Origin: Agrococcus jejuensis
Lineage (GTDB): Bacteria > Actinomycetota > Actinomycetes > Actinomycetales > Microbacteriaceae
Direction: 5' to 3'
Assembly: GCF_900099705.1 (NCBI RefSeq)
Contig: NZ_LT629695.1
Coordinates: 2,852,001 to 2,916,000 of the forward strand
DNA length: 64,000 nucleotides
Of the stretch, positions 1-64,000 are shown one piece after another; position 1 is the stretch's first letter, and each line of letters starts with the position of its first letter. The position numbers were made by a program, and so were the translations under genes. The notes under the pieces are model-generated. The model was not told where the DNA came from and did no database searches. It worked only from the letters and a program-made list of their open reading frames with translations.

Positions 1-1
1 G

Positions 2-394
2 CTGTCCGTCGACATGCCGCTGTGGATGGTGCCCGCGCTCCACATCACGATGAGCCTCGGGTTCGCAGCCACGTTCCCCGTGCTGTTCACGGTGTCGCTC
101 GGCGCCGTGCCACGCCGGCTCTATGGCTACGGCTCCGCGATGGTGTCGACGCTGCAGCAGGTCGCGGGCGCCGCCGGTACCGCGCTGTTCGTCACGGTGC
201 TGGCGAGCCAGTCCACCGCGCTGCAGGCGACGGGCATGCCGTTCGACGAGTCGTTCGTCGCTGGCGCGCGCATGGCCTTCCTGGGCGCTGCGGCGCTCTG
301 GGTCGTGGGCATCGTGCTCGCCATGACCGTGCGTCGCCCCGACGACGTCGTGGCAGACCTCGACCATCCCGCCGAGGAGCCCGTGCGGGCGTAG
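2..394 (+). CDS. MFS transporter, C-terminal part (DHA2-type drug exporter)
   Basis: The reading frame is open from the left edge of the window, so only the last ~130 residues are present. Two hydrophobic segments are visible (around SLGFAATFPVLFTVSLGAV and AFLGAAALWVVGIVLA), separated by a loop with GYGSAMVSTLQQVAGAAGTA. That loop matches the late-helix region of 14-helix DHA2 drug:H+ antiporters (EmrB/QacA type), where a G-SA-STLQQ-G-A-G pattern is usual. The protein would sit in the cytoplasmic membrane and export small toxic compounds; the substrate cannot be inferred. The charged tail after the last helix (RRPDD) is cytoplasmic. The 5' end lies outside the window. Confidence 0.8.
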   Translation: MSVDMPLWMVPALHITMSLGFAATFPVLFTVSLGAVPRRLYGYGSAMVSTLQQVAGAAGTALFVTVLASQSTALQATGMPFDESFVAGARMAFLGAAALWVVGIVLAMTVRRPDDVVADLDHPAEEPVRA

Positions 395-423
395 CGCCGG
401 GGCATCCGTGGAGGCTGCGGGGC

Positions 424-429
424 TAGGGT
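424..429 (+). promoter_or_regulatory. -10 box (TAGGGT) of a probable leaderless promoter
   Basis: TAGGGT lies 7 nt before the GTG at 437. No Shine-Dalgarno sequence fits in that space, so transcription would begin at or next to the start codon. Confidence 0.5.
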
Positions 430-436
430 CGGCGGC

Positions 437-1162
437 GTGGATGGCTTCTTCGACTTCCTCGGGAACTACTGGTGGCTCGTGTTCCCGTTCGGCGGGTTCA
501 TCTGGGCAGGCATCGGCGGCATCGGTCACTACCTCGAGCGCGGGCGGCGCGAGCGCCACGAGCTGCGCATGGAGCGGCTGCGCCTGCGGCACGGCGTCGC
601 CTCGGGGGCGCCCGTGCCCGCCGTCGGGGTCGCGAACGCGCCCGCGCAGACGTCCGACGGTGCGGCGCGCGAGCTCGAGCGCGTGGTGGCGCAGCACGAC
701 GCCGTCTCGCGCCGCTGGCTCGACCACGAGCTCGACGCGGCGAAGGTCATCGACTTCCCGCTCATGACCGACATGCGCGAGCCGCTCACGCGCGACTTCC
801 ACCGTGCGAAGCGCAAGGCGGATGCGCTGCGCCCCGACGAGGCCGACCAGCTCGACGCGGCGCAAATCGCCGAGTACCGGGATGCGGTCGAGCGGTTCGA
901 GGACGCGTTCGAGGTCGCGCTCGCCGAGGCGCGCAGACGGGCGCAGCACGACTTCACCGACGTCGAGCGCAAGCGGCTGCAGACGGCGCGCATGCTCGTG
1001 GGCATCGCCGTCGACGACGCGGCGTCGTCGGCCGAGCGGCAGAGCGCCTACCGCCGCGCTCGCGCCGAGCTCGACGGCCTCATCGTGCTGCCCGACGCCA
1101 CCGCCGCCGACATCGAGCAGCGCATCGCGGGCGCGATCGAGCGCGGCACGACGACGGCCTGA
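437..1162 (+). CDS. hypothetical membrane-anchored protein
   Basis: 241 residues; I do not recognise a family. One N-terminal hydrophobic segment (about residues 10-32, WWLVFPFGGFIWAGIGGIG) is followed by an Arg/Glu-rich stretch with RHELRMERLRLRHG and then a long, charged, mostly alpha-helical region that could form coiled coil. This suggests a single-pass membrane protein with a cytoplasmic helical domain. The GTG start at 437 fits the leaderless promoter immediately upstream. The gene ends 3 nt before the convergent LOG-family gene, so the two share almost no intergenic space. Confidence 0.7.
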   Translation: MDGFFDFLGNYWWLVFPFGGFIWAGIGGIGHYLERGRRERHELRMERLRLRHGVASGAPVPAVGVANAPAQTSDGAARELERVVAQHDAVSRRWLDHELDAAKVIDFPLMTDMREPLTRDFHRAKRKADALRPDEADQLDAAQIAEYRDAVERFEDAFEVALAEARRRAQHDFTDVERKRLQTARMLVGIAVDDAASSAERQSAYRRARAELDGLIVLPDATAADIEQRIAGAIERGTTTA

Positions 1163-1165
1163 CCC

Positions 1166-2269
1166 TCACCGCTCCAGCCGCAGCAGCGTGTCGACCGCCT
1201 CGTCGACCGTGTCGACGAGCGCGATGCCCTGCGCGCCGGGGCGGCCGAGCATGACGGCCTCGAGCAGCTGCCACGCGGGGTAGCGCTCGGTCCAGTGGTC
1301 GCGGCCCACGAGCACGATGGGCGTCCACCCGGCCTCGTCGGCGTACGACACCTCGCACGCATCCTGGAAGATCTCCTGCACCGTGCCGCCCTCGCCGGGC
1401 AGCACGACGAGTCCCGCCGTCGCGACGCGCAGCAGCAGGTCCTCGCGCACGGAGTTCTGGAAGTACTTCGCCGCCACGGTCTGGAAGACGTTGGGCGGCT
1501 CGTGGCCGTAGTGCCACGTCGGCACGCCGAGGGTGTCGGATGCGGGCGCGAGCAGCGCGCGGGCGTCGAGCCCCGTGCGCAGCCAATCGGCCATGGCGCC
1601 GGCGTACGACGGCACCCGCGCGACGATCGCGAGGGCCTCGGCGAGCACGGCATCCGAGACGCCCGCCGATCGCGCGCCGAGGTTCGCGGCCTCCATCGCG
1701 CCGGGTCCGCCGCCCGTCGCGACCGTGCGGCCGGCGAGCGTGAGCGCGCGCCCCATCCGTGCAGCATCGGCGTACGCCGGCTCGTCGCGCTGCACGCGAT
1801 GCCCGCCCATCACCCCGACGATGCGGCGGCGGCGCACCCACGCCGCGAGCGCGTCGTCGATCGCGTGGTCGTGCATGGCGGCTGCGAGCGCGTGGGCGAC
1901 GTCGCGCGAGCGCTGCCGCGACCACGCGTACACGCGCGCGTCGAGGCTGCGCTCGTAGTCCTCGGGCGCGACGTCGAGCAGCTCGTCGGGGGAGTAGAGC
2001 GTCGACCGGTACGCGTTGAACGGCGTCTCGGGCACGTCGCGGAACACGAGCGCGCCGCCCGCGACGAGCCACGACTCCTGCGCCGGCGTGAGGTCGCAGC
2101 CCAGCAGCACGGCGCCGCGCGGGTCGAGCTGGCGCAGCTGCGCGTCGCGCTCGCGCAGGTCGAGGTCCTGCAGGCGCCAGCCGCTCATCGCCCGGGCGCC
2201 GCGCACGAGCAGTCGATCGAGCTGGTCGAGGGAGTCGACGTCGACGATCCGTCCGTGCTCGGCGCGCAT
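1166..2269 (-). CDS. LOG-family protein (lysine-decarboxylase-like fold) with N-terminal extension
   Basis: 367 residues. The C-terminal two thirds carry the Rossmann-like LOG/TIGR00730 signatures: GGGPGAMEAANLGAR at 186-200 and PGEGGTVQEI at 291-300, the phosphate-binding PGGxGTxxE loop. Classical LOG enzymes release the base from nucleoside 5'-monophosphates; larger bacterial relatives such as PpnN cleave purine nucleotides. The ~140-residue N-terminal part is not found in minimal LOG proteins, and the loop reads PGEGGT rather than the usual PGGxGT, so the substrate may differ. The frame is open far upstream; I chose ATG 2269 because a TAGGCT box sits 7 nt before it. True lysine decarboxylase activity is unlikely. 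Confidence 0.8.
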   Translation of the reverse strand: MRAEHGRIVDVDSLDQLDRLLVRGARAMSGWRLQDLDLRERDAQLRQLDPRGAVLLGCDLTPAQESWLVAGGALVFRDVPETPFNAYRSTLYSPDELLDVAPEDYERSLDARVYAWSRQRSRDVAHALAAAMHDHAIDDALAAWVRRRRIVGVMGGHRVQRDEPAYADAARMGRALTLAGRTVATGGGPGAMEAANLGARSAGVSDAVLAEALAIVARVPSYAGAMADWLRTGLDARALLAPASDTLGVPTWHYGHEPPNVFQTVAAKYFQNSVREDLLLRVATAGLVVLPGEGGTVQEIFQDACEVSYADEAGWTPIVLVGRDHWTERYPAWQLLEAVMLGRPGAQGIALVDTVDEAVDTLLRLER

Positions 2270-2276
2270 GGGCGCG

Positions 2277-2282
2277 AGCCTA
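2277..2282 (-). promoter_or_regulatory. -10 box (TAGGCT) of a probable leaderless promoter
   Basis: On the minus strand TAGGCT is followed by 7 nt and then ATG 2269. It fixes the start of the LOG-family gene within a much longer open frame. Confidence 0.5.
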
Positions 2283-2362
2283 GCGATGGGGGACCGTGCA
2301 CGAGCCGAGGGTGCTCGCGCCGATCGAGGGTGCAGAATCGGCACACGAGCGAAGGAGGCGCC

Positions 2363-3928
2363 ATGTCGGCATCCGACGAGCCCACGAGCGCAGCGGCACC
2401 CGCGACGGAGCCCGAGCGCGGCGGCAAGGGCCTCAAGGCCAACGCCATCGGCTTCTGGGACGGCCTCGCGATCGGCCTCGACTCCACGGCGCCCGCGTAC
2501 TCGCTCGCCGCGGTGCTCGGCTCGATCGTCGTCATCGTGGGCGTCAAGGCGCCCGCGGTGCTGCTCGTGTCGTTCATCCCCATGTTCCTCATCGCGGGCG
2601 CGTTCTCGTACATGAACCGCGCCGACCAGGACTGCGGCACGACCTTCTCGTGGGTGACCCGCGCCATGGGGCCGTGGGTCGGATGGATGGGCGGCTGGGC
2701 CATCTTCACGACCGGCGTGCTCGTGATCGGCGCGCAGGCCGACGTCTCGGCGTACTACCTGCTCGACATCGTGGGCCTCCACGACCTGCGCGACACGCGC
2801 TGGATCGTCGTGGCGCTCGCGGTCGTGATCATCGTGGTCATGACGCTCATCTGCGTCATCGGCACCGAGCTGTCGGCGATGGTGCAGCGCGTCATGGTGC
2901 TCGCGCAGGTCGGCGCCGTGCTGCTGTTCGCGGGGCTCGGCATCGCGGCGATGGCGACGGGCAACGTCGCCGCCGACGCGCCGACGTTCTCGCTCGACTG
3001 GCTCAACCCCGTGGGCGTCGAGCCGAGCGCGCTCATCGCCGGCATGCTGCTGGGCGTCTTCATCTACTGGGGCTGGGAGTCGGCGGTCAACCTGTCGGAG
3101 GAGTCGAAGGACTCCGCGACGGCGCCGGGCCTCGCGGGCGTCGTCTCGACGGTGCTGCTGCTCGTCACCTACCTCACGACGGCGATCGCGATCATCGGCG
3201 TCGCGGGTCTGTCGGCCGTCGAGGCGTACGACGACGACGCCGGCCTCTTCGGCGCCGTCGCGAGCCAGGTCATGGGGCCGTTCGGCTGGATCCTCGTGCT
3301 GTCGATCATCATCTCGGGGCTCGCGTCGACGCAGACGACGATCCTGCCCGCATCCCGCACGTCGCTGTCCATGGCCGTCGCCGGCGCGTTCCCGAAGGCG
3401 TTCGGCAAGGTGCACGAGCGGTTCGAGACGCCCGCGTTCGGCACGTGGGTCATCGGCATCGTCGCGATCGTCTGGTACGTCGTCGCGTCGATCGTGAGCG
3501 AGAACTTCCTGTTCGACTCGCTCACGGCGCTGTCGATCGTCGTCGCCTTCTACTACGCGCTCACCGGCATCGCGTGCGTCATCTACTGGCGCCACGCGCT
3601 GCTGAAGAGCGTGCGCGGCTTCCTGCTCGTCGGCCTCGGGCCGGCGGTCGGCGCCGTGACGCTGCTCGTGCTGCTCGTCGCGGCCGCGATCGAGCAGGCC
3701 GACCCCGAGGCGTCGTACTCGGGCACGCCCATCCTCGGCGTCGGAGCCCCGCTCGCGATCGCGATCGGGCTCTTCCTCATCGGCATCGTGCTCATGATCG
3801 TCTGGTACCTCACCGAGGGCCGTGCGTTCTTCGCCCGCAGGGGAGGGGAGGCGGTGTCGCAGGAGGTCGCGACCGCCGCGCTCGGCCCCATCGAGCTCGC
3901 GAGCTCGGGCACGCGCGACCGCGCATAG
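2363..3928 (+). CDS. APC superfamily amino acid permease
   Basis: 521 residues with about 12 hydrophobic segments. After a ~28-residue Ala/Glu-rich cytoplasmic leader comes GFWDGLAIGLDSTAPAYSLA, the first-helix region of amino acid/polyamine/organocation permeases, with small residues at the helix break that binds the substrate amino group. A central WGWESAVNLSEE stretch is also typical of this group. It should import an amino acid or amine across the cytoplasmic membrane; the substrate is unknown. The ATG at 2363 follows an AAGGAGG ribosome site; a longer upstream reading frame overlaps the opposite LOG gene and is rejected. Confidence 0.85.
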   Translation: MSASDEPTSAAAPATEPERGGKGLKANAIGFWDGLAIGLDSTAPAYSLAAVLGSIVVIVGVKAPAVLLVSFIPMFLIAGAFSYMNRADQDCGTTFSWVTRAMGPWVGWMGGWAIFTTGVLVIGAQADVSAYYLLDIVGLHDLRDTRWIVVALAVVIIVVMTLICVIGTELSAMVQRVMVLAQVGAVLLFAGLGIAAMATGNVAADAPTFSLDWLNPVGVEPSALIAGMLLGVFIYWGWESAVNLSEESKDSATAPGLAGVVSTVLLLVTYLTTAIAIIGVAGLSAVEAYDDDAGLFGAVASQVMGPFGWILVLSIIISGLASTQTTILPASRTSLSMAVAGAFPKAFGKVHERFETPAFGTWVIGIVAIVWYVVASIVSENFLFDSLTALSIVVAFYYALTGIACVIYWRHALLKSVRGFLLVGLGPAVGAVTLLVLLVAAAIEQADPEASYSGTPILGVGAPLAIAIGLFLIGIVLMIVWYLTEGRAFFARRGGEAVSQEVATAALGPIELASSGTRDRA

Positions 3929-3961
3929 GCGACGCAGAGGAAGCGGGAGCAGGCTGGCGCC

Positions 3962-4441
3962 ATGACGACGATCGCGGACTTCAGCATGACCAGGAACGAC
4001 GGCACCGAGCAGCCGCTCGCCGAGCTCGAGGGCAAGGTCGTGGTCGTCGTGAACACGGCCTCCTCGTGCGGCTTCACGCCCCAGTACGAGGGCCTCGAGC
4101 AGCTGTACAAGCAGTACGGCGAGCAGGGCCTCGTCGTGCTCGGCTTCCCCTCCGACCAGTTCAAGCAGGAGACGGGCGACGACGCGGCCATCGCGGAGTT
4201 CTGCCAGGTCAACTACGGCGTCACGTTCCCGCTGTCGAAGAAGGTCGCGGTGAACGGCAAGGATGCGCACCCGCTGTTCCAGTGGCTCCGCAAGGAGAAG
4301 GGCGGCATCCTCGGCGACGCGATCAAGTGGAACTTCACGAAGTTCCTCGTGGGTCGCGACGGCGCCGTCGTGAAGCGCTACGCGCCGACGGTCGAGCCGA
4401 AGGACATGGCGGCCGACGTCGAGCGCGCGCTCGCGGCCTGA
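3962..4441 (+). CDS. glutathione peroxidase family thiol peroxidase
   Basis: 159 residues, the usual length. The catalytic cysteine is Cys36 in NTASSCGFTPQY, replacing the selenocysteine of animal enzymes. The conserved Gln lies in FPSDQF (commonly FPCNQF; the Cys is Ser here) and the Trp in WNFTKFLV, completing the Cys/Gln/Trp/Asn peroxidatic site. Bacterial members usually reduce hydroperoxides with thioredoxin rather than glutathione, which actinobacteria generally lack. It is cytosolic. There is no strong ribosome site; CAGGCT lies 6 nt before ATG 3962, a weak version of the leaderless arrangement seen elsewhere in the window. Confidence 0.88.
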   Translation: MTTIADFSMTRNDGTEQPLAELEGKVVVVVNTASSCGFTPQYEGLEQLYKQYGEQGLVVLGFPSDQFKQETGDDAAIAEFCQVNYGVTFPLSKKVAVNGKDAHPLFQWLRKEKGGILGDAIKWNFTKFLVGRDGAVVKRYAPTVEPKDMAADVERALAA

Positions 4442-4466
4442 CGCGCGCTCGACGCGGCGCGCGTCA
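4439..4466. terminator. stop-to-stop hairpin, probable bidirectional terminator
   Basis: Perfect 10-bp inverted repeat (TGACGCGCGC / GCGCGCGTCA) with an 8-nt loop. The two outer triplets are the TGA stop codons of the peroxidase gene on plus and the lipoprotein gene on minus. No U-tract follows. Confidence 0.5.
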
Positions 4467-5054
4467 CTCCGAGAAGGGGAACTCCCGCACGTCGTCGCCG
4501 TAGCGCGAGATGACGAGGAACGACCCGCTCGTCGTGCCCGCAGGCACCGCGACGATCGCGCGGCCCTCGGTGAACGACTCGCTGAGGAAGTACGTGTCGT
4601 TGACGGCGGTGACGCCCGACGAGGCCTCGTCGCCCGAGCTGTAGGTGCCCGACGCCGTCACGACCTGCACCTCGAAGCACGTGTTGAACGACGCGGATCC
4701 CGCGTCGTGCGTCGCGTCGATGAGCAGCGACACGGCCTCCATGCCCGCGGGCACGGATCCCGACTCGATCTGCGTCGGCAGCTCGTAGCCCGTGACCGTG
4801 TAGGTCCAGGTGTCGCCTGCACCGTCGTCGACCGTGAACGGGCCGAGGCCACCCGCGCCGGGATCGGGCTCGTCGGTCTGGGTCTCGGTCGGCGTCGGTG
4901 CCGCGGACGTCTCGGGCGCGCTCGACGTCGGCGCGGCCGAGGTCGGCGCCGGCGATGACGCGACTGGCGCGATCGAGGGCAGCTGGATGCAGCCGGCGAG
5001 CGCAGCGGTGAGCACCGCTGCGAGGCCGACGGCGAGGACACGGCGCTGGGACAT
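4464..5054 (-). CDS. secreted lipoprotein, function unknown
   Basis: 196 residues. A lipoprotein signal peptide with lipobox LAGC places the lipidated cysteine at residue 22. It is followed by a Ser/Pro/Thr/Ala-rich linker (to about residue 65) and a ~130-residue globular domain beginning GGLGPFTVDDGAGDTWTY that looks beta-rich and resembles the immunoglobulin-like domains often found in actinobacterial surface lipoproteins; I cannot name the family. ATG 5054 is supported by an AAGGAGG ribosome site, with TACGCT at 5082-5087 as a likely -10 box. It is divergent from the Mrp antiporter operon. Confidence 0.75.
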   Translation of the reverse strand: MSQRRVLAVGLAAVLTAALAGCIQLPSIAPVASSPAPTSAAPTSSAPETSAAPTPTETQTDEPDPGAGGLGPFTVDDGAGDTWTYTVTGYELPTQIESGSVPAGMEAVSLLIDATHDAGSASFNTCFEVQVVTASGTYSSGDEASSGVTAVNDTYFLSESFTEGRAIVAVPAGTTSGSFLVISRYGDDVREFPFSE

Positions 5055-5221
5055 GGCGCCTCCTTCCACGCGGATGAGCGAAGCGTACGACCGTCGAGCG
5101 CACGACGCACAGGGGTTGGCGAGGAGGCGCGTCCCCCGGTGCGGCTCGCACGGGAATGCGTCGTTCGCCAGGAGCGTGCCGCGATCGCCGCGCTGTCCGT
5201 CCGCTCGCATGCCGCTGACGG

Positions 5222-5227
5222 TATGCT
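5222..5227 (+). promoter_or_regulatory. probable -10 box (TATGCT) of the mnh operon
   Basis: TATGCT is the best TAnnnT match in the 224-bp divergent region. It would give a leader of about 45 nt ending in a GAGAGAGG-like ribosome site before GTG 5279. No clear -35 element is visible. Confidence 0.35.
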
Positions 5228-5278
5228 GGGAGGACACTCCGACCCCATCCGCGTCGTGCAGACGCGAGAGAGGCCGCC

Positions 5279-8155
5279 GTGCTCGCACTCGTCGCCGCCT
5301 ACGCCATCGTCGCGTTGCTCGCGAGCGCGCTCAGCGCACGGCTCGGCCGACGGGTGTTCCTGGTCCCGGCAGCGCTCAGCGCGGCTGGTGCCGCGTGGTT
5401 CGCCATCCAGGCGCCCGCCGTCGCAGCCGGCGAGGTGCTGCAGGAGCGGCTCGAGTGGATGCCGACGCTCGGCATCGCCCTCGACCTGCGACTCACGCCG
5501 CCCGCGTGGCTGCTCGCGATGGTCGTCACGGGCGTCGGTGCCCTGATCTTCGCGTACTGCGCCTGGTACTTCCGCTCGAAGACGCTCGCGCCGCGCACCG
5601 TCGGCCTGCTCACCGGATTCGCGGGCAGCATGCTCGGGCTCGTCCTCTCCGACGACCTCGTGCTGCTCGTCGTGTTCTGGGAGCTCACCACCGTCTTCAG
5701 CTACCTGCTCGTCGGCCTCAACCACCACGTGCGCAAGACGCGCATCGCCGCCCACTCGGCGCTCGTCGTCACGACGATCGGCGGCCTCGCGCTGCTCGTC
5801 GGCGTGCTCATGGTCGGCCACGAGGCCGGGTCGCTGTCGCTGGCCGCCGTGCTCGCCGACGCGCCCCAGACGACCGTCGCGTCGATCGGCATCGCCCTCG
5901 CCGTCGTGGGTGCGCTCGCGAAGTCGGCGATCGTGCCGTTCCAGTTCTGGCTGCCGGGCGCCATGGCGGCGCCCACGCCCGTCTCGGCCTTCCTGCACGC
6001 GGCCGCCATGGTCAAGGCCGGCGTCTTCCTCGTCGCCGTGCTCACGCCCGCGTTCGCCGACCTGCCGTGGTGGCGTCCGTCGCTCATCGTGCTCGGTGCC
6101 GCGACCATGCTGCTCGGCGCGGCACGTGCGCTGAAGCAGACGGATGCGAAGGTGCTGCTCGCCCACGGCACCGTCAGCCAGCTCGGCCTGCTCATCACGA
6201 TCCTCGGCATCGGCACGGCGCAGGCGATGCTCGCGGGCCTCGCGATGCTCGCGGCGCACGCGATGTTCAAGGCGGCGCTCTTCATGGTCGTCGGAGCCGT
6301 CGACCGCACGTACGGCACGCGCGACCTGCGCAGGCTGGGCGGCGTCGGTCGCGAGCACCCCGCGCTCGCCGTCGCGGCGTTCGTCGCCGCCGCCGCCATG
6401 GCGGGCGTGCCTCCGGCCCTCGCGTTCGTGGCGAAGGAGTCCGGCCTCGCCGCCGCGGAGCACGCATCGCACATGGACGGTCTCGACCCGTGGGTCGGCT
6501 ACGTCGCGCTCGTCGCGCTCGCCGTCGGCGCCGCGATGACCGTCGCCTACACGCTGCGCCTCACCGTCACGGTCTTCCTCGGTCGTCGACGCGACGACGC
6601 CACGGTGTCGGGCGACCTCGCGTGGCCCATGATCGCGTTCCCCGCGACGCTCGCCGCCGCCGGCCTCGCGCTCGGGTTCGCGGGCGAGGCCGTGACGCGC
6701 GTGCTCGAGCCGGCCTTCCAGCCCGCGCTCGGCGCCGACGACATCGAGCGCCTCGCGCTCTGGCACGGCGTCACCGTGCCGCTGCTGCTCACGCTCGCCG
6801 CGCTCGTCGTCGGCACGCTCGTCTGGCTCAGCCTCGGCCGTCGCCTCCGCGAGCACGAGCTCGTCGACCCGTTCGAGCTCGGCTTCCGCGGGCTCATCCG
6901 CGGCATCGACCGCCTCGCCGTCGAGGTGACGGGTCGCACCCAGACGGGCTCGCTGCCCCTGCACGTCTCGACGATCCTCGGCGCCGTCGTCGCGCTGCCC
7001 GGCGTCGTCGTGCTCGCCACGGGGTCGTTCATCCAGCCGGTGCGGCTCGCCGACAGCCCGGGGCAGCTCGTCGTGGTCGCCGCCGTCGTCGTTGCGGCGA
7101 TCTTCGCCGCCAACACGCGCGGCCGCCTCAAGACGTTCATGCTGCTCTCGGTCGTCGGTTACGGCGTCGCGCTGCTCTTCCTGCTGCACGGCGCGCCCGA
7201 CCTCGCGCTCACGCAGGTGCTGTGCGAGACCGTGCTGCTCGTGCTGCTCGTGCTCGTGCTGCGCCGACAGCCGAAGTACTTCACGAACCGTCCGCTGAAG
7301 TCCGGGCGCTGGCTGCGCGCCGCGCTCGCCGTCGGCGTGGGGGCCGTCGCCTCGCTCATCGCCGTCGCGGCGGCGGGCTCGCGCATCGACACCCCCATCT
7401 CCGATCGCTTCTACGAGCGCGCGTACGACTTCGGCTACGGCTCGAACATCGTCAACGTCACGCTCGTCGACATCCGCGCCTGGGACACGCTCGGCGAGAT
7501 CGCCGTGCTGCTCGTCGCGGCGACCGGCGTCGCGAGCCTCATCTTCATCCGCACGCGCTCCGCCGATCCGCGCGGCACCCTGCGCGGCGACCGCGGCCGG
7601 CCGGATGCGAGCGGCGGCCGAGCCAGCGCGTTCCTGCGCGGCGGCAACGGCATCGACGCGTCGGAGGCCGCGCCCGTGCTCGAGATGATGACGCGGCTCA
7701 TGTTCCCCGTCATGATCGTCGTCTCGATCTACCTGCTGCTCGTGGGCCACAACCTGCCGGGCGGCGGCTTCGCTGGCGGCCTCGTCGGCGGTCTCGCCAT
7801 CGCGCTGCGATACCTCGCAGCGGGCCGCGACGAGCTCGCGAACGCCGCGCCGTTCGACGCGGGTCGACTGCTCGGCGTCGGCATCGCGACCGCCGCCGCG
7901 AGCATGCTGTGGCCCGTGCTCCTCGGTGGACGCATCGGCGAGTCGTACCGGATCGACCTCGACCTGCCCGTGCTGGGCGAGTCCTACCTCGTGACGACCG
8001 TCGTGTTCGACGTCGGCGTCTACCTCATCGTCGTCGGCGCGATGCTCGACTTCGTGCGCAGCCTCGGCGCCGGCATCGACGTGCAGGTGCGCCAGGGCGT
8101 CGCGCCCGTGCCCGTCGCATCGTCCGATCGAGCCCGGACGGGAGAGTCGTCGTGA
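5279..8155 (+). CDS. mnhA: Na+/H+ antiporter subunit A, fused to subunit B (MnhA/MrpA-MrpB)
   Basis: 958 residues with more than 20 hydrophobic segments. The N-terminal ~500 residues are homologous to the proton-pumping NuoL subunit of complex I: MAAPTPVSAFLHAAAMVKAG (at about residue 223) is the characteristic helix with the functional Lys. The C-terminal part, from LEMMTRLMFPVMIVVS at about residue 800, is the MnhB domain with GHNLPGGGFAGGL. No separate mnhB exists, so A and B are fused. With the downstream subunits it forms the multi-protein Mrp complex that exchanges cytoplasmic Na+ for external H+, serving pH and salt tolerance. GTG 5279 is preceded by a purine-rich ribosome site. Confidence 0.95.
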   Translation: MLALVAAYAIVALLASALSARLGRRVFLVPAALSAAGAAWFAIQAPAVAAGEVLQERLEWMPTLGIALDLRLTPPAWLLAMVVTGVGALIFAYCAWYFRSKTLAPRTVGLLTGFAGSMLGLVLSDDLVLLVVFWELTTVFSYLLVGLNHHVRKTRIAAHSALVVTTIGGLALLVGVLMVGHEAGSLSLAAVLADAPQTTVASIGIALAVVGALAKSAIVPFQFWLPGAMAAPTPVSAFLHAAAMVKAGVFLVAVLTPAFADLPWWRPSLIVLGAATMLLGAARALKQTDAKVLLAHGTVSQLGLLITILGIGTAQAMLAGLAMLAAHAMFKAALFMVVGAVDRTYGTRDLRRLGGVGREHPALAVAAFVAAAAMAGVPPALAFVAKESGLAAAEHASHMDGLDPWVGYVALVALAVGAAMTVAYTLRLTVTVFLGRRRDDATVSGDLAWPMIAFPATLAAAGLALGFAGEAVTRVLEPAFQPALGADDIERLALWHGVTVPLLLTLAALVVGTLVWLSLGRRLREHELVDPFELGFRGLIRGIDRLAVEVTGRTQTGSLPLHVSTILGAVVALPGVVVLATGSFIQPVRLADSPGQLVVVAAVVVAAIFAANTRGRLKTFMLLSVVGYGVALLFLLHGAPDLALTQVLCETVLLVLLVLVLRRQPKYFTNRPLKSGRWLRAALAVGVGAVASLIAVAAAGSRIDTPISDRFYERAYDFGYGSNIVNVTLVDIRAWDTLGEIAVLLVAATGVASLIFIRTRSADPRGTLRGDRGRPDASGGRASAFLRGGNGIDASEAAPVLEMMTRLMFPVMIVVSIYLLLVGHNLPGGGFAGGLVGGLAIALRYLAAGRDELANAAPFDAGRLLGVGIATAAASMLWPVLLGGRIGESYRIDLDLPVLGESYLVTTVVFDVGVYLIVVGAMLDFVRSLGAGIDVQVRQGVAPVPVASSDRARTGESS

Positions 8156-8697
8156 TCCCGAGCCTCGCCCTCGTCGTCGCAGGCGGCGTCCTCATCGCCA
8201 GCGGCGTGTACCTCATCCTCGAGCGGTCGATCCTGCGCATCATGGCGGGCGTCATCCTCGCGTCGAACGGCGTCAACCTGCTGTTCCTCGTCGCGAGCGG
8301 GGCAGCGGGGCGCGCGTCCATCATCGGCGAGGGTCGCGACGAGATCGCCGACCCGCTGCCGCAGGCGTTCGTGCTCACGGCCATCGTCATCTCGCTCGCG
8401 GCGAGCGCCTTCATGCTCGCCCTCTCGTACCGTTCGTTCCAGCTCGACGGTCACGACGAGGTCGCCGACGACGTCGAGGACGCGCTCGTGCGTCGTCGGG
8501 CCGAGGCGGACCTGACGTCGGCGTCGTTCGCAGAGCGGCCCGGCGTCGACGACGACACCGAGTCCGGAGGCGTGCAGGCGCCCGACGCCGTGCCCGAGGA
8601 CCCGCTGCCCGACGACGCCACCGACGAGCACCTGCCCGAGCAGGGCGCGGACCACAGCGACAGCGACCACACGATCGAGCCGGAGGGGAGAGGCTGA
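8152..8697 (+). CDS. mnhC: Na+/H+ antiporter subunit C (MnhC/MrpC)
   Basis: 181 residues. The first ~105 residues form three hydrophobic segments with SGVYLILERSILRIMAGVIL and LPQAFVLTAIVIS, matching NuoK/MrpC. The last ~70 residues form a hydrophilic, strongly acidic tail beyond the core of the family. The GTG start at 8152 overlaps the subunit A stop codon by 4 nt, indicating translational coupling. It is part of the membrane sector of the antiporter. Confidence 0.93.
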   Translation: MIPSLALVVAGGVLIASGVYLILERSILRIMAGVILASNGVNLLFLVASGAAGRASIIGEGRDEIADPLPQAFVLTAIVISLAASAFMLALSYRSFQLDGHDEVADDVEDALVRRRAEADLTSASFAERPGVDDDTESGGVQAPDAVPEDPLPDDATDEHLPEQGADHSDSDHTIEPEGRG

Positions 8698-10193
8698 TGG
8701 ATGCCGTGAACCTCATCCCGCTGCCGGTGCTGCTGCCGCTCATCGGCGCCGGCATCGCCATGTGCTTCCCGCGCAGCCCGCGCGTGCAGCGCATCGTGTC
8801 GGCGACGTCGCTGACGCTCGTGCTCGTCGTCGCCGCGCTGCTCGTGTGGCAGTCGACCGAGGGACCGCAGGCGCTCTGGGTCGGCGCGTGGCCCGAGGGG
8901 CTCGGCATCGTGCTCGTCGCCGACCGGCTCTCGTCGCTCATGGTGCTCGTCTCGAGCATCGTCACGATCACGGTGCTCGTGTTCGCGACGCGGCAGGACC
9001 AGGATGCGGGCACGTCGCAGGCGCCGGTCTCGATCTTCCACCCCACGTACCTCGTGCTCTCGGCCGGCGTCGCGAACGCCTTCCTCTCCGGCGACCTCTT
9101 CAACCTCTTCGTCGGGTTCGAGATGCTGCTGTTCGCGTCGTACGTGCTGCTGACGCTCGGCGCGCCCCGAGAGCGCGTGCGGGCCGGCAGCACCTACATC
9201 GTCGTGAGCATCGTCTCGTCGACGCTGTTCCTCATCGCGATCGCCGTGGTCTACGCGGCCGTCGGCACGGTGAACTTCGCGCAGATGTCCGAGCGGCTGC
9301 CCGAGCTCGGCGAGGGCATCCAGCTCACGATCCAGCTGCTCCTGCTCACGGTGTTCGCGATCAAGGCGGCCATCTTCCCGCTGTCGTCGTGGCTGCCCGA
9401 CTCGTATCCGACGGCCCCGGCATCGGTCACGGCGGTCTTCGCGGGTCTGCTGACGAAGGTCGGCGTGTACGCGATCATCCGCCTGCAGACGCTGCTCTTC
9501 CCCGACAGTCCGCTCACCGACCTGCTGCTGTGGGCCGCCCTGGCCACGATGATCGTCGGCATCCTCGGTGCCCTCGCGCAGAACGAGATCAAGCGACTGC
9601 TGTCGTTCACGCTCGTGAGCCACATCGGCTACATGGTGCTCGGCATCGGCCTCGCGAGCGAGGCGGGGCTCGCGGGCTCGATCTTCTACGTCGCCCACCA
9701 CATCCTCATCCAGACCGCGCTGTTCCTCGTCGTGGGGCTCATCGAGCGCGCTGGCGGGTCGACGTCGATGTCGAAGATCGGCGGGCTGGCGGCCGTGCCG
9801 GTGCTCGCGGTGCTGTTCTTCGTGCCGGCGATCAACCTCGCCGGCCTGCCGCCCTTCTCCGGCTTCCTCGGCAAGGTCGCGCTCTTCCAGGCGGGCATCG
9901 CCGAAGGCACGCCGCTCGCGTACGCGCTCGTCTTCGGCGGCATCGCCACGAGCCTGCTGACGCTGCTCGCGATCATCCGCGTGTGGCACCGCGCGTTCTG
10001 GGAGCCGGAGCGCGAGGAGCACCCCGAGCACCGCAGGCTGCCCGCGTCGTGGCTCGTGACCGCGGGGGCGCTCGTCGCCATCACGTGCGCGATCTCGGTC
10101 GTCGCCGGACCGCTCTCGACGTTCGCGACGGATGCGGCCCACGACCTCCGCGACCAGACGTACGTCACCGCCGTCGAGGAGGCGATGCCCTGA
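8697..10193 (+). CDS. mnhD: Na+/H+ antiporter subunit D (MnhD/MrpD)
   Basis: 498 residues, about 14 hydrophobic segments, NuoM/NuoN-like. The motif KAAIFPLSSWLPDSYPTAPA (about residue 222) is the conserved proton-channel helix, and LFNLFVGFEMLLFASY earlier carries the key Glu. With subunit A it forms the second antiporter-like channel of the Mrp complex. TGATG overlap with mnhC couples translation. Confidence 0.95.
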   Translation: MDAVNLIPLPVLLPLIGAGIAMCFPRSPRVQRIVSATSLTLVLVVAALLVWQSTEGPQALWVGAWPEGLGIVLVADRLSSLMVLVSSIVTITVLVFATRQDQDAGTSQAPVSIFHPTYLVLSAGVANAFLSGDLFNLFVGFEMLLFASYVLLTLGAPRERVRAGSTYIVVSIVSSTLFLIAIAVVYAAVGTVNFAQMSERLPELGEGIQLTIQLLLLTVFAIKAAIFPLSSWLPDSYPTAPASVTAVFAGLLTKVGVYAIIRLQTLLFPDSPLTDLLLWAALATMIVGILGALAQNEIKRLLSFTLVSHIGYMVLGIGLASEAGLAGSIFYVAHHILIQTALFLVVGLIERAGGSTSMSKIGGLAAVPVLAVLFFVPAINLAGLPPFSGFLGKVALFQAGIAEGTPLAYALVFGGIATSLLTLLAIIRVWHRAFWEPEREEHPEHRRLPASWLVTAGALVAITCAISVVAGPLSTFATDAAHDLRDQTYVTAVEEAMP

Positions 10194-10735
10194 TGCGACG
10201 CGTGCACAGGCGCCTGAAGGCGCGACTCTCGTGGACCGCCACCATCGGCCTCACGATCGTGTGGATGGTGCTGTGGGGCGATCTCTCGATCGCCGCCGCC
10301 GCGCTCGGGCTCGTCGTCGCGCTCGTCGTGCAGGTCGCGTTCCCGCTGCCCGACGTGCCCGAGATGGAGCGGTTCCGGCCCTTCGCGCTGCTGCGGCTCG
10401 TCGCCTGGGCGGGCTGGGGCCTCATGCGCGCGAGCGTCGTCGTGTCGATCGGCGTGCTCGCGGTGCGTCGACCGGTGCAGCACGCGCTGGTGCGCGTGCC
10501 GCTGCACAGCGACAGCCCGTTCGTGAAGGCCATGACCGTCGAGGTCGTCACGCTCATCCCCGGCTCGGTCATCGTCGACCTCGATCGGCACGAGCTCGTG
10601 ATGCACGTGTTCGACGCGTCGAGCCCCGAGTCGATCCAGCGGGCTCGCGACGAGGTGCACGAGGCCGAGCGGCTGCTCGTGCGCGCGTTCGCGTCGCGCG
10701 AGGAGCGCGCACGCTACGAGGAGGTGACCGCATGA
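10193..10735 (+). CDS. mnhE: Na+/H+ antiporter subunit E (MnhE/MrpE)
   Basis: 180 residues. Two N-terminal hydrophobic helices are followed by a soluble domain with TLIPGSVIVDLD and ELVMHVFD, a hallmark of MrpE. Subunit E has no complex I counterpart and helps assembly of the Mrp complex. ATG 10193 overlaps the mnhD stop codon by one base. Confidence 0.92.
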   Translation: MRRVHRRLKARLSWTATIGLTIVWMVLWGDLSIAAAALGLVVALVVQVAFPLPDVPEMERFRPFALLRLVAWAGWGLMRASVVVSIGVLAVRRPVQHALVRVPLHSDSPFVKAMTVEVVTLIPGSVIVDLDRHELVMHVFDASSPESIQRARDEVHEAERLLVRAFASREERARYEEVTA

Positions 10736-11025
10736 GCACATGGGTGCTCGTCGTCGCGGGCGTGCTGCTCGCCATCGCGGCCGTCATGGCCATCATCCGT
10801 CTCGTGCGCGGCCCGTCGCCCATCGACCGCGTGCTCGCGACCGACGTGCTCATCGCCGTCGTCGTCGGCGTGCTCGCCATCGAGGCAGCCGTGTCGCAGC
10901 ACTCGTACACCGTGCCCGTCATGCTCGTGCTGTCGCTCGTCGCGTTCGCGGGCACCGTCGCGATGGCGCGCTTCGTCGCCGGTCGTGCCGCGGCCGTGCG
11001 CGGCCGCGAGGAGGATGACGCATGA
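10732..11025 (+). CDS. mnhF: Na+/H+ antiporter subunit F (MnhF/MrpF)
   Basis: 97 residues, three hydrophobic helices, with the MrpF signature RLVRGPSPIDRVLATDVL after the first helix. Small membrane subunit required for a functional Mrp complex. The ATGA overlap with mnhE indicates coupled translation. The C-terminus is short and charged. Confidence 0.92.
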   Translation: MSTWVLVVAGVLLAIAAVMAIIRLVRGPSPIDRVLATDVLIAVVVGVLAIEAAVSQHSYTVPVMLVLSLVAFAGTVAMARFVAGRAAAVRGREEDDA

Positions 11026-11357
11026 GCCCGCTCGACACCGTGCTCACCGTCGCAGGCGCGGTGCTCATCCTGCTGGGGGCCGTGCTCACGGTCGTCGCCG
11101 CCTTCGGCCTCCTGCGCCTGCCGGACGCCCTCGGCCGCATGCACACGGCGTCGAAGCCGCAGACGCTCGGCATCGCGCTCATCGCCATCGGCCTCGCCCT
11201 CGAGCTGCGCGACCCGCTCGCGACGGGGATGCTGCTGCTCGTGGCGCTGCTGCAGCTGCTCACGGCGCCGGTCGCGAGCCAGATGATGTCGCGGTCGGCG
11301 TACCTCGCAGGCCAGTACCGCAAGGACCTGCTCGTGGAGGACGAGACGCAGGACTGA
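11022..11357 (+). CDS. mnhG: Na+/H+ antiporter subunit G (MnhG/MrpG)
   Basis: 111 residues, three hydrophobic helices with the MrpG signature GLLRLPDALGRMHTASKPQT after the first. Last gene of the operon, overlapping mnhF by 4 nt. The order A(B)-C-D-E-F-G is the usual group-1 Mrp order. The 219 bp after it hold the glycine riboswitch of the next operon. Confidence 0.92.
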   Translation: MSPLDTVLTVAGAVLILLGAVLTVVAAFGLLRLPDALGRMHTASKPQTLGIALIAIGLALELRDPLATGMLLLVALLQLLTAPVASQMMSRSAYLAGQYRKDLLVEDETQD

Positions 11358-11423
11358 GCACGGGTCGGCGCGAGCCCGACCGTCGGCTACGATCAGAGCA
11401 CAACTGCAGAACCGGCCGTCGCA

Positions 11424-11506
11424 GCCCATGCGGAAGAGCCGCCTCGAGCGGCACCGAAGGAGCAAGCACTCCCCGCCAACCTCTCAGGTCCGAAGACCGC
11501 ATGCGC
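11424..11506 (+). promoter_or_regulatory. glycine riboswitch aptamer (single)
   Basis: The leader of the gcv operon contains the conserved glycine aptamer landmarks in order: GCGGAAGAG, CACCGAAGGAGCAAGC, and CTCTCAGGTCCGAAGACCGC. The P1 helix pairs GCCCATGCGG (11424-11433) with CCGCATGCGC (11497-11506), 9 of 10 bp. It should sense free glycine and turn on the glycine cleavage genes. Only one complete aptamer is present. Confidence 0.9.
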
Positions 11507-11512
11507 AGGCCG

Positions 11513-11543
11513 CTCAGGAGCATCGTCGACCGATGCGACTGAG
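11513..11543 (+). promoter_or_regulatory. hairpin 3' of the glycine aptamer (possible ghost aptamer or expression platform)
   Basis: CTCAG (11513-11517) pairs with CTGAG (11539-11543), and GCATCG (11520-11525) with CGATGC (11531-11536) around a 5-nt loop. Singlet glycine riboswitches often carry a vestigial partner hairpin at this place. No U-tract follows, so control may be translational; the link is inferred. Confidence 0.45.
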
Positions 11544-11576
11544 GGGGAGTCCCGACCCTTCACGACCCGAGGACTC

Positions 11577-12677
11577 ATGCCCGAGATCTTGCACACCCCG
11601 CTCGAGGCCCGGCACACGGCCGCCGGCGCGCAGCTCACCGAGTTCGGCGGCTGGATGATGCCGCTGCGCTACGGCTCCGACCTCGCCGAGCACGCCGCCG
11701 TCCGCGAGCAGGCCGGCCTCTTCGACCTCAGCCACATGGCCGAGCTGCGCGTGCGCGGCGCCGAGGCCGGGGCGTTCCTCGACCACGCGCTCGCCGGTCG
11801 CCTCTCGGCGCTCGAGCTGGGCCAGGCGCGCTACACGCTGCTGCTCGCCGAGTCGGGCGGCATCCTCGACGACCTCATCGTCTACCGCCTCGGCACCGCC
11901 GAGTGGCTCGTCGTCGCGAACGCCGGCAACCGCGCCGTCGTCGTCGACGCGCTCACCGAGCGCATCGCGGGCTTCGACGCGACGCTCGTCGACGAGACCG
12001 ACGACACGGCGCTCATCGCCGTGCAGGGCCCGGCGTCGCAGGCGATCGTCGAGGCGATCGGTCTCGAGTCCGAGCCGCTCGACGACCTCGGCTACTACCG
12101 CATCCTCGAGGCGATCTTCGAGGGCGAGGACGTGCTCGTCGCCCGCACGGGCTACACGGGCGAGGACGGCTTCGAGCTGTACGTGCCGAACCACGCTGCC
12201 GAGGACCTGTGGGACGCGCTCGTGCGCGTCGGCACGCCGCTCGGCCTGACCTACGCGGGCCTCGCCGCCCGCGACACCCTGCGCCTCGAGGCGGGCATGC
12301 CGCTCTACGGTCACGAGCTCTCGACCGAGACGCTGCCCGCGCAGGTGGGCGTCGGCCGCTCGGTCGCGCTCAAGACCAAGGGCGACTTCGTCGGCCGCGC
12401 CGCCGTCGAGGCCGGCCCCGCCGCCGACGCCCCCGTGCTCGTGGGCCTCGTCGCCGAGGGCCGCCGCGCCGGTCGCGCGGGCTACGCCGTCGTCGACGGC
12501 GACGCCGAGGTCGGCGTCGTCACCTCCGGCGCGCTGTCGCCGACGCTCGGCCACCCCATCGCCATGGCGCTCGTGACCCCCGGCCACTCCGGGTCGCTCG
12601 CGATCGACGTGCGCGGCACCCGCATCCCCGTCACCATCGTCGACCTCCCCTTCTACCGCCGTCAGGAGCGAGCATGA
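11577..12677 (+). CDS. gcvT: glycine cleavage system aminomethyltransferase (T protein)
   Basis: 366 residues, normal length. It transfers the aminomethyl group from lipoylated H protein to tetrahydrofolate, releasing ammonia and forming 5,10-methylene-THF. Visible family features are the N-terminal [11 protein letters not shown], the central DDLIVYRL region with the conserved Asp pair near the folate site, and [15 protein letters not shown]. First gene of the gcvT-gcvH-gcvP operon controlled by the glycine riboswitch. ATG 11577 follows a GAGG-type ribosome site. Confidence 0.97.
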
Positions 12678-13029
12678 CCACGCAGTACACCGCAGACCAC
12701 GAGTGGGTGCGCGCCGAGGGCGACGTCCACGTCATCGGCATCACCGAGCACGCGCAGCAGCAGCTGGGCGACGTCGTCTACGTCGACCTGCCCGAGGTCG
12801 GCCGCACGTTCGCGGCTGGCGAGGCGATCGGCGAGATCGAGTCGACGAAGTCGGTCGGCGAGCTCTTCGCGCCCGCCGACGGCGAGGTCGTCGAGGCGAA
12901 CGACTCGGTGTCCGACGACCCGACGCTCGTGAACCAGGACGCCGAGGGCACGGGCTGGCTCGTGAAGGTGCGCTTCACGTCGGAGCCCGAGCTGCTCGAC
13001 GCCGCCGCCTACCAGGCCTCGCTCGCCTG

Positions 13030-13030
<1 letters not shown>
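12674..13030 (+). CDS. gcvH: glycine cleavage system H protein
   Basis: 118 residues. Lipoyl carrier that shuttles the aminomethyl and reduced dithiol groups between P, T and L proteins. The lipoylation site is Lys59 in IESTKSVGE. The N-terminal YTADHEWVR and the [12 protein letters not shown] stretch are typical. The ATGA overlap with gcvT shows translational coupling. The L protein (dihydrolipoyl dehydrogenase) is not in this window. Confidence 0.97.
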
Positions 13031-15843
<2,813 letters not shown>

Positions 15844-15865
15844 GCCGCAGGCTGGCAGCCACCGT

Positions 15866-15899
15866 CAGGGTGCGTCCGTAGGATCGACGGCGCACCCTG
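15866..15899 (+). terminator. hairpin after gcvP, overlapping the next promoter
   Basis: CAGGGTGCG (15866-15874) pairs perfectly with CGCACCCTG (15891-15899); inner CCGT/ACGG extends the stem. It lacks a U-tract. A TAGGAT -10-like box (15879-15884) for the next gene lies within the loop region, so the element may serve as terminator and promoter. Confidence 0.4.
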
Positions 15900-15935
15900 G
15901 CGAGGCACGCCGGGATGCGAGAGGTGGAGGTCGCC

Positions 15936-17699
15936 ATGCGCCGTGCGCGCCCGCTCGTCGCCATCGTGGCGGCGTCCCTGCTGCTCACGGGATGCGGCGC
16001 CTCGCTGCCGCCGTCGGTGATCGCGGGCTCGGAGATCGCGATCGGCTGGCAGGGCGAGCTCACGAGCGTCAACGCCGCGTCGCGCGAGGGTGCGACGGCG
16101 GCGAACCTCGACGTCGCGGCGGCGACGCGGTCGCAGTTCGCGTCGATCGCGAACGACGGCACGCTCGCGCCGAACCGCGACCTCGGCGAGGTCGAGATCG
16201 TCGACGACGCGCCCTTCACGGTGCGCTACGACCTGGCCGACGACGTCATGTGGTCGGACTCGGTGCCGCTCGACGCGGCCGACCTGCTGCTCGCGTGGGC
16301 GGCGGGCTCGAACGCGCTCGCGCCCGAGGGCTTCGACGCCGACGCGGCGATCGACGACGCGGGCGAGCTCGCGGTGCCCGAGGGCGTCGCGTGGTTCGAC
16401 GTCGCCGACGCCGGCGGGCTCGCGCTCGCCGACGGCCTGCCGGAGGTCGACGAGTTCGCCCGCGCGATCGAGGTGCCGCTGTCGGCATCCGTCGCCGACT
16501 GGCAGACGATGCTCGACGTCGCGGTGCCCGCGCACGTCGTCGGCCGCCTCGCGCTCGGCATCGAGGACCCCATGGAGGCGAAGCAGGCGGTGCTCGAGGC
16601 CATCCGCATCGGCGACCCCGAGCGGCTCGCGGCGATCGCCGACGCGTGGAGCACGGGCTTCACGGTGTCGGGCTCGCCGGATGCGTCGCTGCTCGTCTCG
16701 AGCGGCCCGTACGTCGTCGACGCGGCCGACGAGGGCGGCGTCACGCTCGTCGCCAACCGTCGCTACGCCGGCACGACGCCGACGATCGAGACCGTCGAGC
16801 TCGCGGCGCTGAGCCCGGACCGGCTGCTCACGGCCGTCGGCTCCGACGTCGAGGCGGTCGAGGTCGTGCCGACGGAGGAGAACTGGGAGGCGATCCGCGA
16901 CCTCACGCGCGACGACTTCGTGATGACGGCGACGCAGACCGGCCGCATCTGGACGATGCAGTTCCGCGGCGATCGCGGCGTGCTGCAGTCGACGCTCGCA
17001 CGGCAGTCGCTGCTGCACGCCATCCCGCGCAGCGACGTCGTCGCCGCGGCGACGGGCGCGTGGAGCGCCGAGATGTCGTCGACCGACTCCGTGCTGTTCC
17101 CCACGAGCAGCGACGGCTACACGATCTCGCTCCAGGACTCGGGGTTCGACGACCGGTGGGGCTCGCCCGACCCCGAGGTCGCCGCCGTCGAGCGCGACCA
17201 GGCGGGCGTGCAGGCGGGCACGGCCGTGTGCGTCGTCTACGACCGCGACGAGCCCTACGCCGTACGTGCCTTCCAGGCGATCGCGGCGGGCATCGCCGAG
17301 TCGGGCTGGGCCGTGACCGACTGCGGCGCCGACGACCTCGACGCGCGCATCGCCGAGGGCGGCTGGGACGCCGTCATCACCCAGGTCGCACTGCCGACGA
17401 GCGCCGCCGAGGCGGCTGCGCAGTGGGGCACGGGCGGCGCAGCGAACCTCACGGGCATCGGCGACGCCGCGCGCGACGAGGCGATCGCGGCCTCGGGGGC
17501 GGCGACGGAGACGAACGACGTGCGCGACCAGCTCGTGCTCGCCGAGACGTCGATCGTGGCGCAGGGCGTCGTGCTGCCGCTGTCGAACGTCGTCGTCGCC
17601 GACGTCGTCGCGCCGGGCATCGAGGGCGTGCAGCCCCGCAACGGCCCCGACGCGCGGCTCACGTGGCAGCTGCCTGCCTGGGCGCTGCCCGAGGAGTAG
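15936..17699 (+). CDS. family-5 extracellular solute-binding lipoprotein (orphan)
   Basis: 587 residues. Signal peptide with lipobox LTGC, lipidated Cys20, then a peptide/nickel-binding (SBP_bac_5) fold: WSDSVPLDAADLLLAWAA and VSSGPYVV are the typical motifs. It is a paralogue of the binding protein at 19162-20994, sharing these motifs and overall order, but no permease or ATPase adjoins it. It may supply the nearby ABC transporter or may have a non-transport role like mycobacterial LpqW, also an SBP5-fold lipoprotein encoded near typA. I chose ATG 15936 over 15915 because GGTGGAGG sits correctly before it and the signal peptide begins there. Confidence 0.85.
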   Translation: MRRARPLVAIVAASLLLTGCGASLPPSVIAGSEIAIGWQGELTSVNAASREGATAANLDVAAATRSQFASIANDGTLAPNRDLGEVEIVDDAPFTVRYDLADDVMWSDSVPLDAADLLLAWAAGSNALAPEGFDADAAIDDAGELAVPEGVAWFDVADAGGLALADGLPEVDEFARAIEVPLSASVADWQTMLDVAVPAHVVGRLALGIEDPMEAKQAVLEAIRIGDPERLAAIADAWSTGFTVSGSPDASLLVSSGPYVVDAADEGGVTLVANRRYAGTTPTIETVELAALSPDRLLTAVGSDVEAVEVVPTEENWEAIRDLTRDDFVMTATQTGRIWTMQFRGDRGVLQSTLARQSLLHAIPRSDVVAAATGAWSAEMSSTDSVLFPTSSDGYTISLQDSGFDDRWGSPDPEVAAVERDQAGVQAGTAVCVVYDRDEPYAVRAFQAIAAGIAESGWAVTDCGADDLDARIAEGGWDAVITQVALPTSAAEAAAQWGTGGAANLTGIGDAARDEAIAASGAATETNDVRDQLVLAETSIVAQGVVLPLSNVVVADVVAPGIEGVQPRNGPDARLTWQLPAWALPEE

Positions 17700-17706
17700 A
17701 CCGGGC

Positions 17707-18516
17707 TCAGTCGAGACCGAAGAGCGCAGGCCAGGCGCCCGCCGCGAGCGGGTAGCCGACGAACGCGACGACGTCGATGAGGATGTGCGCGATCACGAGC
17801 GGCAGCAGGCGGCCGAAGCGCGTGTAGAGCCAGCCGAACAGCAGGCCGAGCAGCAGGTTCGAGAAGAACCCGCCGACGCCCTGGTACAGGTGGTAGGTCG
17901 CGCGCAGCACGGCGGCGGCGACGATGATCTGGTACCTGCCCCATCCGAGGCTCCGCAGGCGCTCGAAGAGGTAGCCGATCACGATGACCTCCTCGGTGAC
18001 GCCGGCGCGGAACGCGGCGATCAGCAGGATCGGCACCGTGAACCACTGGGCGTCGAGGGGGCTGGGCGCGAGGGCGGCCGTGACGCCGAGCGCGCGGCCG
18101 GCGGCGAAGATCGCGAGGCCCGGGATGCCGACGACGAGCAGCAGCACGCCCGCCCAGCCGAGGTCGCGGCCGGGGCGGTCGAACGTGATGCCGAGGCGGG
18201 CGAGGTGCGGACGGCGCGCGCGCCACAGCAGCCAGCACACGAGCACGACGGGCACGAGGTCGAGCAGGTGCCCGGTCAGCTGGTACGCGAGGTCGAGCCA
18301 CGCCCGATCGCTGCGCGAGGGGTTGAGCGACACGACCTGCTCGCCGATCGGGTCGGGGCGCGTCGCGAGGTCGGCGATCTGGATGATCGAGTAGATGGCG
18401 CTCGCGCCGAGCGACACGAGCAGCACGCACGCGATCTCGACCCAGCGCGAGCGGCGGGAGCCGACGAGCGGGTCGACGACGGGGAACCAGGTGCGGGCAT
18501 CCGTCGTCGTGGTCAC
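17707..18516 (-). CDS. CPBP-family intramembrane protease-like protein
   Basis: 269 residues with about eight hydrophobic helices. The C-terminal half has the CPBP (Abi) pattern: TEEVIVIGYLFERL for motif 1 (usual form EExxFRG), YHLYQG for motif 2 and IAHILIDVVAF for motif 3. The two Glu and the His residues are present, but the Arg of motif 1 is replaced by Ile, so catalysis is uncertain. Related proteins act in prenyl-protein processing, bacteriocin immunity or signalling. GTG 18516 follows GAAGGGGGA and overlaps the stop codon of the upstream DUF393 gene by 4 nt, so the two are co-transcribed. Confidence 0.8.
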   Translation of the reverse strand: MTTTTDARTWFPVVDPLVGSRRSRWVEIACVLLVSLGASAIYSIIQIADLATRPDPIGEQVVSLNPSRSDRAWLDLAYQLTGHLLDLVPVVLVCWLLWRARRPHLARLGITFDRPGRDLGWAGVLLLVVGIPGLAIFAAGRALGVTAALAPSPLDAQWFTVPILLIAAFRAGVTEEVIVIGYLFERLRSLGWGRYQIIVAAAVLRATYHLYQGVGGFFSNLLLGLLFGWLYTRFGRLLPLVIAHILIDVVAFVGYPLAAGAWPALFGLD

Positions 18517-18911
18517 GAGGCGTCCCCCTTCGCGTCGGGCGCGGGGAGCGCGCACGCGGGCGTGCCGCCGGGCAGCTCGTGCCGATGCGCCGAGATCCAG
18601 TCGTAGCCGAGCGCCGCGACGTCGCGCACGCCGGGGGCTGCGAGCACGGCGCCTGCGAGGCGGGGGAGCGCGCCGCGCTGCCCGCGCAGCAGCGCCGCGA
18701 ACGTCTGCGCGCCGTGCCAGCGGCGCCCGGAGGCGCGGTCGACGAGCCACGCGTACGTAGTGACGTCGTCGATCGTGAGGTCGAGGGATGCGAGGTCGAG
18801 CCGCTGCCACGGCTGCGCCTCCGGGAAGCGGGGGAGCACGGCCCGAAGGCGGTCGACCGTCGTCGTGCAGAAGCCGCAGTCGCCGTCGAACACGAGCAGG
18901 GCTGGGGTCAC
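18513..18911 (-). CDS. DUF393 (DCC family) thiol-disulfide oxidoreductase-like protein
   Basis: 132 residues. It starts with LLVFDGDCGFCTTTVDRLR; the Cys12-x2-Cys15 pair and DGDCGFC are the defining features of the DCC family, which has a thioredoxin-like fold and a predicted redox role. The middle contains GAQTFAALLRG, also conserved. GTG 18911 lies 7 nt after TAGACT, indicating a leaderless transcript. First gene of a two-gene unit with the CPBP protein. Confidence 0.82.
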   Translation of the reverse strand: MTPALLVFDGDCGFCTTTVDRLRAVLPRFPEAQPWQRLDLASLDLTIDDVTTYAWLVDRASGRRWHGAQTFAALLRGQRGALPRLAGAVLAAPGVRDVAALGYDWISAHRHELPGGTPACALPAPDAKGDAS

Positions 18912-18918
18912 GAGCGCC

Positions 18919-18924
18919 AGTCTA
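18919..18924 (-). promoter_or_regulatory. -10 box (TAGACT) of a probable leaderless promoter
   Basis: TAGACT on the minus strand ends 7 nt before GTG 18911. The surrounding 250-bp divergent region shows no other clear element on this strand. Confidence 0.5.
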
Positions 18925-19098
18925 GGCGCGTCCCCGCGCGCGCAGCCTGATGCATCCAAGCGTCGCGGATGCGCATAATGCGCGCGAACCCTGCGCAGAT
19001 CGCAACGATCGTGCATAGCCTCCAGAAAGGCTGCAGCCGTTCGGATACGCCTTGGTAACGATCATCCATCTGTGACGCAGCGCTCAGTCACCCATCCC

Positions 19099-19104
19099 TA
19101 CGCT
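19099..19104 (+). promoter_or_regulatory. possible -10 box (TACGCT) for the peptide transporter operon
   Basis: TACGCT lies about 57 nt before GTG 19162, giving a leader that ends in AGGAGGA. No convincing -35 is present at the standard distance. Confidence 0.3.
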
Positions 19105-19161
19105 TGGGGCATTCATGGACGCGCGGCCTCGGCCGTGCGCCCACCCTGCACAGGAGGAACA

Positions 19162-20994
19162 GTGAGAATCAACCGATTCGCAGTGGGCGGTGCCGCACTG
19201 GCCGTCGGCGCACTGGCGCTCTCCGCCTGCACCCCCACTCCCGGGGGTTCGGGCGAGGAGATCGTCGAGGGCTCGTCGATCACCGTCGCGTGGAACCAGC
19301 CGTTCTACTCGGCGAACGGCAACACGTCGTTCGGCAACGCGACCGCCAACAACAACATCAACTACATGACGTACGGGGGGTTCAACTTCTACGACGCGAC
19401 CCCCGAGCTGCAGCAGGACGAGTCCTTCGGCACGTACGAGCTGCTGTCGGATGACCCGCTCCAGGTGCAGTACACGATCAACGAGGGCGTGCAGTGGTCC
19501 GACGGCGTGCCCGTCGACTCCGCCGACATGCTGCTCAACTGGGCGGCGCTCTCGGGCTTCTACAACACCGAGGACTTCGACGCCTCGGAGTTCCAGGACC
19601 CCGAGACCGGCGAGTTCACCACCGAGTTCCCCGAGAACACGGTGTTCTTCGACTCCGGCGCATCGCCGACCGAGGGTCTCGGTCTCGTGCAGGAGGTGCC
19701 CGAGGTCAACGAGGACGGCCGCGGCGTGCAGCTGAACTACTCGTCGTTCTACGTCGACTGGGAGCTCGCCTTCCAGGCCGGCCTGCCCGCGCACGTCATC
19801 GGCCAGCAGGCGCTCGGCATCGAGGACCCCGAGGAGGCCAAGGCCGCCGTCGTGACGGCGATCCAGGATGGCGACCTCGAGGCGCTCTCGGCGATCTCGG
19901 CCTTCTGGAACAACGGCTTCAACTTCACCGAGATGCCCGAGGACGAGTCGATCCTCGTCTCGAGCGGTCCGTACCAGATCACGGACTTCGTGCTGAACGA
20001 CTACATCACGCTCTCGGCCAACGAGAACTACGTGGGCGACCACCAGCCGCAGGTCGAGCAGGTCACGGTCCGCTTCATCACCGACCCGCTCGCCGCCGTC
20101 CAGGCGCTCCAGAACGGCGACGTCGACGTCATCGCACCGCAGGCCACGGCCGACGTGCGCCAGCAGCTCGACTCGCTCGACGGCATCACCGTGCAGTACG
20201 GCGACGATGCGACGTACGAGCACGTCGACCTGCAGTTCGACCAGAGCCGCAACCCGGGCGTCTTCTCGACGCTCGAGGCGCGTCAGTCGTTCCTGCACAC
20301 GATCCCGCGTCAGGAGATCGTCGACACCCTCATCGTCCCGCTGAACCCCGAGGCCACCGTGCGTGACTCGGCCGTGTTCCTGCCGGGTGCCGAGGGCTAC
20401 GACGAGTCGGTCGCGAACTCGGGCATCGACGCGTACGCAGAGGTCGACATCGACCAGGCGATCGCGCTGCGCGAGCAGGCCGGTCTCGCCGAGGGCACGG
20501 AGGTCTGCCTCCTGTTCGCATCGACGAACCCCCGCCGCGTGCAGGAGTTCCAGCTCATGCAGCAGTCCGCTGCGCTCGCCGGCTGGAACCTGACCGACTG
20601 CTCGAGCCCCGAGTGGGGTGGCCTCCTCGGCACGCCCGGCGCGTACGACGCGTCGCTCTTCGGCTGGCAGTCGACGTCGCTCGGCGTCGCCTCGTCGGGT
20701 CCGAACTTCTCCACCGACGGCATCAACAACATGTCGTTCTACTCGAACCCCGAGATGGACGACGTCGTCACGCAGCTGAACGGCGAGGCCGACCCGGCCG
20801 AGCAGCTCCGCCTGCAGCAGGAGATCGACCGCATCCTCGTCGAGGACGCATTCGGCATCACCATCTTCCAGTTCCCGGCAGTGTCGGCCTGGAGCGACCG
20901 CATCACGGGTCTCGACCCGTCGCCGCTCGCCCCGACGATCTTCTGGAACATCTGGGATTGGGAGCCGACCGAGACGAACGTCACGGAGTCCTGA
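19162..20994 (+). CDS. oligopeptide-type ABC transporter substrate-binding lipoprotein
   Basis: 610 residues. Lipoprotein signal with lipobox LSAC (Cys23), then an SBP_bac_5 fold: VQWSDGVPVDSADMLLNWAA, VSSGPYQI, and a C-terminal region with FSTDGINNMSFYSNPEMDDV. It captures peptides or a related ligand outside the membrane for the permeases encoded downstream. I chose GTG 19162, preceded by AGGAGGA; upstream in-frame sequence lacks signal-peptide character. A strong hairpin separates it from the permease genes, an arrangement that usually gives more binding protein than membrane subunits. Confidence 0.9.
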   Translation: MRINRFAVGGAALAVGALALSACTPTPGGSGEEIVEGSSITVAWNQPFYSANGNTSFGNATANNNINYMTYGGFNFYDATPELQQDESFGTYELLSDDPLQVQYTINEGVQWSDGVPVDSADMLLNWAALSGFYNTEDFDASEFQDPETGEFTTEFPENTVFFDSGASPTEGLGLVQEVPEVNEDGRGVQLNYSSFYVDWELAFQAGLPAHVIGQQALGIEDPEEAKAAVVTAIQDGDLEALSAISAFWNNGFNFTEMPEDESILVSSGPYQITDFVLNDYITLSANENYVGDHQPQVEQVTVRFITDPLAAVQALQNGDVDVIAPQATADVRQQLDSLDGITVQYGDDATYEHVDLQFDQSRNPGVFSTLEARQSFLHTIPRQEIVDTLIVPLNPEATVRDSAVFLPGAEGYDESVANSGIDAYAEVDIDQAIALREQAGLAEGTEVCLLFASTNPRRVQEFQLMQQSAALAGWNLTDCSSPEWGGLLGTPGAYDASLFGWQSTSLGVASSGPNFSTDGINNMSFYSNPEMDDVVTQLNGEADPAEQLRLQQEIDRILVEDAFGITIFQFPAVSAWSDRITGLDPSPLAPTIFWNIWDWEPTETNVTES

Positions 20995-21045
20995 CCGACA
21001 CAAGAGGGGAACACGACCCTGCTAGGGTCTGACCTCTGACACGGG

Positions 21046-21079
21046 GAGGCGCTGGGCTGCACCCGCAGCCCAGCGCCTC
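21046..21079 (+). terminator. perfect 15-bp hairpin between binding protein and permease genes
   Basis: GAGGCGCTGGGCTGC (21046-21060) pairs with its exact complement at 21065-21079 around an ACCC loop. Only TT follows, so it may act as a partial terminator or 3'-end stabiliser. A TAGGGT box at 21023-21028 may start a separate permease transcript, which would place the hairpin in its leader. Confidence 0.6.
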
Positions 21080-21123
21080 TTCGCGTGAACACTGAACTGA
21101 ATCTCTCCAACAGAGAGGCCTTC

Positions 21124-22692
21124 ATGGCGACCTTCATCATCCGGCGCCTCATCGCAGCGATCCTCATCCTGCTCGCTGCCACGTTCCTCGTGTACAACAT
21201 GGTCGCCCTCTCGGGTGACCCCCTCGAGGATCTCCGAGGCTCCCAGGCGCCGAACGTCCAGCAGCTCATCGAGGCGCGCATCCGCCTCCTGCACCTCGAC
21301 GTTCCGCCGCCCCTTCGATACTTCATCTGGCTCAGCGGCATCGGTGGATGCTTCATCGGCCAGTGCGACTTCGGATTCACGATCCAGCAGCAGCCCGTCG
21401 TCGTGCTGCTCGAGGCCGCGATGGGTCAGACCATCCAGCTCGTGACCATCTCGAACGTCGTCGCGATCATCCTCGGCATCGTGATCGGCATCACGACCGC
21501 CCTGCGCCAGTACAGCGCGTACGACTACGGCATCACGTTCGTGTCGTTCCTGTTCTTCTCGCTGCCGATCTTCTGGGTCGCGGTGCTGCTGAAGGAGTTC
21601 GGCGCCATCGGCCTGAACGACTTCCTGCAGGACGGTGGCACGGTCTCGCCGGTCTTCATCGTCGTGTTCACGGTGATCACGGGCCTCATCTGGGCCTCGC
21701 TCATCGGCGGCGACCTCAAGCGCAAGGCGGCGACGTTCGCCATCTCGGGCGTCGCGACCGCCGGGGTGCTGCTCTACATGAGCACCACCGGCTGGTTCCT
21801 CGACCCGCGCTTCCGCATCGGCGGCGCCGACCTGTCGATCGTCATGGTCGGCGCGTTCATGATCGCCGCCGCCGTCGGCGTCACCGCGATCCTCTCGGGC
21901 TTCAAGCGCAAGCGTCCGCTCATCATCGGCCTCGCCGTCGCGGCCCTCGGCATCGTGCTCTACGTGCCGCTGCAGTACACGCTGCTGAACCCGTCGGTCT
22001 TCGTCATGTCGATCCCGTTCCTGCTGCTCCTCGCGGTCGTGACGGTGCTCGTGGGTGTCGCGATCGGCTGGATCTTCGGAGGCGAGCAGCGCTCGCAGAC
22101 CATGAAGATCGGTGGCTGGGTCGCATTCCTCGGCGGGTTCGTCATCATCGTCGACCGCATCCAGCAGGTCTGGATGCCGTACTCGGAGTCCGGCCGCATC
22201 CGCGGTCGCCCGATCGCGACGATCGGTGCCTCGACGCCGAACATCGAGGGCTCGTTCTGGGTGCTCAGCCTCGACACGCTCACGCACCTGCTGCTGCCGT
22301 CGATCGCCCTGCTGCTCATCTCGTTCGCGGGCTTCACGCGCTACACGCGCGCGTCGCTGCTCGAGGTGCTCAACCAGGACTACATCCGCACGGCACGCGC
22401 CAAGGGCCTCACCGAGCGCACCGTCGTCGTGCGTCACGCCTTCCGCAACGCCCTCATCCCGATCGCGACGATCATCGCGTTCGACATCGCCGGCCTCATC
22501 GGCGGCGCCGTCATCACCGAACGCGTCTTCGGGTGGAACGGCATGGGCACCCTCTTCCAGACAGGATTGGACAGGACGGATCCGAACCCCGTGATGGCGT
22601 TCTTCATCGTCACGGGTGCGCTCGCGCTCCTCTTCAACCTCATCGCCGACCTGGCCTACGCGGCCCTCGACCCCCGGATCCGGGTGAGCTGA
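21124..22692 (+). CDS. ABC transporter permease, DppB/OppB-like, with large membrane insertion
   Basis: 522 residues, against about 310-340 for ordinary DppB. The N-terminus (FIIRRLIAAILILLAATFLVY) and the C-terminal EAA loop (NQDYIRTARAKGLTERTVV) are canonical. Between LPIFW (about residue 147) and LLLPSIALLL (about residue 390), normally ~55 residues apart, lie ~190 extra residues with about six additional hydrophobic segments. It pairs with the DppC-like permease to form the translocation pore. ATG 21124 follows AGAGAGG. Confidence 0.9.
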   Translation: MATFIIRRLIAAILILLAATFLVYNMVALSGDPLEDLRGSQAPNVQQLIEARIRLLHLDVPPPLRYFIWLSGIGGCFIGQCDFGFTIQQQPVVVLLEAAMGQTIQLVTISNVVAIILGIVIGITTALRQYSAYDYGITFVSFLFFSLPIFWVAVLLKEFGAIGLNDFLQDGGTVSPVFIVVFTVITGLIWASLIGGDLKRKAATFAISGVATAGVLLYMSTTGWFLDPRFRIGGADLSIVMVGAFMIAAAVGVTAILSGFKRKRPLIIGLAVAALGIVLYVPLQYTLLNPSVFVMSIPFLLLLAVVTVLVGVAIGWIFGGEQRSQTMKIGGWVAFLGGFVIIVDRIQQVWMPYSESGRIRGRPIATIGASTPNIEGSFWVLSLDTLTHLLLPSIALLLISFAGFTRYTRASLLEVLNQDYIRTARAKGLTERTVVVRHAFRNALIPIATIIAFDIAGLIGGAVITERVFGWNGMGTLFQTGLDRTDPNPVMAFFIVTGALALLFNLIADLAYAALDPRIRVS

Positions 22693-22695
22693 GCC

Positions 22696-23838
22696 ATGAC
22701 ACTCCAGACCCAGCCCAACGAGCCCCACGCCACCGACGCCGAGTCCAACCTCGAGCTGAAGGAGGTCGAGGGCCTCAGCCAGGGGCAGATCGTCCGCAAG
22801 CGGTTCTTCCGCCACTTCGGCGCCGTCGCGGCCATGGTCGTGCTCGCGCTCGTCATCGTGCTCGCCTTCACGTCCGTCGGCATCTCGCTGTGGGGCATCC
22901 GCATCCCCGGCTGGTGGCAGTACAGCTGGAACGACATCCCGCCCGTCGTCGACGGCGGACGTCCGTCGCCGCAGCACCCGTTCGGCCAGGACACCGTCGG
23001 CCACGACATCTTCGCCGTCGTCATGCGCGGCACCCAGCAGTCGCTCATGATCATGGTGATCGTCGGCGTCATCGGCGCCACGATCGGCATCGTGCTCGGC
23101 TCGCTCTCCGGCTTCTTCCGCGGCTGGGTGGACTCGCTCATCATGCGATTCACCGACGTGATCATCACGATCCCGTTCATCATCGCGGGTGCCGTCATCG
23201 GTGCCACGTTCGGCAACCTCGGTGCCGCGATCCTCGGCCTCGTGCTCGGACTGTTCTCGTGGACGGGCCTCGCGAGGCTCGTGCGCGGCGAGTTCCTCAC
23301 GCTGCGCGAGCGGGAGTTCGTCGATGCGGCACGCGTCGCAGGCGCCTCGAACGGCCGCATCATCTTCAAGCACATCCTGCCGAACGCCATCGGCGTGATC
23401 ATCGTCAACACGACGCTGCTCATGGCCGGCGCGATCCTCGCCGAGACGGCTCTGTCGTACCTCGGCTACGGCGTGCGCGCACCCGACACGTCGCTCGGCC
23501 TCGTCATCTCCGACAACCAGACCGCGTTCCAGACGCGTCCGTGGCTGTTCTGGTGGCCCGGCCTGTTCATCATCATCATCGCCCTGTGCATCAACTTCAT
23601 CGGCGACGGTCTGCGCGACGCGTTCGACCCGCGCCAGAAGCGCATGCCCTCCGAGCGTGCGATGCGTCGCCGTGCGAAGGTCGCGGCCGACGCGGCGGTG
23701 CTGCGCGGTCACGAGTCCGACGACCCGGCGCAGGCCGCGGTCGACGAGTCGGTCGTCGACGAGACCCCCGCCGAGGCGGGCGGCGACGACGGCGAGCCGC
23801 CGATCGTGCGCGGCGACGACCCCGCGACGGGTCGCTAG
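22696..23838 (+). CDS. ABC transporter permease, DppC/OppC-like
   Basis: 380 residues. After a ~30-residue cytoplasmic leader comes the first helix (AAMVVLALVIVLAFT), a periplasmic loop with HPFGQDTVGHDIFAVVMRG, typical of DppC, and the EAA loop EFVDAARVAGASNGRIIFKH. A ~60-residue acidic, Ala-rich C-terminal tail is extra. It starts 3 nt after the DppB-like gene, so translation is probably coupled. It converges on the PH-domain gene that separates it from the ATPase. Confidence 0.92.
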   Translation: MTLQTQPNEPHATDAESNLELKEVEGLSQGQIVRKRFFRHFGAVAAMVVLALVIVLAFTSVGISLWGIRIPGWWQYSWNDIPPVVDGGRPSPQHPFGQDTVGHDIFAVVMRGTQQSLMIMVIVGVIGATIGIVLGSLSGFFRGWVDSLIMRFTDVIITIPFIIAGAVIGATFGNLGAAILGLVLGLFSWTGLARLVRGEFLTLREREFVDAARVAGASNGRIIFKHILPNAIGVIIVNTTLLMAGAILAETALSYLGYGVRAPDTSLGLVISDNQTAFQTRPWLFWWPGLFIIIIALCINFIGDGLRDAFDPRQKRMPSERAMRRRAKVAADAAVLRGHESDDPAQAAVDESVVDETPAEAGGDDGEPPIVRGDDPATGR

Positions 23839-23845
23839 GAGCGGA

Positions 23846-24448
23846 TCAGTGGAGCAGCTGACCGACGAGCGCGAGCACGCCGAGACCGGCGAGCGCGGCG
23901 ATGATGCGTGGATGCCACGTGCGCGTCGCCCGCTCGCCCTCGGCGAGCTCGCCCGCGTCGCGCAGCTCCTCCCAGTGGGTGCGCGTCACGTGGGCGGCCG
24001 CGCCGGAGATCGACTCCACGGAGTCGCCGGGGCGGATCGAGTCGCCGACGAGCGACGACTCGCGCGCGAGGCGGATGTCGTCGCGCGTGACCTTCGCCAC
24101 GCCGTACCGGCTCGGTGCGGGAGCGGCGAAGGCCGTGACGCGACCCTGCTCGGTCGTCAGCTCGAGCGCCCACTTCGTGTCGATGCGCTGGATGGCGCCC
24201 CACGGCACATGCCACGTGGACACGAGGTTCACGACCTCCACGCCGCCGTGGTCGACGACCACGTGCGGACGCCACATGATCGCCCACGTCAGGACCGCCG
24301 CGAGGATGGGCGTCCAGACGAGGCACACGCTGCCCCACAGGTCGTTGGTCGCGACGATCGCGCCGACCGCCGCTGCCATGAGCACGGCCATCACGACCGT
24401 CATCACACGTCCGAACACCGAGCGGAACACCGCTCTCGAGTAGGCCAT
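23846..24448 (-). CDS. PH-domain-containing membrane protein
   Basis: 200 residues. Two N-terminal hydrophobic helices (VMTVVMAVLMAAAVGAIVA and an adjacent tryptophan-containing one), then a domain with VVVDHGGVEVVNLVSTWHVPWGAIQRIDT, which matches bacterial PH domains (bPH type), and a final short hydrophobic helix. Function unknown; such proteins are common actinobacterial membrane proteins. It lies opposite to and inside the peptide transporter operon, between the second permease and the ATPase. ATG 24448 agrees with the start of the first helix. Confidence 0.75.
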   Translation of the reverse strand: MAYSRAVFRSVFGRVMTVVMAVLMAAAVGAIVATNDLWGSVCLVWTPILAAVLTWAIMWRPHVVVDHGGVEVVNLVSTWHVPWGAIQRIDTKWALELTTEQGRVTAFAAPAPSRYGVAKVTRDDIRLARESSLVGDSIRPGDSVESISGAAAHVTRTHWEELRDAGELAEGERATRTWHPRIIAALAGLGVLALVGQLLH

Positions 24449-24507
24449 GCCGTCGAGTCTCCCAGAGTCGCGACGACCCGCCTGCCAGGCATGGAAGGAG
24501 CACGGCT

Positions 24508-26205
24508 GTGACCCAGTCCGTCCCCACCGCATCCGCACCGAAGTCGACCGAGGTCGTGCTCGAGGCGTCGAACCTCAACGTCGACTTCTGGGTCGACGGC
24601 ACCTTCTACCCGGCCGTCAAGGACGTGTCGTTCGAGGTGCGCCGTGGCGAGGTGCTCGCGATCGTCGGCGAGTCCGGCTCCGGCAAGTCGACGACGGCGA
24701 TGGCGCTGCTCGGCCTGCTGCCGTACAACGCGCGCGTCTCCGGCTCCGTGCAGCTGCTCGGCCGCGAGATCCAGGGCATCGACCCCAAGGAGCTCCGCAA
24801 GGTGCGCGGCAACGAGATCGCCGTCATCTTCCAGGAGCCCATGACGGCGCTCAACCCCGTCTACACGATCGGCTTCCAGATCGTCGAGGCGCTGCGCAGC
24901 CACTTCGACCTGAACCAGGCGCAGGCCAAGGAGAAGGCGATCGAGCTGATCACGGCCGTCGAGATCCCCGACCCGCCGACGGCGTTCAACAAGTACCCGC
25001 ACCAGCTCTCCGGCGGTCAGCGCCAGCGCGCCATGATCGCGCAGTCGCTCGCGTGCGACCCGGTGCTGCTCATCGCCGACGAGCCGACGACGGCGCTCGA
25101 CGTGACGGTGCAGGCCGAGATCCTCGAGCTCATGCGCAAGCTGAAGGACGACTTCGGCTCCGCCGTCATCCTCATCACGCACGACATGGGCGTGGTCGCC
25201 GACCTCTCCGACCACATGATCGTCATGAAGAACGGTGCCGTCGTCGACCGCGGCACGTCGCTCGACATCTTCCAGCGGCCGACGCACGAGTACACGAAGG
25301 AGCTGCTCGCATCGGTGCCGTACCTCGGCATCGACGAGGACCGCACGGGTCGCCTCGTCGAGGCGACGAAGGAGATCGAGGGCGTCGAGCCCGTGCTCCA
25401 CTTCGACAACGTGGTCATCGAGTACCCGAAGCGCGGCCGCGTGCCCGCCTTCCGTGCGGCCGAGGACATCGACCTCAAGGTGTTCCCCGGCGAGATCGTC
25501 GGCCTCGTCGGCGAGTCCGGCTCGGGCAAGACGACGCTCGGCCGCGCCGCGATCGGCCTGCTGCCCATCACGTCGGGCCGCCTCGTCGCCGCCGGCGTCG
25601 ACATCTCGGCAGCCACGATGAAGGAGCTGCGCCCGCTGCGCCGCCGCACCGGCATCGTCTTCCAGGACCCGTCGTCGTCGCTCAACCCGCGCATGCCCAT
25701 CGGCGAGTCGATCGGCGAGCCGCTGCTGCTCGCCGGCGAGCTCAAGGGCAAGGCGCTCGACCAGCGCGTGCAGGAGCTGCTCTCGAGCGTCGAGCTGCCC
25801 ACGTCGTACCGCAACCGCTACCCGCACGAGCTCTCCGGCGGCCAGAAGCAGCGCGTCGGCATCGCCCGCGCGCTCGCGCTCGCGCCCGAGCTGCTCATCG
25901 CCGACGAGCCCACGTCGGCGCTCGACGTGTCGGTGCAGGCGCGCTTCCTCGAGCTGCTCACCGGCATCCAGCAGGAGCTGCAGTTCGCGTGCCTCTTCGT
26001 GACGCACGACCTCGCCGTCGTCGACTCGCTCGCGCACCGCATCGCGGTGATGCGCAAGGGCCGCATCGTCGAGCAGGGCACGCGCGACGACATCCTGCGG
26101 CGCCCGCAGGACCCCTACACGCAGCGCCTCATCTCGGCCGTGCCGCTGCCCGACCCCGTCGCGCAGCGCACCCGCCGCGAGGAGCGCATTCGCGCGAAGG
26201 GCTGA
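24508..26205 (+). CDS. ABC transporter ATP-binding protein, fused DppD-DppF type
   Basis: 565 residues with two complete ATPase domains. Walker A motifs are GESGSGKS at about 54-61 and GESGSGKT at about 335-342; signature motifs are LSGGQRQRAMIAQ and LSGGQKQRVGIAR; Walker B motifs are LLIADEPTTALD and LLIADEPTSALD. Each half ends with the oligopeptide-transporter extension, RRPQDPYTQRLISAVP in the second. One polypeptide therefore supplies both ATPases of the peptide importer. GTG 24508 follows GGAAGGAG. It is separated from the permeases by the opposing PH-domain gene, so it needs its own promoter or read-through. Confidence 0.95.
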   Translation: MTQSVPTASAPKSTEVVLEASNLNVDFWVDGTFYPAVKDVSFEVRRGEVLAIVGESGSGKSTTAMALLGLLPYNARVSGSVQLLGREIQGIDPKELRKVRGNEIAVIFQEPMTALNPVYTIGFQIVEALRSHFDLNQAQAKEKAIELITAVEIPDPPTAFNKYPHQLSGGQRQRAMIAQSLACDPVLLIADEPTTALDVTVQAEILELMRKLKDDFGSAVILITHDMGVVADLSDHMIVMKNGAVVDRGTSLDIFQRPTHEYTKELLASVPYLGIDEDRTGRLVEATKEIEGVEPVLHFDNVVIEYPKRGRVPAFRAAEDIDLKVFPGEIVGLVGESGSGKTTLGRAAIGLLPITSGRLVAAGVDISAATMKELRPLRRRTGIVFQDPSSSLNPRMPIGESIGEPLLLAGELKGKALDQRVQELLSSVELPTSYRNRYPHELSGGQKQRVGIARALALAPELLIADEPTSALDVSVQARFLELLTGIQQELQFACLFVTHDLAVVDSLAHRIAVMRKGRIVEQGTRDDILRRPQDPYTQRLISAVPLPDPVAQRTRREERIRAKG

Positions 26206-26226
26206 CGCCCCGCGCGGCCATGCCCT

Positions 26227-26266
26227 GCATCCCTGCCTCGACGCGGTAGCATCGAGGCAGGGATGC
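26227..26266 (+). terminator. perfect 15-bp inverted repeat between the ATPase gene and typA
   Basis: GCATCCCTGCCTCGA (26227-26241) pairs with TCGAGGCAGGGATGC (26252-26266) around a 10-nt loop containing TAGCA. No U-tract. It probably ends the ABC operon; the loop with part of the right arm reads TAGCAT, a possible typA -10 box. Confidence 0.5.
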
Positions 26267-26383
26267 GTGCGTCGGCGCGCCGTCCCGACATCCGTCCCGC
26301 AGCGAACTCCGCGCGGCGGTGCCGCCCGCGACCTCGTCGCGACGGTGCCCTGCGAGCCGCATCCCGAGCCCGAGAGGCTGAGC

Positions 26384-28300
<1,917 letters not shown>

Positions 28301-28304
28301 CCCG

Positions 28305-28425
28305 ATTGGTCACTTCTGAACGATGAGTGGTCACTCCCTGTCGGGGAGTGGCCACTTTCGTTCGATGAGTGGTCACTTGATGCCGCGACACGCCGTGTGG
28401 AGCGACAACTACTGACCACTCCTCG
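28305..28425 (+). repeat. structured intergenic repeat, copy A
   Basis: Three exact 21-bp units start at 28307, 28328 and 28349 with consensus TGGTCACTTCC-N7-GAG, followed by a fourth GGTCACTT that leads into the 15-nt core TGCCGCGACACGCCG (28381-28395) and a closing TGACCACT. Copies B and C have the same plan. It starts 4 nt after the typA stop codon and covers the last codons and stop of the DUF559 gene. Confidence 0.85.
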
Positions 28426-29296
28426 CACGTGCCGCGCGAACGAGCGGGAGGATGCGCTGCCCGCGGTCGAGGATGTCATCGTGCGTGACGCGAATCACGC
28501 GCCAGCCCAGCGCCTCGAGCCTCGCGTAGCGAGCGATGTCGTAGGTGAACTGGCTGCGCTCCATGTGATGCGCTCCCTCGTACTCGATGCCCACGAGGCG
28601 GTCCGGGTACGCGAGGTCGAGCGTGCCCACCAGCCGACCGCTGCCATCCCGGACCTGATGCTGCAGCGTGAGCTCGGGGAGGCCGGCCCTCCGCAGCAGC
28701 AGGCGCGTGCGCGTCTCTCCCGGCGAGTCGGCACCGACGCGGATGAGCGGCACGGCCGCGAAGACTGCAGCCATGCCCCGCGCTCCGGCGAACTCGCGAG
28801 CGCGTAGCAGCAGGTCCGCGGTCGTCAGTCGTCGCTCGCGCTTCGGATGCACGATCCAGTCGCCGACCTCCACGAGCTCGGGCAGCGACAGCACGCTCGT
28901 ACCGAGATGCACGAACGTGTCGGCGATGCTCTCGACGCGGACACCGCCGACCTCGACGACCTCGGCCTTGATGCGATGCCCGACCACCCCCTTTCGTCGA
29001 ACTCGAACGGTTCGCGTCGGGGACGCGAGATGGATCGGTCCGTCGTCGAGCCGAGCCGGCAGCGGCATCCCGTGCAGTCGCGCGGCGGTCGTGTGCGAGA
29101 AGAACTGGTCTCGTCGCGCGAGCAGACGAAGCGAGTCGACGAGGGCTGCGCGCGGATCCGCCTCGTGGCGCAGGAGGCCGATTCGCACGCCGCGCGTGGG
29201 CGTCACGAGGTCGGGACCTCTGAGCCGACGTGCGGTGAGGCCGAGGTCGAGCGCATCGCGAGCGAGCATCGGGTCGGACAGGGGATCGAAGTGCAT
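28409..29296 (-). CDS. DUF559 endonuclease-like protein with AbiEi-like N-terminal region
   Basis: 295 residues. The C-terminal ~110 residues carry the DUF559 core: LDLAYPDRLVGIEYEGAHH, then DIARYARLEALGWRVIRVTHDD, a Vsr/PD-(D/E)XK-like nuclease fold with Asp, Glu and a His pair in plausible catalytic places. The N-terminal ~180 residues (SHTTAARLHGMPLP, and strands ending VVGHR) resemble the AbiEi-type region often joined to DUF559 in actinobacteria. The activity is unproven; these are common, often multicopy proteins. The C-terminal RSGQ and the stop codon are encoded inside repeat copy A. No clear promoter or ribosome site was found. Confidence 0.78.
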   Translation of the reverse strand: MHFDPLSDPMLARDALDLGLTARRLRGPDLVTPTRGVRIGLLRHEADPRAALVDSLRLLARRDQFFSHTTAARLHGMPLPARLDDGPIHLASPTRTVRVRRKGVVGHRIKAEVVEVGGVRVESIADTFVHLGTSVLSLPELVEVGDWIVHPKRERRLTTADLLLRAREFAGARGMAAVFAAVPLIRVGADSPGETRTRLLLRRAGLPELTLQHQVRDGSGRLVGTLDLAYPDRLVGIEYEGAHHMERSQFTYDIARYARLEALGWRVIRVTHDDILDRGQRILPLVRAARARSGQ

Positions 29297-29389
29297 GCGC
29301 GCATGGTGGTGCGCCGTGCCGACCTCGTCGGCGCACGATCGCTCGGCTGTGGACGGATCCGACCTGTGGAACCGCCCTCGCCCTGGGGA

Positions 29390-29486
29390 GGGGTCACTTC
29401 CTGCCGCTTCGTGCGGCGTGTCGCGGCAGGAGATGACCTCTCAGCGGTCGGAAGTGGCCCCTCAGCGGCAGGAAGTGACCAATCAG
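29390..29486 (-). repeat. structured intergenic repeat, copy B
   Basis: Reading on minus: two 21-bp units (29481-29461 and 29460-29440), then GGTCATCTCC, the invariant core TGCCGCGACACGCCG and a closing GAAGTGACC. GGTCACTTCCTGCCGC and GCGGCAGGAGATGACC on plus (29392-29438) form a 16-bp hairpin arm with two mismatches. The TGA stop of the monooxygenase gene is part of its outer end. Confidence 0.85.
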
Positions 29487-30877
29487 GTGGGGGAGGCGCT
29501 GGTGGCCGCGGGGACGAAGCGGTAGGCGGCGGCTCGGTGCGTGTCGGGGACGCGCGGGCCGGCGCCGTGCAGCTTCTCGCGGAGGGTGCCCGGAGCGTAT
29601 GACGAGGGGTAGGCGCCGCGAGCGCGGAGCACGGGGATGACGTGCTCGATGACGTCCTGCCACGTGCCCGGGGTGACGGCGTAGGCGAGGTTGAAGCCGT
29701 CGACGTCCGTCTCGTCGACCCACGACTGCAGCTCGTCGGCGATCTCCTCGCCCGAGCCGACGATCGTGGGGCCGAGGCCGCCGATCGCCGAGTGGCGGCC
29801 GAGGTCGCCGACGGTCCACTCGCGGCCGAGCGCCGCCTCCTCCTGCAGGTGCTGCACGGTCGACTGGATGGCGTTCGACTCGACGTCGCCGACGGGCTGG
29901 TCGGACTCGTAGGCGGCGAGGTCGACGCCCATCCACCCCGACAGGAACGTCAGCGCGCCCTCCTCCGACGCGTACGAGCGGTAGTCGGCCTCCTTCGCCA
30001 CCGCCTCCTCGTGCGTCGCCGCCGTGATGACCGTCAGCAGCGTGTAGATCCTCGCCGAGTACCGGTCGCGCCCCTCGGCCTCGAGCGCGTCGCGGATGCG
30101 CGCGACGGTCGACGCGAGCACCTCCTTCGAGCGCGCGGCGACGAAGATCGCCTCGGCGTTGCCCGCCGCGAACCGGATGCCGCGCGGCGACGCGCCCGCC
30201 TGGTAGATCACCGGCGTGCGCTGCGGCGACGGCTCGGAGATGTGGATGCCGAGCACCTTGAAGTGCTTCCCCTCGTGCTGGATGGGGTGCACCTTCGCCG
30301 GGTCGGTGAAGATGCCGCGCTCGCGGTCCTCGACGACGGCGTCGTCCTCCCACGAGCCCTCCCACAGCTTGTAGAGCACCTCGAGGTACTCGTCGGCGTG
30401 GTCGTAGCGGTCGTCGTGCGCGAGCTGGTCCTCCTGGCCCATGTTCCGCGCCGCCGACGGCAGGTAGCCCGTGACGACGTTCCAGCCGACGCGACCGTTC
30501 GTGAGGTGGTCGAGCGTCGTGAGTCGGCGTGCGAACGGGTACGGATGCTCGAACGCGGTGCCGGCGGTGATGCCGAAGCCGAGGTGCTCGGTGACGGCCG
30601 CCATGGCCGACACGAGCAGGATGGGGTCGTTGACGGGCACCTGCGCGCCGTTGCGGATCGCCGCCTCGTTCGTGCCGCCGTACACGTCGTAGGTGCCGAG
30701 CACGTCGGCGATGAAGATGCCGTCGAACGTGCCCGACTCGAGCAGGCGGGCGAGCGACGTCCAGTACTCGATCGTGTTGTAGTGCCGCGAGCGGTCGTCG
30801 GGGTGGCGCCACAGGCCCGAGGACTGATGGGCGACGCAGTTCATGTCGAACGCGTTGAAGCGGATCTGCCTGGTCAT
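29483..30877 (-). CDS. NtaA/SnaA/DszA-type FMNH2-dependent monooxygenase (luciferase-like)
   Basis: 464 residues. Bacterial luciferase-like TIM-barrel monooxygenase: FNAFDMNCVAHQSSGLWRHP at the N-terminus, GRVGWNVVTGYLPSAARNMG in the middle and PVIYQAGASPRGI later are signatures of the group acting on nitrilotriacetate, sulfones, pristinamycin precursors and alkanesulfonate-like compounds. It uses reduced FMN and O2. The flavin is probably supplied by the divergent FMN reductase at 30997, making a two-component system; the substrate is unknown. I chose ATG 30877 (MTRQIRF) because homology starts there. There is no obvious Shine-Dalgarno. Confidence 0.88.
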   Translation of the reverse strand: MTRQIRFNAFDMNCVAHQSSGLWRHPDDRSRHYNTIEYWTSLARLLESGTFDGIFIADVLGTYDVYGGTNEAAIRNGAQVPVNDPILLVSAMAAVTEHLGFGITAGTAFEHPYPFARRLTTLDHLTNGRVGWNVVTGYLPSAARNMGQEDQLAHDDRYDHADEYLEVLYKLWEGSWEDDAVVEDRERGIFTDPAKVHPIQHEGKHFKVLGIHISEPSPQRTPVIYQAGASPRGIRFAAGNAEAIFVAARSKEVLASTVARIRDALEAEGRDRYSARIYTLLTVITAATHEEAVAKEADYRSYASEEGALTFLSGWMGVDLAAYESDQPVGDVESNAIQSTVQHLQEEAALGREWTVGDLGRHSAIGGLGPTIVGSGEEIADELQSWVDETDVDGFNLAYAVTPGTWQDVIEHVIPVLRARGAYPSSYAPGTLREKLHGAGPRVPDTHRAAAYRFVPAATSASPT

Positions 30878-30928
30878 GCAGGCATGCAAGCGAGGTGCTG
30901 CGAGCCTGTCGACCCCCGACCGTCGCAT

Positions 30929-30953
30929 GACGCAATGCGTCGTCACACGACGC
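30929..30953. promoter_or_regulatory. overlapping palindromes, candidate operator of the monooxygenase/reductase pair
   Basis: GACGCA-A-TGCGTC (30929-30941) and GCGTCGT-CAC-ACGACGC (30937-30953) are perfect overlapping inverted repeats in the 119-bp divergent region. They are likely to bind a dimeric regulator encoded elsewhere. Confidence 0.4.
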
Positions 30954-30984
30954 AACGCGCGCGCATCCGACCCGTGCGCCGACC

Positions 30985-30990
30985 TAGCCT
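30985..30990 (+). promoter_or_regulatory. -10 box (TAGCCT) of a probable leaderless promoter
   Basis: TAGCCT is followed by 6 nt and ATG 30997, so the transcript would start at the start codon. Confidence 0.5.
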
Positions 30991-30996
30991 GCCTGC

Positions 30997-31575
30997 ATGA
31001 GCGACCTCCCCGAGACCCCGCTGCGCGTCGTCGGCGTGAACGGCAGCCTGCAGACCGTGTCGAAGACCGGTGCGCTGCTCGACGCCGTGCTCGCGACGAT
31101 CGGCGACCGCACGTCGGTCGACCTGCGCCGCATCGACCTCGCGACGATCGCGTCGGGCTTCGCAGGTGCCGTCGACCGCACGCAGCTGTCGGTCGAGGTC
31201 GAGGATGCGCTCGCGGCCGTCGAGGAGGCTGACGTGCTCGTCGTGGGCACGCCGGTCTACCGCGCGTCGTTCACGGGGCTCTTCAAGCACTTCTTCGACT
31301 TCGTCGAGCAGCGCGCGCTCGTCGACACGCCCGTGCTGCTCACGGCGACGGGCGGCAGCGATCGGCACACGCTCACGATCGAGCACCAGCTACGGCCGCT
31401 GTTCGGCTTCTTCCAGGCGCTCACGCTGCCGACGGGCGTCTACGGCTCGTCGGCCGACTTCGCCGACGGCCGCGTGGCGTCGCCCGACCTGCTCGCGCGC
31501 ATCGACACGGCGGTCGATCGCTCGCTGCCGTTCGTGCTGCAGCGGGTGCGACCCACGGTGCCCGCGCGCTGGTAG
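30997..31575 (+). CDS. NAD(P)H-dependent FMN reductase (SsuE/MsuE type)
   Basis: 192 residues, flavodoxin-like fold. NGSLQTVSKTGALLDAV is the FMN phosphate loop and GTPVYRASFTGLFKHFFD the second FMN-contacting loop, both characteristic of SsuE/MsuE reductases. It would provide FMNH2 to the divergently encoded luciferase-like monooxygenase, as in sulfonate and sulfone desulfurisation. Cytosolic. No regulator is encoded next to the pair. Repeat copy C begins about 17 bp after its stop codon. Confidence 0.88.
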   Translation: MSDLPETPLRVVGVNGSLQTVSKTGALLDAVLATIGDRTSVDLRRIDLATIASGFAGAVDRTQLSVEVEDALAAVEEADVLVVGTPVYRASFTGLFKHFFDFVEQRALVDTPVLLTATGGSDRHTLTIEHQLRPLFGFFQALTLPTGVYGSSADFADGRVASPDLLARIDTAVDRSLPFVLQRVRPTVPARW

Positions 31576-31592
31576 CGCCCTCCTCGGGCAGG

Positions 31593-31691
31593 AGGGGTCG
31601 CTTCCTGCCGCTGCGCGCGGCGTGTCGCGGCAGCAGGTGGCCACTGATCGCACGGAAGTGACCACTCCGCGTACGGAAGCGACCTCTCGTC
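31593..31691 (-). repeat. structured intergenic repeat, copy C (solitary)
   Basis: Reading on minus: 21-bp units at 31685-31665 and 31664-31644, then TGGCCAC, the invariant core TGCCGCGACACGCCG, and a closing GAAGCGACC. It has no adjacent DUF559 gene. It fills most of the 182-bp gap between the FMN reductase and the deacetylase genes. Confidence 0.82.
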
Positions 31692-31757
31692 GGCGGATGG
31701 GCGGCGGCGGGGAGGTGCGCGCACGAGCGGGCGCCGCACGGATGCGAGGATGGTGCG

Positions 31758-32810
31758 ATGGACCTCGGCGAGCACGTGCTCTTCGTGCATGCGCACCCCG
31801 ACGACGAGACGCTCTCGACCGGCGCGGCGATCGCGACGATCGCGCAGGCCGGCACCGCGTCCGTGCTGACGCTCACGCTGGGGGAGCGCGGCGAGGTGCG
31901 CCCCGAGCGCGCGCAGGCAGCCCAGGACGCCGGCAGCCTCGCCGCCCTGCGCAGCGTCGAGCTCGACCGCGCGATCGTGGCCCTCGGCGCGACGCGCGTC
32001 GAGCCCGAGGCTCGCTTCGAGGACTCGGGGATGGCGTGGGTCGACGGGGTCGCGGCCCCGTCCGCCGACGTCACGGTGCACGCGCTGACGTCGCAGCGCG
32101 ACTCCGACGTCGAGCTGCTCGTGCTCGACGCCGTGCAGCGCGTGCGCCCGGCGGCGCTCGTCACGTACGACGAGGACGGCGGCTACGGCCACCCCGACCA
32201 CCGCGCCGTGCACCGCGCGGTCGTCGCGGTCGGCCGCGACCTGCGCATCCCCGTCTACGTGCGCGCGCAGGAGCCCGCCGACGTCGCCGTGCCGCTCGCA
32301 CCCGTCGCCGATCGCGTGCGCGAGGCGCTCGCGGCCCACGCCAGCCAGCTCGCCGTCGACGGCGACGCCGTCGTGCACGTGGGCGGGCAGCGCGAGCCGA
32401 TCGCGCAGGTCGAGCACTACCGCGCCGTGCGCTCCTCGACGCCGCTCGGCTGGGGCTCGACGGTCGTCGTGGGGCTCGTCGCCCTCGTCGTCGGCACCGT
32501 CGGCACGTTCACGTTCCGCGCCGTCGAGCCGTGGGGGCTCGTGCTCGCGCTCGCGGCTGCGGTCGGCATCGTCGTGGGCCCGCGCCTGCTCGGCTCGCGC
32601 ATCGCGTCGATCGCTGCGTCGGTGGGCGTGCTCGTGCCGATCGCGATCGTGGCGCTCGACCCGTTCCGCACGGCGGGCAGCGCCGGGCTGCTCGAGGCGG
32701 ACCTCGCCGGCTGGCTCTGGGTGCTCGTGCCCGCAGCCGCCGCGCTCGTCGCGATGGGCTGGCCCACGGAGGCGGGCATGGCGCGCATCCGCGAGGCCGC
32801 GCGCGGCTGA
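31758..32810 (+). CDS. PIG-L/MshB-like deacetylase with C-terminal membrane domain
   Basis: 350 residues. The N-terminal ~220 residues are a zinc-dependent LmbE/PIG-L deacetylase: HAHPDDETLSTG (His13, Asp16 as metal ligand and base) and DGGYGHPDHRAVH supply the other His. This group includes MshB, which deacetylates GlcNAc-inositol in mycothiol synthesis, and Mca. Unlike MshB (about 300 residues, soluble), the last ~120 residues contain four hydrophobic segments, so the enzyme is membrane-tethered with its active site probably cytosolic. A mycothiol role is plausible from similarity and position but not proven. Confidence 0.8.
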   Translation: MDLGEHVLFVHAHPDDETLSTGAAIATIAQAGTASVLTLTLGERGEVRPERAQAAQDAGSLAALRSVELDRAIVALGATRVEPEARFEDSGMAWVDGVAAPSADVTVHALTSQRDSDVELLVLDAVQRVRPAALVTYDEDGGYGHPDHRAVHRAVVAVGRDLRIPVYVRAQEPADVAVPLAPVADRVREALAAHASQLAVDGDAVVHVGGQREPIAQVEHYRAVRSSTPLGWGSTVVVGLVALVVGTVGTFTFRAVEPWGLVLALAAAVGIVVGPRLLGSRIASIAASVGVLVPIAIVALDPFRTAGSAGLLEADLAGWLWVLVPAAAALVAMGWPTEAGMARIREAARG

Positions 32811-32821
32811 CGCCCGCCGAA

Positions 32822-32846
32822 CGTCGCGACACGCTGCGTCGCGACG
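32822..32846. terminator. 9-bp inverted repeat after the deacetylase gene
   Basis: CGTCGCGAC (32822-32830) pairs with GTCGCGACG (32838-32846) around 7 nt. Each arm contains the self-complementary GTCGCGAC, so it could also be a protein site. A TAGTCT -10-like box for the ferredoxin gene follows at about 32878. Confidence 0.35.
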
Positions 32847-32906
32847 CGCCTTGGTCATCGACGGCATGCGCCGCCGGTAGTCTGGATCGGTCGGAAGGAC
32901 CCCCTC

Positions 32907-33224
32907 GTGACCTACGTGATCGCGCTCCCATGCGTCGACGTGAAGGACCGCGCGTGCGTCGACGAATGCCCCGTCGACTGCATCTACGAGGGCGAGCGGA
33001 TGCTGTACATCCACCCCGACGAGTGCGTGGACTGCGGCGCGTGCGAGCCCGTGTGCCCCGTCGAGGCCATCTACTACGAGGACGACGTCCCCGAGGAGTG
33101 GGCCGAGTACTACGACGTCAACGTGCAGTTCTTCGAGACGCACGGGTCGCCGGGCGGCGCCGCGAAGGTCGGCGTGATCGCCGACGACCACGCGGTCGTC
33201 AAGGCGCTGCCGCCCCAAGCCTGA
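32907..33224 (+). CDS. fdxA: 7Fe ferredoxin (FdxA/FdxC type)
   Basis: 105 residues. Cys9-x7-Cys17-x3-Cys21 with Pro22 in the first cluster region and Cys40-x2-Cys43-x2-Cys46-x3-Cys50-Pro in the second give the [3Fe-4S]/[4Fe-4S] pattern of actinobacterial seven-iron ferredoxins. Soluble electron carrier. GTG 32907 follows GGAAGGA. The next gene, dapC, begins 29 nt after its stop codon; ferredoxin-dapC is a conserved neighbourhood in actinobacteria. Confidence 0.95.
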   Translation: MTYVIALPCVDVKDRACVDECPVDCIYEGERMLYIHPDECVDCGACEPVCPVEAIYYEDDVPEEWAEYYDVNVQFFETHGSPGGAAKVGVIADDHAVVKALPPQA

Positions 33225-33253
33225 TCTGCGCAGGCACCAACCGAAGGATCCTC

Positions 33254-34339
33254 GTGGACCAGCTGCCCGCCTTCCCCTGGGACTCGCTCGCCGACGCGAA
33301 GGCCACGGCCTCCGCGCATCCCGGCGGCATCGTCGACCTGTCGGTCGGCTCGCCCGTCGACGCCACGCCGCAGGTGATCCAGGATGCGCTCGCCGACGCG
33401 ACGAACGCCCCGACGTACCCGACGTGCTGGGGCACGCCGGCGCTGCGCGACGCGATCGTCGACTGGTTCGCACGCGTGCGAGGCGTGCCTGGGCTCGGCC
33501 ACCCCAACGTCATGCCGACGGTGGGGTCGAAGGAGACCGTCGCGGGCCTGCCGTTGTGGCTGGGTCTCGGCCCGGGCGACGTCGTCGTGCACCCGACGGT
33601 CGCGTACCCGACGTACGACATCGGCGCGCGCGTCGCGGGCGCGACGCCGTGCCCCGCCGACGACCCCGACGACTGGCCAGAGGGCACGCGCCTCGTGTGG
33701 GTGAACTCGCCGTCGAACCCCACGGGCGACGTCGCAGGCGTGGATGCGCTGCGCCGCATCGTCGAGCGTGCGCGCGAGATCGGCGCCGTCGTCGCGAGCG
33801 ACGAGTGCTACGCGCTGCTGCCGTGGGACGCCGACGAGGTGCCGTCGATCCTCGACCCGCGCGTCGCGGGCGACACGCGCGCGAACCTGCTCGTCGTGCA
33901 CTCGATGTCGAAGCAGTCGTCGATCGCCGGCTACCGCGCCGCGTTCGTCGCCGGGTGCGCGAAGGTCGTCGGCCAGGTGCTCGAGGTGCGCAAGCACATC
34001 GGCCTCATCCCGCCGGCGCCCGTGCAGCACGCCATGACGGTCGGCCTCGCCGACGACGCGCACGTGGCCGAGCAGCGCGAGCGCTACCGCGCCCGCCGCG
34101 CCACGCTCAAGCCCGCGCTCGAGGCCGCAGGCTTCACGGTGCGCGGCGAGGCGGGCCTGTACCTGTGGTCGACCGACGGGCGCGACGCGCGCACGCAGGT
34201 CGATGCGCTCGCCGAGCACGGCATCCTCGTGGCCCCCGGCGACTTCTACGGCGACGCCGACCACGTGCGCGTCGCGCTCACGGCATCCGACGAGCGCATC
34301 GCCGAGGCCGCGCGCCGTCTCGCCGGTTTTCGACGCTGA
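33254..34339 (+). CDS. dapC: succinyldiaminopimelate transaminase (DapC-type aminotransferase)
   Basis: 361 residues, fold-type I PLP aminotransferase. NSPSNPTGD binds the PLP region, and Lys220 in HSMSKQSSIAGYRAAF is the Schiff-base lysine. It converts N-succinyl-2-amino-6-ketopimelate to N-succinyl-LL-diaminopimelate with glutamate in lysine/peptidoglycan precursor synthesis. The assignment as DapC rests on its position next to the ferredoxin gene and on dapD/dapE within the window. GTG 33254 follows GAAGGA; the much longer open frame upstream is a shadow of other genes. Confidence 0.88.
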   Translation: MDQLPAFPWDSLADAKATASAHPGGIVDLSVGSPVDATPQVIQDALADATNAPTYPTCWGTPALRDAIVDWFARVRGVPGLGHPNVMPTVGSKETVAGLPLWLGLGPGDVVVHPTVAYPTYDIGARVAGATPCPADDPDDWPEGTRLVWVNSPSNPTGDVAGVDALRRIVERAREIGAVVASDECYALLPWDADEVPSILDPRVAGDTRANLLVVHSMSKQSSIAGYRAAFVAGCAKVVGQVLEVRKHIGLIPPAPVQHAMTVGLADDAHVAEQRERYRARRATLKPALEAAGFTVRGEAGLYLWSTDGRDARTQVDALAEHGILVAPGDFYGDADHVRVALTASDERIAEAARRLAGFRR

Positions 34340-34351
34340 CTGCGTACGCCA

Positions 34352-34357
34352 TAGGGT
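34352..34357 (+). promoter_or_regulatory. -10 box (TAGGGT) of a probable leaderless promoter
   Basis: TAGGGT is followed by 6 nt and GTG 34364, which favours this start of the citrate synthase gene over GTG 34358. Confidence 0.45.
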
Positions 34358-34363
34358 GTGAGG

Positions 34364-35650
<1,287 letters not shown>

Positions 35651-35697
35651 CCACCACATCTGCCGCAGCGACGCGGTCCGTTCCGAGGAGAGACACC

Positions 35698-37146
35698 ATG
35701 GCGCGCACCGCGATCGCTGGCAGGCTCGACGGGTACTTCAAGATCCGCGAGCGCGGGTCGACGATCCCGCAGGAGGTCCGCGGCGGCCTCGTGACGTTCT
35801 TCGCGATGGCGTACATCATCGTGCTGAACCCGCTCATCATCGGCGGCTTCTCCATCGATCAGGCGGCGGTCGACGTCGAGGGCGGCTGGCTGCCCAACGG
35901 TCAGGTCGCGGCCGTGACCGCGTTGATCGGCGGGCTCATGACGATCGCGATGGGCGTCGTCGCGAACGTGCCGTTCGGCCTCGCGGCCGGCCTCGGCATC
36001 AACTCGTTCCTGGCGTTCACGCTCGTCGGCGAGCTGACGTGGCCCGAGGCCATGGGCCTCGTCGTCATCAACGGCGTCCTCATCGTCGTGCTGAGCGTCA
36101 CGGGGCTGCGGCGTCGCATCTTCGACGCGATCCCGGCGGAGCTCAAGAGCGCCATCGCGGTGGGCGTCGGCCTCTTCATCGCGTTCATCGGCTTCGTCGA
36201 CTCGGGCTTCGTTCGTGCGACGGGCAACCCGTCGCCGCCGCTGCAGCTCGGTGAGGGCGGCTCGATCGTGTCGTTGCCGACGGGCATGTTCCTGCTCGGC
36301 GTCGTGCTCATGGGCATCCTCGTCGCGCGCAAGGTGCGCGGCGCGCTGCTCATCGGCATCGTCGCGACGACGGCGGTCGCGATCGTGCTCGAGGCGATCT
36401 TCCAGGTCGGGCCGTCGCTCGGCCAGGACCCGAACGCGTGGAACCTCAACGAGCCGGTGCTGCCGACGACGCTGCTCGCCCTGCCCGACCTGTCGCTCGT
36501 GGGCCAGGTGGATCCGTTCGGCGCGTTCGCGCGCATCGGGCCGGTCGCGGCGTCGATGCTCGTCTTCACGTTGTTCTTCCTCAACTTCTTCGACGCCATG
36601 GGCTCGATGACGGGCCTCGCCAAGCAGGCGGGCATCGCCGCGCCCGACGGCACGTTCCCGGGCCTCAAGCGCGCGCTCATCGTCGAGGGCGTCGGCGCCG
36701 TCGCCGGCGGTGGCGCGAGCGCCTCGTCGAACACGGTCTTCATCGACTCCGCCGCGGGCATCGGCGAGGGCGCCCGCACGGGCCTCGCGTCGGTCGTGAC
36801 GGGCGTGCTGTTCCTCGCGGCGATGTTCCTCACGCCGCTGACGCAGGTCGTGCCGCTCGAGGTCGCCGCGGCGACGCTCGTGATCGTGGGCGCGCTCATG
36901 ATGAGCCAGATCCGCGAGATCGACTTCAGCGACTTCCGCGTCGCACTGCCCGCGTTCCTCACGATCGTCGTGATGCCGCTGACCTACAACATCGCGAACG
37001 GCATCGGCGTGGGCTTCATCGCCTGGGTGCTCGTGCACGCCGTCTCGGGTCGCGCGAAGACCATCAGCCCGCTGCTGTGGATCGTCGCGGGCCTCTTCGT
37101 CGTGTTCTTCGTGCGCGGTCCCATCGAGGCGCTGCTCGGCCTGTAG
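35698..37146 (+). CDS. NCS2-family purine permease (AzgA-like)
   Basis: 482 residues, about 13 hydrophobic segments. The N-terminal STIPQEVRGGLVTFFAMAYIIVLNP and GLAAGLGINSFLAFT are signatures of the AzgA-type guanine/hypoxanthine/adenine permeases; FFLNFFDAMGSMTGLAKQAG and GGGASASSNTVFIDSAAG are substrate-site regions. H+-coupled uptake of purine bases across the cytoplasmic membrane is expected. ATG 35698 follows GAGGAG. It converges with the peptidase E gene, 12 bp apart. Confidence 0.9.
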   Translation: MARTAIAGRLDGYFKIRERGSTIPQEVRGGLVTFFAMAYIIVLNPLIIGGFSIDQAAVDVEGGWLPNGQVAAVTALIGGLMTIAMGVVANVPFGLAAGLGINSFLAFTLVGELTWPEAMGLVVINGVLIVVLSVTGLRRRIFDAIPAELKSAIAVGVGLFIAFIGFVDSGFVRATGNPSPPLQLGEGGSIVSLPTGMFLLGVVLMGILVARKVRGALLIGIVATTAVAIVLEAIFQVGPSLGQDPNAWNLNEPVLPTTLLALPDLSLVGQVDPFGAFARIGPVAASMLVFTLFFLNFFDAMGSMTGLAKQAGIAAPDGTFPGLKRALIVEGVGAVAGGGASASSNTVFIDSAAGIGEGARTGLASVVTGVLFLAAMFLTPLTQVVPLEVAAATLVIVGALMMSQIREIDFSDFRVALPAFLTIVVMPLTYNIANGIGVGFIAWVLVHAVSGRAKTISPLLWIVAGLFVVFFVRGPIEALLGL

Positions 37147-37158
37147 GGCCGCGCCGCG

Positions 37159-37824
37159 TCAGGCGGGGATGCGCTCCCAGCGTCCCTCCGACACGACCTC
37201 CACCGCGTCGCCGTCGACGACGATCGCCGTCGCGTCGTCGATCGCGTACGCGTCGCACGGCACGTCCCTCGCCCACGCGCGGATGGCGTCGATGCGGGTG
37301 TCGTCCATGTCGGGATCCTCGAGGTGCGGGTACGGCGCCAGGTCGACGAGACCCAGCGGTGCCTCCGGCCCCGTCGGGTCGAGGTCGCGGTCGTTGTACG
37401 ACAGGCCGAGGCTCGCGCCCACCGCCTGGCTGCCCGCCGAGAGGCCGACGTACACGAGGTCGTCGCCCAGGGTCGGCAGCGCGTCGACGAAGCCGGAGCG
37501 GCGCATCCAGCCCGCGAGGTAGGTCGGGTCGCCGCCGCCCACGAGCAGCACGTCGGTCTCGCGCAGCCGTGGCAGCCACGCGTCCTCGGGGATCGTCGGC
37601 AGCGCCGTGAGCTCGAGCACGCCGATCGAGCGCCAGCCGAGCGTCGTCATCTGCCCGCCGCGCGCATCCGTGAGCAGGTTCGAGGCGATGCTCGCGTCGA
37701 ACCAGTGCCCGGCGGTGGGGATGACGAGTGCCGAGCACTCGGCGATGGGCCGGGGGAGCAGCCGCTCGAGCGCGGATCGGATGCTGGCGTTCGTGACGCC
37801 GGAGGAGGTGAGGAGGAAGCGCAT
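37159..37824 (-). CDS. peptidase E-like protein (peptidase family S51)
   Basis: 221 residues. Glutamine-amidotransferase-like fold with the nucleophile Ser in GLSAGSQAVG (the usual GxSAGA/S elbow) and LLVGGGDPTYL before it. Family members hydrolyse Asp-X dipeptides or cyanophycin-derived dipeptides; several are uncharacterised. Cytosolic. ATG 37824 sits 6 nt after TAGCGT, a leaderless arrangement. Divergent from the cyclase-like gene. Confidence 0.82.
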   Translation of the reverse strand: MRFLLTSSGVTNASIRSALERLLPRPIAECSALVIPTAGHWFDASIASNLLTDARGGQMTTLGWRSIGVLELTALPTIPEDAWLPRLRETDVLLVGGGDPTYLAGWMRRSGFVDALPTLGDDLVYVGLSAGSQAVGASLGLSYNDRDLDPTGPEAPLGLVDLAPYPHLEDPDMDDTRIDAIRAWARDVPCDAYAIDDATAIVVDGDAVEVVSEGRWERIPA

Positions 37825-37830
37825 GCCCGG

Positions 37831-37836
37831 ACGCTA
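37831..37836 (-). promoter_or_regulatory. -10 box (TAGCGT) of a probable leaderless promoter
   Basis: On minus, TAGCGT is followed by 6 nt and ATG 37824 (peptidase E gene). Confidence 0.5.
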
Positions 37837-37875
37837 CCGCGCACCCCCGTCGCCGAGCGCGTCGGTGGGGCGTCG

Positions 37876-37881
37876 TACCCT
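37876..37881 (+). promoter_or_regulatory. -10 box (TACCCT) of a probable leaderless promoter
   Basis: TACCCT is followed by 6 nt and ATG 37888. It is divergent from the peptidase E promoter 40 bp away. Confidence 0.5.
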
Positions 37882-37887
37882 TCGGGC

Positions 37888-38838
37888 ATGGACATGGATG
37901 CGCGCGTGACCGACTGGCTGCTCGAGGGCGACCCTGGCGTGCGATGGCAGGTGCTGCAGGACCTGCTCGACGCCCCGGCCGACGAGGTCGCCGCCGAGCG
38001 CGCGCGGGTCGAGCACGAGGGCGTCGGTGCTGCGCTGCTCGCGGCGCGCGGCGACGACGGCCTGTGGGCAGGCGGTGCGTGGGCGCCGAAGGGCTGGTCG
38101 TGGGACGACGGCACGCCCCAGGCGTGGACGGCGACGTCGTGGGTGCTCGAGTCGCTGTGCGACGTCGGCATGCCCGCGGACGCGCCCATCATGGCCGAGA
38201 CCGTCGCGCTCATCGCTGCCAACGGGCGCTGGGAGTACCACGACGGCCCGTTCTGGGATGGCGAGGTCGACTCGTGCATCAACGGCCGCACGATCCGCGC
38301 GGGTGCGCGGTTCGGCGCCGACGTGTCGGCGATCGTCGCCTACTGCGTCGAGGATCAGCAGCCCGATGGCGGCTGGAACTGCTTCCGCCTCGAGGACGAG
38401 GGCTCGTCGCGATCGTCGTTCGCGAGCACGCTCTCGGTGCTCGAGGGGCTGCTCGAGCACGAGCAGCGCACGGGCGTCTCGTCGGCCGACATGCGCGCGA
38501 GGGGCGTGGAGTTCCTGCTCGAGCGCTCCCTCATGCGCGGCCTGCGCTCTGGCGAGATCGTCGACGAGCGGTACCTGCGCTTCCCGTTCCCGCCGCGATT
38601 CCGCTACGACGTGCTGCGCGCGCTCGACCACCTGCGCCTCGCGGGCGTCGCCCCCGAGCCGCGCATGCGCGAGGCGGTCGAGGCCGTCCGCGCGAAGCGG
38701 CAGGCGGATGGGCGCTGGCTCGCCGAGTACGACGACCCGGGCGCCGAGACGTTGCGACTCGACGCGCCCGTCGGCGAGCCGAGCCGGTGGACCACGCTGC
38801 GTGCCCTGCGCGTGCTGCGCTGGGCCGACGAGGGCTGA
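37888..38838 (+). CDS. squalene-cyclase/prenyltransferase-fold-like protein, function unknown
   Basis: 316 residues. Several repeats have the QW-like ending of terpene cyclases and prenyltransferase beta subunits: DGLWAGGAW, NGRWEYHD, DGGWNCFRLED and DGRWLAEYDD, spaced along an all-helical protein. This predicts an alpha-alpha barrel. It is about half the size of squalene-hopene cyclase and shows no DxDD motif, so triterpene cyclase activity is unlikely. Soluble; no signal peptide. The role is unknown. Start chosen from the leaderless promoter; upstream open frame rejected. Confidence 0.72.
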   Translation: MDMDARVTDWLLEGDPGVRWQVLQDLLDAPADEVAAERARVEHEGVGAALLAARGDDGLWAGGAWAPKGWSWDDGTPQAWTATSWVLESLCDVGMPADAPIMAETVALIAANGRWEYHDGPFWDGEVDSCINGRTIRAGARFGADVSAIVAYCVEDQQPDGGWNCFRLEDEGSSRSSFASTLSVLEGLLEHEQRTGVSSADMRARGVEFLLERSLMRGLRSGEIVDERYLRFPFPPRFRYDVLRALDHLRLAGVAPEPRMREAVEAVRAKRQADGRWLAEYDDPGAETLRLDAPVGEPSRWTTLRALRVLRWADEG

Positions 38839-38862
38839 CCCGAGCGCGCTCGGCGCGCAGCC

Positions 38863-40440
38863 TCAGTCGCTCGACACCGCCGCGAGCACCTCGGGCCACG
38901 CCCGATCGAGCCGGTCGCCGCCGATGCGGATGCCGAGCCACACGGCGACGCCGCCGATCGCGAGGCCGGCGGGCAGCGCGAGCCAGCCGAGCCACGGCAT
39001 CCACACGACGCCGAGCACGGCGAGCACCGTCGCCGGCGCACCCGCCACGGCGATGACCGGCAGCATGATGCCCATCGCGGCGAACGACTGGGCGCCGCCC
39101 GACGAGCCACGGCCGAACGGCCCCTGCTCGGGTGCGGGCGCCCTGCCTGGCAGGAACGCGCCGACGGCGATGCCGACGCCCGCAGCGACGAGCGACGTCG
39201 AGACGGATGCGCCGAGGCTCGCGGGCAGCAGATCCCAGCGGCCCGTGATCCCCGACACGAGCACGCTCGCGAGCACGATCGACGGCCCCAGCACGATGGC
39301 CATCGCGAGCAGCCGGCCGGCGCGGTCGGCGCGCCCGGGGACGCCCGTGAGCACGTGCAGGGCCAGCGCATCCTTGTCGTAGGCGAGCGCCAGCTGGGCG
39401 ATCTGGCCCACGATGAGCGCCATGATGAGCGGCAGGAACGCCGCGAGCTCGGGCACGAGCACGCCGGAGGCGACCTGCGTGCCGACGAGGATGAGCGGCA
39501 GCACGAGCGTCGCGATCGCGTTGAGCAGGTGCCGGGGGTCGCGGCGGAAGAGGCGGATGCTGCGCGCCGCGACGGCGCCGGTGGGCGTGGCGGGCACGAG
39601 GCGGTCGACGATGCCGCCAGACCGCACGCGGCCGCCGCCGGAGGCCTGCACGGGCTCCACGAGGCGAGCGGCGAGCTGCGCGCCCCACGCCCACCACAGC
39701 AGCGCGACGGTGCCGAGCGCGATGACGAGGCGGATGCCGGCCGCGAGCCAGTCGCCCGTCGCGATGGCGGCTGGCACGCCTGCCGTGGCGCCGAGCGGCG
39801 TCCACGCGAGCACGCCGGCCGCCTGCTCGAGCAGCGCCTGCACCGACGCCGACTCGGCGATGGCGCGTGCGACGACGCTGAGCAGCAGACCCGACGAGAT
39901 GAGCAGCACCATGAGCACGACGGTCGCGACGTCGCGCGTGCGGCGCGACGCGAGCGTGCGGGCGAGCACGCCCGACAGCACGCGGGCGCCGAGCATGCAC
40001 GTGAGCAGCGCGACGGGCAGCATGACGATCGCGGCGACGAGCGCGGGCACGGAGGCGCTCCACGCGATGAGCAGCAGCGCGAGCGCGATGGCGGTGGCGA
40101 CCCCGCCGATGCCGAGCAGCTGCGCGAGGGCGAGCCCCGGCAGCAGCTGCCGCGCGCGCACGGGCAGCAGGGCGAAGCGCTCGGGGGCGAGCGACTCGTC
40201 GGTGCTCGACAGCAGCGCCCCGACGGCCCAGCCGACGACGGCGACGCTCGTGACGAGCACGAGCACGAGCGGCGCGACGCCCTCGGGCGCGAGTCGCAGC
40301 CCGACGGCGCCGACGGCGACGAGCCCGAGCATCCACAGGGCGCCGAGCGCGCCGAAGACGAGCCCCACGATGTGCCACGGGCTGCGCGTCAGCGACCGCC
40401 CGAGCTGCTTGAGGCGCAGGCCTACGAGGAGCGCAGCCAC
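38863..40440 (-). CDS. ABC exporter permease
   Basis: 525 residues with about 12 hydrophobic segments in two similar halves. It resembles large actinobacterial ABC-2-like exporter permeases encoded next to a single ATPase. GTG 40440 lies within the end of the ATPase gene (19-bp overlap), so the two are translationally coupled. It should form a membrane export channel for a lipid, drug or peptide; the substrate is unknown. It converges with the cyclase-like gene; a CCGAGCGCGCTCGG palindrome lies in the 24-bp gap. Confidence 0.82.
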   Translation of the reverse strand: MAALLVGLRLKQLGRSLTRSPWHIVGLVFGALGALWMLGLVAVGAVGLRLAPEGVAPLVLVLVTSVAVVGWAVGALLSSTDESLAPERFALLPVRARQLLPGLALAQLLGIGGVATAIALALLLIAWSASVPALVAAIVMLPVALLTCMLGARVLSGVLARTLASRRTRDVATVVLMVLLISSGLLLSVVARAIAESASVQALLEQAAGVLAWTPLGATAGVPAAIATGDWLAAGIRLVIALGTVALLWWAWGAQLAARLVEPVQASGGGRVRSGGIVDRLVPATPTGAVAARSIRLFRRDPRHLLNAIATLVLPLILVGTQVASGVLVPELAAFLPLIMALIVGQIAQLALAYDKDALALHVLTGVPGRADRAGRLLAMAIVLGPSIVLASVLVSGITGRWDLLPASLGASVSTSLVAAGVGIAVGAFLPGRAPAPEQGPFGRGSSGGAQSFAAMGIMLPVIAVAGAPATVLAVLGVVWMPWLGWLALPAGLAIGGVAVWLGIRIGGDRLDRAWPEVLAAVSSD

Positions 40441-41183
40441 GAGAGCGTCCCCTCTCCGAGCTCGTGCACGCCGACGAGCTGCAGGAAGCGCTGCTGCAGG
40501 GACTCGCCCGCGCGCACCTCGTCGAGGGTGCCGTCGGCGAGGATGCGGCCCTCGGCGACGATCGCGACGCGGTCGCAGAGCGACTCGACGAGCTCCATGA
40601 CGTGGCTCGACAGCACGACGGTGCCGCCCGAGCCGACGAAGCCGCGCAGGATCGAGCGGATCGCCTCGCCCGACACGGGGTCGACGGCCTCGAACGGCTC
40701 GTCGAGCACGAGGAGGCGCGGTGCGTGGATGAGCGCGCAGGCGAGGCCGATCTTCTTGCGCATGCCCGCCGAGTAGTCGACGACGAGCGTCGAGCCGGCC
40801 TCGTCGAGGCCGAGGGCGGCGAGCAGCTCGCCGGCGCGGGCGGTCACGTCGGCCTCGGCCATGCCGCGCAGCAGCCCCGTGTAGCGCAGCAGCTCGGCGC
40901 CGGTGAGGCGGTCGAACATGCGCACGCCGTCGGGCAGCACGCCCATGCGCGCCTTCGCCGCGGCGGGATCGCGCCACACGTCGACGCCGAGCACGTGCGC
41001 CGTGCCGCCGTCGGGTCGCAGCAGCCCCGTCGCCATCGACAGCGTCGTCGTCTTGCCGGCGCCGTTGGGGCCGAGGAGGCCGAGCATCGAGCCGGCGGGC
41101 ACGTCGAGCGACAGCCCGCCGACGGCCACCTTCGGCCCGAATCGCTTGTGCAGGGATCGCAGGGACAGCACGGGATCGGTCAT
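40422..41183 (-). CDS. ABC exporter ATP-binding protein
   Basis: 253 residues. Walker A is GLLGPNGAGKTTTLS, Walker B LLVLDEPFEAVDP and the signature loop is DYSAGMRKKIGLACAL, a variant of LSGGQ seen in CcmA/DrrA-like export ATPases. It drives the adjoining 525-residue permease. I chose ATG 41183 (MTDPVLSL), preceded by GGTGGGA; a further upstream ATG would add 12 residues without domain support. Confidence 0.92.
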   Translation of the reverse strand: MTDPVLSLRSLHKRFGPKVAVGGLSLDVPAGSMLGLLGPNGAGKTTTLSMATGLLRPDGGTAHVLGVDVWRDPAAAKARMGVLPDGVRMFDRLTGAELLRYTGLLRGMAEADVTARAGELLAALGLDEAGSTLVVDYSAGMRKKIGLACALIHAPRLLVLDEPFEAVDPVSGEAIRSILRGFVGSGGTVVLSSHVMELVESLCDRVAIVAEGRILADGTLDEVRAGESLQQRFLQLVGVHELGEGTLSWLRSS

Positions 41184-41258
41184 GCATCCATCCCACCAGC
41201 GACACCCTGGACGCGTCATCCGTCGCCAGGGGGATGCCGAGCGACGGAGGCGACCGCC

Positions 41259-42197
41259 CTAGTGCAGCGCCGCGTTGAGCGCGACGCCCGCGCCGGTGCG
41301 GGGGAGCACCTCGACGGCGCCCGTGACCGAGTTGCGGCGGAAGAGCAGGCCGGGCACGCCCGAGAGCTTCGCCGCCTTCACCTGCTCGTCGGCGCCATCC
41401 GGGCCCGTGCCCAGCACCGTGACCTTCGTGCCCGCCGTGACGTAGAGGCCGGCCTCGACGATCGAGTCGTCGCCGATCGAGATGCCGACGCCCGCGTTCG
41501 CGCCGAGCAGCACGCGCTCGCCGATCGTCACCCGCTCGGTGCCGCCGCCCGAGAGCGTGCCCATGATGGATGCGCCGCCGCCCACGTCGGAGCCGTCGCC
41601 CACGACGACGCCCTGCGAGATGCGGCCCTCGACCATCGAGGTGCCGAGCGTGCCGGCGTTGTAGTTCACGAAGCCCTCGTGCATCACGACGGTGCCCGGT
41701 GCGAGGTGAGCGCCGAGGCGCACGCGCGACGCGTCGCCGATGCGCACGCCCTCGGGCAGCACGTAGTCGGTCATGCGGGGGAAGCGGTCGACGAGCTGCA
41801 CCTGCACGCCCGCGGCGCGCAGCGCCGGCACGTTCGCGCGGGCGTGCTCGGGCGTCGTGGGGCCGTGCGTCGTCCACGCGACGACCGGCAGCAGGCCGAA
41901 GACGCCGTCGAGCACGATCGTGTTCGGCTGCACGAGGCGGTGGCTCAGCAGGTGGAGGCGCAGGTGCACGTCGAGCGCGTCGACCGGGGTGGCGTCGAGG
42001 TCGATCTCGGTCGTCACGACGCGGCGCTCGACGCCGAGCGCGGCGACGGGGCCGGCGTGCTCGTCGAGCGAGCGTGCGGCGAGCCAGCGGGCGTCGCCCT
42101 CCGGGGCCGCTCCGAGGGCGGGTGCGGGGAACCAGGCGTCGAGCAGCTGGTCGCCTGCGAACGTCGCGAGGGCATGGCCGTGGGCGAGGCGGGTCAT
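41259..42197 (-). CDS. dapD: 2,3,4,5-tetrahydropyridine-2,6-dicarboxylate N-succinyltransferase
   Basis: 312 residues, the actinobacterial DapD type. Succinylates tetrahydrodipicolinate with succinyl-CoA in the lysine/DAP pathway. A long left-handed beta-helix region is visible as hexapeptide-like repeats ([50 protein letters not shown]). It is divergent from dapE by a 24-bp region whose palindrome supplies a -10 box to each gene; ATG 42197 lies 7 nt after TAGGCT. Confidence 0.95.
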
Positions 42198-42202
42198 GCC
42201 CT

Positions 42203-42216
42203 CCAGCCTAGGCTGG
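42203..42216. promoter_or_regulatory. palindromic shared -10 region of dapD and dapE
   Basis: CCAGCCTAGGCTGG is a perfect 14-bp palindrome centred between the two genes. It reads TAGGCT on both strands; on each strand 7 nt separate TAGGCT from an ATG (dapE 42222, dapD 42197). Both transcripts should be leaderless and their polymerases would compete. Confidence 0.6.
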
Positions 42217-42221
42217 GAGCC

Positions 42222-43310
42222 ATGGCTGCCCTGACGCTCGACCTCTCCGCATCCGCCGTGGATCTCACACGGCAGCTGCTCGACATCCCCTCGGTCTCCG
42301 ACGACGAGGGCCCGCTCGCCGACGCGATCGAGGCGGCGATGCGCGACGTGCCGCATCTGCACGTCACGCGCGTGGGCGACACGGTCGTCGCCCGCACCGA
42401 CCTCGGTCGCGACCGCCGCGTCGTCATCGCCGGCCACATCGACACCGTGCCGATCAACGACAACGTGCCGTCGCGCTTCGAGACGCTCGGCGCCGTCGAC
42501 TACCTGTGGGGCCGCGGCGCCGTCGACATGAAGTCGGGCGTCGCCGTGCAGCTGCTGCTCGCGGTGCAGCTCGCCGAGCCCACGCTCGACGTGACGTGGA
42601 TCTGGTACGACCACGAGGAGGTGGGCGAGGACCAGAACGGCCTGCGCCGCCTCGCGGCCGAGCGTCCCGACCTCATGCAGGGCGACTTCGCGATCCTCGG
42701 CGAGCCGTCGAACGGCCACATCGAGGGCGGCTGCAACGGCAACCTGCGCTTCGAGGTGCGCACGCGCGGCGTGCGCGCGCACTCGGCGCGCTCGTGGGTG
42801 GGTCACAACGCCATCCACGACGCCGCGCAGGTGCTGCAGGTGCTGCAGGACTACCGGGCGCGCGAGGTCGACGTCGACGGCCTCGTCTACCGCGAGGGCC
42901 TCAACGCCGTGGGCATCGTCGGTGGCGTCGCCGGCAACGTCATCCCCGACGAGTGCCGCGTCCACGTGAACTACCGCTTCGCGCCGTCGCGCACGGTCGC
43001 GGAGGCCGTCGAGCACGTCACCGAGCTCTTCGAGGGCTTCGACGTCGAGGTGCTCGACTCGGCGGAGGGCGCCCGCCCGGGCCTCGACGCGGCGCTCGCG
43101 AAGGAGTTCGTGGAGGCCGTGGGCGTCGAGCCGCGCCCCAAGTACGGCTGGACCGACGTCGCGCGCTTCTGGAGCCTCGGCATCCCCGCCGTGAACTACG
43201 GCCCCGGCGACCCGCTCAAGGCGCACGCCGACGACGAGCGCGTCGAGCTGCAGCAGATCGTCGACGTCGAGCGCGGCCTGCGGGCGTGGCTCACGGGCAC
43301 CACGGCCTGA
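42222..43310 (+). CDS. dapE: succinyl-diaminopimelate desuccinylase
   Basis: 362 residues, M20 metallopeptidase family. Zn ligands and catalytic residues are in [10 protein letters not shown] (His-x-Asp), [12 protein letters not shown] (general base Glu and metal Glu), LGEPS and the late AHADDERV (His). It releases succinate from N-succinyl-LL-DAP, following DapC. The last base of its stop codon is the first base of the next gene's ATG, so a small operon with the membrane glycosyltransferase-like gene is likely. Confidence 0.95.
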
Positions 43311-44473
43311 TGCGCCTCTGGGCGCGGCTCCCGTGGTGGGGGCACGCGCTCGCGATCTGGGCGGCGAGCCGCGTCGTGTCGACGGCGCTGCTCGTCGCCT
43401 TCGCCGCAGCGCAGCCCGCGAACGTCTACACGGGCGCGTCGCCGTCGTTCGTCGACTTCTCGACGATGTGGGATGCGCGCTGGTACGAGCACGTCGCGAC
43501 GCACGGCTACCCCGACGTGCTGCCGCGCGACGCGTCGGGCGCGATCGACGACAACGCGTGGGCGTTCATGCCCGTGTACCCGATGCTCATCCGTGCGCTC
43601 GTGCGCGTGGGCGTCGACTGGCAGGTGGCGGCGCTCGTCATCGCGTGGGCGGCGTCGGCGGCGTTCGCGGTGCTCGCGTACCGACTGCTGCGCGAGACGA
43701 TCCCGCAGCACGCGGCGTTCGCCCTGGCGCTCGTGCTGCTCGGGCCCGTGTCGCCGCTGCTGCAGGTCGGCTACGCCGAGTCGCTGCACCTCGCGCTGCT
43801 CGCCGGCGCGCTGCTCGCCCTGCGGCATCGGCGGTGGGGGATGCTCGCGGCGCTCGTGCCGCTCATGGCGCTCACGCGGCCGTCGGGCCTCGCGTTCGCG
43901 CTCGCGCTCGGCATCGTCGCCGCGTGGGCGTGGTGGCGCGAGCGGCCGGCGTGGCCGGCGCGCGACCTGCGCATCCTCGTCGCCCTCGCGGCGTGGGCGC
44001 TCGCGTGGGGGCTCGCGTGGCCGGCGTACGCGGCGCTCCGCACGGGGGAGCCGGGCGCGTACGTCGCCACGGAGCTCGGCTGGCGCGCCCCGTACGTCGG
44101 CGCGATGCAGCTCGTGCCGGGCACGGGCTGGGTCGCGGGTGCGCAGTGGTGGCTCGGCGGCGTGGGTGTCGGGTTGCTCGTGCTCCTCGTCGGCGGCCTC
44201 GTCTGGGTGCTGGCGCGGCGCACGAGCCGGGAGGCGATGGGGGTCGAGGCGTGGGCGTGGACGATCGCGTACCTGCTGTACCTGCTCGCGGTGTGGTTCC
44301 CGCAGTCGTCGACGTTCCGCATCCTGCTGCCGGCCTTCGCGCTCGCCACGGTCGTCGCGGTGCTGCCCGGCCGGTGGTGGCGTCCGCTGGTGCTCGCGCT
44401 CGGCGTCGCGGGCCAGGTCGCGTGGCTCTGGGCGTGCTGGTGGCTCATGGGCGTCGACTGGACGATCCCGTAG
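43310..44473 (+). CDS. multi-pass membrane protein, mannosyltransferase (PIG-V-like) family
   Basis: 387 residues with about nine hydrophobic helices. The first extracytoplasmic loop has [16 protein letters not shown], the D-x-x-WY-x3-A-x2-GY pattern of GT-C enzymes such as PIG-V and actinobacterial lipid-linked mannosyltransferases; the Asp is the likely catalytic base. A second conserved region is [15 protein letters not shown]. It may add a sugar from a polyprenyl-phosphate donor to lipid, protein or cell-wall polymer. The acceptor is unknown. ATG overlaps the dapE stop codon by one base. Confidence 0.75.
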
Positions 44474-44600
44474 GCACCCCCGTGGAGGCCTCGCTGGTCA
44501 CGGTCCGCCATCGATTCCGTGACGATCATGTTGCGAACCCAGGGTCCGCTCCCAAGGACATGGGATACTGGAGGTCTTGGGAACGAGAGGGGAACCCCTG

Positions 44601-44774
44601 ATGGCTGCGATGAAGCCTCGCACTGGTGACGGTCCGCTGGAGGCAGTGAGGGAGGGACGGCTCATCGTCGTGCGCGTCCCCCTCGAAGGCGGCGGTCGCC
44701 TCGTCGTGTCCGTGAACGATGCCGAGGCGGCGGAGCTGCACGCTGCGCTGAGCGAGGTCGTCGTCTCGGCGTGA
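44601..44774 (+). CDS. DUF3117 small protein
   Basis: 57 residues. It begins MAAMKPRTGDGPLEA and continues VRVPLEGGGRLVVSV, the almost invariant core of DUF3117, a small actinobacterial protein of unknown role. ATG 44601 follows GAGAGGGGA. The 127 bp upstream contain a 7-bp inverted repeat (GTCACGG/CCGTGAC, 44497-44523) of unknown role. A strong terminator follows. Confidence 0.92.
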   Translation: MAAMKPRTGDGPLEAVREGRLIVVRVPLEGGGRLVVSVNDAEAAELHAALSEVVVSA

Positions 44775-44790
44775 TGCGTCGAACGTGAGG

Positions 44791-44816
44791 AAGGGCGGGC
44801 CTGCGGGCCCGCCCTT
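44791..44816. terminator. bidirectional terminator between DUF3117 and O-methyltransferase genes
   Basis: AAGGGCGGGCC (44791-44801) pairs perfectly with GGCCCGCCCTT (44806-44816) around a 4-nt loop; the A/T ends give a short tract on both strands. The flanking genes converge. Confidence 0.75.
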
Positions 44817-44849
44817 CGTCGTCGCTGGGCGCGGTCGCGCCGCGGATGC

Positions 44850-45482
44850 CTACGGCTCGGGCAGGCGCGTGACGTGCAGCAGGCCGTCGCTCGCGGGGCT
44901 CACGGCGATCGCGACGGCGTCGGATGCGCTGAGCTCCTTGAGCAGCGCGCGGGCGTCGGCGACGACGTCGCCGCGCTGCGCGGGGTCGGCGACGCGGCCG
45001 CCGAGCAGGGCGTGGGCGACGAGCACGGTGCCGCCGACGCGCACGAGGCGCAGCGCGTGCTCGACGTGCTCGATGCGGTCGGCGGGGTCGGCGTCGACGA
45101 GCACGACGTCGTAGCTGCCCTCGTTCATGCGCGGCAGGATCTCGTTCGCCGAGCCGGTGATGAGGCGCACCTTCGCCTGCGCGTACCCCGCGCGCGTGAA
45201 TGCGGCGCGAGCGTGCTGGTGGTGGTCGAGCTCGGTGTCGATCGACGTGAGCGTCGCGGCGGGGGCGCCCTTGAGCAGCCAGAGGCCGCTGACGCCCGTG
45301 CCGGTGCCGATCTCGAGGATCGCGGAGGCGCCGAGCGTCGCGGTCGTGAGCGCGAGCAGCGCGCCGACCGACGGGGCGACGGTCGTCACGCCGAGCTCGT
45401 CGGCCGCGTCGCGTGCGCCGGCGACGATCGCATCCTCGATCGCGAGCTCGTCGATGTACTTCGACGTCAGTGCAGTCTCCAC
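44850..45482 (-). CDS. SAM-dependent O-methyltransferase (caffeoyl-CoA/catechol type)
   Basis: 210 residues. SAM motif I is EIGTGTGVSGLWLL, motif II lies near TSIDTELDH, and DVVLVDADPAD carries metal-binding Asp residues. This family methylates catechol-like hydroxyls with Mg2+; the natural substrate of the actinobacterial member is unknown. GTG 45482 is supported by GGAGAGG 5 nt upstream, with TAGCCT as a possible -10; ATG 45518 would add 12 residues but has no ribosome site. Divergent from tatB. In mycobacteria the homologous pair flanks sigE. Confidence 0.88.
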   Translation of the reverse strand: METALTSKYIDELAIEDAIVAGARDAADELGVTTVAPSVGALLALTTATLGASAILEIGTGTGVSGLWLLKGAPAATLTSIDTELDHHQHARAAFTRAGYAQAKVRLITGSANEILPRMNEGSYDVVLVDADPADRIEHVEHALRLVRVGGTVLVAHALLGGRVADPAQRGDVVADARALLKELSASDAVAIAVSPASDGLLHVTRLPEP

Positions 45483-45593
45483 GTGGGCCTCTCCGGCTCC
45501 GAGGCTAGCCGCGCGCATGACGCCCGGCGTCGCGCCGCGCCGCGCACCCTGCGTGCGCAGGTACGCTGGAATCCCCGTCGAGAGGAGAGGGTC

Positions 45594-45977
45594 GTGACGT
45601 TCCTCGGGTTGACCCTCGACAAGCTCATCGTCATCGGCGTCATCGCGGCGATCATCCTCGGCCCCGAGCGCCTGCCGGCGGCCGCCGAGCGGCTCGCAGG
45701 GCTCGTGCGCGGCATCCGCGACCTCGCGAACGGCGCGAAGGATCGCATGCGCGAGGAGATGGGGCCGGAGTTCGACGACGTCGACTGGCGCAAGCTCGAC
45801 CCGCGCCAGTACGACCCGCGGCGCATCGTGCGCGAGGCGCTCATGGACGACGCGCCCAAGGCTGCGGCAGCCGCGAGCACCGTCGCCGCGACGGCGGCGG
45901 CGGGGCGTGCGCGCCGGCGCACGACGCCGCGCGATCCGCTGCCGGACGGCGCCCCGTACGACGTCGAGGCGACCTGA
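45594..45977 (+). CDS. tatB: Sec-independent translocase subunit TatB
   Basis: 127 residues. One N-terminal hydrophobic helix (LDKLIVIGVIAAIILGPERLP) ending in the GPERLP hinge, followed by an amphipathic helix (AAERLAGLVRGIRDLANG) and a low-complexity Ala/Arg tail, is the TatB plan. With TatC it recognises twin-arginine signal peptides of folded exported proteins. GTG 45594 follows AGGAGAGG; TACGCT at about 45571 is a likely -10 box. Confidence 0.9.
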   Translation: MTFLGLTLDKLIVIGVIAAIILGPERLPAAAERLAGLVRGIRDLANGAKDRMREEMGPEFDDVDWRKLDPRQYDPRRIVREALMDDAPKAAAAASTVAATAAAGRARRRTTPRDPLPDGAPYDVEAT

Positions 45978-46047
45978 CGCGCGGCGCGCTCGCAACACGG
46001 GTTGCCCCCAGCGACGCAATGTCGTGACGATGTCTCAACTTTTGCCG

Positions 46048-46053
46048 TAGAGT
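46048..46053 (+). promoter_or_regulatory. -10 box (TAGAGT) of a probable leaderless promoter
   Basis: TAGAGT is followed by 7 nt and ATG 46061. Upstream is a more AT-rich stretch (TCAACTTTTG), unusual for this DNA. Confidence 0.5.
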
Positions 46054-46060
46054 CACCTGC

Positions 46061-47416
46061 ATGCCGCAGGACCGGATCCCCTCCTCCACGGTCGTGCGCT
46101 ACTCCACGGGAGCGCTCGGCACGGGAGGCTTCAGCACGCTTCCCGGACTCGTGCTGCTCTACTTCATGACCGACACGCTCGGCATCGCCGCGCTCTGGGC
46201 CGGCCTCGTCATCGGCGTCGTGCGCGTGTGGGACGTCGTCGCCGACCCCGTCATCGGCGCGCTCTCCGACGACGACGACGCCCGCACCGGCTCGCGCCGC
46301 CGCTGGATGCTCGTGGGCGGCATCGCCCTGCCCGTGCTGTTCGTGCTCATGTTCGCCGTGCCCGCCGACCTGCCGCCCATCGCATCCGTGCTCTGGGTCG
46401 GCATCGCGTACCTCGGCGCCGCGACGGCGTTCAGCGTCTTCCAGGTGCCGTACATGGCGCTGCCCGCCGCGATCTCGCACGACTACGACGAGCGCACGCG
46501 CCTGCTGACGGCCCGCGTCATCGTGCTCACGATCGCGATCCTCGCGTTCGGCGGCGGCGGCCCCGCGCTGCGCGGCATCGTCGACGACGCCCACGTCGGC
46601 TACCTGCTCATGGGCATCGTGTGCGCGATCCTGCTCGCGATCGGCTGCCTCGTCGCCGTGCCGAGCGCGCCGCGCCACGCGCCCTACGCCGCGCAGCGTC
46701 GCTCGATCGCCTCGATCTATCGCGAGACGTGGGATGTGCTCGCGCACGGTCCGAGCCTGCGCGCGCTCGTCGTGCCGTTCTTCCTGCAGGCCCTCGCGAC
46801 GGGCCTCATGCTCGCCGGCGGCCAGTACGTCGCGACGTACATCCTGCGCGACGAGGACGCCATCACGTTCCTGTTCGTCGCGCTCATCGCGCCCGCGATC
46901 GTCGCGGCGCCCGGCTGGCAGTGGCTGTCGGCGCGCACGTCGAAGCGCTTCGCGTTCCAGCTCTCGTCGATCGTCTTCATCGTCGGCGGCGTGCTGCTCG
47001 TGCCCGCGCTGCTCGTGCCCGACGGCTGGGTCTACGCGCCCGTCGCGCTCGCGGGCCTCGGCTACGCCGGCATGCAGTCGCTGCCGATGGCGATGCTGCC
47101 GGATGCGATGGCGCACGACCGCAAGCGCACGGGCATCGACCGCTCGGGCGTCATCGGCGGCGTGTGGACCGCCATGGAGACGACGGGCTTCGCGCTCGGC
47201 GGCCTCGTGCTGTCGCTCGTGCTCGCCGCGACCGGCTACGTCGCGAGCCGCGGCGGCGCCGAGCAGCCCGAGGGCGTCCTCGTCGGCATCGCCGTCGCGT
47301 TCAGCGTGCTGCCCGCCCTCGTCGTGCTCGTGTCGCTCGCGCCGCTGCGCGGCTACCGCCTCACGCGCGCCGTCGTCGACGCCGACGTCGCACCCCAGCA
47401 GGAGACCCAGGCATGA
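46061..47416 (+). CDS. GPH/MelB-type MFS symporter
   Basis: 451 residues, 12 hydrophobic helices. The N-terminus (RYSTGALGTGGFSTLPGLVLLYFMTD) and RVWDVVADPVIGALSD, with the Asp pair that binds cation in MelB, identify the glycoside-pentoside-hexuronide:cation symporter family. DDARTGSRRRWML is the following conserved loop. Substrate unknown (sugar or other organic compound). It overlaps the next gene by 4 nt (ATGA), so the two probably work in one process. Confidence 0.85.
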   Translation: MPQDRIPSSTVVRYSTGALGTGGFSTLPGLVLLYFMTDTLGIAALWAGLVIGVVRVWDVVADPVIGALSDDDDARTGSRRRWMLVGGIALPVLFVLMFAVPADLPPIASVLWVGIAYLGAATAFSVFQVPYMALPAAISHDYDERTRLLTARVIVLTIAILAFGGGGPALRGIVDDAHVGYLLMGIVCAILLAIGCLVAVPSAPRHAPYAAQRRSIASIYRETWDVLAHGPSLRALVVPFFLQALATGLMLAGGQYVATYILRDEDAITFLFVALIAPAIVAAPGWQWLSARTSKRFAFQLSSIVFIVGGVLLVPALLVPDGWVYAPVALAGLGYAGMQSLPMAMLPDAMAHDRKRTGIDRSGVIGGVWTAMETTGFALGGLVLSLVLAATGYVASRGGAEQPEGVLVGIAVAFSVLPALVVLVSLAPLRGYRLTRAVVDADVAPQQETQA

Positions 47417-48831
47417 CCTTCGCCATCCAGCCCGACGAGGTGCTCGCGCGGCTGCGCTCGCTGCGCGCCGACCGCGACGCCCCCACGAAGGGTGGTCGCG
47501 TGCTGTCGTACGTCTACGACCCGGGCGTGCCCGAGCTGCACCGTCTCGTCGAGGAGTCGGCGCTCGAGGTGCTGCACCTCAACGGCCTCGACCCGTTCGT
47601 GTACGGCTCGCTCGCCGTCGTCGAGCGCGAGATCGGCGCGACGATGAAGCAGCTGCTGCACGGTGGCGAAGACGTCGTGGCCACCTGCACGTCGGGCGGC
47701 ACGGAGTCGGTCATCCTCGCCGTGCTCGCCGCCCGCGAGGCGAACCCCGGCAAGCGCCGCATCGTGGCGCCCTCGACGCGTCACCCCGCGTTCGCGAAGG
47801 CCGCGCACCTGCTGGGCATGGACCTCGAGGTCGTGCCCGTGACGCCCGACGGGCGTGCCGACGTGGATGCGTTCGTCGCAGCCCTCGGCGACGACGTCGC
47901 GCTGGCCGTCGTGTCGGCCCCCAGCTACCCGCACGGCGTCGTCGACCCCATCGCCGAGATCGCCGCCGCGTGCGCCGAGCGCGGCATCGACGTGCACGTC
48001 GATGCGTGCTTCGGCGGCATGGTGCTGCCGTTCCTGCCGGACGTGCCCGCGTGGGACCTCGCGGTGCCCGGCGTCACGTCGATCTCGGCCGACCTGCACA
48101 AGTACGGCTACGGCCCCAAGGGCGCGTCGGTGCTGCTGCAGCGCGGCCCCGACCGGCAGCGCGGCATGATGTTCGCCGACGCCGACTGGCCCGGCTACCC
48201 CGTCGCCACCTCGACGCTGCTCGGCTCGCGCCAGGCCGCAGGCCTCGTCGCCGCGTGGGCCGTGCTGCAGTCGCTCGGCACCGTCGGCTTCGGCGAGCTG
48301 CAGTCGCAGTGCAGGCGCATCTCCGACGCCATCCGCGCGACCGTCGAGGGCATCGACGGCCTGCGCGTCGTCGGCGACCCCGTGGGCGTCGCCCTCGCGA
48401 TCGCGACCGACGACGCATCCGACTCGCTCGTCGACCCGCTGCGCCTCGGCGACGCGCTCATCGCACGCGGCTTCCTCGCCCAGGCGCAGCCCGGCCTGCG
48501 GCAGCAGGGCCAGCCCGACCTGCCGTCGACGCTGCACCTCACGGTGACGCCCGCGCTCGGCCAGCACCTCGACGCGTTGCTCGAGGCGCTCGTCGAGGCG
48601 TCGGAGGAGGTGCGCGGCGTGCCGAAGGCCACGGGCGAGGCCGCGGCGCCGCTGCAGGCGCTCGACGGCGTGCCGCTCGACTCGGCGACGGCGGGCGCGA
48701 TCCTCGCGCAGGTCGGTGCCGAGGACCTCGGCGCCGAGCGCGCCGAGCTCATCGCGATCATCGAGGCCACGCCTCGCAGCGTCATCCACCGCCTGCTCGT
48801 GGAGCTGCTCGCGCGCGAGCTCGGCGACTGA
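47413..48831 (+). CDS. PLP-dependent decarboxylase/lyase (group II, sphingosine-1-phosphate-lyase-like)
   Basis: 472 residues. TCTSGGTESVILAVLAAR is the cofactor-phosphate region, HVDACFGGMVLPF contains the PLP-pyridine Asp, and Lys230 in ISADLHKYGYGPKGAS is the Schiff-base lysine. These features match the S1P lyase/glutamate decarboxylase-like branch. In bacteria such enzymes cleave phosphorylated amino alcohols or decarboxylate amino acids; the substrate here is unknown. Co-translated with the GPH symporter, which may import its substrate or a related lipid headgroup. Confidence 0.85.
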   Translation: MTFAIQPDEVLARLRSLRADRDAPTKGGRVLSYVYDPGVPELHRLVEESALEVLHLNGLDPFVYGSLAVVEREIGATMKQLLHGGEDVVATCTSGGTESVILAVLAAREANPGKRRIVAPSTRHPAFAKAAHLLGMDLEVVPVTPDGRADVDAFVAALGDDVALAVVSAPSYPHGVVDPIAEIAAACAERGIDVHVDACFGGMVLPFLPDVPAWDLAVPGVTSISADLHKYGYGPKGASVLLQRGPDRQRGMMFADADWPGYPVATSTLLGSRQAAGLVAAWAVLQSLGTVGFGELQSQCRRISDAIRATVEGIDGLRVVGDPVGVALAIATDDASDSLVDPLRLGDALIARGFLAQAQPGLRQQGQPDLPSTLHLTVTPALGQHLDALLEALVEASEEVRGVPKATGEAAAPLQALDGVPLDSATAGAILAQVGAEDLGAERAELIAIIEATPRSVIHRLLVELLARELGD

Positions 48832-48845
48832 CGCCGGCTCGGCGA

Positions 48846-49928
48846 CTAGGGCGTCGAGAACGGCAGCGCGCGGCCCGCGAGCCCGCGGCCGCCGCGCAGC
48901 CGCTGCGCGAGCGCCGCGATCGCCTGCGCCGCCGGATCGTCGGGATGCGTGACGACGACGGGGCTGCCGGCGTCGCCGTCCTCGCGCAGCGCCATCGACA
49001 GCGGAACGCTCGCGAGCAGGTCGACGTCGAGGCGCGCGGCAGCCTCAGCGCCGCCGCCCGAGCCGAAGAGCTCGAGCACCGAGCCGTCGGGCTGCACGAG
49101 CCCCGCCATGTTCTCGACGACGCCCACGACCCGCTGCCCCGTCTGCCGCGCGACCTCCGCCGAGCGCTCGGCGACGTCGGCCGCCGCGCGCTGCGGCGTC
49201 GTCACGACGACGACCTCGGCGTGGGGGAGCAGCTGGCCGAGCGAGATCGCGACGTCGCCCGTGCCGGGCGGCATGTCGATGAGCAGCACGTCGAGGTCGC
49301 CCCACCACACGTCGGTGAGGAACTGCTGCAGCGTGCGGTGCAGCATGGGCCCGCGCCACGACACGGCGCGGTTGCCCTCGACGAGCATGCCGATCGACAC
49401 GACGTGCACGCCATGCTTCGACGGCGGCATCATGAGGTCGCCGACGCGCGTCGGCACGTCGTCGACGCCGAGGATGCCGGGGATCGAGTAGCCGTGCACG
49501 TCGGCGTCGACGAGCCCGACGCGCAGGCCCGACTGCGCGAGCGCGACGGCGAGGTTGGCCGTGAGCGTCGACTTGCCGACGCCGCCCTTGCCGCTCGTGA
49601 TCGCGAGGATGCGCGTGAGCGAGTCGGGCCCGAACGCCATCGTGCGCTTGCCCCGCAGCCGCTCGACGAGCGCCTGCCGCTCCGAGGGCGTCATGACGCC
49701 CACGGCCACGTCGACGGCGTCGACGCCGGCCACCGAGAGCGTCGCGGCGCGCACGTCGGCCTCGATGCGGTCGGCGGCGGGGCATCCGACGATCGTGAGT
49801 CGCAGGTCGACGTGGGCTGCGCCGTCGACGAGCGTGACGTCGCCGACCATGTCGAGCTCGGTGATGGGCCTGCGGATCTCGGGGTCGACGACGCGCGCGA
49901 GCGCCCCGCGGATCGCGTCGGTGCTCAC
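48846..49928 (-). CDS. mrp: Mrp/NBP35-family Fe-S cluster carrier ATPase
   Basis: 360 residues. An N-terminal DUF59/MIP18 domain (about 1-90, with TIVGCPAADRIE) precedes a ParA-like ATPase with deviant Walker A SGKGGVGKSTLTANLA and a DMPPGTGD Walker B/switch region. It is thought to bind and transfer Fe-S clusters; no C-terminal CxxC is obvious. GTG 49928 overlaps the DUF1003 stop codon by 4 nt. Last gene of a three-gene operon with the DUF1003 and MgtE-N/CBS genes. Confidence 0.9.
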   Translation of the reverse strand: MSTDAIRGALARVVDPEIRRPITELDMVGDVTLVDGAAHVDLRLTIVGCPAADRIEADVRAATLSVAGVDAVDVAVGVMTPSERQALVERLRGKRTMAFGPDSLTRILAITSGKGGVGKSTLTANLAVALAQSGLRVGLVDADVHGYSIPGILGVDDVPTRVGDLMMPPSKHGVHVVSIGMLVEGNRAVSWRGPMLHRTLQQFLTDVWWGDLDVLLIDMPPGTGDVAISLGQLLPHAEVVVVTTPQRAAADVAERSAEVARQTGQRVVGVVENMAGLVQPDGSVLELFGSGGGAEAAARLDVDLLASVPLSMALREDGDAGSPVVVTHPDDPAAQAIAALAQRLRGGRGLAGRALPFSTP

Positions 49929-50497
49929 GGCCTCGGCTCGGACGCGGCGTCGGGCTCGCCGGCCGCCGCCTGCGCCTCGGCCTTGCGCTGGTCCTCCATG
50001 TCGTCGAGCAGGCTCTTGAGCTCGGCGCGGATGAAGTCCTTCGTCGCCATGTCCTTGATGGCGAGGCGCAGCGCGACGACCTCGCGGGCGAGGTACTCGG
50101 TGTCGTTGAGGTTGCGCTCGGCGCGCACGCGGTCCTGCTCGATCTGCACGCGGTCGCGGTCGTCCTGCCGGTTCTGCGCGAGCAGGATCATGGGGGCCGC
50201 ATAGGACGCCTGCAGCGAGAGCGCGAGCGTGAGCAGCGGGAATCCCTGGTCCTGCGGGTCGAACTGCGCGTCGTGCGGCGCGATGGAGTTGAAGCCGAGC
50301 CAGAACACGACGAAGACCGTCATGCCCACGAGGAACCACGGCGTGCCCATGCCGCGCGCCATGGCCTCGCTGAAGCCGCCGAAGCGGTCCTTCGACTCGC
50401 GCTTGCCGCGGCGTCGCCCCAGCAGCCCACGGCCGGCGCCCTTCGGCGTCGCGAGGCGGTCCTGGCGCTCGTCGCGCTCGTCCCTGCGGTCAGCCAC
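49925..50497 (-). CDS. DUF1003 membrane protein
   Basis: 190 residues. After a basic leader, GTPWFLVGMTVFVVFWLGFN and FPLLTLALSLQASYAAPMILLAQNRQ are the two membrane helices and signature of DUF1003; a charged helical C-terminal region follows. Function unknown. Its ATG overlaps the end of the MgtE-N/CBS gene by 8 nt. The set DUF1003 + MgtE-N/CBS + Mrp ATPase is conserved in actinobacteria, suggesting a joint role, possibly in divalent metal handling (inference). Confidence 0.85.
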   Translation of the reverse strand: MADRRDERDERQDRLATPKGAGRGLLGRRRGKRESKDRFGGFSEAMARGMGTPWFLVGMTVFVVFWLGFNSIAPHDAQFDPQDQGFPLLTLALSLQASYAAPMILLAQNRQDDRDRVQIEQDRVRAERNLNDTEYLAREVVALRLAIKDMATKDFIRAELKSLLDDMEDQRKAEAQAAAGEPDAASEPRP

Positions 50498-51722
50498 GGC
50501 GTACCTCGTCGTCGTCGCGACGCCAGTCGTCGGGGAGGATGTGGTCGAGCACGTCGTCGACGGTCACGACGCCCACGAGCCGCGACGCGTCGTCGACGAC
50601 GGGCACGGACACGAGGTTGTAGGTCGCCATCGTGCGCGTGAGCGCCGCGGCCGACTCGTCGACCCGCACGGGCTCGATCGCCGGGTCGAGCAGCGTGCCG
50701 AGACGCTCGTTCGGCGGGTAGCGCAGCAGCCGCTGGAAGTGCACGACGCCGAGGAACGCGCCGGTCGGCGGCTCGTACGGCGGCAGCGTGACGAAGACGG
50801 CGGCGGCGAGCGCCGGCGCGATCTCGTGCTTGCGGATGGTCGCGAGGGCCTCGGCGACCGTCGCGTCGGACGCGAGGATCACGGGCTCGGTCGTCATGAG
50901 TCCGCCCGCGGTGTCCTGGCCGTACGCGAGCAGCATGCGCACGTCCTCGGCCTCCTCGGGCTCCATGAGCTCGAGCAGCGCCTCGCCGCGCTCGGCGGGC
51001 AGCTGCGCGATGAGGTCGGCGGCGTCGTCGGGCTGCATCTGGTCGAGCACGTCGGCGGCGCGGTCGTCGCCGAGGGCGTCGAGGATCGCGACCTGGTCGT
51101 CCTCGCTCATCTCCTCGAGCACGTCGGCGAGGCGCTCGTCGGGCAGGTCCTCGGCGACCTCGAGCATGCGCTGCGACGGCAGGTCGAGCAGCGCCGTCGC
51201 GGCGTCGGCGGCGTTGAGGTCCTGCAGCTGGGCGAGGATGTGGTCGGACTCCTGCTCGCCCGCGTGGTCGTGCACGACGTCCATCCAGCGCGCGAGCGTC
51301 GTGGGGCCCTTGCCGAACGGCGACGTGCGGGGCTTGCGCAGGAAGACCTGGTCGACGAGCCACTCGCCGGGCGCCTGCTCGACGATCGAGAGGTCCTCGA
51401 GGCGCGCCTCGGTGCCGTCGCGCAGCGTGACGCCGCGACCGAGCACCTGGGCGAGCACGAGCTGCTCGCCGCCGCGCTGCTCGAACCGGCGCAGGTTGAT
51501 GAGGCCCGTCGTGATGAGCTGGCCGCCGCCGATCGACATGACGCGGCCGATCGACAGGAACACGCGGCGCTTGCCGGTGACCTCGACGACGAAGCCGACG
51601 ATGCGCGGCGCCGCGGTCTCGCGCGGCACCATGACGACGTCGCGGACCCTGCCCACCTTGTCGCCCTGGGGGTCGAAGACGGGGCAGCCCACGAGCCGTG
51701 CGACGAACGCCTTGCTGCTCAC
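50490..51722 (-). CDS. soluble MgtE N-domain and CBS-pair protein
   Basis: 410 residues. Order: PRC-barrel-like region (about 1-120, CPVFDPQGDKVGRVRDVVM), MgtE N-domain superhelix (about 150-270, repeats such as LPDERLADVLEEM), then a CBS pair (about 275-400, VVDDASRLVGVVTVDDVLDHI). MgtE transporters use these domains as a Mg2+ sensor, but here no membrane domain follows, so it is not itself a channel. It may sense Mg2+ or nucleotide for another protein. GTG 51722 lies 6 nt after TAGCGT (leaderless). Confidence 0.88.
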   Translation of the reverse strand: MSSKAFVARLVGCPVFDPQGDKVGRVRDVVMVPRETAAPRIVGFVVEVTGKRRVFLSIGRVMSIGGGQLITTGLINLRRFEQRGGEQLVLAQVLGRGVTLRDGTEARLEDLSIVEQAPGEWLVDQVFLRKPRTSPFGKGPTTLARWMDVVHDHAGEQESDHILAQLQDLNAADAATALLDLPSQRMLEVAEDLPDERLADVLEEMSEDDQVAILDALGDDRAADVLDQMQPDDAADLIAQLPAERGEALLELMEPEEAEDVRMLLAYGQDTAGGLMTTEPVILASDATVAEALATIRKHEIAPALAAAVFVTLPPYEPPTGAFLGVVHFQRLLRYPPNERLGTLLDPAIEPVRVDESAAALTRTMATYNLVSVPVVDDASRLVGVVTVDDVLDHILPDDWRRDDDEVRRG

Positions 51723-51728
51723 GGTGCA

Positions 51729-51734
51729 ACGCTA
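51729..51734 (-). promoter_or_regulatory. -10 box (TAGCGT) of a probable leaderless promoter
   Basis: On minus, TAGCGT is followed by 6 nt and GTG 51722, start of the MgtE-N/CBS-DUF1003-mrp operon. Confidence 0.5.
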
Positions 51735-51798
51735 CCTGTGGGCTTCGCGGGTCGCGAACGCCCCACGCGGGCGAGCGTCGACGTGGGACCATGGAGAC

Positions 51799-52338
51799 GT
51801 GAGCATCCTCCAGCCCTCCGACCGCGGCGAGCAGCGTCTGCCCGACGGCGTGGTCGTCGCGTCGTTCGCCACCTACGCCGAGGCGCAGGCTGCGGTGAAC
51901 AAGGTGTCGGAGGCCGAGGCGGAGATCCGCGGGCTCGCGATCGTCGGCAACGACCTCAAGCTCGTCGAGCGCGTCATGGGCCGCCTGACGTGGGGCAAGG
52001 TCGCGTTCAACGGCATGCTGCGCGGCCTCATGTTCGGCGTGTTCTTCGGCCTCGCGATCTACCTGCTCATGCCGGAGTCGCTGCAGTCGGCGTTCATCCT
52101 GCCGCTGCTGGGTGCCGCGATGGGCATCATCCTCGCCATCGTGACGCACGCGATGACGCGCAAGCGCCGCGAGTTCTCGAGCGTGCAGCAGGTCATGGCG
52201 ACGCGCTACGACATCGTCGCGCCGCAGACGATCGCGGGCAAGACGATGCACGTCATCGGGCAGCGCGCGGCCGCCGCGCCGGTCACGACCCCCGCGGAGG
52301 CGCCGGTCGTGCCCGCGCCGGAGTCGCCGCAGGCGTAG
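51799..52338 (+). CDS. general stress protein 17M-like membrane protein
   Basis: 179 residues. The N-terminal ~75 residues (VVASFATYAEAQAAVNKVSE and a later LVERVMGRLTWG) match the GSP17M/YflT-type domain; then two hydrophobic helices (FNGMLRGLMFGVFFGLAIYL and FILPLLGAAMGIILAIV) and a C-terminal Pro/Ala tail. Function unknown; members are linked to general stress in Bacillus. The 3' end overlaps the convergent lysG gene by 56 bp. The GTG start lacks a clear ribosome site. Confidence 0.75.
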   Translation: MSILQPSDRGEQRLPDGVVVASFATYAEAQAAVNKVSEAEAEIRGLAIVGNDLKLVERVMGRLTWGKVAFNGMLRGLMFGVFFGLAIYLLMPESLQSAFILPLLGAAMGIILAIVTHAMTRKRREFSSVQQVMATRYDIVAPQTIAGKTMHVIGQRAAAAPVTTPAEAPVVPAPESPQA

Positions 52339-53206
52339 CGACGATGTCGGTCGCCTCCTTGGCGGCCGCGACGACGGCGTCCGTGATGGCGTCGAGCAGC
52401 GTCGACGACAGGTTCCACCGCTGCCAGTGCAGCGGCACGTCGATGGGGTCGCCGTCGAGCGCGACGAACGCGCCCGTCTCGAGCTGCGACGGCAGCAGCA
52501 TGCCCCAGCCGAGGCCCAGCTCGATCGCGTGGCCGAACTCGGCGGATGCCGAGACGAGGTGGCGCGGCGGCGTCCCCGTGACGCCGCGCGCGGCGAGGTG
52601 CCGTGCCTGCAGCACGTCGGAGTCGTCGAAGTCGACGTAGGGCGCGCGGGCGAGCTCGTCGGCGGTGCCGCCGTCGGGCAGCCAGCGCGCGGCGAACGCG
52701 GGGCTCGCGGCGGCGACGTAGCGCATGCCGCCGATGGGGGAGGAGACGCAGCCGGGCACGGGCTCGCGCTGCGCCGTGACGGCGCCCATGACCGTGCCCG
52801 ACTCGAGCAGGGCCGCCGTGCGCTCCTGGTCCTCGCGGTGCAGCTCGACGACGACGTCGTGGTCGCGGGCGACGGCGGCGACGGCGGGCAGGAACCAGCT
52901 CGCGAGGGAGTCGGCATTGACGCCGAGGCGCATGGTCGCGGTGCCCTGCTCGGCGCCGAGCTCGGTGAGCGCCTCGTGCTCGAGCAGCGCGAGCTGCCTG
53001 CCGAGCCGCAGCAGCACCGTGCCGTCGGGCGTGGGCCGCACGGGGCGCGTTCGGGTGAGCAGCACGCGGCCGAGCTGCCGCTCGAGGGCGCGGATGCGCT
53101 GGCTCACGGCCGAGGGGGTGAGGGCGAGCGCCTGGGCGGCGCCGTCGAGCGTGCCCGCGTCGACGGCGGCGACGAGGGTGCGCAGCAGGTCGCGAGGCAG
53201 CTCCAT
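52283..53206 (-). CDS. lysG: LysR-type regulator, LysG/ArgP family
   Basis: 307 residues. Helix-turn-helix at about 18-37 (LDGAAQALALTPSAVSQRIR), followed by an effector-binding domain with GVNADSLASWFLPA, which is characteristic of ArgP/LysG (formerly IciA). LysG activates lysE in response to high lysine or arginine. It is divergent from a lysE homologue, the classical arrangement in Corynebacterium. ATG 53206 sits 6 nt after TAGCGT (leaderless). Its 3' end overlaps the stress-protein gene. Confidence 0.92.
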   Translation of the reverse strand: MELPRDLLRTLVAAVDAGTLDGAAQALALTPSAVSQRIRALERQLGRVLLTRTRPVRPTPDGTVLLRLGRQLALLEHEALTELGAEQGTATMRLGVNADSLASWFLPAVAAVARDHDVVVELHREDQERTAALLESGTVMGAVTAQREPVPGCVSSPIGGMRYVAAASPAFAARWLPDGGTADELARAPYVDFDDSDVLQARHLAARGVTGTPPRHLVSASAEFGHAIELGLGWGMLLPSQLETGAFVALDGDPIDVPLHWQRWNLSSTLLDAITDAVVAAAKEATDIVATPAATPARARPAPPRGS

Positions 53207-53212
53207 GCCTCG

Positions 53213-53218
53213 ACGCTA
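53213..53218 (-). promoter_or_regulatory. -10 box (TAGCGT) of lysG, leaderless
   Basis: On minus, TAGCGT is followed by 6 nt and ATG 53206. It abuts the LysG operator candidate, so binding there could repress lysG. Confidence 0.5.
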
Positions 53219-53237
53219 CCTGAAGCGATGCTTCAGG
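53219..53237. promoter_or_regulatory. candidate LysG operator
   Basis: CCTGAAGC-GAT-GCTTCAGG is a perfect 8-bp inverted repeat with a 3-nt spacer in the lysG-lysE divergent region, of the dyad kind bound by LysR-type regulators. It lies next to the lysG -10 box and about 42 bp before that of lysE. Confidence 0.6.
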
Positions 53238-53278
53238 TCATGCAGGAACGTGCGCTGGTGCTGCAGGTCGCCTGGCCG

Positions 53279-53284
53279 TAGCGT
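53279..53284 (+). promoter_or_regulatory. -10 box (TAGCGT) of lysE, leaderless
   Basis: TAGCGT is followed by 6 nt and GTG 53291. Confidence 0.5.
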
Positions 53285-53290
53285 CGACGC

Positions 53291-53935
53291 GTGCTCTCCT
53301 TCGCCGCCTTCCTCGCCGGACTCGCCATCTGCCTCGGCCTCATCACCTCGATCGGGGCGCAGAACTCCTACGTGCTGCGCCAGGGCATCCGTCGCGAGCA
53401 CGTCGGCGCGATCGTCATCGCGTGCATCGCGAGCGAGATCGTGCTGCAGACGGCCGGCGTCGCCGGCGTGGGCGTGCTCGTGACGCACGTGCCGTGGCTC
53501 GACGGCGTGGCGCGGTGGGCGGGCGCGATCTTCCTCGTCGGCTACGCCTTCGTGTGCGCGCGACGCGCGTGGCGCGGTGGCGGGTCGCTCGTCGCGGCGC
53601 CCGACGAGACGGCAGCGGGCGAGGGCGGCGTCGCCGTGCGGCAGCGCACCTCGCGGCGCACGGCCGTGCTCACGATCCTCGCGCTCACGTGGCTCAACCC
53701 GCACGCGCTCATCGAGACGACCCTCGTCATGGGGTCGATCGCCGCGACGCACGGCGACGCGCGCTGGTCGTTCCTCGTCGGCGGCCTGCTGGCCTCCGCC
53801 ATCTGGTTCGTCGGCTTCGGGTACGGCGCGAGGTTCCTCGCGCCGATCATGCGCACCGAGCGCGCGTGGCGCATCCTCGACGGCGGCATCGCCGTCGTCA
53901 TGCTCGTCATCGCGGTCGCGCTCGTGGCGCTGTAG
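53291..53935 (+). CDS. lysE: LysE-family amino acid exporter
   Basis: 214 residues, about six hydrophobic helices. ITSIGAQNSYVLRQGIRREH is the LysE signature (GAQN-x3-LRQG), and LTWLNPHALIETTLVMG is the second conserved region. It exports L-lysine or L-arginine and prevents toxic build-up when peptides are imported, which fits the peptide transporter and lysine genes in the same window. Divergent from its predicted activator LysG. It converges on the aminopeptidase gene 7 bp downstream. Confidence 0.93.
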   Translation: MLSFAAFLAGLAICLGLITSIGAQNSYVLRQGIRREHVGAIVIACIASEIVLQTAGVAGVGVLVTHVPWLDGVARWAGAIFLVGYAFVCARRAWRGGGSLVAAPDETAAGEGGVAVRQRTSRRTAVLTILALTWLNPHALIETTLVMGSIAATHGDARWSFLVGGLLASAIWFVGFGYGARFLAPIMRTERAWRILDGGIAVVMLVIAVALVAL

Positions 53936-53942
53936 CCCCGGG

Positions 53943-55433
53943 CTACGCGCGCAGCGACGCCATCCACGCCTCGACCTCGTCGACGGTGCGGGGGATGCCG
54001 CCCGAGAGGTTGCGCACGCCGTCGGCGGTCACGACGACGTCGTCCTCGATGCGCACGCCGATGCCGCGCAGCTCCTCGGGCACCGTGAGGTCGTCGGGCT
54101 GGAAGTAGAGGCCGGGCTCGATCGTGAAGACCATCCCCTCCTCCACGATGCCGTCGTGGTAGAAGTCGCGACGCGCCTGGGCGCAGTCGTGCACGTCGAG
54201 GCCGAGGTGGTGGCTCGTGCCGTGCACCATCCACCGGCGGTGCAGCTGGTTCTCGGGCTCGAGCGACTCCTCGGCGCTCATCGGTAGCAGGCCCCACTCG
54301 GCCGTGCGGCGCGCGATGACCTCCATGGCGGCGGCGTGGATCTCCTTGAACACGATGCCGGGGCGCGCGACGGCGAACGCGGCGTCGGCGGCCTCGAGCA
54401 CGGCCTCGTAGACCTTGCGCTGGATGGGGCTGAACGTGCCCGAGATCGGGAGCGTGCGCGTGATGTCGGCCGTGTAGAGGCTGTCGACCTCGACGCCGGC
54501 GTCGAGCAGGATGAGGTCGCCGTCGCGCACGACGCCGTCGTTGCGCGTCCAGTGCAGGATGCACGCGTGCGCGCCCGACGCCGCGATCGTGTCGTAGCCC
54601 ACGGCGTTGCCGTCGATGCGAGCGCGGCGGTGGAACGTGCCCTCGACGACGCGCTCGCCGCGCGCGTGGGCGCGGGCGGCGTCGAGGTCGCGGATGACGT
54701 CGTCGAACCCGGCCTTCGTGGCGTCGACGGCGCGCTGCACCTCGGCGATCTCCCACGCGCTCTTCACGAGGCGCAGCTCGGCGAGGTCGCGGCCGACGAC
54801 GTCGTCGCCGTCTGCGGAGGCGTTGGCGTGGTCGCCGAGGCGGTCGACGATCGCGGGGTCGCCCTCGCTCGTCACGAGCACGGGCACCGAGGCGTCGGCG
54901 AGCACGGCCTCGACGTCGGCGAGGTCCTTCGTCGCGAGGCCGAGGTCGGCGGCGACGTGCGCGAGCGAGGGGCGGGCGCCGATCCAGAACTCGCCGATCT
55001 CGGCGTTCGCGAAGAACTCGGTCGTGTCGCGGCCCGCGGGCTGGCGGAAGTAGAGCGTCGCATCGTGGCCATCGGCGGTCGGCTCGAGCACCAGCACGGA
55101 GTCGGGCTCGGCGTCGGCACCCCAACCGGTGAGGATCGCGAAGTCGGGGGCGGCGCGGTACGGGTAGTCGGTGTCGTTCGAGCGCTGCTTGCGCGGGCCG
55201 GCAGGCACGACGATGCGCGCCCCCGCGTGCTTCGCCGACAGGGCGGCGCGACGGGCGGCGGCCTCGGCGGCGGCGGCGCGCGGCTCGGGCAGCACCTCCT
55301 CGCGGTCGGCCCAGCCCTGCTGCACGTGCTCGACGAAGCGGCTCGACAGCGGCGTCGTCGACCGGCCGGCGTTGCGCTCGCTCGCCTGCGGCTCCGCGGT
55401 GGTCTCGGCTGCGGTCGTCTGCGTCTCGCTCAT
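53943..55433 (-). CDS. pepP: Xaa-Pro aminopeptidase (M24B, PepP-like)
   Basis: 496 residues. An N-terminal AMP_N domain (about 35-190, with SVLVLEPTADGHDATLYF) precedes the pita-bread metallopeptidase: DAGVEVDSLYTADITRT with two metal Asp, HGTSHHLGLDVHD with His, TIEPGLYF and GVRIEDDVVVT with Glu. It removes N-terminal residues before proline, using two Mn2+. I chose ATG 55433 because GGGAGG lies 9 nt upstream; ATG 55442 would sit directly on that site. Confidence 0.93.
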   Translation of the reverse strand: MSETQTTAAETTAEPQASERNAGRSTTPLSSRFVEHVQQGWADREEVLPEPRAAAAEAAARRAALSAKHAGARIVVPAGPRKQRSNDTDYPYRAAPDFAILTGWGADAEPDSVLVLEPTADGHDATLYFRQPAGRDTTEFFANAEIGEFWIGARPSLAHVAADLGLATKDLADVEAVLADASVPVLVTSEGDPAIVDRLGDHANASADGDDVVGRDLAELRLVKSAWEIAEVQRAVDATKAGFDDVIRDLDAARAHARGERVVEGTFHRRARIDGNAVGYDTIAASGAHACILHWTRNDGVVRDGDLILLDAGVEVDSLYTADITRTLPISGTFSPIQRKVYEAVLEAADAAFAVARPGIVFKEIHAAAMEVIARRTAEWGLLPMSAEESLEPENQLHRRWMVHGTSHHLGLDVHDCAQARRDFYHDGIVEEGMVFTIEPGLYFQPDDLTVPEELRGIGVRIEDDVVVTADGVRNLSGGIPRTVDEVEAWMASLRA

Positions 55434-55490
55434 GGCATCCATCCTCCCACCGCGCGCGCCGCCGTGCAGGGTGAGCGTTCCTCGCCGACC

Positions 55491-55496
55491 TAGGAT
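55491..55496 (+). promoter_or_regulatory. -10 box (TAGGAT) of a probable leaderless promoter
   Basis: TAGGAT is followed by 6 nt and GTG 55503. Confidence 0.5.
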
Positions 55497-55502
55497 CGAA
55501 CG

Positions 55503-56312
55503 GTGGCAGACGGCACGCGACTCGGACGACGCTCGTGGCGCGTCGAGAACCGCGGTCGCGACGGCGGCGTCCGCAGCGAGCACCGCTTCGGCGAGGACGT
55601 CGTGGTCGCCTGGACGTGGCACGCCGGCCACGAGCGCACGGTCGTGCTCGTGCACGGCATCGGCATGGGGCAGCAGTACTTCGGGCTGCTGCGCGCGGAG
55701 CTCGCGAAGACGTTCGACGTCGTCGCGGTCGACCTGCCCGGGTTCGGCGAGTCGCCGGAGCCCACGAAGGCGGCGAGCATGGAGGAGTGCGGCGCCATCG
55801 TGGGCGGCGTCATCCGCGACCTTCGCCTGGCCCCGGTCGTCGCGGTCGGGCACTCCATGGGCACGCAGGTCGTGAGCGAGCTCACGGCGCAGCATCCCGA
55901 GCTCGTCGACGCGCTCGTGCTCATCGCCCCGACCGTCGACCGCAAGCGGCGCAGCAAGCGCACGCAGTCGGCGCGCCTCCTGCTCGACCTCGTGAACGAT
56001 CCGCCGATCGTCGGGCTCGTGGGCCTCAGGATGTACGCGCAGGCCGGGCCGCGCTGGTTCCTCAAGCAGTTCGACATGATGCTCGCGCACCGGCTCGAGA
56101 CGATCGCGCCGCGCATCCAGCGTCCGACGCTCGTGATCCGTGGGTCGCGCGACGTCGTCTGCCCGCGCCGCTGGGTGCGCGAGATCGCGGGCCTCATCCC
56201 CGACGCCACCTTCCGCGAGGCGAAGGGCAAGGGACATGAGGCGATGATCACCGGTGCCGAGCCCGTCGCCGACATGATCGCCGAGTTCGTCGCCGCTCGG
56301 TCGGAGGACTGA
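55503..56312 (+). CDS. alpha/beta hydrolase
   Basis: 269 residues. The oxyanion region is VLVHGIGMGQQYF, the nucleophile elbow is VGHSMGTQVV, the acid Asp is near SRDVVCPRRW and the His is in GKGHEAMI. This completes a Ser-Asp-His triad. Cytosolic; substrate unknown. GTG 55503 is leaderless. Its last base is shared with the ATG of a second alpha/beta hydrolase gene, so the two form an operon. Confidence 0.85.
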   Translation: MADGTRLGRRSWRVENRGRDGGVRSEHRFGEDVVVAWTWHAGHERTVVLVHGIGMGQQYFGLLRAELAKTFDVVAVDLPGFGESPEPTKAASMEECGAIVGGVIRDLRLAPVVAVGHSMGTQVVSELTAQHPELVDALVLIAPTVDRKRRSKRTQSARLLLDLVNDPPIVGLVGLRMYAQAGPRWFLKQFDMMLAHRLETIAPRIQRPTLVIRGSRDVVCPRRWVREIAGLIPDATFREAKGKGHEAMITGAEPVADMIAEFVAARSED

Positions 56313-57025
56313 TGCGCCGCGTGCTCGGTCGCGCGGCGACGTGGGCGCGCGACTACGTGGATGCGACGCGCGGTCAGGCTCGCGCGTTCGTGCGCCGGAC
56401 GACGCCGCTCGACGTCCCAGCGCCCGACGGCGGCGTGACGGTCGTGCTGCTGCCGGGCGTGTGGGAGCCGTGGCGCTACCTCGAGCCGCTCGCACGCCGA
56501 CTCGCGGCGCGCGGCCTCGGCGTGCGCGCCGTGCCCGCGCTCGGGTGGAACCTCGCACCGTTCGTGGACGCCGTGCCGCTCGTGCGCGCGGCGATCGACG
56601 ACCTGCGCGGTGACGTCGTGCTCGTCGCCCACTCGAAGGGCGGGCTCACGGGCAAGCACGTGCTCGTCGACTGGGCGCGCGACGCGATCGCGGGCACGAC
56701 GCCCGCCGGTGTGCGGCTCCTGGGTCTCGTCGCGGTGGCGACGCCGTTCGAGGGCACGGCGAGAGCGCGGCTGGTGCCGTGGTGGCGGTCGCTGACCGAG
56801 CTGCGCGACGGCTCGCCGGCGCTCGTGGCGCTCGCGGCCGAGACGGCGGCGAACGCGAGCATCGTCGAGCTCGTGCCGTCGTGGGATCCGCACGTGCCGT
56901 CGCACGCGCCGCTCGCGGGCTCGGAGGTCGTGCGGCTGCGCGCCGCCGGCCACTTCTCGAGCCTCGAGTCGCGCGAGACGTTCGACGAGGTGCTCGCGGC
57001 GATCGCGCGCCTGCGCGCCCGCTGA
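56312..57025 (+). CDS. alpha/beta hydrolase, lipase/acyltransferase-like
   Basis: 237 residues. VVLLPGVWEPWRYLEPLARRLA opens the fold, VLVAHSKGGLTGKHVL is the nucleophile elbow (Lys after Ser, as in some lipase-like proteins) and AAGHFSSLESRETF supplies the His. No signal peptide is visible. Substrate unknown. It overlaps the preceding hydrolase gene by one base and is followed by a large hairpin that separates it from the convergent FAD oxidase gene. Confidence 0.82.
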   Translation: MRRVLGRAATWARDYVDATRGQARAFVRRTTPLDVPAPDGGVTVVLLPGVWEPWRYLEPLARRLAARGLGVRAVPALGWNLAPFVDAVPLVRAAIDDLRGDVVLVAHSKGGLTGKHVLVDWARDAIAGTTPAGVRLLGLVAVATPFEGTARARLVPWWRSLTELRDGSPALVALAAETAANASIVELVPSWDPHVPSHAPLAGSEVVRLRAAGHFSSLESRETFDEVLAAIARLRAR

Positions 57026-57049
57026 CGCGCCGCGGTCATCCGGGCATCT

Positions 57050-57120
57050 GCGTTGTGCAGGCGATCAGGGGTGGCGGAGGGAAGATACCCCTCCGACCCC
57101 CGTGATCGCCTGCAAAACGC
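57050..57120. terminator. long near-perfect palindrome between convergent genes
   Basis: The arms 57050-57067 and 57103-57120 pair with one mismatch (18 positions), continue through GGGG/CCCC and CGGAGGG/CCCTCCG, and leave a 7-nt loop at 57082-57088: roughly 28 bp of stem in 71 nt. It probably ends transcription from both sides; a MITE-like origin is possible. Confidence 0.6.
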
Positions 57121-57143
57121 AAACGGCGGAGAGCGTCAGTCCG

Positions 57144-58811
57144 TCAGTCGGCGACGATCGCGCCCGGGTTCAGGATGCGCTGCGGGTCCGACGACGCGAA
57201 GAGGCCGCGCATCACCGCGACGCCCTCGGCCGAGATGTCCTGCTCGAGCCACGGCGCGTGCTCGAAGCCGACGCCGTGGTGGTGCGAGATCGCGCCGCCG
57301 TGGTCGACGAACGACTGCTGGATCGACGCCTTCACCGTCTCGTACTCGGCGATCTCGTCGCCGCCCGCGACCCACGCGAACGTGAAGTACAGGCACGCGC
57401 CCGAGTGGTACGAGTGCGACAGATGGCACATGATCCAGCCGGGCTGGCCGATCTCGTCGTACGCGGCGTTCGCCGCGGCGACCGTCGCGTCGTAGAGCTC
57501 GAGCAGGCGCGACCAGGGCGCGACCGTCTCGGACACGTCGGCGACGGCGCCGCGGTCGAGCAGGAAGTCGCGCAGGTAGGGCGTGTCGAACTTCTTCTGG
57601 TCGTAGAGCACGCCCGGACCGGTGCCCACGCCCATGCCGCCGTACGCCTTGACGATCTTCTCGACGGCGGCGCGCTGACGGCGCACGTGCGCGGGGGAGC
57701 CCTCGTAGCCGATGAACGACATGCAGATGTCCTCGAGGTCCCAGCCCTTGGACTTCATGATCCTGGGCAGCACCTCCTCGGCGAGGATGCGCGACGTGCC
57801 CGTGCGCACCTTGCTCGTCGACATCGAGAACGCCGTCTCTCGCGCATCCGACACGCGCGTGATCGACGGCGCAGCATCCGACGCCGCGATGGCCTGCATC
57901 GCGCCGAGCGCCACGTTCCACCTCGGGAAGAAGTACGCGTGGATCACGCGCTCCTCGGGCACACGGTGCACCTGCACCGACACCTCGGTGATGATGCCGA
58001 GGCGGCCCTCGGAGCCGAGCACCATCTCGCGCACGCTCGGACCCGTGGATGCGTTGGGCATCGGGCGGATGACGAGGGTGCCGTCGGGGCGCACGACGCG
58101 CAGTCCGCGCGTCATCTCGGCGATGTCGCCGTACTTGTCGGACTGCATGCCGCTCGAGCGCGTCGCGACCCAGCCGCCGAGCGTCGAGTGCGTGAACGAG
58201 TCGGGGAAGTGGCCGAGCGTCCAGCCCTTCGCGTTGAGCTGCGCCTCGAGGTCGGGGCCGAGCGCGCCGGCCTGGATGCGGGCGATCTGCGCGGGCTCGT
58301 CGATGTCGACGAGCAGGCGCATGCGGCCCATGTCGACGGAGATGATCGGGCGCGTCTCGGTCGCGGTCGGCTCGAGCGAGCCTGCGATGTTCGAGCCGCC
58401 GCCGAAGGGGATGAGCACGGCGTTCGCGGCGCTCGCCACCTGCACGATGCGCGTGACGTCGTCCTCGTCGCCGGGGTAGGCGACGACGTCGGGGATGCGC
58501 GGCAGGATGCCGGCGCGCACGCGGATGAGGTCGCGGATCGACTTGCCGTAGGTGTGCACGACGCGGTCGAGGTCGTCGACGACGACGTGCTCCTCGCCGA
58601 TCGCGCCGCGCAGCTCGCCGAGCAGCGCATCCGGAGCCTGCGACGCGGGCACGTCGATGTCGGCGAAGTCCGGCGTCGCGACCGCGGGCGCCGAGTGCAG
58701 GTCGAGGCCGACCGCGTGCTCGACGAACGGGGCGAACGCGGGCTTGTCCTCGAAGTGGAATCCGACGCCCTCGCGGCCCCAGCCCCACCACTTCATGTGC
58801 TCGACGGTCAT
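57144..58811 (-). CDS. alkylglycerone-phosphate synthase-like FAD oxidase
   Basis: 555 residues. N-terminal KWWGWGREG, FAD loop PFGGGSN (135-141), GHFPDSFTHSTLGGW (200-214) and ATRSSGMQSDKYGDI (216-230) match the diagnostic AGPS segments. C-terminal GACLYFTFAW carries the catalytic Tyr equivalent, and His510-512 form the HHHGVG triplet needed for catalysis in human AGPS. AGPS swaps the acyl group of acyl-DHAP for a fatty alcohol, creating the ether bond. Relatives include mycobacterial AgpS and D-lactate-like dehydrogenases, but the retained Tyr and His triplet favour true AGPS chemistry. ATGA overlap with the plsC-like gene. Confidence 0.85.
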   Translation of the reverse strand: MTVEHMKWWGWGREGVGFHFEDKPAFAPFVEHAVGLDLHSAPAVATPDFADIDVPASQAPDALLGELRGAIGEEHVVVDDLDRVVHTYGKSIRDLIRVRAGILPRIPDVVAYPGDEDDVTRIVQVASAANAVLIPFGGGSNIAGSLEPTATETRPIISVDMGRMRLLVDIDEPAQIARIQAGALGPDLEAQLNAKGWTLGHFPDSFTHSTLGGWVATRSSGMQSDKYGDIAEMTRGLRVVRPDGTLVIRPMPNASTGPSVREMVLGSEGRLGIITEVSVQVHRVPEERVIHAYFFPRWNVALGAMQAIAASDAAPSITRVSDARETAFSMSTSKVRTGTSRILAEEVLPRIMKSKGWDLEDICMSFIGYEGSPAHVRRQRAAVEKIVKAYGGMGVGTGPGVLYDQKKFDTPYLRDFLLDRGAVADVSETVAPWSRLLELYDATVAAANAAYDEIGQPGWIMCHLSHSYHSGACLYFTFAWVAGGDEIAEYETVKASIQQSFVDHGGAISHHHGVGFEHAPWLEQDISAEGVAVMRGLFASSDPQRILNPGAIVAD

Positions 58812-59509
58812 GCGGGCAGCTCCTTCGCGTCAGGACCGCCGTGGACGGTCACGAGTCTCACGACCTCCGCCTGCACGCGGGCGGTGAGGTCACGGGCGTT
58901 CTCGCCCTCGATGGGGGCGATCGGGTCGCCGAAGACGACCGTCACGGGCAGGCGTCCCGGCTTCGGCCACGACGAGCCGCGGGGATGCGCGTGGTGCGCG
59001 CCGATGAGCGCCACGGGCAGGATCGGCACGTCGAGGGTCGTGGCGAGCGCCGCGGAGCCGGGGCGGAAGTGCGCCATGCGTCCCGACTTCGAGCGCGTCC
59101 CCTCTGGGAAGAGCAGCACGGGGATGCCGCGCTCGAGCAGGCTCCGTGCGGAGACGACCTGCTTGCGGCGGCCGGAGCGCTGCACGGGGAAGGCGTTGAA
59201 GAACAGCGCGGTGAGGCCGCGGCGCCACCACACGTCGAAGAAGTAGTCGGCGGCGGCGCCGATCGCGAGCGTCTTGGCGATGCGCCAGGGGAGCGCCGAG
59301 AGGATCGACGGCGCATCGAGGTGGCTCGAGTGGTTCGCGACGAGGATGAAGGGCTTGCCCTCGAGCGCTGCGGCCTTCTCGGAGTCGACGGCGGTGAGCG
59401 TCACCGTGGCGTGCACGGCGGTCTTCAGCACGCCGCGTTGCGCGCCGAAGCGAGCGACCTCATGCGCCTTCGAGTCGAAGCGGTCGCGGGGATGCGGGGC
59501 GTCTGCCAC
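58808..59509 (-). CDS. 1-acylglycerol-3-phosphate acyltransferase-like (PlsC)
   Basis: 233 residues. The HX4D catalytic motif is NHSSHLD (His60, Asp65), and FPEGTRSKSGRMAHFRPG carries the substrate phosphate-binding EGTR, followed by VPILPVALIGAH. It acylates the sn-2 position of lysophosphatidate, or possibly DHAP, since the neighbouring enzyme needs acyl-DHAP. Peripheral or monotopic membrane enzyme. GTG 59509 lies 6 nt after a TAGGGT box whose first three bases are the stop codon of the SDR gene. Translation is coupled to the AGPS-like gene. Confidence 0.88.
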   Translation of the reverse strand: MADAPHPRDRFDSKAHEVARFGAQRGVLKTAVHATVTLTAVDSEKAAALEGKPFILVANHSSHLDAPSILSALPWRIAKTLAIGAAADYFFDVWWRRGLTALFFNAFPVQRSGRRKQVVSARSLLERGIPVLLFPEGTRSKSGRMAHFRPGSAALATTLDVPILPVALIGAHHAHPRGSSWPKPGRLPVTVVFGDPIAPIEGENARDLTARVQAEVVRLVTVHGGPDAKELPA

Positions 59510-59515
59510 CCGTCG

Positions 59516-59521
59516 ACCCTA
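59516..59521 (-). promoter_or_regulatory. -10 box (TAGGGT) of the plsC-like gene, overlapping the SDR stop codon
   Basis: On minus, TAGGGT is followed by 6 nt and GTG 59509. The TAG of the box is the stop codon of the upstream SDR gene. Confidence 0.45.
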
Positions 59522-60274
59522 CCGATCGCGCCGGGATCGGAGTGCACGCGACACTGCCCGCACGCCGGAGCGCGGCATGATGCGCAGCAATCCCGCGAAG
59601 GCCTTGTATCGAACGCTCGGTATGGACAGCACCTTGCCGCGATCGACGTCGCGAAGACATGCGGCCACGACGGCGTCGGGCTCGAGCCACAGCACGTCGG
59701 GCAGCCCGGAGGCGGCCATGCCCGCGCGCTCGTGGAACTCGGTGCGCACCCAGCCGGGCAGCAGCGCCGTCACGGTGACGCCCGAGCCGTGCAGCTCGTT
59801 CGCGAGCCCCTCGGTCATGGTCGTGACCCACGACTTGATCGCGGCGTACGCACCCATGGCCGTGAGCCCGGCGGTCGACGACACCGTGATGATCGCGCCC
59901 TCGCGGCGCGGGCGCATCGTGCGGGCGGCCGCGGCGGCGAGGCGCTGCGTCGCGCGACCCATGACCTCCCACGCGCGGTCGTGCTCCGACGGGTCCTCGG
60001 AGAGGATCTGCGCATGCATGCCGAATCCGGCACACGTCACGACCATGCCGATCGGCGACGCCTCGGACTCGATCCTGGCGGCGACGCGCTCCTGCTCGTC
60101 GCGCACCGACAGGTCGGCGGGCAGCACCTCGACATCGACCGGCAGCTCGGCAGCCATGGCCTCGAGTCGGGATCGGTCGCGAGCGACGAGGACGAGGTCG
60201 TGACCTCGGGCGGCGAGGGCACGCGCGAAGGCGGCTCCGATGCCGGAGGACGCACCGGTGACGAGCGCACGCAT
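59519..60274 (-). CDS. short-chain dehydrogenase/reductase
   Basis: 251 residues. Cofactor loop GASSGIG (7-13), with ARDRSRL after the second strand favouring NADPH, catalytic Ser near 132-133 and Tyr143-x3-Lys147 (YAAIK). The usual NAG motif reads CAG. No signal or membrane helix is visible. In this neighbourhood it could reduce the ketone of acyl- or alkyl-DHAP to the glycerol-3-phosphate form (the role of PexRAP in animals), but other ketone or aldehyde substrates are possible. ATG 60274 is leaderless and divergent from the next gene. Confidence 0.85.
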   Translation of the reverse strand: MRALVTGASSGIGAAFARALAARGHDLVLVARDRSRLEAMAAELPVDVEVLPADLSVRDEQERVAARIESEASPIGMVVTCAGFGMHAQILSEDPSEHDRAWEVMGRATQRLAAAAARTMRPRREGAIITVSSTAGLTAMGAYAAIKSWVTTMTEGLANELHGSGVTVTALLPGWVRTEFHERAGMAASGLPDVLWLEPDAVVAACLRDVDRGKVLSIPSVRYKAFAGLLRIMPRSGVRAVSRALRSRRDR

Positions 60275-60281
60275 GCGCCCC

Positions 60282-60287
60282 ACCCTA
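60282..60287 (-). promoter_or_regulatory. -10 box (TAGGGT) of the SDR gene, leaderless
   Basis: On minus, TAGGGT is followed by 7 nt and ATG 60274. Confidence 0.5.
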
Positions 60288-60339
60288 GCCGCGGCGACGC
60301 GCGGCGCGGCGCAGCCCCGGAGAGCCATGCCGACGCGGG

Positions 60340-60345
60340 TATCGT
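60340..60345 (+). promoter_or_regulatory. -10 box (TATCGT) of the desaturase-like gene, leaderless
   Basis: TATCGT is followed by 7 nt and ATG 60353. With the SDR promoter it forms a 78-bp divergent control region for the lipid cluster. Confidence 0.5.
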
Positions 60346-60352
60346 CGAGACG

Positions 60353-61156
60353 ATGAGCCGCACCACTGCCCCCGAGCGGGCCTTCGACGTCCGCGCCTTC
60401 GCGCGCGACGCGCGCGGCAGCCACCGCGACGCCCTCGACCTCGCCGCCTTCGTGGACGCACCCCTCGACGACGTCGCGCTGCGCCTCGTCGCGGTGCTGC
60501 ACCACGTCGAGGCCGCCACGATGGGGCGCCTGCGCGACATGCTCGTGACCGCGACGCACAAGGACGCCCGAGTGACGGCGTTCCTCGTGACGTGGGCGTA
60601 CGAGCGGTTCTGGATCGCCGACGCCTTGAAGGCGATCCTCGACGCGCACGACCACCCCACCGAGCTGCACGGCCGCACCCGCTTCCGGCCGCGCGAGCTC
60701 GCCGAGCGCCGCGGCCCCGTGCGCCGCGCGATCCTCGCGAACCTCACCGGCACCGACGTCATCGCCGTGCACGCATCCACGGGGCTCGTCGACGAGTGGA
60801 TCATCGGCGAGGCGTTCGGGGCGCTCGCACGCCACGCGAAGCACGCGACGGTCGACGTGCTCGCCGGCATCGTCGACGACGTGCAGTCGCGCCACCTCGA
60901 GTTCCTGCAGCAGGAGGCCGAGCGCCGCCTCGCCGCCTCGCCCCGCGCCCGTCGCCTGTCGAGGCGCGCGATCCTCGGCGGCGCCTGGCCCATCGGCGCC
61001 ATCCACGTGCCGGCCCGCGCCCGTCACCTGCTCGAGCGCCTCACCTTCGCAGGCGCCCACGGCCGCCTCGCGCTCGAGCGCGTGCGCGACCGCGTCGCCG
61101 CACTGCCGGGCATGGATGCGACAGCGACGCGTCTGGCTGCCAGGCTGGTCGCATGA
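60353..61156 (+). CDS. acyl-ACP-desaturase-like (ferritin-fold) protein lacking several metal ligands
   Basis: 267 residues. It aligns with the protein encoded at 63491: LHHVEAATMGRLRDML with the EYHTVCYLRDLL helix, YERFWIADALKAIL with EEFWHGEALAAVL, DEWIIGEAFGALARH with NEYSANAAYHRLAK. That protein has the two E-x-x-H di-iron motifs' first copy; here RFWI replaces EFWH, and the second appears as QSRH. Thus three of the six expected ligands are missing and a di-iron site is unlikely. It may be a regulatory or scaffold partner. Its ATGA end overlaps the reductase gene. Confidence 0.65.
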   Translation: MSRTTAPERAFDVRAFARDARGSHRDALDLAAFVDAPLDDVALRLVAVLHHVEAATMGRLRDMLVTATHKDARVTAFLVTWAYERFWIADALKAILDAHDHPTELHGRTRFRPRELAERRGPVRRAILANLTGTDVIAVHASTGLVDEWIIGEAFGALARHAKHATVDVLAGIVDDVQSRHLEFLQQEAERRLAASPRARRLSRRAILGGAWPIGAIHVPARARHLLERLTFAGAHGRLALERVRDRVAALPGMDATATRLAARLVA

Positions 61157-63447
61157 GCCCCACCCCGAAGCCGCACGACCTCGGCGACGCCCACGTCCTC
61201 CTGACCGGAGCCACGGGATTCGTCGGCCAGGCCATCCTCGAGCGGCTGCTGAGCTCGTTCCCCGACACGACGATCGCGATCCTCGTGCGCGGCAAGGGCG
61301 ACGAGACGGCCGAGCACCGCGCGGCGGCGCTGCTGCGCAAGCCCGTGTTCGACGCGTGGCGGGCCAAGGTCGGCGACGAGGTCGCGGATGCTGCGATCGG
61401 CACGCGCATCACGGTCATCGACTCGGGGCTCGACGAGGTCGCCCCGCTGCCGACGGGGCTCGACGTGGTCATCCACTCGGCGGCGAGCGTGTCGTTCGAC
61501 CCGCCGATCGACGAGTCGTTCGACACGAACCTCGGTGGCGCCGTGGGCCTGTACGAGGCCGTGCTCGCGACGGGTGCGAACCCGCACGTCGTGCACATCT
61601 CCACCTGCTACGTCGGCGGCCTGCGCAAGGGCGTCGCGCTCGAGCAGAGCCTCGACCACGACGTCGACTGGCGCCTCGAGCACAAGGCTGCGCGCCAGGC
61701 CCGCGAGCGCGTCGAGATCCAGTCGCGCATGCCCGAGCTGCTCACGGGGTTCCTCGACGCCGCCCGCGCCGAGCACGGCAAGGCCGGCCCCCTCGCCGTC
61801 GCGTCCGCGAGCGAGGAGGCGCGTCGCGCCTGGGTGACCGAGCAGCTCGTCGAGGCCGGTCGCACGCGTGCGCAGAGCCTCGGCTGGACCGACGTCTACA
61901 CGCTCACGAAGGCGTTCGCCGAGCGCGCCGCCGAGCAGCTGTGGGGCGCCGAGCGCCGCCTGTCGATCGTGCGCCCGTCGATCATCGAGTCGGCCGCGCA
62001 GCACCCGTACCCGGGCTGGATCGACGGCTTCAAGGTCGCCGACCCGCTCATCGTCGCCTACGGCAAGGGCCAGCTGCCCGAGTTCCCCGGCTCGCCCGAC
62101 TCGGTGCTCGACGTCATCCCCGTCGACCACGTCGTCAACGCGGCGATCGCGGCGGCGACGCAGCCGCCCGCCGCAGGCAGCCCCGCCTACTACCAGGTGG
62201 CCTCCGGCCGTTCGAACCCGCTGCCGTACCACGAGATCTTCGAGGCGGTGCGGACGTACTTCACGGCCCACCCCATGCAGCAGGGCGACGCGCCCGTGAT
62301 CGTGCCCGACTGGACGTTCCCCGGCGGCATGCGCGTCGACCGCCGGCTCGCGCAGCAGCAGCGCCTCGTCACTGCGGCGCAGAGCGCCCTGGGCGTGCTG
62401 CCTACCACCGACCAGACGCGCCGGTGGAAGACGTCGACCGACAAGGCCGTGCGCGACATCGGCCGCCTGCGCCAGTTCATCGCGCTCTACAAGGTCTACG
62501 TGCAGTCGGAGATCATCTTCGACGACGCGAACACGAAGGCGCTGCACGCCTCCCTGCCCGCCGAGATCGCCGCCGACCGCGGCTTCGACATCACGGCGAT
62601 CGACTGGGACCACTACCTGCAGCGCGTGCACCTGCCGGCCGTCACCGAGCTCGCGACGTCGTTCTCGGCGCGCCGCCGCGCCAAGGCGAAGGCTGCGATC
62701 GCCGAGTCGGCAGCCGGCCTGCCGCAGCGCTCCGACGTGCTCGCGGTGTTCGACCTCGAGGGCACGCTCATCGACTCGAACATCGTCGAGCAGTACCTGT
62801 GGGTGCGCACGAACGGCGTGCGCCGCACCGCGTACCCGGCCGAGGTCGTGCGCATGCTGCGCGACGTGCCCCGCTACCTCGCGGCCGAGCGCCGCGACCG
62901 CGGCGAGTTCATCCGCGAGTTCATGCGCCGCTACGAGGGCGTCTCGGTCGAGCGCCTGGAGCGCATCGTGCAGGGCGCGGGCTACCGCGACCGGATGCTG
63001 TCGCACGCGAGCGCCGACGCCATCGAGCGCGTGCTGCAGCACCGCGCCGCCGGCCACCGCACCGTGCTCGTCACGGGCTCGTTCGATCGCCTCGCGGCGC
63101 CCGTCGCGGCGCTGTTCGACGAGGTCGTCGCCGGCAGCATGCACGAGCGCGACGGTCGCCTCACCGGCTACCTCGCGACGCCGCCGCTCGTCGACGAGGC
63201 GCGCGCGTCGTGGCTCGCGCAGTACGCCGACGAGCACGGCGCCGACCTGTCGGCGTCGTACGGCTACGGCGACAGCCACGCCGACCTGGAGTGGCTGCAG
63301 CTCGTCGGCACGCCGACGGCCGTCAACCCGGACTCGCGACTCGCCACGGAGGCGGACCGTCGTGGGTGGACGTCGGTACGCTGGCGTCGAGGTCCGGCAG
63401 TCCGTTCGCGGTCGCTGCTCCGAACCATCCCGGAGACGACCGCCTAG
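61153..63447 (+). CDS. fatty acyl-CoA reductase fused to HAD-IB phosphatase-like domain
   Basis: 764 residues. The N-terminal ~500 residues form an extended-SDR fatty acyl-CoA reductase: TGATGFVG (18-25), VIHSAASVSFD, Tyr249-x3-Lys253 (YTLTK) and a FAR_C-like region (AIDWDHYLQRVHLPAVTE). The C-terminal part is a HAD-IB phosphatase-like domain starting DLEGTLIDSN (Asp534; the second Asp of DxD is Glu), with VLVTGSFDRLAAPVA and YGYGDSHADLEWL. The first domain should reduce acyl-CoA to fatty alcohol using NADPH; the second may dephosphorylate a lipid or be regulatory. Overlaps the preceding gene by 4 nt. CAGGCT lies 6 nt upstream of the ATG. Confidence 0.85.
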   Translation: MSPTPKPHDLGDAHVLLTGATGFVGQAILERLLSSFPDTTIAILVRGKGDETAEHRAAALLRKPVFDAWRAKVGDEVADAAIGTRITVIDSGLDEVAPLPTGLDVVIHSAASVSFDPPIDESFDTNLGGAVGLYEAVLATGANPHVVHISTCYVGGLRKGVALEQSLDHDVDWRLEHKAARQARERVEIQSRMPELLTGFLDAARAEHGKAGPLAVASASEEARRAWVTEQLVEAGRTRAQSLGWTDVYTLTKAFAERAAEQLWGAERRLSIVRPSIIESAAQHPYPGWIDGFKVADPLIVAYGKGQLPEFPGSPDSVLDVIPVDHVVNAAIAAATQPPAAGSPAYYQVASGRSNPLPYHEIFEAVRTYFTAHPMQQGDAPVIVPDWTFPGGMRVDRRLAQQQRLVTAAQSALGVLPTTDQTRRWKTSTDKAVRDIGRLRQFIALYKVYVQSEIIFDDANTKALHASLPAEIAADRGFDITAIDWDHYLQRVHLPAVTELATSFSARRRAKAKAAIAESAAGLPQRSDVLAVFDLEGTLIDSNIVEQYLWVRTNGVRRTAYPAEVVRMLRDVPRYLAAERRDRGEFIREFMRRYEGVSVERLERIVQGAGYRDRMLSHASADAIERVLQHRAAGHRTVLVTGSFDRLAAPVAALFDEVVAGSMHERDGRLTGYLATPPLVDEARASWLAQYADEHGADLSASYGYGDSHADLEWLQLVGTPTAVNPDSRLATEADRRGWTSVRWRRGPAVRSRSLLRTIPETTA

Positions 63448-63490
63448 GGCGGTCGCCGCATCATCTAGAGGGGAACGGGCGAGACCGCAC

Positions 63491-64000
63491 ATGGCCTTCG
63501 ACATCGACAGGTACACGAAGCAGTCCGAGGGCGTCGAGTGGGGCGACCTCGACCTCGACGTGTTCGACGAGCAGCCGCTCGACGAGCCGACGCTGCGCAC
63601 GCTGCGCTACATGTGCGACGTCGAGTACCACACGGTCTGCTACCTGCGCGATCTGCTCACGACGCCGTCGCACAAGGAGCCCGAGGTGGGCGCCTTCATG
63701 ACGATGTGGAACCGCGAGGAGTTCTGGCACGGCGAGGCGCTCGCCGCCGTGCTCGCGAAGCACGACATCACCGTCGACTACGACGTGCTCAAGGCGCGCC
63801 GCGTGAAGCTGGGGTGGAAGGACCGCCTCGACCCCATCAAGCAGTCGCTGCTCGGCAACGTCGTCGGCCACGACTTCGTCGCCGTGCACATGACGTACGG
63901 CGCCGCCAACGAGTACTCGGCGAACGCCGCGTACCACCGCCTCGCGAAGATGGTCACGCATCCCGTGCTCACGCCGCTGCTGAAGCGCATCGCGATCCAG
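63491..64000 (+). CDS. acyl-ACP desaturase-like di-iron protein, 3' end outside window
   Basis: 170 residues are visible and the frame runs off the right edge. Ferritin-like helices carry DVEYHTVCYL (first Glu), NREEFWHGEAL (E-x-x-H), and NEYSANAAYHRLAKMVTHPVLTPLLKRIAI, which in soluble acyl-ACP desaturases precedes the last E-x-x-H just beyond the window. It would use O2 and two irons to oxidise an acyl chain, or perhaps the alkyl or aldehyde products of this cluster. ATG 63491 lies 43 nt after the reductase gene, with AGGGGAA about 18 nt upstream. Confidence 0.75.
   Translation, partial: MAFDIDRYTKQSEGVEWGDLDLDVFDEQPLDEPTLRTLRYMCDVEYHTVCYLRDLLTTPSHKEPEVGAFMTMWNREEFWHGEALAAVLAKHDITVDYDVLKARRVKLGWKDRLDPIKQSLLGNVVGHDFVAVHMTYGAANEYSANAAYHRLAKMVTHPVLTPLLKRIAIQ

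Follow-up and report, generated by a model that had tools for sequence, protein, structure and literature searches.

Dimethylacetals in a fatty-acid profile are a sign of plasmalogens. They have served as a marker of the aerobic genus Subtercola from Mannisto et al. 2000 onwards, a work cited in the available sections of PMC5945732, and our literature searches found no gene proposed for them. Near the end of the window (the whole stretch of 64,000 nucleotides of Agrococcus jejuensis DNA analysed here), a gene for an enzyme like alkylglycerone-phosphate synthase (AGPS) lies among genes for lipid enzymes and a pair of ferritin-like di-iron proteins. This raises the question of whether these genes could make ether lipids in an aerobic bacterium and, if so, whether the di-iron pair could introduce the vinyl ether bond that turns them into plasmalogens.

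Organization of the locus

Six open genes are present at the locus, three on each strand, diverging from a short intergenic region:

57144..58811, minus strand: AGPS-like alkylglycerone-phosphate synthase, 555 aa
58808..59509, minus strand: PlsC-type acyltransferase, 233 aa, GTG start
59519..60274, minus strand: short-chain dehydrogenase/reductase (SDR), 251 aa, candidate alkyl-DHAP reductase
60275..60352, no strand: divergent intergenic region between SDR and diA, 78 bp
60353..61156, plus strand: diA, degenerate ferritin-like di-iron paralogue, 267 aa
61153..63447, plus strand: FAR-HAD, fatty acyl-CoA reductase fused to a HAD-IB phosphatase-like domain, 764 aa
63491..64285, plus strand: diB, ferritin-like di-iron, desaturase-like protein, 264 aa (in-window part 63491..64000)

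The last 285 bp of diB lie past the window end and were taken from locus L004 on the same contig (L004:7491-8285). ATGA overlaps join PlsC to AGPS and diA to FAR, while gaps of 9 bp and 43 bp separate SDR from PlsC and FAR from diB. A simple promoter scan of 57000-64000 returned no sigma-70-like site. Reading and mapping all six open reading frames bore out the gene set, strands, 78-bp divergent region and overlapping genes that a sequence-only reading of this DNA had described.

An AGPS-like enzyme and its partners

The FAD enzyme carries the Pfam domains FAD_binding_4 and FAD-oxidase_C. Among solved structures it comes closest to alkyl-DHAP synthases (E 1.7e-118 for Dictyostelium AGPS, and 1.2e-81), and the next group in this comparison stands at E 3.7e-20 (about 4e-20) or weaker. 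A D-lactate, glycolate or 2-hydroxyglutarate dehydrogenase was discarded as its identity, the enzyme being far nearer to alkyl-DHAP synthases (1.7e-118 vs 3.7e-20); a check against a 2-hydroxyacid dehydrogenase, run on sequence, came out for the AGPS-like enzyme that the earlier reading had named. R319, R414, Y475 and the HHH triplet at residues 510-512 (H510-H512) are invariant in 94/94 aligned sequences (of 97 loci), so that the triplet and catalytic tyrosine region picked out in that reading are both kept. We take the residues with these roles in guinea-pig AGPS to be R419, R515, Y578 and H615-617, and Y475 aligns with guinea-pig Tyr578. Another tyrosine, at residue 468, differs in 3/94 aligned sequences and is not the Tyr578 equivalent. 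The 555-aa protein is AGPS-like, with a predicted exchange of acyl for fatty alcohol on acyl-DHAP. At 4 loci, diA-FAR-diB is linked to a divergent AGPS that has 32-33% identity and keeps the same residues at its active site; the 4 loci fall in one diB clade of a midpoint-rooted tree; an outgroup tree was made as well.

The partner enzymes also keep their characteristic residues. PlsC matches PF01553 (E 1.2e-21), and in the rows that reach 150 bits and 80% coverage the His and Asp of its HX4D motif are kept in 86/86 and the Glu of EGTR in 85/86. SDR matches PF00106 (E 1.4e-35), with Tyr and Lys conserved in 91/91 rows and Ser in 70/91. FAR-HAD matches the Pfam families NAD_binding_4 (E 8.9e-45) and HAD (E 1.6e-32) and reaches 102.1 bits against TIGR01490 (cut-off 98.3); a match to the C-terminal Sterile domain, PF03015, scores 30.9 bits (E 3.2e-07), under the cut-off of 35.4. 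All 93 of its 93 rows have the GxxGxxG and YxxxK motif residues, and the Tyr, Lys and HAD nucleophile are likewise retained in 93/93.

Linkage of the genes in relatives

Among 150 Microbacteriaceae genomes, close AGPS occurs in 40 and close diB in 44; 38 genomes have both, 2 have AGPS only and 6 diB only. The 38 of the 40 close-AGPS genomes that also have close diB span 27 genera. By tblastn, from which the linkage counts come, SDR and diA are divergent and adjacent in 82/90 loci having both genes, a count in which some genomes were entered twice owing to the overlap of two collections. The genes are thus linked beyond chance, given this divergent arrangement in 82/90 loci and the co-occurrence of AGPS and diB in 38/150 genomes vs 2 and 6 with one alone. 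AGPS at 58-61% is found without diB in two genomes of the phylum, and an incomplete family genome, G101, has the four other genes and no diB match.

A di-iron protein and its ligand-poor paralogue

The earlier reading had described two desaturase-like proteins. This description holds for diB, which has a full set of di-iron ligands, and needs amending for diA, which is short of three of the six. In diB, the ligands E45, E77xxH80, E141 and E171xxH174 are kept in 30/30 sequences and do not vary across the 40 rows of alignment A2, giving the E...ExxH...E...ExxH pattern of ferritin-like di-iron carboxylate enzymes. This pattern and a weak sequence likeness are shared with acyl-ACP desaturases (FA_desaturase_2, M. 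tuberculosis DesA2). In contrast to those enzymes, diB has a ligand-poor partner and an adjoining AGPS, and its FA_desaturase_2 matches are sub-threshold in 39/40 members (best E 1.5e-5), with 15.3 bits vs a cut-off of 22.7 in the one member with bits given. The sub-threshold likeness led us to set aside a plain acyl-ACP desaturase.

diA matches the diB family profile (hhalign 100%, E 3.1e-53). Throughout 35 chosen sequences (35/35 aligned), the Glu of its first ExxH is replaced by Lys or Arg, the His of that motif by Ile, Val, Met, Leu or Thr, and the Glu of the second ExxH by Lys or Gln. Judged by these substitutions, diA is likely an inactive partner of diB.

The pair also occurs apart from the other genes. 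Five of the 150 family genomes keep diA/diB with no FAR beyond weak fragments; 4 of these 5 are also without an AGPS match (E 1e-60), and the fifth, G142, has an AGPS at 36%. Because such lone pairs are found in genomes without FAR, and mostly also without AGPS, the pair is suggested to have at least one use outside the ether-lipid route. Agromyces ramosus and Leifsonia flava are among the species with a lone pair. Actinobacteria of other families have remote homologues of diB (30-48%), which keep their ligands in 14/14 aligned and have no AGPS or FAR alongside in 15/15 stretches read. By eye, no common partner was found among the neighbours of four lone pairs (L055, L057, L058, L059), or near the remote homologues (10 proteins, 6 loci). 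The FAR-less genomes and the lone remote homologues count against reading the whole cluster as a plasmalogen route.

Other candidate genes for the vinyl ether bond

The CarF/PEDS1 family (PF10520) matched in 0/150 Microbacteriaceae genomes, and 14 controls were likewise silent; the same model matches in 18/396 genomes of the phylum. PF09989, which we take to be a marker for PlsA, presumably the gene name of the anaerobic plasmalogen synthase, is present in 1/150 family genomes (G062, which has neither a diB match nor a close AGPS) and absent from the genome of the window. On these counts, neither CarF/PEDS1 nor PlsA was retained as the gene by which the family would usually make the vinyl ether. 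The membrane desaturase PF00487 was found in 11/11 genomes tested, cluster or no cluster, and was set aside as a cluster-specific partner; since two cluster-free genomes of the window's genus have it too, it does not track the cluster. S. vilae is among the 11, and another vinyl-ether enzyme is therefore possible. This PF00487 gene, together with the AGPS found without diB in the phylum and the missing diB match in G101, counts against a vinyl-ether role for the pair.

Lipids and genes of Subtercola

The dimethylacetals that the earlier reading had named for Subtercola are in print. According to the available sections of PMC5945732, S. vilae contains 17.0% i-16:0 DMA, 3.2% a-15:0 DMA and 1.9% a-17:0 DMA and has no a-15:1; taken together, the dimethylacetals listed there make up about 22% of the peak area for S. 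vilae and 29% for S. boreus. Frigoribacterium, Frondihabitans, Kineococcus and Agreia are further dimethylacetal-positive taxa. On the gene side, all 12 of 12 Subtercola genomes have AGPS and diB together with a further match that is diA-like; diB of S. vilae has intact ligands, and FAR is present in four Subtercola loci (L048, L152, L192, L193). When a Subtercola replicon was searched against plasmids, no named one matched closely. A second laboratory reported 1.3% 17:1 and 0.8% summed feature 8 for S. vilae (PMC9287328, in the part available). An intact diB in a species with few or no unsaturated acids counts for the vinyl-ether role.

Other values in the same part of PMC9287328 point the other way. 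For S. endophyticus, S. lobariae and S. frigoramans, the 18:1-type summed feature 8 amounts to 76.7%, 52.1% and 40.4%, respectively, so that 18:1 is high in three of five Subtercola species; these values conflict with the available text of PMC5945732, where such acids are nearly absent. They are what one would expect if species with the cluster had a mid-chain desaturase, which speaks against the vinyl-ether reading. C14:0 2-OH is likely a disguise of a-15:0 DMA, and its absence from the S. endophyticus profile given there (PMC9287328) also goes against that reading, as S. endophyticus carries the cluster.

A proposed route and its alternatives

We infer the reactions, their order and the substrate of diA and diB from gene identities, conserved residues, linkage, the presence of the genes in dimethylacetal-forming Subtercola, and the absence or rarity in the family of known vinyl-ether enzymes. 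The FAR domain would reduce branched acyl-CoA to fatty alcohol, and a PlsC-type acyltransferase would supply acyl-DHAP, whose acyl chain AGPS would exchange for the alcohol. SDR would then convert alkyl-DHAP to alkyl-glycerol-3-phosphate, and PlsC would add the sn-2 acyl chain; the single PlsC may serve as DHAP acyltransferase, sn-2 acyltransferase or both, or a gene elsewhere may help. The products would be ether phospholipids or glycolipids. Finally, diB with the ligand-poor diA may take the place of CarF/PEDS1, using O2 and electrons to form the 1'-2' vinyl ether bond and so yield plasmalogens. That the cluster encodes a predicted aerobic AGPS-type ether-lipid route is, taken alone, very probable, and the inference of such a route in the earlier reading is supported. 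The vinyl-ether role of diA/diB is evenly poised between right and wrong, and the whole statement, ether-lipid route and plasmalogens together, has about an even chance.

The cluster may instead lead to saturated alkyl-ether lipids only, with diA/diB desaturating or hydroxylating another lipid (a membrane acyl chain, for example) and the Subtercola dimethylacetals coming from some other enzyme or an ordinary membrane desaturase. This would accommodate the lone diA-diB pairs and the remote diB homologues that stand alone with their ligands intact, as well as the weak resemblance between diB and acyl-ACP desaturases, the PF00487 gene in all genomes tested, S. vilae among them, and the abundant 18:1 of three Subtercola species (PMC9287328, available part). 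It sits poorly with S. vilae, in which diB is intact and unsaturated acids are traces at most (PMC5945732 and PMC9287328, as available), with a PF00487 gene that does not track the cluster, and with the keeping of diB in 38/40 AGPS genomes. We regard this explanation as unlikely, though one to be taken seriously.

Aldehydes, like vinyl ethers, show up as dimethylacetals, and with FAR in four Subtercola loci those of Subtercola might derive from FAR-made free or bound fatty aldehydes rather than plasmalogens, AGPS still giving alkyl ethers or another product. However, we judge about 22% and 29% of peak area (S. vilae and S. boreus; PMC5945732, available sections) very high for free aldehyde, and this origin appears quite improbable. 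Just as improbable is a different acceptor for the AGPS-like enzyme, in which case the product of the cluster would be a lipid other than an ether, such as a wax-like compound or a secondary metabolite. AGPS-like FAD enzymes are indeed common (76/396 actinobacterial genomes at E 1e-60), and literature searches turned up no measured substrate for any enzyme of this AGPS clade, but the tested active-site residues are retained, the FAR, SDR and PlsC partners suit an ether route, and Subtercola forms dimethylacetals (PMC5945732, as available).

Comparison with known systems and significance

The animal peroxisomal ether-lipid and plasmalogen pathway comprises FAR1, GNPAT, AGPS, PexRAP and PEDS1 (PMC9131029, available part). 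The Agrococcus cluster shares with it an AGPS whose tested active-site residues are the same, a fatty acyl-CoA reductase, a reductase gene and an acyltransferase. Unlike that pathway, it has no separate GNPAT-type gene, its six genes are linked, HAD is fused to FAR, and a ferritin-like di-iron pair lies alongside, in a family with PEDS1 (PF10520) in 0/150 genomes. In Myxococcus xanthus, we compared the elb operon and the MXAN_1676-1674 operon with CarF, as described in the same part of PMC9131029. Here too an AGPS gene has as neighbours a FAR-like/acyltransferase gene and one for a putative NAD-dependent enzyme, and the HAD-like ElbB and the FAR1-like domain of ElbD resemble the parts of FAR-HAD. 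In contrast to the proposed route, the vinyl ether is made by CarF, AGPS is a minor contributor, and that part of the source does not mention a ferritin-like di-iron pair, which the Agrococcus cluster has. The anaerobic plasmalogen-forming reductases give the same kind of product; they differ in working by anaerobic reduction of diacyl lipids (PMC9702350, in the part available), and their marker PF09989 occurs in 1/150 Microbacteriaceae genomes.

We tentatively propose, at slightly less than even confidence, that diA/diB are a third, independent solution to vinyl-ether formation, unrelated to CarF/PEDS1 and the anaerobic reductases. This solution would pair a ferritin-like di-iron enzyme with a ligand-less paralogue and be spread through aerobic actinobacteria, and would have gone unnoticed, since a-15:0 dimethylacetal can be taken for C14:0 2-OH in routine fatty-acid typing. 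The cluster offers a concrete six-gene candidate for the dimethylacetals of Subtercola, with AGPS, diA and diB in many other genera too, and its di-iron pair is a candidate for a new class of oxygen-dependent enzyme that forms vinyl ethers. If this is true, older reports of C14:0 2-OH in actinobacteria would need re-reading, and aerobic bacterial plasmalogens may be commoner than thought.

Layout and enzymes of the candidate ether-lipid cluster

The cluster lies in a Microbacteriaceae genome of 3.4 Mb assembled as one contig, and its six genes are divided between two divergent arms:

Minus strand: AGPS (alkyl-DHAP synthase-like FAD enzyme), PlsC (acyltransferase), SDR
Plus strand: diA (ligand-poor paralogue of diB), FAR-HAD (fatty acyl-CoA reductase/HAD fusion), diB (ferritin-like di-iron protein)

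The divergent gap is 78 bp, two ATGA overlaps occur within the cluster, PlsC is present once, and the 3' part of diB runs 285 bp beyond the end of the window. Among the best 80 of 219 matches listed, the nearest named locus is that of A. jejuensis DE0131, with a diB that is 98% identical and the same order of all six genes as the window. Genome searches of two other members of the genus (G049 and G119) gave neither a diB match nor a close AGPS, and the cluster is therefore not universal in the genus.

Against solved structures, the FAD enzyme matched alkyl-DHAP synthases at E 1.7e-118 and 1.2e-81, which we take to be the Dictyostelium and guinea-pig enzymes, respectively; the next-best group of structures reached only 3.7e-20 and weaker. 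Positions equivalent to guinea-pig R419, R515, Y578 and H615-617, active-site residues of AGPS, are identical in 94 of 94 sequences aligned from 97 loci; three loci were excluded because less than 80% of the query was covered, and the two collections share some genomes. The nine divergent relatives shown (32-37% identity) all keep this residue set. In the HAD domain, possibly a lipid phosphatase, the nucleophile is kept in 93 of 93 sequences and the D-x-E motif in 92.

The AGPS match was split into more than one piece in Arenivirga flava (L068 and L138), Homoserinibacter gongjuensis (L084) and Pseudolysinimonas kribbensis (L050 and L083), as were FAR in L084 and PlsC in L050 and L083; these splits may stem from sequencing errors or decaying genes.

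The di-iron pair

At E 0.001, neither diA nor diB of the window matched any family in Pfam or NCBIfam. At a looser limit, FA_desaturase_2 (best E 1.5e-5) and Rubrerythrin each matched 39 of 40 diB members. When compared with structures, the diB profile ranked M. tuberculosis DesA2 (E 0.001) behind a designed helix bundle (E 1.7e-6, over 29 residues), and the diA profile found no match in the PDB. The full set of diB ligands, E45, E77xxH80, E141 and E171xxH174, is present in 30/30 sequences. By hhalign (100%, E 3.1e-53), diA is a paralogue of diB. In all 35 diA sequences chosen, Glu of the first ExxH is replaced by Lys or Arg and its His is lost, and Glu of the second is replaced by Lys or Gln. 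Judged from these sequences, diA may be an inactive partner of diB.

Linkage and distribution of the cluster

Close AGPS was defined by at least 62% identity and close diB by at least 61%. Among 150 Microbacteriaceae genomes, 40 have the former, 44 the latter and 38 both, with both found in 27 genera (Fisher's exact p 9e-27, which is no true probability since the genomes are akin). The two genomes with close AGPS and no close diB (G101 and G113) are both incomplete assemblies, and in G113 the AGPS contig also carries a diA-like match. The six with close diB and no close AGPS comprise G107, whose contig starts within PlsC, and five with a lone pair, that is, diA-diB without AGPS or FAR nearby.

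By tblastn, 118 loci (37 + 81) were read; seven had no strong diB (L061-L067), and the remaining 111, of which 97 have distinct sequences, entered a tree. These 111 loci include 85 with close AGPS, four with divergent AGPS, six with FAR and no strong AGPS, some of them truncated by contig ends, and 16 with neither (13 diA-diB pairs and three diB loci in which diA was not found). SDR and diA are adjacent and divergent in 82 of the 90 loci having both, with a median of 113 bp between them (range 54-347 bp), as extrapolated from the ends of the matches.

Further examples of the cluster come from Streptomyces, Ruania and Phytoactinopolyspora, and MAGs named Propionibacteriaceae or Propionicimonas carry it with a divergent AGPS. 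On a 2.35-Mb record of Streptomyces sp. NBC_01450 that is catalogued as a plasmid (NZ_CP109481.1), relatives of diB and AGPS lie ~5.5 kb apart, and this location hints at mobility of the cluster. The diB of L119 (Corynebacterium-like bacterium B27) falls within Herbiconiux, and that of L075 (Acidobacteria bacterium, a MAG) groups with Microbacteriaceae; both records are probably mislabelled or mis-binned.

Known vinyl-ether enzymes and published accounts

PF10520 (CarF/PEDS1) matched 0/150 Microbacteriaceae genomes and was silent in 14 controls too. The same model matched 18 of 396 genomes across the phylum, mostly in one family (f18), which indicates that the search works. A single one of these carriers, G278, also belongs to the 76 genomes in which AGPS matched at E 1e-60. 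PF09989, which we take to mark PlsA, matched 1/150 family genomes (G062) and 4/14 controls. Both models are absent from the genome taken as S. vilae (G090), if the 150-genome sets of these and of the AGPS/diB searches coincide.

Literature searches combining plasmalogen or dimethylacetal with Microbacteriaceae, and covering wider topics, mostly in open journals and with long result lists in part, found no published account of the cluster and no description of a ferritin-like vinyl-ether enzyme; this absence does not prove novelty. The only match for dimethylacetal with Microbacteriaceae was the S. vilae paper (PMC5945732).

Subtercola and dimethylacetals

All 12 Subtercola genomes have a close AGPS, a close diB and a further match that resembles diA, and the loci of G090 and G545 (taken as S. 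vilae and S. endophyticus, respectively) and of G549 contain all six genes with diB ligands intact. In the Subtercola loci read, an insert separates FAR from diB, and G108 has extra sequence at that position as well:

L152:12126-14395 (S. vilae); also L047, L048, L192, L193: Lar_N (lactate racemase-like) protein and second PlsC

Dimethylacetals (DMAs) are a plasmalogen sign. PMC5945732 states them for every Subtercola species. S. vilae has i-16:0 DMA at 17.0%, a-15:0 at 3.2% and a-17:0 at 1.9%; in S. frigoramans, S. boreus and S. lobariae, i-16:0 DMA is lower (6.9-13.3%), and a-15:0 (9.7-11.0%, S. boreus 11.0%) and a-17:0 (2.6-4.0%) are higher. From another laboratory, excerpts of PMC9287328 give 2-OH C14:0 in type strains at 15.6% for S. 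vilae and 10.4% for S. boreus, and as absent in S. endophyticus. We infer that this 2-OH C14:0 is misread a-15:0 DMA, a misreading as in PMC7472656 (excerpt); the values agree well in S. boreus and poorly in S. vilae. Summed feature 8 (18:1) in PMC9287328 is highest in S. endophyticus (76.7%), followed by S. lobariae (52.1%), S. frigoramans (40.4%), S. boreus (11.8%) and S. vilae (0.8%). These 18:1 levels, and the absence of 2-OH C14:0 from S. endophyticus, count against a vinyl-ether role of diA and diB. In the PMC5945732 table, 18:1 is absent for the three species shared besides S. vilae; a difference of strain, medium or purity must lie behind one of the two data sets. For Salinibacterium metalliresistens, three branched acids make up 94% and no such 2-OH C14:0 peak is among the major acids named in the excerpt of PMC10713820; the cluster was found in other species of that genus.

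Evidence against a vinyl-ether role of diA and diB

Two groups of loci bear on the proposed role:

L174-L187, L191: remote diB homologues in other actinobacterial families; no common neighbour seen
L055-L059, L092, L097, L099, L102, L104, L117, L131, L137: lone diA-diB pairs in Agromyces, Leifsonia, Glaciibacter and others

At E 0.001, diB matched 30 of 396 phylum genomes, comprising three Microbacteriaceae, seven very weak matches (E >1e-5) and 20 remote homologues, three of which (G289, G360 and G511) come from genomes also with AGPS at E 1e-60. No AGPS or FAR adjoins the remote homologues in any of the 15 stretches read, which counts against a vinyl-ether role; the ligands are intact in 14/14 aligned, one split gene being omitted. 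Two phylum genomes with a 58-61% AGPS and no diB also count against it.

The lone pairs, in 5/150 genomes including Leifsonia flava (G102), likewise count against this role. FAR searches of the five gave nothing beyond weak HAD or Rossmann fragments, and four had no AGPS match at E 1e-60; for Agromyces and Glaciibacter, the AGPS/FAR search covered the locus stretches. Rooted on 13 of the 15 remote homologues, the diB tree places the lone pairs in a 17-row clade (100/100) alongside five clustered rows; support for a single origin is 65/88, and the deepest branches of the diB family are not resolved. On these grounds we conclude that, although it is not proven, the lone pairs likely arose when a clustered ancestor lost AGPS and FAR.
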